Below the pieces are notes generated by a model, which ran no database searches, was not told the origin of the DNA, and was given only the letters and a program-made list of their open reading frames with translations. From positions 1 to 20,104 of IMG/VR virus record IMGVR_UViG_3300032893_000308: a stretch of 20,104 nt of DNA; one strand, written 5' to 3'. This document shows positions 1-20,104 of the stretch, one piece after another. The position numbers and the translations under genes are program-made. Source of the DNA: a virus. Each line of letters begins with the position of its first letter. The stretch's first letter is position 1.

Positions 1-930
1 CTCATGAAGTTCGTTGAGGTAGGAACCGGGCGTTGGGATGCTAAGAAGGAAGAGTGGTCAGGCCTAGCGGTAAACGGCGTACTTCGTGCATCAACTAGGC
101 CCGTCGGAGCAAAGACATCTCGTATGAGCGTACAGGATCCTCCCTTGCAGACACTTCCGCGTGGGCGAATCGTTCGCGACGCGATCGTTGCTCGTCCAGG
201 TCATCGGATCTGCCAAGCGGATTACTCCGGCATGGAGATGAGGGTTCTAGCGAGTGAAGCTCGCGAGACAGCAATGCTCGAAGCCTACGCGCAGGGACTC
301 GACATTCACAACATCACCGCCGCGATTCTCTACGGTGAGAACTTCACCAGTAAGCAGCGCGGGGTCGTCAAGAACGGGGGCTTCTCCAAGATCTACGGCG
401 CCGGGCTTGAGAAGTTCGCGGTGACGGCGAAGATCCCCGTGTCAGATGCTAAGAACTTCCTAGAACGATACGATGAGCTTTACCCGCGAGTTGCAGCCTA
501 CATGCAGGAGACGGTTAACCTGGTCATGGAGCGCGCCGGCGGTAAGAGGTCGGGTACAGGTTACGTCGAGCTCATCGACGGAACGATCTTGCCTGTTCCT
601 GGAGACAAGGCATATGTCGGCGTCAACTTCCGAATCCAAGGAAGCTGCTCTAAGGTCTTGAAGCGCAAGATCGTGGAGCTCGATGCCGCCGGGCTAGGTG
701 ACAACTTCAGGCTGGCGGTGCATGACGAGATGCTCGTCGAGGTTCCGGACGAGGACGTTGACGAGGCGCAGCACATCATCGGGGAGGTCATGCCTGATCA
801 GTACTCGTTCCCGGGGGTTGTGCTAGAGTGTGAGCAAGACGTTGTTGACCGGTGGGGTCAGCACTACCGTGGGGATGAGTACCCCAAGTATGTTGAAACG
901 GAGGATCCTGCGTGGCTAGTGACGGCGTAA
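1..930 (+). CDS. polA: DNA polymerase I (family A), C-terminal part; 5' end outside window
   Basis: Template-directed DNA synthesis at the phage replication fork. The fragment covers the palm and fingers of a family A polymerase. Counting from the Met codon at position 4, motif A is DYSGMEMRV at 73-81, close to the family's DYSQIELRV, with the catalytic Asp and the conserved Glu. Motif B carries R119, K123, F127 and Y131 in the O-helix spacing. Motif C is HDE at 240-242. The Phe at the position equivalent to E. coli F762 is the form expected to discriminate against dideoxynucleotides. The reading frame is open to the window edge and the thumb region is missing, so the true start lies upstream and the Met at position 4 is probably internal. 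No proofreading domain is visible here. A separate DnaQ-like exonuclease is encoded at 15801-16397. The family call is firm; the full length is unknown. Confidence 0.95.
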   Translation, partial: LMKFVEVGTGRWDAKKEEWSGLAVNGVLRASTRPVGAKTSRMSVQDPPLQTLPRGRIVRDAIVARPGHRICQADYSGMEMRVLASEARETAMLEAYAQGLDIHNITAAILYGENFTSKQRGVVKNGGFSKIYGAGLEKFAVTAKIPVSDAKNFLERYDELYPRVAAYMQETVNLVMERAGGKRSGTGYVELIDGTILPVPGDKAYVGVNFRIQGSCSKVLKRKIVELDAAGLGDNFRLAVHDEMLVEVPDEDVDEAQHIIGEVMPDQYSFPGVVLECEQDVVDRWGQHYRGDEYPKYVETEDPAWLVTA

Positions 931-1157
931 AGATTACCCGAAAGGACGGTCTTACCCCCGAAGAGGGTGCCCTAAGTGATGTACTTGTCATTGCTTGCTC
1001 AATCTGGGGCAGACTTCCAAAGCAGCATCCCGATGACGACCGATACTTTACCGACTCGATTCATAGGATTCAAGATCTTCTAACAACTCGAATAGCCCGC
1101 CGAGAGTACCCAGACGGCTGGCCTGACAAGGGAAGGGTAGGTACTGATGCCACCTAA
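912..1157 (+). CDS. Small conserved-type phage protein, unknown function
   Basis: An 81-residue protein with a GTG start that overlaps the end of the polymerase gene by 19 bp. The start is chosen because GGAGG lies 7 bases upstream (900-904). The sequence is predicted mostly helical, with a charged C-terminal half containing HPDDDRYFTDSIHRIQDLL. I recognise no catalytic motif. The tight overlap with the polymerase and the next gene suggests co-transcription and translational coupling. It may be an accessory replication or regulatory protein, but nothing in the sequence decides this. Confidence 0.75.
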   Translation: MASDGVKITRKDGLTPEEGALSDVLVIACSIWGRLPKQHPDDDRYFTDSIHRIQDLLTTRIARREYPDGWPDKGRVGTDAT

Positions 1158-1347
1158 AGATATCACGAAACATACCTTCACGGAGAAGGTTTCAGGATCA
1201 GGATTTTGCGGTCATCCGTACTGTAACGGAAGATGCTACACGTACGAGCAAACATGCACATGTGGGTACAAGTACTATGGCCGTAAAAACAAGCAACACG
1301 AAATCGAACACGTTCTTAAAGAGGAAGGACTTTACAGTGCCAGTTAA
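1147..1347 (+). CDS. Small Cys/His-rich putative zinc-binding protein
   Basis: A 66-residue protein with an ATG start preceded by a purine-rich AAGGGAAGGG site; it overlaps the previous gene by 11 bp. The middle holds C21, C26 and C30. These are followed by a C2H2-like arrangement of C37-x-C39 and H51-x3-H55, a spacing compatible with a small zinc finger or zinc ribbon. Such small phage proteins often bind nucleic acid or act as regulators, but here that is inference. The segment NGRCYTY at 27-33 is echoed in the next gene as NGKCYTY, with 19 of 21 bases identical at DNA level. Zinc binding is suggested only by residue spacing. Confidence 0.7.
   Translation: MPPKDITKHTFTEKVSGSGFCGHPYCNGRCYTYEQTCTCGYKYYGRKNKQHEIEHVLKEEGLYSAS
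1224..1244 (+). repeat. Direct repeat copy 1 (21 bp), encodes NGRCYTY
   Basis: This 21-bp stretch matches 1390-1410 at 19 of 21 positions; the only differences are two adjacent transposed bases (GA versus AG). Both copies are read in frame within different genes and give nearly the same peptide motif, so the repeat probably reflects a shared protein motif or an ancestral duplication. Confidence 0.7.
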
Positions 1348-1504
1348 AGCATGTTCAGTCGGCGGTAAGCCAGGATACAAGTGGGGCGATAACGGAAAGT
1401 GCTACACGTATACCGCTGGCGATGACGCAAGTCGTAAGGCAGCCAAAAAGAAGGCAATTAACCAGGGCCTCGCAATCGGTAACGGAAAGCTCCCGGAGGA
1501 CTGA
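1337..1504 (+). CDS. Small basic phage protein with GKCYTY motif, unknown function
   Basis: I place the start at the GTG at 1337, giving 55 residues, because GAGGAAGGA sits 7 bases upstream. Translation from the earlier in-frame Met codon at 1262 would run deep inside the previous gene. The protein begins MPVKACSVGGKPGYKWG, has GKCYTY in the middle, and ends in a Lys/Ala-rich stretch (ASRKAAKKKAINQGLAIG) that is probably helical. From memory, the pattern of Gly-Tyr-Lys-Trp-Gly, then Cys-Tyr, then a basic AxxQGxAI tail recurs in small phage proteins and in tails of some larger ones; its function is unknown to me. It overlaps the preceding gene by 11 bp and shares one base with the following ATG. 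Confidence 0.75.
   Translation: MPVKACSVGGKPGYKWGDNGKCYTYTAGDDASRKAAKKKAINQGLAIGNGKLPED
1390..1410 (+). repeat. Direct repeat copy 2 (21 bp), encodes NGKCYTY
   Basis: Second copy of the 21-bp near-identical repeat, 166 bp downstream of the copy at 1224-1244. It lies in the next gene but in the equivalent reading phase, so both encode NG-(R/K)-CYTY. Confidence 0.7.
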
Positions 1505-1836
1505 TGTCCTCAAAGACTCGTGAGAACATCAAGTTTCACTGGCCGCGATACTTTAAGGCCGCGCAGTCAAGATGTATCTATACGAATCATTGGCACCTTT
1601 ACCTCTTCGTAAAGCGTCCCTGTGCGTTTGGAATTCAGACAGGTCTTTCAGTTAAGCATCGCTTAGGAAGCAATAAGTGGCGTCACACAAGCCTCAAGAA
1701 AATGAAGTACAAGTCACACGAGAGAGGTTGCGGACAGGTTTACCACTTTGAGTTGGTACGGCATCTTTCTACCGACTGGAAGGGTCAACGAATACGTGGC
1801 TCGAAGAGGTATCTTCGGTTTAAGGTTTGTCTCTAA
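1504..1836 (+). CDS. Basic hypothetical protein, unknown function
   Basis: A 110-residue protein starting at an ATG that overlaps the previous stop codon in a TGATG arrangement, with GGAGG a few bases upstream. It is strongly basic (many Lys, Arg and His) and rich in aromatic residues (Trp, Tyr, Phe), a composition compatible with nucleic-acid binding. Four cysteines are spread along the chain without an obvious zinc-finger spacing. No family is recognised. Confidence 0.7.
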   Translation: MSSKTRENIKFHWPRYFKAAQSRCIYTNHWHLYLFVKRPCAFGIQTGLSVKHRLGSNKWRHTSLKKMKYKSHERGCGQVYHFELVRHLSTDWKGQRIRGSKRYLRFKVCL

Positions 1837-1848
1837 CGAAAGGAAGGA

Positions 1849-2094
1849 ATGATCAGGATCACGATTGAGAAGCTCAATGGAGGTACCGGTAAGCCGAAGG
1901 TGATTGCAACCGGGACCATCAAGAACAATCTACACGACACCATCCTTACACAAGGCAAGAAGGGTTCCTATGACTTTGAGTTTAAGAACTCGGTCAGGGT
2001 TGTAGCCGACGGAGAGGTTCAAGACTTTCCTCGAAAGGGAAAGAGCGTTTGGCACCTGATCGCGCGCTGCCTAGCTGAAGCGGGGATTAAGTGA
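1849..2094 (+). CDS. Hypothetical small protein, unknown function
   Basis: An 81-residue protein with an ATG start behind an AAGGAAGG ribosome-binding site. The first 60 residues alternate short predicted beta strands (IRITIEKL, KVIATGTI, YDFEFKN, VRVVADG), and the C-terminus is a short helix (SVWHLIARCLAEAGI). This suggests a small beta-sheet protein with a helical cap. I do not recognise the family. It overlaps the next gene by 4 bp (GTGA), a sign of translational coupling. Confidence 0.7.
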   Translation: MIRITIEKLNGGTGKPKVIATGTIKNNLHDTILTQGKKGSYDFEFKNSVRVVADGEVQDFPRKGKSVWHLIARCLAEAGIK

Positions 2095-2300
2095 ACTTGC
2101 CTAGCATTGAGATGGTAGTTAACAAGTTCAGGAAGCTTGACTTTATGCAGAAGGTTGAGATGCTCGATGTCCTACTTGTAGGAGAAACGCCGGAGCATCT
2201 TAACTGGCGAGCGGAGCTATGCACCGCGCTCCGGCTTGAGGATCTCTATCCCGAACAGCCCGAGGATGAGGAGCCTGAGTATGCGCATCTTGGCCGTTGA
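2091..2300 (+). CDS. Hypothetical small acidic-tailed protein
   Basis: A 69-residue protein starting at a GTG that overlaps the preceding stop by 4 bp. The N-terminal two thirds look helical (residues about 5-50), and the last 20 residues are acidic and Pro-rich (YPEQPEDEEPEY). It overlaps the start of the RuvC-like gene by 20 bp. No family recognised; it is kept as a gene because of the coupled start and good packing between its neighbours. Confidence 0.6.
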   Translation: MNLPSIEMVVNKFRKLDFMQKVEMLDVLLVGETPEHLNWRAELCTALRLEDLYPEQPEDEEPEYAHLGR

Positions 2301-2733
2301 TCCCGGACCGTCATGTGGGGTTGCATGGGCGGACTTTCACGCACCTAGCGGCAAGCCTCTTTGGGTAAAGACCGACATCCTTCAGGAGTTTGGACCTACC
2401 TGTGATGAGCTTGAGTATAGACTCATGATGGATGATTTTGATCTTGTCGTTGTTGAGAAGTTTACGATCAATGCGGGAACGATCAAGAAGGACACGAAGG
2501 GAAGTAAGTACGCCATTGAGCTAACTGGAGTGATTCGCTACGCCGCTTGGAGCTACCGCACGCCCCTTGAGGAACAAGCACCTGCTGATGCCATGAACTT
2601 CGTGACGAATGACAAGCTCAAGCGGTTAGGCTACTACACCCCAGGTCCTGATCATGCAAACGATGCGATGCGGCATCTGATCCTTGCTGCTGTACGCCAT
2701 AAGCAAATTAACCTGCAGTCTTTGATACACTAG
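2281..2733 (+). CDS. RuvC-like Holliday junction resolvase
   Basis: Predicted to cut branched DNA intermediates formed during phage recombination and replication. The start is taken at ATG 2281 because GAGGAG lies 7 bases upstream, giving 150 residues, near the usual size of phage RuvC-like nucleases. The RNase H-fold acidic residues are visible. D7 is in the first strand within VDPGPSCGVA, E59 is at the end of a strand in VVVEKF, and the C-terminal DHANDAMRH supplies H125 and D128. Together these fit the D-E-(H/D)-D metal-binding centre of RuvC. It sits between small genes and the SNF2 helicase, in a recombination and repair neighbourhood. The RuvC family call is fairly firm; substrate preference cannot be read from sequence. 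Confidence 0.82.
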   Translation: MRILAVDPGPSCGVAWADFHAPSGKPLWVKTDILQEFGPTCDELEYRLMMDDFDLVVVEKFTINAGTIKKDTKGSKYAIELTGVIRYAAWSYRTPLEEQAPADAMNFVTNDKLKRLGYYTPGPDHANDAMRHLILAAVRHKQINLQSLIH

Positions 2734-2740
2734 AATCTAG
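2723..2740 (+). promoter_or_regulatory. Candidate extended -10 promoter overlapping an 11-bp palindrome
   Basis: TGATACACT at 2723-2731 reads as an extended -10 element (TG, one base, TACACT) just upstream of the helicase gene. A perfect 11-bp palindrome, CTAGAATCTAG (2730-2740), overlaps its downstream edge, where an operator could sit. No good -35 box is visible. The element resembles TGATACAAT before the ClpP-like gene. The same nine bases also occur inside a coding region at 14252, so this call is tentative. Confidence 0.35.
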
Positions 2741-2753
2741 TTCAAGGAGGAAC

Positions 2754-4487
2754 ATGCCCGCAGCAGAACTTAAGAACGGCAGGATCGAGATCGCGTCCGA
2801 GTATCGTGAACGCGAGATGATCAAGCTCCTACCCGGGGGCCGGTGGGATACACGTGCCCAGACCTGGTGGGCGCCTCTCTCGTGGGCGACTTGCATCCAG
2901 CTTCGAGGCATCTTCGGAAGTATTCTCCAAGTCGGTCCCGAGCTGGGCGCCTGGGCTAAGAATGAGCGAGAAACGAGGGTTGACCCCTGCCTTGCTCTTC
3001 GTGTCGCAGAGGACGCTACGCTTGGAGAAGCATTCTCGGATCTGTATCCCTTCCAGCGCGCGGGTATTAAGCTCATGGCGACTTCACAGCAAGCGCTCAA
3101 CGCTGACTCCATGGGACTCGGAAAGACCGTCCAGGGCATCCTGGCGCTCGAGCTAATCGGAGACGATGCCTTTCCTGCACTTGTGGTCTGTCCGAACTCG
3201 ATGAAGTTTAAGTGGCAAGAGGAGTACTCAAAGTGGGCTCCTCACCGTCGAACCGTCGTCATCACAGGCGGCAAGGCCGCACGTGTCAAGCAGATCGCAC
3301 TTATCAAGGAGGGAGAGGCAGATGTGGGAATCATCAATTGGGAGGGTCTTAGAGGGCACTCCCGTCTTGCTGGGTTCGGTTCTATGCAGCTTAGCGAGAA
3401 CGATAAGACACCCAAGGAGCTTAACGAGATCGGGTTTCAAACCGTAGTTGCCGACGAGGCTCATCGAGCCAAGTCACCTAAGGCAGCTCAGACCCGAGCA
3501 CTGTGGTGGATGGGGCACCACGCTAAGTATCGGTTCATGCTTACGGGAACACCAATTGCGAACTCACCCGAGGACATCTGGTCGCTGATGCACTTCGTAG
3601 CACCGGACGAGTTCCCGTCCAAGACCAAGTTCATCGATCGGTACGGCCTGCAAAGCTGGAACATGTTCGGAGGTCGAGACATCGTTGGGCTCAAGTCTGA
3701 GCACAAGGAGGAACTCTTCAAGATCCTCGATCCTCGCTTCATTCGGCGAACGAAGGAGGCGGTCCTACCCGAACTTCCACCTGCAATTCCGATCACCCGA
3801 ACCGTGGAGATGTCGCCTAAGCAGAAGGGCGCCTACGAGATGATGCGAAAGGAGATGATCGCCGAGCTCGAGAGCGGTCTTCTCGTTGTGACTAATCCGC
3901 TTGCCCGAATGACTCGACTTCTTCAGTTCGCGTCAGCATACGGCGAGGTAGACGAAGGCGGCAACCTCATCCTCACGGATCCGTCCTGCAAGGTCGATGC
4001 CCTTCTTGAGATCGTTGACGAGCTAGGAGACGACCGAGCTATCGTCTTTGCGGAGTCTCGCCAGCTTATCGAACTTGCGCACAAGCACCTCATTCGGGCT
4101 AAGCCTCACGGACCTGGACTTCAGGTCGGTCTCATCACGGGAAACGTGGACGTTATCGACCGAAACAAGTACATTGCCGATTTTAACGCAGGAAAGCTGC
4201 CGCTCATGCTCATGACGCTAGGAGCCGGCGGAGAGGGACTCTCGTTTCCGGGGTGCTCAACCGCGATCTTCCTGCAGAGGAGCTTCTCGTTCGTAAAGAA
4301 CACGCAGGCCGAGGATCGGATTCGCGGCATCGGACGCGGAACGGCCGGGGTTCCTCCTACGATCATCGACATCATCACCCTGAATACGATAGAGTCTCGG
4401 GTACACGAGGTCCGTCAGGAGAAGGCAGATCAGCTCGAGGAAGTTGCTCGGGACAAGGAGGTTCTCTTTCAGTGGCTAATGAAGTAG
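2754..4487 (+). CDS. SNF2/DEAH-family DNA helicase
   Basis: An ATP-driven DNA translocase or helicase of superfamily 2, likely used in replication-fork remodelling or recombination. AAGGAGG sits 3 bases before the ATG. Motifs in order over 577 residues: Walker A DSMGLGKT at 118-125, DEAH at 234-237, motif III LTGTP at 263-267, motif V GAGGEGLSF at 490-498, and motif VI QAEDRIRGIGR at 518-528. These match the SNF2 order and spacing, including the Gln and two Arg of motif VI. The first 60 or so residues (GGRWDTRAQTWWAP) resemble the HARP-type domain that precedes the helicase in SMARCAL1-like annealing helicases, though that resemblance is weak. A candidate promoter lies directly upstream. The helicase call is firm; the precise role is inferred. 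Confidence 0.93.
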   Translation: MPAAELKNGRIEIASEYREREMIKLLPGGRWDTRAQTWWAPLSWATCIQLRGIFGSILQVGPELGAWAKNERETRVDPCLALRVAEDATLGEAFSDLYPFQRAGIKLMATSQQALNADSMGLGKTVQGILALELIGDDAFPALVVCPNSMKFKWQEEYSKWAPHRRTVVITGGKAARVKQIALIKEGEADVGIINWEGLRGHSRLAGFGSMQLSENDKTPKELNEIGFQTVVADEAHRAKSPKAAQTRALWWMGHHAKYRFMLTGTPIANSPEDIWSLMHFVAPDEFPSKTKFIDRYGLQSWNMFGGRDIVGLKSEHKEELFKILDPRFIRRTKEAVLPELPPAIPITRTVEMSPKQKGAYEMMRKEMIAELESGLLVVTNPLARMTRLLQFASAYGEVDEGGNLILTDPSCKVDALLEIVDELGDDRAIVFAESRQLIELAHKHLIRAKPHGPGLQVGLITGNVDVIDRNKYIADFNAGKLPLMLMTLGAGGEGLSFPGCSTAIFLQRSFSFVKNTQAEDRIRGIGRGTAGVPPTIIDIITLNTIESRVHEVRQEKADQLEEVARDKEVLFQWLMK

Positions 4488-4645
4488 TACTTGTTCTTGA
4501 TCCTACCGAGAGCGGCTACTACGTTGTAGCGGCATTTACGACCCAAGAACTTGCAGATGAGTACATCAGCAACTCTAGGTATAAGTGGCGCTTTACGACC
4601 GAAACCTTTGAGTTAGATATTGATACAGGAGGTTCGAGTGAGTGA
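4472..4645 (+). CDS. Small hypothetical protein
   Basis: Starts at GTG 4472, which has AAGGAGG ten bases upstream, and overlaps the helicase gene by 16 bp. The 57-residue product begins MANEVVLVLDPTESGYYVV and ends in an acidic, Ser/Gly-rich tail. It is predicted as a small alpha/beta protein: a strand (VVLVLD), a second strand (YYVVAAF), then a helix (TQELADEYI). No family recognised. The longer open frame that begins near 4253 lies in the helicase's shadow and is not supported by a ribosome-binding site. Confidence 0.65.
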   Translation: MANEVVLVLDPTESGYYVVAAFTTQELADEYISNSRYKWRFTTETFELDIDTGGSSE

Positions 4646-5219
4646 CTCAAGGATTCAGACTGCGTACGGCAACATCATTGATCCGATCAATCCTCGAGAG
4701 GAAGACATCTTCATCGAGGACATCGCGCACGCACTCTCTAACCAGTGTCGTTATGCAGGGCACGTGCGAACCTGGTACTCGGTTGCTGAGCACGCCGTTC
4801 GTGTCTCACAGGCTGTGCCCGAGGAATTCGCATTTGAGGCGCTCCATCATGACGACTCTGAGGCGTACCTCATCGACATTCCCTCACCTCTTAAGACGGC
4901 GCTCTTTGGGGACCTCTATCGTGAGGTTGAGGAAAGGCTGATGAACGTAATTCATCAGAAGTTTAACATTGTCAGTACCCCTGAATCGCGTAAGGCTATT
5001 CACTACGCTGACGTGGCGCTACTCAAGACAGAGGTACGTGATCTTCTTACCCCTGTACCTGATCCTCAGGACAGGTATGAGCTTTGGGAGCAGTGGACGG
5101 GTGATGTGGAGATCCTTCCTGAGGTCATCTCACCCGTCTCACCTGAGGTTGCAAGGAATGCGTACATCGCACAGCACTACATTCTTTCACAAAAGCGAGA
5201 GGAGCTACAAGTTGTCTAA
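4638..5219 (+). CDS. HD-domain phosphohydrolase (5'-deoxynucleotidase-like)
   Basis: Probably a metal-dependent phosphatase acting on deoxynucleoside monophosphates, as YfbR-like HD proteins do, and so adjusting the nucleotide pool. The start is set at GTG 4638 (193 residues) because AGGAGG at 4627-4632 is 5 bases upstream; a TTG at 4620 is in frame but precedes that site. HD-domain ligands are visible: H42, the SVAEH segment with H52, and HHDDSEAYLIDIPSPLK at 70-86 with its His-Asp pair. The EAYLIDIPSPLK tail of this motif is typical of the phage and bacterial HD nucleotidase group. The gene overlaps its small upstream neighbour and the DUF3310-like gene by 8 bp each. The family call is strong, the substrate inferred. 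Confidence 0.88.
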   Translation: MSDSRIQTAYGNIIDPINPREEDIFIEDIAHALSNQCRYAGHVRTWYSVAEHAVRVSQAVPEEFAFEALHHDDSEAYLIDIPSPLKTALFGDLYREVEERLMNVIHQKFNIVSTPESRKAIHYADVALLKTEVRDLLTPVPDPQDRYELWEQWTGDVEILPEVISPVSPEVARNAYIAQHYILSQKREELQVV

Positions 5220-5493
5220 GACTACAACGGATGATCAGGTCAATCCCAAGCACTACTCTGACTTCGGTGACTGGTCCGCAACGATCATCATCCGGAAATG
5301 GAACGAAATCCGCAAGGCTGCGGGGGTTGAGCCTGTCAGCTTCGACGTAGGAAACGCACTCAAGTACATGCAGCGCGCAGGATTTAAGCCTGGTGCGCAG
5401 GAGGTCATTGACCTGAAAAAGGCGATCTGGTACATGCAGGAGCGGGTGCATATTCTCGATCCTTCTGAACCCGATCCGGCGGAGGTCAAGTGA
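5212..5493 (+). CDS. DUF3310-like phage protein (SaV-like)
   Basis: A 93-residue protein that starts at a TTG with GAGAGGAG upstream and overlaps the previous gene by 8 bp. NPKHY at 11-15 and GNALKYMQRAGFK at 47-59, followed by a DLKKAIWYM helix, are the signature of DUF3310. This small domain is common in phages, often next to nucleotide-metabolism genes, as here beside an HD phosphohydrolase. The biochemical role of the family is not known to me with confidence. The C-terminus is a short acidic, Pro-rich tail. Confidence 0.85.
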   Translation: MSKTTTDDQVNPKHYSDFGDWSATIIIRKWNEIRKAAGVEPVSFDVGNALKYMQRAGFKPGAQEVIDLKKAIWYMQERVHILDPSEPDPAEVK

Positions 5494-5495
5494 GG

Positions 5496-5633
5496 ATGAG
5501 CTCCTTCTGGGCTGGATTCGTCACTGGTGTAGGAACCTGTGTTGCGGTTGCGATTGTAGGACTACTCCTGCTTTACAGGCTAGTGATTGACTCGTGGAAG
5601 GCTGGCGGTGACGGAACCAACGGGCACGTCTAA
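5496..5633 (+). CDS. Tiny single-pass membrane protein
   Basis: A 45-codon gene starting at ATG 5496, with GGAGG about ten bases upstream inside the previous gene. Residues 8-28 (start FVTGVGTCVAVAIVGLLLLY) form one clear transmembrane helix, followed by a short polar tail with WKAGGDGTNG. It overlaps the start of the exonuclease gene by 26 bp. Function unknown; such peptides in phages can be lysis, exclusion or accessory membrane proteins, and the sequence cannot choose between these. Confidence 0.6.
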   Translation: MSSFWAGFVTGVGTCVAVAIVGLLLLYRLVIDSWKAGGDGTNGHV

Positions 5634-6561
5634 CATCAGGCTCTCCAACTCGGAGCTAGCAACGTTTCGGCGTTGTAAGAGGAAATGGTGGCTGAATACG
5701 TACCGGCGCCTGAAGCCAATTGCTGGGTACGGCTACAACACACCCATTCACATCGGAAACGTCGTTCACGACGCGTTAGCCGCGTACTACGAACCTAGTC
5801 TCAGGACAGACCCGGTCTTGTACGCGAAGGCAATCTTTGATGAAGAGCTTGCTGCTAATCCTGCGTACGAGATTGAGATTCTTGAGGAATGGTCCCTCGT
5901 TGAACCGATGTTGGTTAGCTACATTGACTGGCTCGAAGAAACGGGTGCTGATCAGAACCTACGATTTTTGGGATCTGAGCGAATGGTTGAAGTTCCTCTT
6001 TATGATCAGCACGTGCTGATCTCCAAGCTCGATGCAACGGTCGAGCAGATTTCGGATGGGGCCAAGCTCGCGCTCGAGCACAAGACGGTCGGTGACCTCG
6101 AGACTCCTATGCACCTGCTAAAGATCGACACCCAGCTTCTAACGGAGCACCTGGTTCGGTACCTGGATGCACAGGCGAAGGGCTCGACCCAGGAGGAGGC
6201 GCTCGACGACTGTCACGGAATTCTCTACAACATGCTTAAGAAGAACAAGCGAACGAGCAGGTCTAGACCTCCTTTCTTCAAGCGCGAGATCATCCCCCAC
6301 AACGCTCACGAGCTGAACAATCACTGGCGACATGTAATGACTGTTGCACTTGAGATGGACCGCATGAGGAATCTTCTTGACCTCGGAGGAAACCACCACG
6401 AGATCGTTCCTCCGTCACCGATGAAGACCTGTAAGTGGGAGTGTGAGTTCTTCAAGGTCTGCCACATGTTTGATGATGGCTCGCAGGTTGAGTCGGCTCT
6501 TGAAGCGATGTATGAGGAACACGATCCTCTCGAGCGCTACGCCGGTACGGAGCATCTATGA
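5608..6561 (+). CDS. PD-(D/E)XK nuclease of the RecB/Cas4 type
   Basis: Predicted exonuclease for DNA recombination or end processing. The start at GTG 5608 (317 residues) is supported by GGAAGG six bases upstream; an in-frame TTG at 5587 lacks a site. The order of motifs matches the RecB/Cas4 clade. LSNSELATFRRCKRKWW at 12-28 contains C23, and HIGNVVHDAL has H54. The catalytic core is D142 in ISKLDATVE and E157-H-K159 in LALEHKT. A Cys cluster at the end (C275, C279, C285), together with C23, could hold an iron-sulfur cluster as in Cas4 and AddB. A Sak4-like ATPase lies two genes downstream, a pairing compatible with recombination. Nuclease family confident; cluster inferred from spacing. 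Confidence 0.9.
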   Translation: MTEPTGTSNIRLSNSELATFRRCKRKWWLNTYRRLKPIAGYGYNTPIHIGNVVHDALAAYYEPSLRTDPVLYAKAIFDEELAANPAYEIEILEEWSLVEPMLVSYIDWLEETGADQNLRFLGSERMVEVPLYDQHVLISKLDATVEQISDGAKLALEHKTVGDLETPMHLLKIDTQLLTEHLVRYLDAQAKGSTQEEALDDCHGILYNMLKKNKRTSRSRPPFFKREIIPHNAHELNNHWRHVMTVALEMDRMRNLLDLGGNHHEIVPPSPMKTCKWECEFFKVCHMFDDGSQVESALEAMYEEHDPLERYAGTEHL

Positions 6562-6959
6562 CTCGCTACAAGAAAGCTTTCAGTTGGCACGGCGGAATTG
6601 AGAAGTTTCTTAACAGCGTTGTTTTAGAGAAACCTCTCCTAAACGTATGTTCGGGAACCACGTCGTGGGGCGATGTTACCGTTGACCTGTACGAGCCCGC
6701 AGACTTTACGTCTCCCTGGACCGTTCTTCCCTTCGAGGATAACACGTTCGGTGCCGTATTTGCTGATCCTCCCTGGGATGTTAACTACAAAAAGGAAGTT
6801 TCGAAGTACGTTAAGGAAGCTCTTCGAGTTGCACCTGTCGCTTATCTCATGGCGCCCTGGATTTACTGTGCAGCTTGGGTCGAACTTACAAACGTGTGGT
6901 ATCGTGAGATTCCTGGCGTGAACACACCCATTTTGATTACAAGGTACGTGAGGTTGTGA
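6558..6959 (+). CDS. Small DPPW-motif methyltransferase-like protein
   Basis: A 133-residue protein whose ATG overlaps the exonuclease stop by 4 bp. A class I methyltransferase pattern is visible. A Gly-rich motif I segment (LNVCSGTTSWGDVTVDLY, about 28-45) with an acidic residue at its end is followed by LPFEDNTFGAVFADPPWDVNY, whose DPPW (70-73) is the catalytic tetrapeptide of N6-adenine and related amino-methyltransferases. The protein is short for a stand-alone DNA methyltransferase, so it may be a minimal enzyme, act on a small substrate or RNA, or be non-catalytic. A methyltransferase-like fold is likely; the target is unknown. Confidence 0.7.
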   Translation: MTRYKKAFSWHGGIEKFLNSVVLEKPLLNVCSGTTSWGDVTVDLYEPADFTSPWTVLPFEDNTFGAVFADPPWDVNYKKEVSKYVKEALRVAPVAYLMAPWIYCAAWVELTNVWYREIPGVNTPILITRYVRL

Positions 6960-6965
6960 TACAAT
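6937..6965 (+). promoter_or_regulatory. Candidate extended -10 promoter for the ClpP-like operon
   Basis: TGATACAAT at 6957-6965 fits an extended -10 (TG, A, TACAAT). A weak -35-like TTACAA lies at 6937-6942 with a 17-base spacer. The 40-bp gap from 6960 to 6999 is the largest intergenic space in the window, and the following gene has a strong AAGGAGG. The placement supports a new transcription start for the ClpP/recombination group. Confidence 0.5.
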
Positions 6966-6999
6966 TGAACATCTCGAACTCAAACCGTAAGGAGGAATT

Positions 7000-7752
7000 G
7001 TGACCGAACCTAACAAGCCTGATCTTCCCTCGTTTATCCCTGTCGAGATTCAGTCAGCGCGCGCCCAGGCTGAGGCTAGGAAGTTCGAAGCTGAGGCGGA
7101 GAAGGCACTTGCTGAGGCTGAGGCAGCCCGCGCAGACAAGCATAAGCAGGAGGTTGAGATCGAGTTCGGCCTGCTCCAGACCGAGCAGGAGAAGATCCGC
7201 TTGGAGCGTGAGAGGTACGCTCGGAGTAAGGAGCTTGCGTCAAACGAGTTTCATCACCTCTACCTTTACACCGATGAGGTAAACAGTAAGTCGGTGAACG
7301 CGTGTATGAGCCAGCTTGCGGACTGGAACCGTCTTAGCCCGGGGTGCGACATCGAGATCCAGTTCACGTCTCCCGGAGGGTCGATTATCAGCGGCATGGC
7401 TCTTTACGACTTCATTCAGCAGATCCGTGATAGCGGTCATAGAGTCATAACCTCTACCATCGGATACGCAGCTTCCATGGCCGGAATTCTTCTTCAGGCC
7501 GGTGACGATCGCGTGATGGGTAAGGAGGCCTGGGTACTTATTCATCAGGCTAGCTTCGGCGCGGTCGGCTCGTTCGGGGACGTTGAGGATACCTACGAGT
7601 GGGTCAAGAGAATCCAGGGCAGGATCGTTGACATCTTCGCCACGCGCTCCAACCTCTCCAAGAGGGAGATCGAGAAAAACTGGGCACGTAAAGACTGGTG
7701 GCTCGACTCCGACGAGTGCCTTAAGTACGGTCTTGTAGATAAGGTGCGCTAG
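7000..7752 (+). CDS. ClpP-like serine protease with N-terminal coiled coil
   Basis: Predicted serine peptidase of the ClpP family, 250 residues, with a GTG start 4 bases behind AAGGAGG. The catalytic triad is in place: S159 in GYAASMAG, H182 in LIHQ, and D232 in ARKDWWLDSDE, which aligns with the Asp of RDRFLSAPE in E. coli ClpP. The SPGG substrate-binding segment is at 124-127, and YGLVDKV closes the domain. What is odd is residues 16-82, a long Ala/Glu/Lys/Arg-rich helix with heptad character (EAEAEKALAEAEAARAD) that ordinary ClpP lacks. It may oligomerise or recruit substrate. Phage ClpP-fold enzymes are often prohead proteases in the structural module; this one sits among recombination genes. 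Family firm, role open. Confidence 0.9.
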   Translation: MTEPNKPDLPSFIPVEIQSARAQAEARKFEAEAEKALAEAEAARADKHKQEVEIEFGLLQTEQEKIRLERERYARSKELASNEFHHLYLYTDEVNSKSVNACMSQLADWNRLSPGCDIEIQFTSPGGSIISGMALYDFIQQIRDSGHRVITSTIGYAASMAGILLQAGDDRVMGKEAWVLIHQASFGAVGSFGDVEDTYEWVKRIQGRIVDIFATRSNLSKREIEKNWARKDWWLDSDECLKYGLVDKVR

Positions 7753-8493
7753 GTGAAGGATACTCGAACAACGCTCACGGCTCTCGTTCATGGCGAGAGC
7801 AAGGTCGGAAAGAGCTGGCTCGGTGACACGGTTCCAGGCCCGAGGCTGATCTTGGATTCAGAGGGTCGTGCTAAGTACACGCCCTCTGGACCCAAGGTCT
7901 TCTGGGATCCGCGGTCAGGTCCTCCTCCGCGCTATGACGGAACGTGGGAAACCTGTGTTGCACCGGTTCATGAGTACGACCTCATGGCTCTTGCATACCA
8001 GTATCTTCGCGGAGGGGAACATGACTTCGTAAGCGCAACGGTTGACTCGCTGATGGAGGTGCAGAAGAGGTGCATCGACGCTGAGGTTGGCACCCGTCAG
8101 CTCCAGACAACGGATTGGGGTACGCTTCTTCGCTCGCTTGAGGCACTCGTCCGGCAGTACCGAGACATTACGATGGTGCCGGGTAACAAGCTCAGCGTCG
8201 TGGTCTTCATCGTCGGAACACAGCTCGTGGACGGCGTACAGCGTCCTCTTCTCCAGGGTGCGCTCCGAAACACCGTTCCGTATTACATCGACACGATCGG
8301 CTACCTCTACAAGCAGCCTACTACAACCCCGGAGGGTCAAACGACATACACCCGTAGTCTTTTGATAGATTCTGTTCCTGGGTTTGTCGCAGGTGACGGA
8401 ACGGGTAAGCTTCCTGGCCCGGTGATCCAGAATCCGAACTTCACCGAAATGTACGAACTTCTACAAAATCAGCCTGAGGAGGCAATTGCATGA
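7753..8493 (+). CDS. Sak4-like RecA-fold ATPase (phage recombinase)
   Basis: Predicted P-loop ATPase of the Sak4/AAA_24 type, which promotes single-strand annealing or strand exchange in phage recombination. The start is GTG at 7753, directly after the ClpP-like stop, with AAGG eight bases upstream. Walker A is GESKVGKS at 14-21. A hydrophobic strand ending in Asp follows (PRLILDSEG), and DFVSATVDSLMEV probably holds the Walker B Asp. The 246-residue length and the short core fit Sak4. An SSB-like protein is encoded immediately downstream with a 4-bp overlap, matching the known pairing of Sak4 recombinases with single-strand-binding proteins. Family call good, activity inferred. Confidence 0.8.
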   Translation: MKDTRTTLTALVHGESKVGKSWLGDTVPGPRLILDSEGRAKYTPSGPKVFWDPRSGPPPRYDGTWETCVAPVHEYDLMALAYQYLRGGEHDFVSATVDSLMEVQKRCIDAEVGTRQLQTTDWGTLLRSLEALVRQYRDITMVPGNKLSVVVFIVGTQLVDGVQRPLLQGALRNTVPYYIDTIGYLYKQPTTTPEGQTTYTRSLLIDSVPGFVAGDGTGKLPGPVIQNPNFTEMYELLQNQPEEAIA

Positions 8494-9050
8494 CCGAAGA
8501 GATGAACTTTCTAGAGCTCTACGAGCAGTATGAGAAGGAGGCTGAAGTTCTTGTCCTCGACCCGGGCAAGCACAAGCTCAAGGTTACAAGCTGCACCCCG
8601 AAGGGTAAGGGTCTCTTTCCGACCTACACTCCTGCTGAGGGTCCGGACGCAGGTAAGCGCGTTCTGTGTGGCGTGATGTCGCCTGGAGACAGCCAGAAAG
8701 GTAAGATTGCATTTATGCTGATGCTATCCAAGTTTGGCCTCACGAAGGAGTTCTTTGCCCAGAAGCCGACCATGAAGGACGTCGCAAATGCTCTCGTGGG
8801 TCGGGTCATCGAGGGTGAGCTAATCATCGAGGCGTGGAACGGTGAGAACCGGAACAAGCTCGGGTTCGGAATCAAGCTCATCTCCGCACCGCCCCTTCCT
8901 GCACGTGCAGGGGTTCCGAGCATTCCTACCGCGTCTGCACCTCCCGTTAGTGAGCCTGCAGCAGCAACCCCACCGCAGGCTGCACCCAGCTTCCTACCGC
9001 CGCAGGCGCCCGCAGCTTCAGCGGTTGCAGACGGAGATGAGGCGTTCTAA
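8490..9050 (+). CDS. SSB-like or Sak4-partner DNA-binding protein with Pro/Ala tail
   Basis: A 186-residue protein with GAGGAGG seven bases before its ATG, overlapping the Sak4-like gene by 4 bp. Residues 20-132 are beta-rich (HKLKVTSC, IAFMLMLSKF, ELIIEAW, KLGFGIKLI), compatible with an OB-like or DUF669-like fold. From about 133 onward it is a flexible Pro/Ala-rich linker ending in ADGDEAF. The short acidic tip closing with Phe recalls the C-terminal DDDIPF tip by which bacterial SSB recruits partners. The Sak4 neighbour supports a single-strand-DNA-binding role. The fold is inferred from pattern and position rather than a recognised motif, so confidence is moderate. Confidence 0.6.
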   Translation: MTEEMNFLELYEQYEKEAEVLVLDPGKHKLKVTSCTPKGKGLFPTYTPAEGPDAGKRVLCGVMSPGDSQKGKIAFMLMLSKFGLTKEFFAQKPTMKDVANALVGRVIEGELIIEAWNGENRNKLGFGIKLISAPPLPARAGVPSIPTASAPPVSEPAAATPPQAAPSFLPPQAPAASAVADGDEAF

Positions 9051-9416
9051 GTGGAGCGTCTCTTCGGATCGTGGCTGGAGCAGACCGCTGAGCTTCAGCA
9101 GTCTGCTTACGGCTATGATCCTAGCCAGGAAGAGGACTATGAAAAATGGATCGAGTACATCAGGATCCAGACTCTTGCAGCATTTGTAGAGCTCGGGGAG
9201 TTCATTCAGAAGTTGCCGTGGAAGCCGTGGCGTAAGAATCGGCTTCCCGATCTTGAAGGTCCGTCTCGCGATGAGATCATCGAGGAGTTGGTTGATGTGC
9301 TTCACTTCATTGCGAATGATCTCTATGCGCTAGGTGTTTCAGATGAAGAGTTATCAGAGATGTACCAGAAGAAGATGAACATTAATCGTTCCCGAATGGC
9401 ATCAGGAGGACACTGA
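9051..9416 (+). CDS. MazG/dUTPase-2-like NTP pyrophosphatase
   Basis: A 121-residue all-alpha protein of the dimeric dUTPase/MazG class, which hydrolyses non-canonical or excess NTPs to monophosphate. Metal-binding glutamates fit the pattern: E47-x-x-E50 in AFVELGEF and E79-x-x-D82 in EELVDVLHFIAND. The ELVDVLHF helix is highly typical of dUTPase-2 proteins. KLPWKPWRK (54-62) is the usual basic and Trp-rich loop between helices. The GTG start at 9051 follows the previous stop directly, with a weak GAGG nine bases upstream. It is well suited to keep dUTP low, or to feed dUMP to a base-modification pathway. Substrate not determinable from sequence. Confidence 0.82.
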   Translation: MERLFGSWLEQTAELQQSAYGYDPSQEEDYEKWIEYIRIQTLAAFVELGEFIQKLPWKPWRKNRLPDLEGPSRDEIIEELVDVLHFIANDLYALGVSDEELSEMYQKKMNINRSRMASGGH

Positions 9417-10744
9417 TGGGTTGGCTCGACAAGATCAAATACAAGAAGGTTGTCGTTACAAAGCCTAACGCGGTTGACACTAATGACCTAACACACGTTG
9501 ACTGTCAAGGTCTTGCCGGAGCGTGGACGCTGGGAACGGCACAGGCCGGATTTTCGCTGGTTCATCGAGCGTCGTTGGGCGCCTTCGGAGACACGATCAT
9601 CGAGTCTAACAGAAGCCTCGTCCCAGGGCCTTGGGAGCAGGATCCTGGGGCGGGGCTGAGTGAGTGGGAACCTGCTCAGGCAGCATACCTTACGGGAACA
9701 CCGCCCTGTAGCGGGTTCTCACTCCTCAACAACTCCAAGAAAGGCAACAAGCGAGGACCTGAGTCCTCGATCAACGACTGTATGAAGGAGCTGATTGGTT
9801 ACGCCGGTGATAAGATTACCGGTCGTGACGGTAAGAAGGGTCCCGAGATTGTCTCGTTCGAGTCGGTTCAGGGAGCCTTCAAGCAGGGACGCTCGCTCAT
9901 GCAGTACCTGCGTCAAGACCTCGAGAAGAGAACGGGTCAGAAGTACGACTTGACCCATGTTCTTTGCTCGGGGTCGTCCGTGGGCGCGGCGCAGATGAGG
10001 CATCGCTACTACTTCGTCGCGCACCGTGTGCCCTTCGGCGTCGACTACCCAGAGAAGCGCAGGGTCGTTACCTACCAGGATGCTATCGGGGACCTCCAGG
10101 GACTCAAGGATACCTGGGACACTCAGCGGGTTAAGGCTAAGAAGTTTGATCCTTGGTGGCTCGATGAGCAAGGAATTCTCAAGTCAGTTTCACCTCTTCA
10201 GTGGGAGGTTGACGCGCATATTGGTGCTGACAATCCGCGGGTGCGTCTCATGATTGATGTCCTCGAACCGTACTGGCCCTCGGGCAAGAGCGTCGAGACC
10301 GCACTTGTGAACTACCGAGAGAAGCACGGCAAGTTCCCGGAGGGAACCGAGAACTGGTGGGACTACGAGAAGGACATCATGAAGGGGTTTGCACACCCAA
10401 CTCGCATCTCCGCTGACAAGCCCGGGTACGTATGCACCGGAGGCTGCGTCTTTGACTTCGTTCATTGGAAGGAACCTCGGTTCCTCAGCGTTCGTGAGTG
10501 TGCTCGCCTCATGGGGTACCCGGATGCCTGGTCTTGGAGTGCCGCTGTCTCGGTCTCGCAGGCGGGAGCCTTCGTGGGTAAATGTTGCCCGGTGACCACC
10601 GGTCGATGGATCTCCACCTGGGCACGGCGTGCCTTGGAAGGTATGCCAGGTGAGCAGGGCCAGAAGATTGGTGATCGTGAGTACGTTCACAACTCGACAC
10701 TTGCCTACAAGCCTTGGCTCAAAGAACAACTTTCGAATGAATGA
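9416..10744 (+). CDS. Divergent DNA cytosine-C5 methyltransferase
   Basis: A 442-residue Dcm-like enzyme that would transfer a methyl group from SAM to cytosine C5. AGGAGG lies 6 bases before the ATG, which overlaps the previous stop. Motif I is a variant DCQGLAGAWTLGTAQAGF (29-46). Motif IV is TGTPPCSGF with nucleophile C98. Motif VI is FESV at 148-151 with E149, and motif VIII is QMRHR at 193-197. The C-terminal FLSVRECARLMGYPDAW (356-372) and GAFVGKCCPVTTGRW (384-398) match motifs IX-X. Departures from consensus are PPCS for PPCQ, ESV for ENV and GKCCP for GNAVP. No partner endonuclease is evident, so it is an orphan modification enzyme. It could seed 5mC for further modification or protect against host restriction; the altered motifs leave room for another substrate or donor. 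Confidence 0.87.
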   Translation: MGWLDKIKYKKVVVTKPNAVDTNDLTHVDCQGLAGAWTLGTAQAGFSLVHRASLGAFGDTIIESNRSLVPGPWEQDPGAGLSEWEPAQAAYLTGTPPCSGFSLLNNSKKGNKRGPESSINDCMKELIGYAGDKITGRDGKKGPEIVSFESVQGAFKQGRSLMQYLRQDLEKRTGQKYDLTHVLCSGSSVGAAQMRHRYYFVAHRVPFGVDYPEKRRVVTYQDAIGDLQGLKDTWDTQRVKAKKFDPWWLDEQGILKSVSPLQWEVDAHIGADNPRVRLMIDVLEPYWPSGKSVETALVNYREKHGKFPEGTENWWDYEKDIMKGFAHPTRISADKPGYVCTGGCVFDFVHWKEPRFLSVRECARLMGYPDAWSWSAAVSVSQAGAFVGKCCPVTTGRWISTWARRALEGMPGEQGQKIGDREYVHNSTLAYKPWLKEQLSNE

Positions 10745-11123
10745 GTGCAGATGCGGGTGTGGTTCACTAGTTTCTAACCAATTTAAGCGGGGTCATAATC
10801 TTCGTTTAGTCAATCCAATGAAAAACTTGGAAGTTGCTCAAAGACAAGTACGAACTCGAGTAGAAAAAGGTTCTCAAAAAGGAGAGAAACATCATCATTG
10901 GAATGGCGGTATTTGGAATGAGTATGGTAACTGGCACAAAAGACTAAGAGCGCTCAAAACAAAAACAGGAATATGCACATCTTGTGGAAAACAACCCAAA
11001 CCTGATAAATTAGGTCGTGCAGGAACTGATTGGTCATATGTAGGATCTAGTGATAAAGGCTGGGAAACTTCATTAGATACGTACATTGAAGAGTGCAGAA
11101 GCTGTAATCTAAGGAGGCGGTAA
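10737..11123 (+). CDS. HNH-like zinc protein, AT-rich, probable horizontally acquired endonuclease
   Basis: Begins at ATG 10737, overlapping the methyltransferase by 8 bp, and encodes 128 residues. Small phage HNH proteins often start with a Cys-rich head and carry two C-x2-C knuckles around the ββα-metal core. Here the head is C4-C6-C8 with H20, and the knuckles are C80-x2-C83 and C120-x2-C123, flanking [12 protein letters not shown]. The usual catalytic His and the closing His of the HNH motif are not evident (the end reads CRSCN), so the nuclease may be degenerate. Base composition is about 40% GC by hand count of 60-base blocks, against roughly 53-65% in the neighbouring methyltransferase, a sign of separate origin. 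It sits between two metabolic genes like a mobile insertion. Confidence 0.65.
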
Positions 11124-11125
11124 CA

Positions 11126-12199
11126 TTGATTCGAGTTGCTATTGCAGGAGTTGGAAATTGTGCCAACTCATTCATTCAGGGTCTGAACTACTACCAGCGT
11201 GCTGAGGAATTTGACAAGGTTCCTGGGTTGATGCACACCGTTTTGGGTGGGTACAAGATCAAGGACATCGAGATCGTTGCTGCCTTCGACGTTGTGAAGG
11301 GTAAAGTAGGAAAGCCCCTCAAGGAGGCGATGTGGGCGCACCCGAACGACACCATTCGATTTAGTGACGGACTTGAGCATGGCGGAACGGACACGATCGT
11401 TCAGCGAGGGATGCTTCACGACGGTATCGGTAAGTATCTCAAGGAAGTTGTAGAGATTGATCGAAGTCAAGCCGTAGACGTTTCGGAAGTTCTTAAAGAA
11501 CGCAATGTTGATGTTCTTGTCAACTATCTACCTGTAGGCTCGGAGAGCGCTGTCAAATGGTATGTAGAACATGCCCTCCAGGCTAAATGTGCTCTAGTAA
11601 ACTGTATGCCAATTTTTATCGCACGTGAGGACTACTGGCAGAAGCGCTTCAAGAAGGCGAAGGTTCCGGTCATCGGCGACGACATCAAGTCACAGGTTGG
11701 TGCTACGATCGTCCATCGTGTTCTCGCCCAGCTCTTCAACGAGCGTGGGATCCACCTCGACCGGACGATGCAGCTGAACGTCGGCGGCAACTCCGACTTC
11801 CTCAACATGCTGGAGCGCGAGCGCCTAGCTTCCAAGAAGGAGAGTAAGACAAATGCGGTCACCTCAATTGCCGGGGTGGACTTCGCACCCGGAGACATCC
11901 ATGTTGGCCCGTCAGATCACGTACCGTTTCTTTCAGACCGAAAGTGGGCTTACATTAGGCTTGAGGGATCTGGGTTCGGGAATGTACCAACTAATCTGGA
12001 ACTTAAACTCGAAGTCTGGGATAGTCCTAATTCAGCTGGTGTCGTTATTGACGCTGTCAGACTTGCTAAGATCGGGCTGGATCGAAGACTTTCTGGAGCC
12101 TTATGTGCGCCGTCTAGTTACCTCATGAAGTCACCGCCAATCCAGGTTCGAGACGACCAAGCGCGTGAAGACACCGAAGCATTCATCAAGGGGGAGTAG
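11126..12199 (+). CDS. ino1: Myo-inositol-1-phosphate synthase
   Basis: Converts glucose-6-phosphate to inositol-1-phosphate using NAD, the first step of inositol synthesis. Start TTG 11126 has AAGGAGG 8 bases upstream. The 357-residue length matches actinobacterial synthases (about 360). The NAD-binding [12 protein letters not shown] is at 8-19, the catalytic-lysine motif [12 protein letters not shown] is at 184-195, LNVGGNSDF is at 217-225, and [20 protein letters not shown] at 297-316 is strongly diagnostic. It lies directly before a HAD phosphatase (1-bp overlap), so the pair could yield free inositol. A central segment, about 11640-11840, is noticeably GC-richer than its flanks. Ino1 is uncommon in phages to my knowledge; possible roles are cell-envelope or thiol precursors for the host, or supply of inositol phosphate for a DNA or protein modification. 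Confidence 0.93.
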
Positions 12200-12852
12200 T
12201 GGAAAAGTCAATCGTCTTTGACTTCGACGGCACGTTGCTTAACTCGATGCCACCGCTTACGAAGCAGGCTACAAAGCTCATCTCAGATCACTACCTTGTG
12301 TCCGGTGAGTTTGCTTACAGGGAGTACACCCAGACCGTCGGACTCTCATTTGAGGAGCAGCTATTCAGTATCTTCGGAGAGCAGGAAGCGGAAAAACACG
12401 GAGAAGTTGCGGACATCTTCTACGAGATTCAGAAGAACATCTACGCTGCTGCCGGGCTTCACGAGGGCGTGCGAGAGGAGCTGTCATTGCTTAAGTACTT
12501 GAGCGTGCCCTTTGCAATCGTGTCAAGCACACACGGAGACCTAGTCCGTCAGGCAATCCGGCGCTGGGAACTTCCCACTCCGTCACACGTGATGGGCAGG
12601 GATGCCGGTCCTAAGGGCTGGCAGCTTACGGCACTCAAGGGTGCCGGGTACCGGGTCTTCATCGGAGATACCCCCATCGACGGCCAAATCGCTGAGGACG
12701 CGAGGATTCCCTTCATCGGAGTGGAACACACGTTCCCACGGTCGGTGTTCAGAGAGGCCGATCTAGTCTCCGAGATGGACCTTCACGACGCGGTGGCAGT
12801 TGCCCTTAAGGGTACGGAGTCGACCTCCCTACGCACCTCTCAGAGCTCCTGA
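12199..12852 (+). CDS. HAD-superfamily phosphatase
   Basis: A metal-dependent phosphatase of the HAD class, 217 residues. Motifs: I FDFDGTLL with nucleophile D8 and general acid D10; II the Ser pair at S109/S110 in AIVSSTHG; III K139 in GPKGW; IV GDTPIDG with D157 and D161. The alpha-helical cap falls between residues 15 and 90, as in the phosphoglycolate phosphatase-like group. The GTG start overlaps the ino1 stop by one base, with a GGGGG run upstream. The position suggests that it removes phosphate from inositol phosphate or a related sugar phosphate, but the family is promiscuous, so the substrate is only inferred. Confidence 0.88.
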   Translation: MEKSIVFDFDGTLLNSMPPLTKQATKLISDHYLVSGEFAYREYTQTVGLSFEEQLFSIFGEQEAEKHGEVADIFYEIQKNIYAAAGLHEGVREELSLLKYLSVPFAIVSSTHGDLVRQAIRRWELPTPSHVMGRDAGPKGWQLTALKGAGYRVFIGDTPIDGQIAEDARIPFIGVEHTFPRSVFREADLVSEMDLHDAVAVALKGTESTSLRTSQSS

Positions 12853-12859
12853 TGCACAC

Positions 12860-12871
12860 TAGAAAGGTCTA
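12860..12871 (+). promoter_or_regulatory. Small inverted repeat over the ribosome-binding site
   Basis: TAGA-AAGG-TCTA forms a 4-bp stem around a loop that contains part of the Shine-Dalgarno (AGAAAGG) for the next gene. It could weakly gate translation. It sits in one of the few intergenic gaps, and the CACTAGA...TCTA arrangement resembles the palindrome at 2730-2740. The stem is short and may be chance. Confidence 0.25.
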
Positions 12872-12872
12872 A

Positions 12873-13868
12873 ATGCCAGACGAGGCACGACTTAACGAGT
12901 TCGGCACCTTCTGTCTACTGAAGAAAGGGGTGAACGGCCCAGACGTGCATATGAAGGCAGCGGGCGCAGGAACAGAAGGAGCCGAGAACCGCGAGTGGAA
13001 GCTGGCGGTGTACAACAACTTCTGTAGTACACCGTCAGCAGCGGTTGTTTGGGCAGAGTGGCTTACACCTGAGGATATTATGGCAGATGCGACCAGCCTT
13101 CAAGATTGGATTGCCTGTAATTGGAAGGGAATTCCGATCAGGCAAAATAGACGCCCGGCACGCTCCGTTCCTAAGTTAACCCAAAGTCTTGTTACACTTG
13201 CAGACTGGATGATGACTGATTATCACAAGCTAGGAGAGATGGACTATGAAGAAGCATGGAAGTCGCTCGACGACGTCTACACCTGGGGACGGTACGTCAA
13301 GATCAAGTTTCTTGAGACAGCTCGACGCTATCTCGGACACGATCATCTCGTTGCACCAAACATTAGAGCTGCTGGTGGATGGAGCCCTCGAAGAGCTCTT
13401 GCCCTACTCTACCCCGAGTACGGAACCCGAATTGCAAACAAGGATCGAAACGATAAGGCAACGCTTTCATTCGTCTACGGAGTTGCTAACGACGTGCGGA
13501 ATTTTGTGTCGGAGAGCTTCTGTCCTGTTAGCAATTATGAATTCGAGGCACTACTCTGCAACTACCGTCAAACGCTTTCCGAAAGGAAAGCCTTCTACGT
13601 CGGCAGAACGATAGACTCTGAGCTAGAATACGACACCAAGGTCAGAAGCTACTGGGGGGAGGATCCCTATCGTGGGCAGTTCGACTTCTTTGAAACACGT
13701 AAGGCCGCATTTCCGGAGCGGTGTCTCGGGGAGATTCAGGGATGGGACGGAGTACGTAAGGACCTGTCCCCTCTACTTCGCGAGAACGGATACGTTTGGT
13801 CAGACGTCCTTTACGACTACCAGGCCAGTAAGGATAACCTGGCTCACCCGGTTAGGTGGGTAGCGTGA
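12873..13868 (+). CDS. Unknown 331-residue protein; tentative ADDT/pyrophosphorylase-like thymidine-hypermodification family
   Basis: Begins at ATG 12873 behind AGAAAGG. I cannot assign it firmly. The sequence is predicted helical and carries blocks that resemble phage base-hypermodification transferases of the alpha-glutamyl/putrescinyl thymine pyrophosphorylase (ADDT) group: VYNNFC at 46-51, NWKGIPIRQNRRPARS at 83-98, VYTWGRYVKIKFLE (135-148), GGWSPRRALALLYPE (168-182) and FEALLCNYRQTL (224-235). That resemblance is from memory and imperfect: the usual N-terminal PWTxDPIL motif is not present. The context is supportive, with a kinase like 5-hydroxymethyl-dU DNA kinases 550 bp downstream and a C5-methyltransferase upstream. 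The alternative is an unrelated helical protein. The gene itself is certain: long, well-phased codon use, good start. Confidence 0.5.
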   Translation: MPDEARLNEFGTFCLLKKGVNGPDVHMKAAGAGTEGAENREWKLAVYNNFCSTPSAAVVWAEWLTPEDIMADATSLQDWIACNWKGIPIRQNRRPARSVPKLTQSLVTLADWMMTDYHKLGEMDYEEAWKSLDDVYTWGRYVKIKFLETARRYLGHDHLVAPNIRAAGGWSPRRALALLYPEYGTRIANKDRNDKATLSFVYGVANDVRNFVSESFCPVSNYEFEALLCNYRQTLSERKAFYVGRTIDSELEYDTKVRSYWGEDPYRGQFDFFETRKAAFPERCLGEIQGWDGVRKDLSPLLRENGYVWSDVLYDYQASKDNLAHPVRWVA

Positions 13869-13996
13869 GAGACTTTTGGGACGATCTTTGTGGGATGGAG
13901 TGGTGGGAGTACGGTCTTATCGTTCTGATGCTCATTGCGTACTTTACGTTTTGTGTCTGTTTGGCATGGGCCGTTAGCGGAAGATTTCCTCTATGA
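13865..13996 (+). CDS. Tiny single-pass membrane protein
   Basis: A 43-residue gene in the space between the 331-residue protein and the phosphatase. It overlaps each neighbour by 4 bp (GTGA at its start, ATGA at its end), a coupling pattern typical of this genome. GTG 13865 follows AGGTGGG. Residues 17-37 (GLIVLMLIAYFTFCVCLAWA) form one transmembrane helix after an acidic, Trp-rich N-terminus (MRDFWDDLCGMEWWEY). Function unknown. The overlaps on both sides make it more believable than its size suggests. Confidence 0.6.
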   Translation: MRDFWDDLCGMEWWEYGLIVLMLIAYFTFCVCLAWAVSGRFPL

Positions 13997-14430
13997 ACGT
14001 TTGGAAGATTCGAGATAACCTCTTCATCAGAGGCATGTTCAGCGACAGGCCCTATAAGCTCCAAGAACTGAAGGATCTTGAGATCGGTACCGTGATCTGT
14101 ATGCTGCGGAAGACCGATCCCGATCTCAAGAACCTGGATTGGCTGACGTACGCCAACTTCCCGCTGCCGGATACAGACTACGTCAAGGAGGAGGCTCTTT
14201 GGGGAGCAGCCTTCCTAGCGAGCCGTGAGCTTTACGCTGGAAAGAAAGTCCTGATACACTGTATCGCTGCGCGCGACAGGGCTCCGACAACGGCGGCTGT
14301 CACGCTTTGCCTAAAGGAAGGGATCTCAGGAGTGGACGCTATGGCCCAGGTAAAGAGAATCAAACCGACAACCTTCCACAACAAGGCCTTCGTGGCGTAC
14401 CTGAGAGGAATCCAGGCCAATGCTGATTAA
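13993..14430 (+). CDS. Cys-based (dual-specificity/tyrosine-type) phosphatase
   Basis: A 145-residue protein with the HCx5R signature of cysteine-dependent phosphatases: H89-C90-x5-R96 in LIHCIAARDRAPTT. C90 would be the nucleophile and R96 the phosphate binder. The upstream loop LPDTD (58-62) is well placed to supply the general-acid Asp, and the N-terminal WKIRDNLFIRG matches the DSP entry strand. The P-loop lacks the usual Gly (CxxGxxR), so substrate and activity need testing. It could act on phosphoproteins, nucleotides or, since some DSPs use them, inositol phosphates. It overlaps the kinase gene by 11 bp, pairing a phosphatase with a kinase in one transcript. Confidence 0.75.
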   Translation: MNVWKIRDNLFIRGMFSDRPYKLQELKDLEIGTVICMLRKTDPDLKNLDWLTYANFPLPDTDYVKEEALWGAAFLASRELYAGKKVLIHCIAARDRAPTTAAVTLCLKEGISGVDAMAQVKRIKPTTFHNKAFVAYLRGIQANAD

Positions 14431-15412
14431 CCTACGCGGATCGCATGGGTCCGGTAAGACATACGTCTCTCATCGTCTTATCGACGAGCATGCACACGAG
14501 GCTTTGATCGAGCCGGAGTACGTGCAGGAGAAGCACTTCATTAAGCCTAACTGTCACGCTATCGAGGGCGGTCTTTACATTCTCGGGCGTTGGAAGTCGG
14601 GCATGGACGGCATCTTCCCACAGACAATCGTCGAGGAGATGATCGAGTACTGGGCTCCTAAGGGACACGTGATCTGGGAGAACGTCATGGTTTCAGCGAA
14701 CGTCGGACGCTGGGCCGTTCTCTCGCATAAGCTTGAGCCGATCAACCACAACATCTGGGCCTTCTTCGACACGCCTCTTGAACTTTCGATTGAGCGCGTG
14801 ATGTCACGTCGGCAGGAATCCGCTGAGCGAGGTTTCAACCATCGTCAGGAGGATAGTGAGGTCAAACTCGACGTACTTGCCCAGCATTGGCGCCGGTGCC
14901 GACGCGCAGCCGTGCGTGCCTACCAGGACGGAATCGACGTCCGGTGGATCGACCACACCTGTGCGTACGAGCAGGTGTATGACCTGCTTGCAACAGAGGG
15001 AGATTGGAATCCACCGGGAGGCGGAAGTCTTTACGGCGCTCCAGAGCTCATTCCGTGGCAACCTACGGAGGAGGAGATCGAGTACGTCCTGAAGACTGCT
15101 ATTCTTCCCTGGGAGCCTGAGGATACCGTTACCAAGACGAGCTATGTTTCGGCACCTCGAATGAAGTTCAGCAAGAACCCAGACCAGGAGTTCGGTCTCG
15201 CGGTCAAGCGATGGGGCGCAGGATACGAGGATAGTGAGGTCTTTGGGCATACCGTCAAGAGCTGGGAGGGCTACCACAACCCTCAGAAGATTATCCTCCC
15301 ACCTGCGCCCAAGACGGTTACGATGATAACGACACGTAGAATAACACAAGTGGAGACTGAGGAACTGATCGGACTTGGCGGAGAGGTTCAGGTGTGGCCG
15401 AGTGCCTCATAA
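14420..15412 (+). CDS. P-loop kinase resembling 5-hydroxymethyl-dU DNA kinase
   Basis: A 330-residue protein whose N-terminal 195 residues form a P-loop kinase. Walker A is GSHGSGKT at 7-14, preceded by MLINLR, the same opening (MLIN-R-G) seen in phage 5-hydroxymethyl-dU DNA kinases. Further shared features, from memory, are YILGRWKSGMDGI (53-65) and HVIWENVMVSANVGRW (83-98), which match their LGxYxxxGGxD and vlfEGxxvS segments. The second half (200-330) has no recognised domain. If the homology holds, the enzyme phosphorylates a hydroxymethylated pyrimidine in DNA, making it reactive for further decoration. An alternative is a general nucleotide or metabolite kinase. The family match rests on a few motifs. 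Confidence 0.7.
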   Translation: MLINLRGSHGSGKTYVSHRLIDEHAHEALIEPEYVQEKHFIKPNCHAIEGGLYILGRWKSGMDGIFPQTIVEEMIEYWAPKGHVIWENVMVSANVGRWAVLSHKLEPINHNIWAFFDTPLELSIERVMSRRQESAERGFNHRQEDSEVKLDVLAQHWRRCRRAAVRAYQDGIDVRWIDHTCAYEQVYDLLATEGDWNPPGGGSLYGAPELIPWQPTEEEIEYVLKTAILPWEPEDTVTKTSYVSAPRMKFSKNPDQEFGLAVKRWGAGYEDSEVFGHTVKSWEGYHNPQKIILPPAPKTVTMITTRRITQVETEELIGLGGEVQVWPSAS

Positions 15413-15572
15413 GGATCCTGTTGCAAGAAAAGCTTGTATGCGAGAAGCGCAGCGACGGTACCGAAACAGTAATGCCGCCTATCAGTTGCGTGAGGATCAG
15501 CGAAGTACCCTTCGCCGAGTAAGAGAACGACTTCAACGACACAGAGAGGAAGCAGAGGCTCTATATGCCTGA
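15402..15572 (+). CDS. Small basic hypothetical protein
   Basis: A 56-residue protein. The GTG start at 15402 is chosen because AGG lies 9 bases upstream; the frame stays open upstream to a TTG at 15375, inside the kinase gene. The product is strongly basic and helical (REAQRRYRNSNAAYQLREDQ, then RRVRERLQRHREE), so it probably forms one long amphipathic helix that may bind nucleic acid. It overlaps the kinase by 11 bp and the next gene by 8 bp. No family recognised. Confidence 0.6.
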   Translation: MPHKDPVARKACMREAQRRYRNSNAAYQLREDQRSTLRRVRERLQRHREEAEALYA

Positions 15573-15798
15573 GTATAACTACAAGGATAACGCGCGTTTA
15601 GCGTATGACGCGAACAAGAAAAGACTGCGCACCGAGGGCGCTATCATTCTAGATGTTATCATGAATGAGGCACTAGCTGAGATGACCGCTCAGTTTAATG
15701 AGGCTCTAGCTAACGGTGAGATTCTGGAGATCGGGGGCTCCCGTGAGGAGATGAAGCGATTCCTTCGAATCGCAGCAACACGTGAGCTAGGTGCCTGA
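15565..15798 (+). CDS. Small helical hypothetical protein
   Basis: A 77-residue protein with an ATG at 15565, AGAGG upstream, and 8 bp of overlap with the previous gene. Predicted as two helices joined by a short glycine turn (residues 15-50 and 57-75); it is acidic overall with an Asn/Tyr-rich N-terminus. No known motif. Confidence 0.65.
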   Translation: MPEYNYKDNARLAYDANKKRLRTEGAIILDVIMNEALAEMTAQFNEALANGEILEIGGSREEMKRFLRIAATRELGA

Positions 15799-15800
15799 AC

Positions 15801-16397
15801 GTGAAGGCGACTGTAAAGGAACGAATCCGGATTCTTGACTTCGACATCGAAGCTCGGCCCCTCTCATACCTTGGGTCAGACTTTACCACCCGGGAGATCA
15901 CCGCAATCGCGTGGTGCTGGGTAGGCGAAGGATCGGAGCCTGAGGTTAGGGCCATTCCTGAGGTGTCCATCATCAAGATGCTTGGTGACTTTCTCAAGGT
16001 TTACAACCAGGCCGGAATGGTTACCGGGCACTATGTAAGAGGGTACGACCTGCCGACGATTAACGGCGCGCTACTTGAACTAGGTGAGGCTCCTCTTCAA
16101 AGCAAGCTCGCACATGACACAAGCATCGACCTCATCAAGAGGTCAGGAATCTCAGGAAGTCAGGAGAACCTCGGTGCAATGCTGGGACTCGATGCACCTA
16201 AGATCGGGATGAACCAGCATAAGTGGCGAACCGCTAACCGTCTTACGAAGGAGGGAATTGCGCTTACCAAGGAGCGCGTTGTTGGAGACGTCATTCAGCA
16301 CATGGAGCTTCGAGCCGCGCTTCTGGCGCAGGGCTCACTAGGTCCGCCTCGCATGTGGACCTCCAGTCCGACACCTTACGCAAGCTACACACCCTAG
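15801..16397 (+). CDS. DnaQ-like (DEDD) 3'-5' exonuclease
   Basis: Predicted DEDD-family 3'-5' exonuclease, 198 residues, GTG start. Exo I is ILDFDIEAR with D15-x-E17; Exo II is GHYVRGYDLPTIN, with D83 in the GYDLP segment; Exo III is VVGDVIQH with D163. These give the acidic set of this class. Because the polymerase at 1-930 shows no proofreading domain within the window, this protein could supply proofreading in trans or take part in DNA end processing. The gene follows a small unknown by 2 bp, with only a weak ribosome-binding site. Family good; the exact role is inferred. Confidence 0.8.
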   Translation: MKATVKERIRILDFDIEARPLSYLGSDFTTREITAIAWCWVGEGSEPEVRAIPEVSIIKMLGDFLKVYNQAGMVTGHYVRGYDLPTINGALLELGEAPLQSKLAHDTSIDLIKRSGISGSQENLGAMLGLDAPKIGMNQHKWRTANRLTKEGIALTKERVVGDVIQHMELRAALLAQGSLGPPRMWTSSPTPYASYTP

Positions 16398-16405
16398 GAG
16401 GAGAC

Positions 16406-16777
16406 GTGAGTGAAGATGAGCACGCTGTCGCACCAAGTAACTCTGTACCCCGAAGAACTCGAGGCCCTGCAGACCTACTGGCGGAACGCCGGACGTACAC
16501 CCGACGGTTCGGGTCCGGAAGAGAAACACCTACAGTTGAGGCTTTTCTACGACATGCTGAACGGTTTGGAACAGAGGGAGTTGTGGATGCTGCAATCGAA
16601 ACAGGATACGGAGCTGATGCCTGTGTTCGCATTCTCGAGCACTGTGACCGACTTGATGCCGCGGAGATACTTGCTCGACGGCCAGGCGCCCGCCTTACAA
16701 AGAAGTCGCCCGCTGTGGATAGGGTAAATGACCTACTAGGTATTCCAAAGGATAAACCGCAAAGTAAGATAGAGTAA
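16406..16777 (+). CDS. Hypothetical protein, helical, unknown function
   Basis: A 123-residue protein with a GTG start 4 bases after AGGAGG (16396-16401). It competes with another open frame, 16410-16727, which uses many TTG and CTG leucine codons unlike the neighbouring genes; the 16406 frame uses CTT, CTA and CTC as they do, so I prefer it. Residues 45-95 (VEAFLRHAERFGTEGVVDAA and LEHCDRLDAAEILA) suggest a bundle of short helices that could include a helix-turn-helix. No family recognised. It is followed after 4 bp by the membrane cassette. Confidence 0.6.
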   Translation: MSEDEHAVAPSNSVPRRTRGPADLLAERRTYTRRFGSGRETPTVEAFLRHAERFGTEGVVDAAIETGYGADACVRILEHCDRLDAAEILARRPGARLTKKSPAVDRVNDLLGIPKDKPQSKIE

Positions 16778-16781
16778 AGAT

Positions 16782-17225
16782 ATGGAGCATGTGGTTTTCC
16801 TTAAGTGGGCTCTCCTTAACGCGCTAACCGCGGTCTTCTTTGTCGCTGCCGGGTACCTCTATCACTCGCACATTCACGGCGCGGCTCTTGTTGCCGTCCC
16901 GATGCTCCTCACACTCTTTACGTTCATGACGGCATACGGAGGCTGGCTTTGTTGGAAGACGGATCTTGCGACTAAGACCTACCTAAAGGATAGGATCCGA
17001 CACGATCTTGATTGGCTTAACTACTTTGCGTATACCCTGCAGGTAGGAGGTATCATGTGTACCCTCATCGGGTTCTACCTGATCCTAGGTCACGGCATCG
17101 AAGCGAACTTCCAGCAAAAGCTAGCAGGTGGTAGCGTGGCGTTGCTAGGTTCATTCGTGGGCGTTCTCTGTTCGCTTGTTCTACTTACCGAGCAGAGAGT
17201 CATCGAGCACGAGCTAGGAGGATAA
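16782..17225 (+). CDS. ExbB/MotA/TolQ-like membrane channel subunit
   Basis: A 147-residue membrane protein with four predicted helices at 9-27, 34-57, 83-103 and 114-135. The last two, LQVGGIMCTLIGFYLILG and KLAGGSVALLGSFVGVLCSL, match the two core helices of MotA/TolQ/ExbB channels (Gly-rich GxxGTxxG-type helix, then LAxGxxxAL...GxxxxL). These subunits form a ring that uses proton or ion flow to drive a partner. It is shorter than ExbB and lacks a large cytoplasmic domain. The next gene encodes an ExbD-like partner, which strengthens the call. It may move ions, move a partner protein, or act as a membrane-damaging or exclusion protein. Family likely, function unproven. Confidence 0.72.
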   Translation: MEHVVFLKWALLNALTAVFFVAAGYLYHSHIHGAALVAVPMLLTLFTFMTAYGGWLCWKTDLATKTYLKDRIRHDLDWLNYFAYTLQVGGIMCTLIGFYLILGHGIEANFQQKLAGGSVALLGSFVGVLCSLVLLTEQRVIEHELGG

Positions 17226-17227
17226 CC

Positions 17228-17839
17228 TTGCACGGACAGCGACCTATGGTCGTGGTCGTGGACATGCTCTGTTGTCTTCTGATCGTCTTTCTGCTCCTGG
17301 CTGCGCCGCCAGCAAAGCCTCCGAATCCTCCGACATACGGACAGTACGCCGTAACGATTCAGTGGCGAAGCGGAAGTAACAACGATGTCGATCTCTACGT
17401 AAGAGACCCCGTGGGAAACGTCTGCTTCTTCGCGGCTGAGAACATCGGACTTATGCAGCTTGAGGGAGACGATCTCGGGACCAAGACGTCAGGAACCACG
17501 ACACTCTCGGACGGAAGAAAGATCGTTGTGCCGAGAAACTCCGAACGTACGGTCATTCGGGGTATCATCGCCGGAGAGTACACCGTGAATGTTCACATGT
17601 ACCTCCGAAATGACAAGTTGCCTCCTGATACGATTGTTCTCGTCCAGCTCTGGACCCTTCGAGGGAATGATCATGTGATTCACCAGCAGTACATTACACT
17701 GCACGGCACCGGTGACGAGCAGACGGCTTTTCGCTTTAGGATGAATGAGGTAGGAAACGTGACTTCCTACAATCGACTTCCTGCTCACTTCACGGGGTAC
17801 AGCAGCATTCCTACCGTATTCTCAGGATCACCCGGTTGA
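17228..17839 (+). CDS. ExbD/TolR-like protein with beta-rich C-terminal domain
   Basis: A 203-residue protein with TTG start. Its single N-terminal helix (residues 8-26) carries D12 in VVVVDMLCCLLIVFLLL, the location of the essential Asp in the ExbD/TolR/MotB helix that threads the ExbB ring. After a Pro-rich linker (27-38), residues 40-175 form a beta-rich domain with NDVDLYVRDPVGNVCF and AGEYTVNVHMYL, resembling DUF2135- or pre-peptidase-type beta-sandwich domains that face outside the membrane. It has no OmpA-like peptidoglycan-binding domain, so it is not a standard MotB or ZorB. Placed directly after the ExbB-like gene. Helix and Asp clear; family moderately sure. Confidence 0.72.
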   Translation: MHGQRPMVVVVDMLCCLLIVFLLLAAPPAKPPNPPTYGQYAVTIQWRSGSNNDVDLYVRDPVGNVCFFAAENIGLMQLEGDDLGTKTSGTTTLSDGRKIVVPRNSERTVIRGIIAGEYTVNVHMYLRNDKLPPDTIVLVQLWTLRGNDHVIHQQYITLHGTGDEQTAFRFRMNEVGNVTSYNRLPAHFTGYSSIPTVFSGSPG

Positions 17840-18360
17840 TCATCTTCATCGGTTTTGTGCTTCTCTTTACCGTCCTTCTCTGGGGACTTATCTACGCTCG
17901 AGGACCTTGGTGGTCCAAGCTAGCTGTTACCGTAGTCACGCTCTCCTTTACGTTTCTAGTTTGGGGTGCTCTCGGTTCATACCGGGGTTGGCCAGCACCC
18001 CTAAGCCTTCCGTCTAACGCCGTTTTCATCTCCTGTGAGGTTAACGAGCCGGATGCCGTTAGCAACGATCCGGGTGCAATTTACCTATGGCTCATTCCGG
18101 CAAAGCGCCAGCAGGATCTGGTTGGGTACCACTCCAGTAGGTATGAACCTAGGGCCTATAAGGAGCACTATTCAGAGGAGCTCGCATCAGCTTGTGATCA
18201 GGCATCTAAGATGTCGAAGACGAGTCCTACGGGAGTTGGTTTGCATACCGTCCGTTCTTCGGCTAAAATTCACGGAGTAACACGAGGACAATCGTCAGCG
18301 GGTGAGTACCATCCTTACTTGCTTCCTCCTCCCGCAATTCCTAGAAAAGGAGCACGGTGA
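17836..18360 (+). CDS. Two-helix membrane protein with soluble C-terminal domain, unknown function
   Basis: A 174-residue protein that starts at TTG 17836, overlapping the previous stop by 4 bp. Two transmembrane helices are predicted at 2-21 and 27-48. Residues 60-130 form a polar domain with C67 and C120, and the C-terminus ends in a proline-rich stretch (PYLLPPPAIPRK). No family recognised. The gene is tightly coupled to the ExbBD-like genes and to the next gene (4 bp overlap), which suggests a shared membrane complex. Confidence 0.65.
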   Translation: MIIFIGFVLLFTVLLWGLIYARGPWWSKLAVTVVTLSFTFLVWGALGSYRGWPAPLSLPSNAVFISCEVNEPDAVSNDPGAIYLWLIPAKRQQDLVGYHSSRYEPRAYKEHYSEELASACDQASKMSKTSPTGVGLHTVRSSAKIHGVTRGQSSAGEYHPYLLPPPAIPRKGAR

Positions 18361-18749
18361 ACAAGGCCACTGTAACCGTTATCATCGCAGCAGTTCTTTC
18401 ACTTGCGTTTGCTGCGTGGGTTGTTAGTAACGCAACGTCAAGTAAGAAGAAGAATGCCGCCCCTGCGGTCGCACATACTAGTCAGCCTACGCCAGCAGTT
18501 GCAGGCGTAACCTTTGCGCAGGTGTTCAACCGTACGCCACCTACCACGCTCCAGGTTACGTCGATCGGTAAGTGTGCTCAGAATCCTAGCGACGCTACGG
18601 TCTATGCCTGTGACTTCGGCGTGACCAAGGTAGCGACCGGCCAGAAAATCTGTGCGGCCGTTTCATTTAGCCTGAACGCTACGACCAACAAGATAAAGTA
18701 TCTTCAGAGTGTTCGGGTTGCCGACAAGTACTGCACTACAACCGCGTGA
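18357..18749 (+). CDS. Membrane-anchored, Cys-containing extracytoplasmic protein
   Basis: A 130-residue protein with GTG start after AAAGGAG. An N-terminal hydrophobic helix (5-24, VTVIIAAVLSLAFAAWVVS) acts as a signal anchor; a Pro/Ala-rich linker (34-48) follows, then a domain with four cysteines (C73, C85, C99, C126) that could make two disulfides outside the cytoplasm. No lipobox is visible. It overlaps the next gene by 4 bp. Probably an exported partner of the membrane complex; function unknown. Confidence 0.65.
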   Translation: MNKATVTVIIAAVLSLAFAAWVVSNATSSKKKNAAPAVAHTSQPTPAVAGVTFAQVFNRTPPTTLQVTSIGKCAQNPSDATVYACDFGVTKVATGQKICAAVSFSLNATTNKIKYLQSVRVADKYCTTTA

Positions 18750-20104
18750 ATGAACGTAAAAGGTTAGGGCTTCTTGCAACCGGGCTTGCACTTCTTTCGG
18801 CGCCGGTCGTTATCTTTTGGGAGCGTAGCAACGGGCATGGCCTAGCATTTTCGGTTGCGGTTGCGCTTTTCGCCGTGGCTGCCTTTAGAGGACTGATGGA
18901 TCAGTTCTTTAAGCATACAATGAAGGCACCTAGCCTCTTTGGTGTGAGCGATCCGCTAGCTCGAGAGGATGACGCACTTTACCGCCGGCGCATCCACTTC
19001 TGGGGAGTTTTCTTTAAGCTAACCCCACTGTGGCTTTTTCTAGCGTGGCGCGGACCGCACATCATGGGGTACCTGACAAATCCTCAGTACCTTCAGACGC
19101 TGATCATGCTCCCGATTTTCTTCCTGTTCAACTTCCTCATCTTCATGGGGCCTATGGTTGCAATGGGAATCTCACAGATTAGAGGGTTTGAGCCAGGAGA
19201 TGCGAGCTGGGGTGTAAAGCTCGAAGACGTGCGTGGTCAGGCTGAGGCCAAGGATGAGATCAACAAGATCATTACGCTCTGGCAGTCGGGCGAGAAGTTT
19301 GTAGAAGCGGGAGGGAAACGAGAGAGAGGAATCCTCTTTCTCGGCCCTCCCGGTACCGGAAAGACGATGCTAGCCAAAGCAATTGCGACTGGATTCAACT
19401 GCCCAATCGTGACGATTCCTGGCTCGGGTTTTGCCCAAATGTTTATGGGTCTTGATATTGTGATCGTGCGCTTTATGGCGCGTAAGGCGAAAAAGCTAGC
19501 CTCCAAGTGGGGCGGCCAGTGTATCGTCTTCATCGACGAGATCGACGCGGTCGGGATGAGGCGTTCCGCGCTTCTTCCAGGAGGACGCAAGCAAGACCAG
19601 ATTGCAGGCGGGATGGGAATGATGGGAATGGGTGGCATGGCGATCAACCAGCTTCTCGTCGTCATGGATGGCATCGACTCTCCGGGCTTTTTTAAGCGGT
19701 GGACCGTCTCGAAGTTCAACACGCTTCTCGACGCCTCATACCTCGTGCCTCGCCGGGTCAAGGGTCACAGCCTTAGGATGCGTCCCGCAAAGCCCTCAGG
19801 GAATCAGATTTACTTCATCGGCGCAACGAACGTGGCGCTCGAGGCACTCGATCCCGCCCTTACGCGCGCTGGGCGCATGGGACGCCACATCTACTTCCGT
19901 GAACCGACCAAGAAGGACCGCATCGACGTCTTTGACCTCTACCTAGGAAAGGTGAAGCATGATCCTGAAATGGATGCGCCGGAGGCGAGAGAGGAAATTG
20001 CTCGCGTCACGTCTGGATACAGCCCTGCGGACATCGAGCAAGTCTGCTCTCTTGCTCTCACCTATGCGCATCACTCCAATCGAGAGGCCTTTACTCGTGA
20101 TGAT
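18746..20104 (+). CDS. FtsH-like membrane AAA+ ATPase; 3' end outside window
   Basis: Runs off the window after 453 codons. Start GTG 18746 overlaps the previous stop by 4 bp. Four predicted transmembrane helices lie in residues 8-140 (about 8-24, 34-50, 86-101, 117-140), where FtsH usually has two. Then a classic AAA+ domain: VKLEDVRGQAEAKDEI (157-172), Walker A GPPGTGKT (200-207), pore loop FAQMFMG (229-235), Walker B IVFIDEID (260-267), ATN at 360-362, and arginine-finger stretch ALTRAGRMGR (371-380). It resembles FtsH, but a Gly/Met-rich segment GGMGMMGMGGM (288-298) and about 42 residues (312-354) lie between Walker B and the second region of homology. Whether an M41 zinc protease domain follows is unknown. 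Confidence 0.9.
   Translation, partial: MNERKRLGLLATGLALLSAPVVIFWERSNGHGLAFSVAVALFAVAAFRGLMDQFFKHTMKAPSLFGVSDPLAREDDALYRRRIHFWGVFFKLTPLWLFLAWRGPHIMGYLTNPQYLQTLIMLPIFFLFNFLIFMGPMVAMGISQIRGFEPGDASWGVKLEDVRGQAEAKDEINKIITLWQSGEKFVEAGGKRERGILFLGPPGTGKTMLAKAIATGFNCPIVTIPGSGFAQMFMGLDIVIVRFMARKAKKLASKWGGQCIVFIDEIDAVGMRRSALLPGGRKQDQIAGGMGMMGMGGMAINQLLVVMDGIDSPGFFKRWTVSKFNTLLDASYLVPRRVKGHSLRMRPAKPSGNQIYFIGATNVALEALDPALTRAGRMGRHIYFREPTKKDRIDVFDLYLGKVKHDPEMDAPEAREEIARVTSGYSPADIEQVCSLALTYAHHSNREAFTRDD

Follow-up and report, generated by a model that had tools for sequence, protein, structure and literature searches.

The window analysed here, a virus fragment of 20,104 bases from IMG/VR that has no end repeats and carries all its main genes on the + strand, ends in five consecutive genes for predicted membrane proteins. 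Which of these genes belong together, what kind of machine might they encode, and what could a virus do with it? To our knowledge, the known ion-driven motors of the 5:2 class are bacterial, and one system of this class, Zorya, fights phages. A preliminary description of the locus had proposed a five-gene cassette containing an ExbB/MotA-like and ExbD-like motor pair and an FtsH-like AAA+ ATPase, with superinfection exclusion, envelope remodelling or controlled proteolysis of host membrane proteins as possible roles. All five open reading frames that it listed were recovered at the same positions on the + strand, as was the chain of overlapping or nearly touching genes, with spacings of 2, -4, -4 and -4 bases. 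Upstream of the cassette are genes for a DNA polymerase (PHROG 17, 1.8e-68), an SNF2 helicase, a PD-(D/E)XK nuclease and a ClpP-like protease; a cytosine methylase and a myo-inositol-1-phosphate synthase, followed by a DNA polymerase exonuclease subunit, are also encoded on this side. The first three genes of the cassette are referred to as A, B and C, and the remaining two as genes 4 and 5.

Positions of the genes, predicted functional codons and motifs in the window.
Feature	Position	Strand	Basis
Gene A, 147 aa, putative MotA/TolQ/ExbB/ZorA-type channel subunit	16782..17225	+	Leave-out profile, PDB profile matches, Pfam PF01618 in relatives, topology
A codon T94, counterpart of a pore-lining Thr	17061..17063	+	T in 60/61
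A codon S124, counterpart of the second pore Thr	17151..17153	+	T in 59/61; Ser in the window
AGGAGG ribosome-binding site of gene B	17216..17221	+	Sequence
Gene B, 203 aa, TTG start, ExbD/ZorB-like helix and predicted all-beta domain	17228..17839	+	Leave-out profile, model, fold comparison
B codon D12, predicted intramembrane ion-carrier Asp	17261..17263	+	63/63 phage copies
Gene C, 174 aa, hairpin of two helices joined by a positive loop, and predicted periplasmic domain	17836..18360	+	Leave-out profile, charge distribution, model
Gene 4, 130 aa, four-Cys domain after a single N-terminal helix	18357..18749	+	Lineage-specific: window and L002
Gene 5, FtsH-family AAA+, 453 aa or more (truncated at the contig end)	18746..20104	+	FtsH_fam, PF00004
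Gene 5 Walker A	19343-19366	+	
Gene 5 pore loop MFMG	19439-19450	+	
Gene 5 Walker B	19526-19540	+	
Gene 5 SRH	19850-19876	+	

The family was opened only with B as the query and then with its profile. Neither the DNA query nor single queries with A or the AAA+ protein gave close relatives, and the single B query led to three contigs and, by tblastn, to Rhizobium phages, in which all three genes are annotated as hypothetical only (in vB_RleM_P10VF they are P10VF_191 to P10VF_193). When a seven-row B alignment was run against IMG/VR, 251 stretches matched, 200 were confirmed and 80 were kept, on contigs of up to 527 kb. The A-B-C module thus recovered is present in at least 200 IMG/VR stretches as well as in isolated Rhizobium and Sinorhizobium phages. 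A lies directly 5' of B in 85 of the 88 loci inspected, the contig ending just before B in the other three, and C lies 3' of B in all 88, with a 1,030-base insert in one of them (L075); 4-base overlaps are frequent among these loci. Homologues that occurred singly or unlinked would have spoken against the preliminary description, and they were always found linked where sequence was available. Chance is not a credible source of this constant order. What is more, with the window and its sister contig (L002) left out of the profiles, A, B and C were still picked out as the sole good matches in the window (E values of 7.4e-10, 7.7e-48 and 1.5e-36, respectively).

No gene family besides A, B and C is conserved at these loci, the commonest other one occurring at 15 of 67 non-redundant phage loci. 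The proposed five-gene cassette holds for its first three members, but genes 4 and 5 stand beside the module in only 2 of the 67 loci, the window and L002. The assignment of gene 5 to the FtsH-like AAA+ ATPases was borne out by FtsH_fam (3.6e-51, short of the whole-protein cut-off, which fits a truncated copy) and PF00004 (8.5e-26); its place in a conserved cassette was not, and as a core partner of the motor the AAA+ protein is ruled out by its presence at 2 of 67 loci. Gene 5 ends at residue 453 with the contig, and the copy in the sister contig is also truncated. It has in common with FtsH the AAA+ module, pore loop, Walker motifs, SRH and preceding membrane segments, but it has four N-terminal hydrophobic segments where FtsH has two, and any M41 zinc peptidase half (HEXXH) would lie beyond the contig end.

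The A proteins provide the link to known motors. A profile of 60 A proteins, run against the PDB, matched MotA best (8gqy, 3.9e-6), then TolQ (8odt, 5.2e-6), and also PomA, ExbB and ZorA chains. Several relatives exceed the cut-off of the Pfam MotA_ExbB model (PF01618), among them L019 (1.6e-8), L003 (8e-7) and L072 (3.8e-5); the window A on its own has no Pfam match and joins the family through the leave-out profile. Among named models the relatives score best with ZorA, below cut-off (NCBIfam ZorA_4, 1.1e-5; PADLOC ZorA, 3.5e-6). The motifs GxxGTxxG and A...TxxG in the last two helices are near-invariant in the family. The window A has diverged, with C93 in place of Gly and S124 in place of Thr, while T94 is kept. 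Four hydrophobic segments were found in 55 of the 60 proteins, with a positive N-terminus, a loop of about 31 residues between segments 2 and 3, and a short tail; the window A also has four, and about 12 residues beyond the last segment. Judged from these sequences, A is a true homologue of MotA, TolQ, ExbB and ZorA, and its predicted topology is that of MotA without the cytoplasmic domain.

All 63 non-redundant phage copies of B have an Asp within the single helix or at its start. The model of the window protein (pLDDT 87.3) has a helix at residues 7-25 that contains D12, in agreement with the ExbD-like helix of the preliminary description; the predicted position near the helix start is the same as that of the Asp in ExbD. 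Residues 40-182, about 145 residues, are modelled as an all-beta sandwich. The residues W46, D53, D55, D81, D82, G84 and E106 are invariant in the 63 sequences, and the conserved acidic residues make a metal site in this domain plausible. Neither B nor C belongs to a family in Pfam, PHROGs or NCBIfam. Foldseek alone gave no significant PDB match for the B model, and in structural alignment TerD structures were at the top (Z scores of 11.1, 10.1, 9.7 and 8.7), with 9a6r and 7jtk also at Z 9.7 and the next rows at Z 6.3. The modelled domain therefore has a TerD-like fold, this being the closest solved fold. Comparison of B and TerD sequence profiles gave no better scores than shuffled controls (five TerD-type sequences, one plasmid), so the claim is limited to resemblance in fold. 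The preliminary description was correct that the peptidoglycan-binding domain of ZorB is missing, but it had noted only an absence, and a TerD-like all-beta domain is predicted to be present instead.

Two helices were predicted in 61 of the 63 C sequences. The loop between them carries on average 1.77 Lys or Arg residues versus 0.10 Asp or Glu, while the N-terminus and the region after helix 2 are both net negative, a charge pattern that, by the positive-inside rule, predicts a periplasmic location for the C domain. The model (pLDDT 83.4) gave only weak OB-like fold matches, with Z of about 5, and no match to TonB or TolA was found in Pfam. C is a third subunit of the module and is always linked to the others. 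The motor pair of the preliminary description is retained, but not as a pair alone, C being equally conserved.

Taken together, we consider it probable that A, B and C assemble into an ion-driven motor of the 5:2 class, made by the phage, that sits in the inner membrane and acts on host envelope proteins. The machine type, a putative ion-driven motor, is well supported by sequence and modelling; its role in the envelope is what we infer. Five A subunits would surround two B helices, and ions moving through B residue D12 and a Thr/Ser ring made up of T94 and S124 in A would turn A relative to B. The B and C domains would face the periplasm and grip or move an envelope partner, with C in the place that TonB or TolA takes in the Ton and Tol systems. 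With lower confidence, we suggest that the module is made early, together with the replication genes, and that its action on host envelope proteins would either exclude other phages or maintain the envelope of the infected cell, these being the two most likely uses. In some lineages the motor might also work with proteases, here with the membrane-bound FtsH-like AAA+ unfoldase. Early or middle expression is suggested because the module has replication and nucleotide genes as neighbours, both in the window and in several isolates; its location near terminase genes in some phages shows that this would not be universal.

Many phages that are not related to one another carry the module. In a set of 50,697 phage records, matches were confined to Rhizobium and Sinorhizobium phages. 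The matching isolates, phage 16-3 among them, represent no fewer than three kinds of phage (about 59-69 kb, 153-159 kb and 171 kb); within the phage 16-3 literature, the paper on AP-16-3 makes no mention of these genes. In the isolates the module adjoins genes for DNA polymerase, endonuclease and ThyX or for gyrase, a late sigma factor and a clamp. A scan of bacterial genomes gave 11 matches, which rules out a phage-only module. Several of the bacterial copies lie amid plainly chromosomal genes (the suf operon, nadA), and one (L134) adjoins a phage head-tail connector gene. Chromosomal copies are mainly from Alphaproteobacteria: the module was present in 56 of 385 sampled genomes of the marine Alphaproteobacteria class, and in 1 of 380 and 1 of 297 genomes of two other phyla. 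On the B tree, the module must have switched between phages and genomes five times or more, and the window and L002 cluster with candidate-phylum genomes (97%). Three chromosomal B relatives (L125-L127) have lost the Asp, so not all homologues need be motors.

At six inspected alphaproteobacterial chromosomal loci C is followed by a gene with a lipoprotein signal, and at L122 this gene is in turn followed by one for an AI-2E-type permease. Near the phage module lipoprotein genes are not enriched (7/441 near versus 13/468 far). Protease genes were counted 19 times within 2.5 kb of the phage module versus 4 times at 2.5-6 kb, over similar DNA lengths, and are of three kinds: FtsH-like, trypsin-like and ClpP-like, some of the last having a signal or lipoprotein leader. 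Since the clustering comes from about seven lineages of related phages, it is a lead and not a proof; it weakly supports controlled proteolysis of host membrane proteins, and the ClpP-type phage proteins may be head-maturation proteases.

Other roles for the same genes can be weighed against these data. A Tol-like function, in which the module would hold the inner and outer membranes together in large or long-infected cells by replacing or reinforcing TolQRA, seems rather unlikely to us, even though the A profile has TolQ near the top of its matches and the lipoprotein gene after C in the six cellular copies recalls Pal in the Tol system. C is unlike TolA, having two helices and no long helical rod, and the phages share no conserved Pal-like gene. 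TolB was not detectable in 7 of 22 module-bearing bacteria, as a substitute for Tol would predict, but it was present in the other 15, so the module is not simply a Tol replacement and simple replacement of Tol-Pal in bacteria is not supported. We judge it quite improbable that the module is a Zorya-like sensor directed against competing phages, in which the motor would sense envelope damage by a second phage and trigger an effector. The best scores of the A relatives with ZorA models and the shared ion residues would fit such a sensor, but A ends right after its fourth helix and so has no ZorA cytoplasmic tail, B has no peptidoglycan-binding domain, and no partner resembling ZorC, ZorD or ZorE is conserved alongside.

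If the proteins formed a gated ion leak to set the membrane potential, for instance in lysis timing or host takeover, this would draw on what the sequences suggest is the best-supported part of the machine, the ion path. It would leave the large conserved B domain and subunit C unexplained, and the module lies away from the lysis genes in the window and in most of the isolates inspected; we give it little credence. We regard as very improbable an anti-defence decoy that poisons host ZorAB, TolQR or ExbBD through subunit mixing. A and B do resemble trimmed ZorA and ZorB, yet a decoy would not need the ion-carrier Asp, which every phage copy keeps, nor does it fit with the presence of C throughout or with inheritance of the module on bacterial chromosomes. 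The reading that we retain is the three-subunit motor working on the host envelope.

No description of the module was found in the open-licence papers searched, in keeping with the earlier impression that it is not a standard phage module; a prior description elsewhere is possible. The searched passages of reviews and phylogenies that deal with this class of motor (PMC9389320, PMC12505986, PMC12204202) name no phage-borne member, and a paper on telomere phages names ExbB only as a host import factor. We lean, with caution, towards seeing A-B-C as a family of ion-driven motors that has so far gone unnamed, each built of three subunits, one of them a hairpin protein and another carrying a TerD-like domain that bears the force. 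Such a family would have moved between phages and bacteria and would let a virus do mechanical work on the envelope. If this is true, a virus spends the ion gradient of the cell on mechanical work at the host envelope, and phages may gain a means of such work.

How does the module compare with known systems? With ZorAB it shares the homologous channel helices of A and, in B, a single helix that bears an Asp within the membrane. ZorA, however, has a long cytoplasmic tail that is absent from A, and ZorB has an OmpA-like peptidoglycan-binding domain, whereas the B model is all beta without OmpA-type helices and B has no Pfam match. Zorya defence requires both the ZorA tail and peptidoglycan binding (PMC11890865). 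It also has ZorC, ZorD or ZorE partners, in place of which we find subunit C and carriage by phages; a PADLOC scan of A, B, C and the AAA+ gene of the window found no Zor effectors among these four. With TolQR-TolA and ExbBD-TonB the module has in common the channel homology, the Asp helix and a third membrane subunit. TolQ and ExbB have three helices and a long cytoplasmic part, while A is predicted to have four helices and a short loop; ExbD and TolR carry a small alpha/beta periplasmic domain, in contrast to the modelled sandwich of B; and TonB and TolA are single-helix transducers, unlike the two-helix, rodless C. The MotAB and PomAB stators have the same four-helix topology as A, and MotA is its best PDB match, but the torque-generating cytoplasmic domain, the OmpA-like domain and the flagellar link of the stators are all absent here. 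The TerD domain, which is calcium-binding and linked to tellurite resistance, has the same overall fold as the modelled B domain, a likeness without sequence-profile support; the B domain differs in following a membrane helix and in its predicted location outside the cytoplasm. The A-B-C module is neither Zorya nor Ton/Tol, and with it the motor family would gain a branch of three-subunit machines whose periplasmic domain is of a new kind.

The three-gene A-B-C module, read as an ion-driven membrane motor, is also present in candidate-phylum genomes (L093, L098 and L103), including Harrisonbacteria and Yanofskybacteria. The B protein of the window, which is ExbD/ZorB-like, clusters with the B proteins of these genomes, a grouping that gives a possible hint at the host of the window phage.

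Among the bacterial chromosomal copies, a lipoprotein gene of 230-262 aa follows C in L116, L117, L118, L120, L122 and L124; the copy tested, from L122, matched no Pfam family. The intramembrane Asp has been lost from B in three chromosomal relatives, L125, L126 and L127, all of which retain the motifs of A.

Features of the window and of other module-bearing loci
Locus	Coordinates	Feature	Remark
Window	7000-7752	ClpP-type protease	surrounded by replication genes
Window	12873-15412	amino acid:DNA transferase-like, phosphatase-like and P-loop kinase-like proteins, grouped	first named from PF18724 match
L021	3049-4059	phage-encoded ClpP-like or trypsin-like protease	near motor module
L074	4635-5321	as for L021	near motor module
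L078	4048-5514	as for L021	near motor module
L072	1986-2711	gene B	domain weakly matches part of PHROG 1735

The proteases of L021, L074 and L078 bear lipoprotein or secretion leaders. That of the window has an extra charged N-terminal stretch of ~85 residues, probably a coiled-coil.

The transferase-like group of the window, in which one protein has a sub-threshold match (1.7e-4) to PF18724 (amino acid:DNA transferase), is possibly a DNA base hypermodification cluster. Ahead of it lie genes for myo-inositol-1-phosphate synthase and for a HAD hydrolase, and inositol is perhaps involved in the putative modification.

Judging from the partial, weak similarity of the L072 B domain to PHROG 1735 (673 aa, unknown function; E 0.0028), larger phage proteins may also contain a B-type domain.
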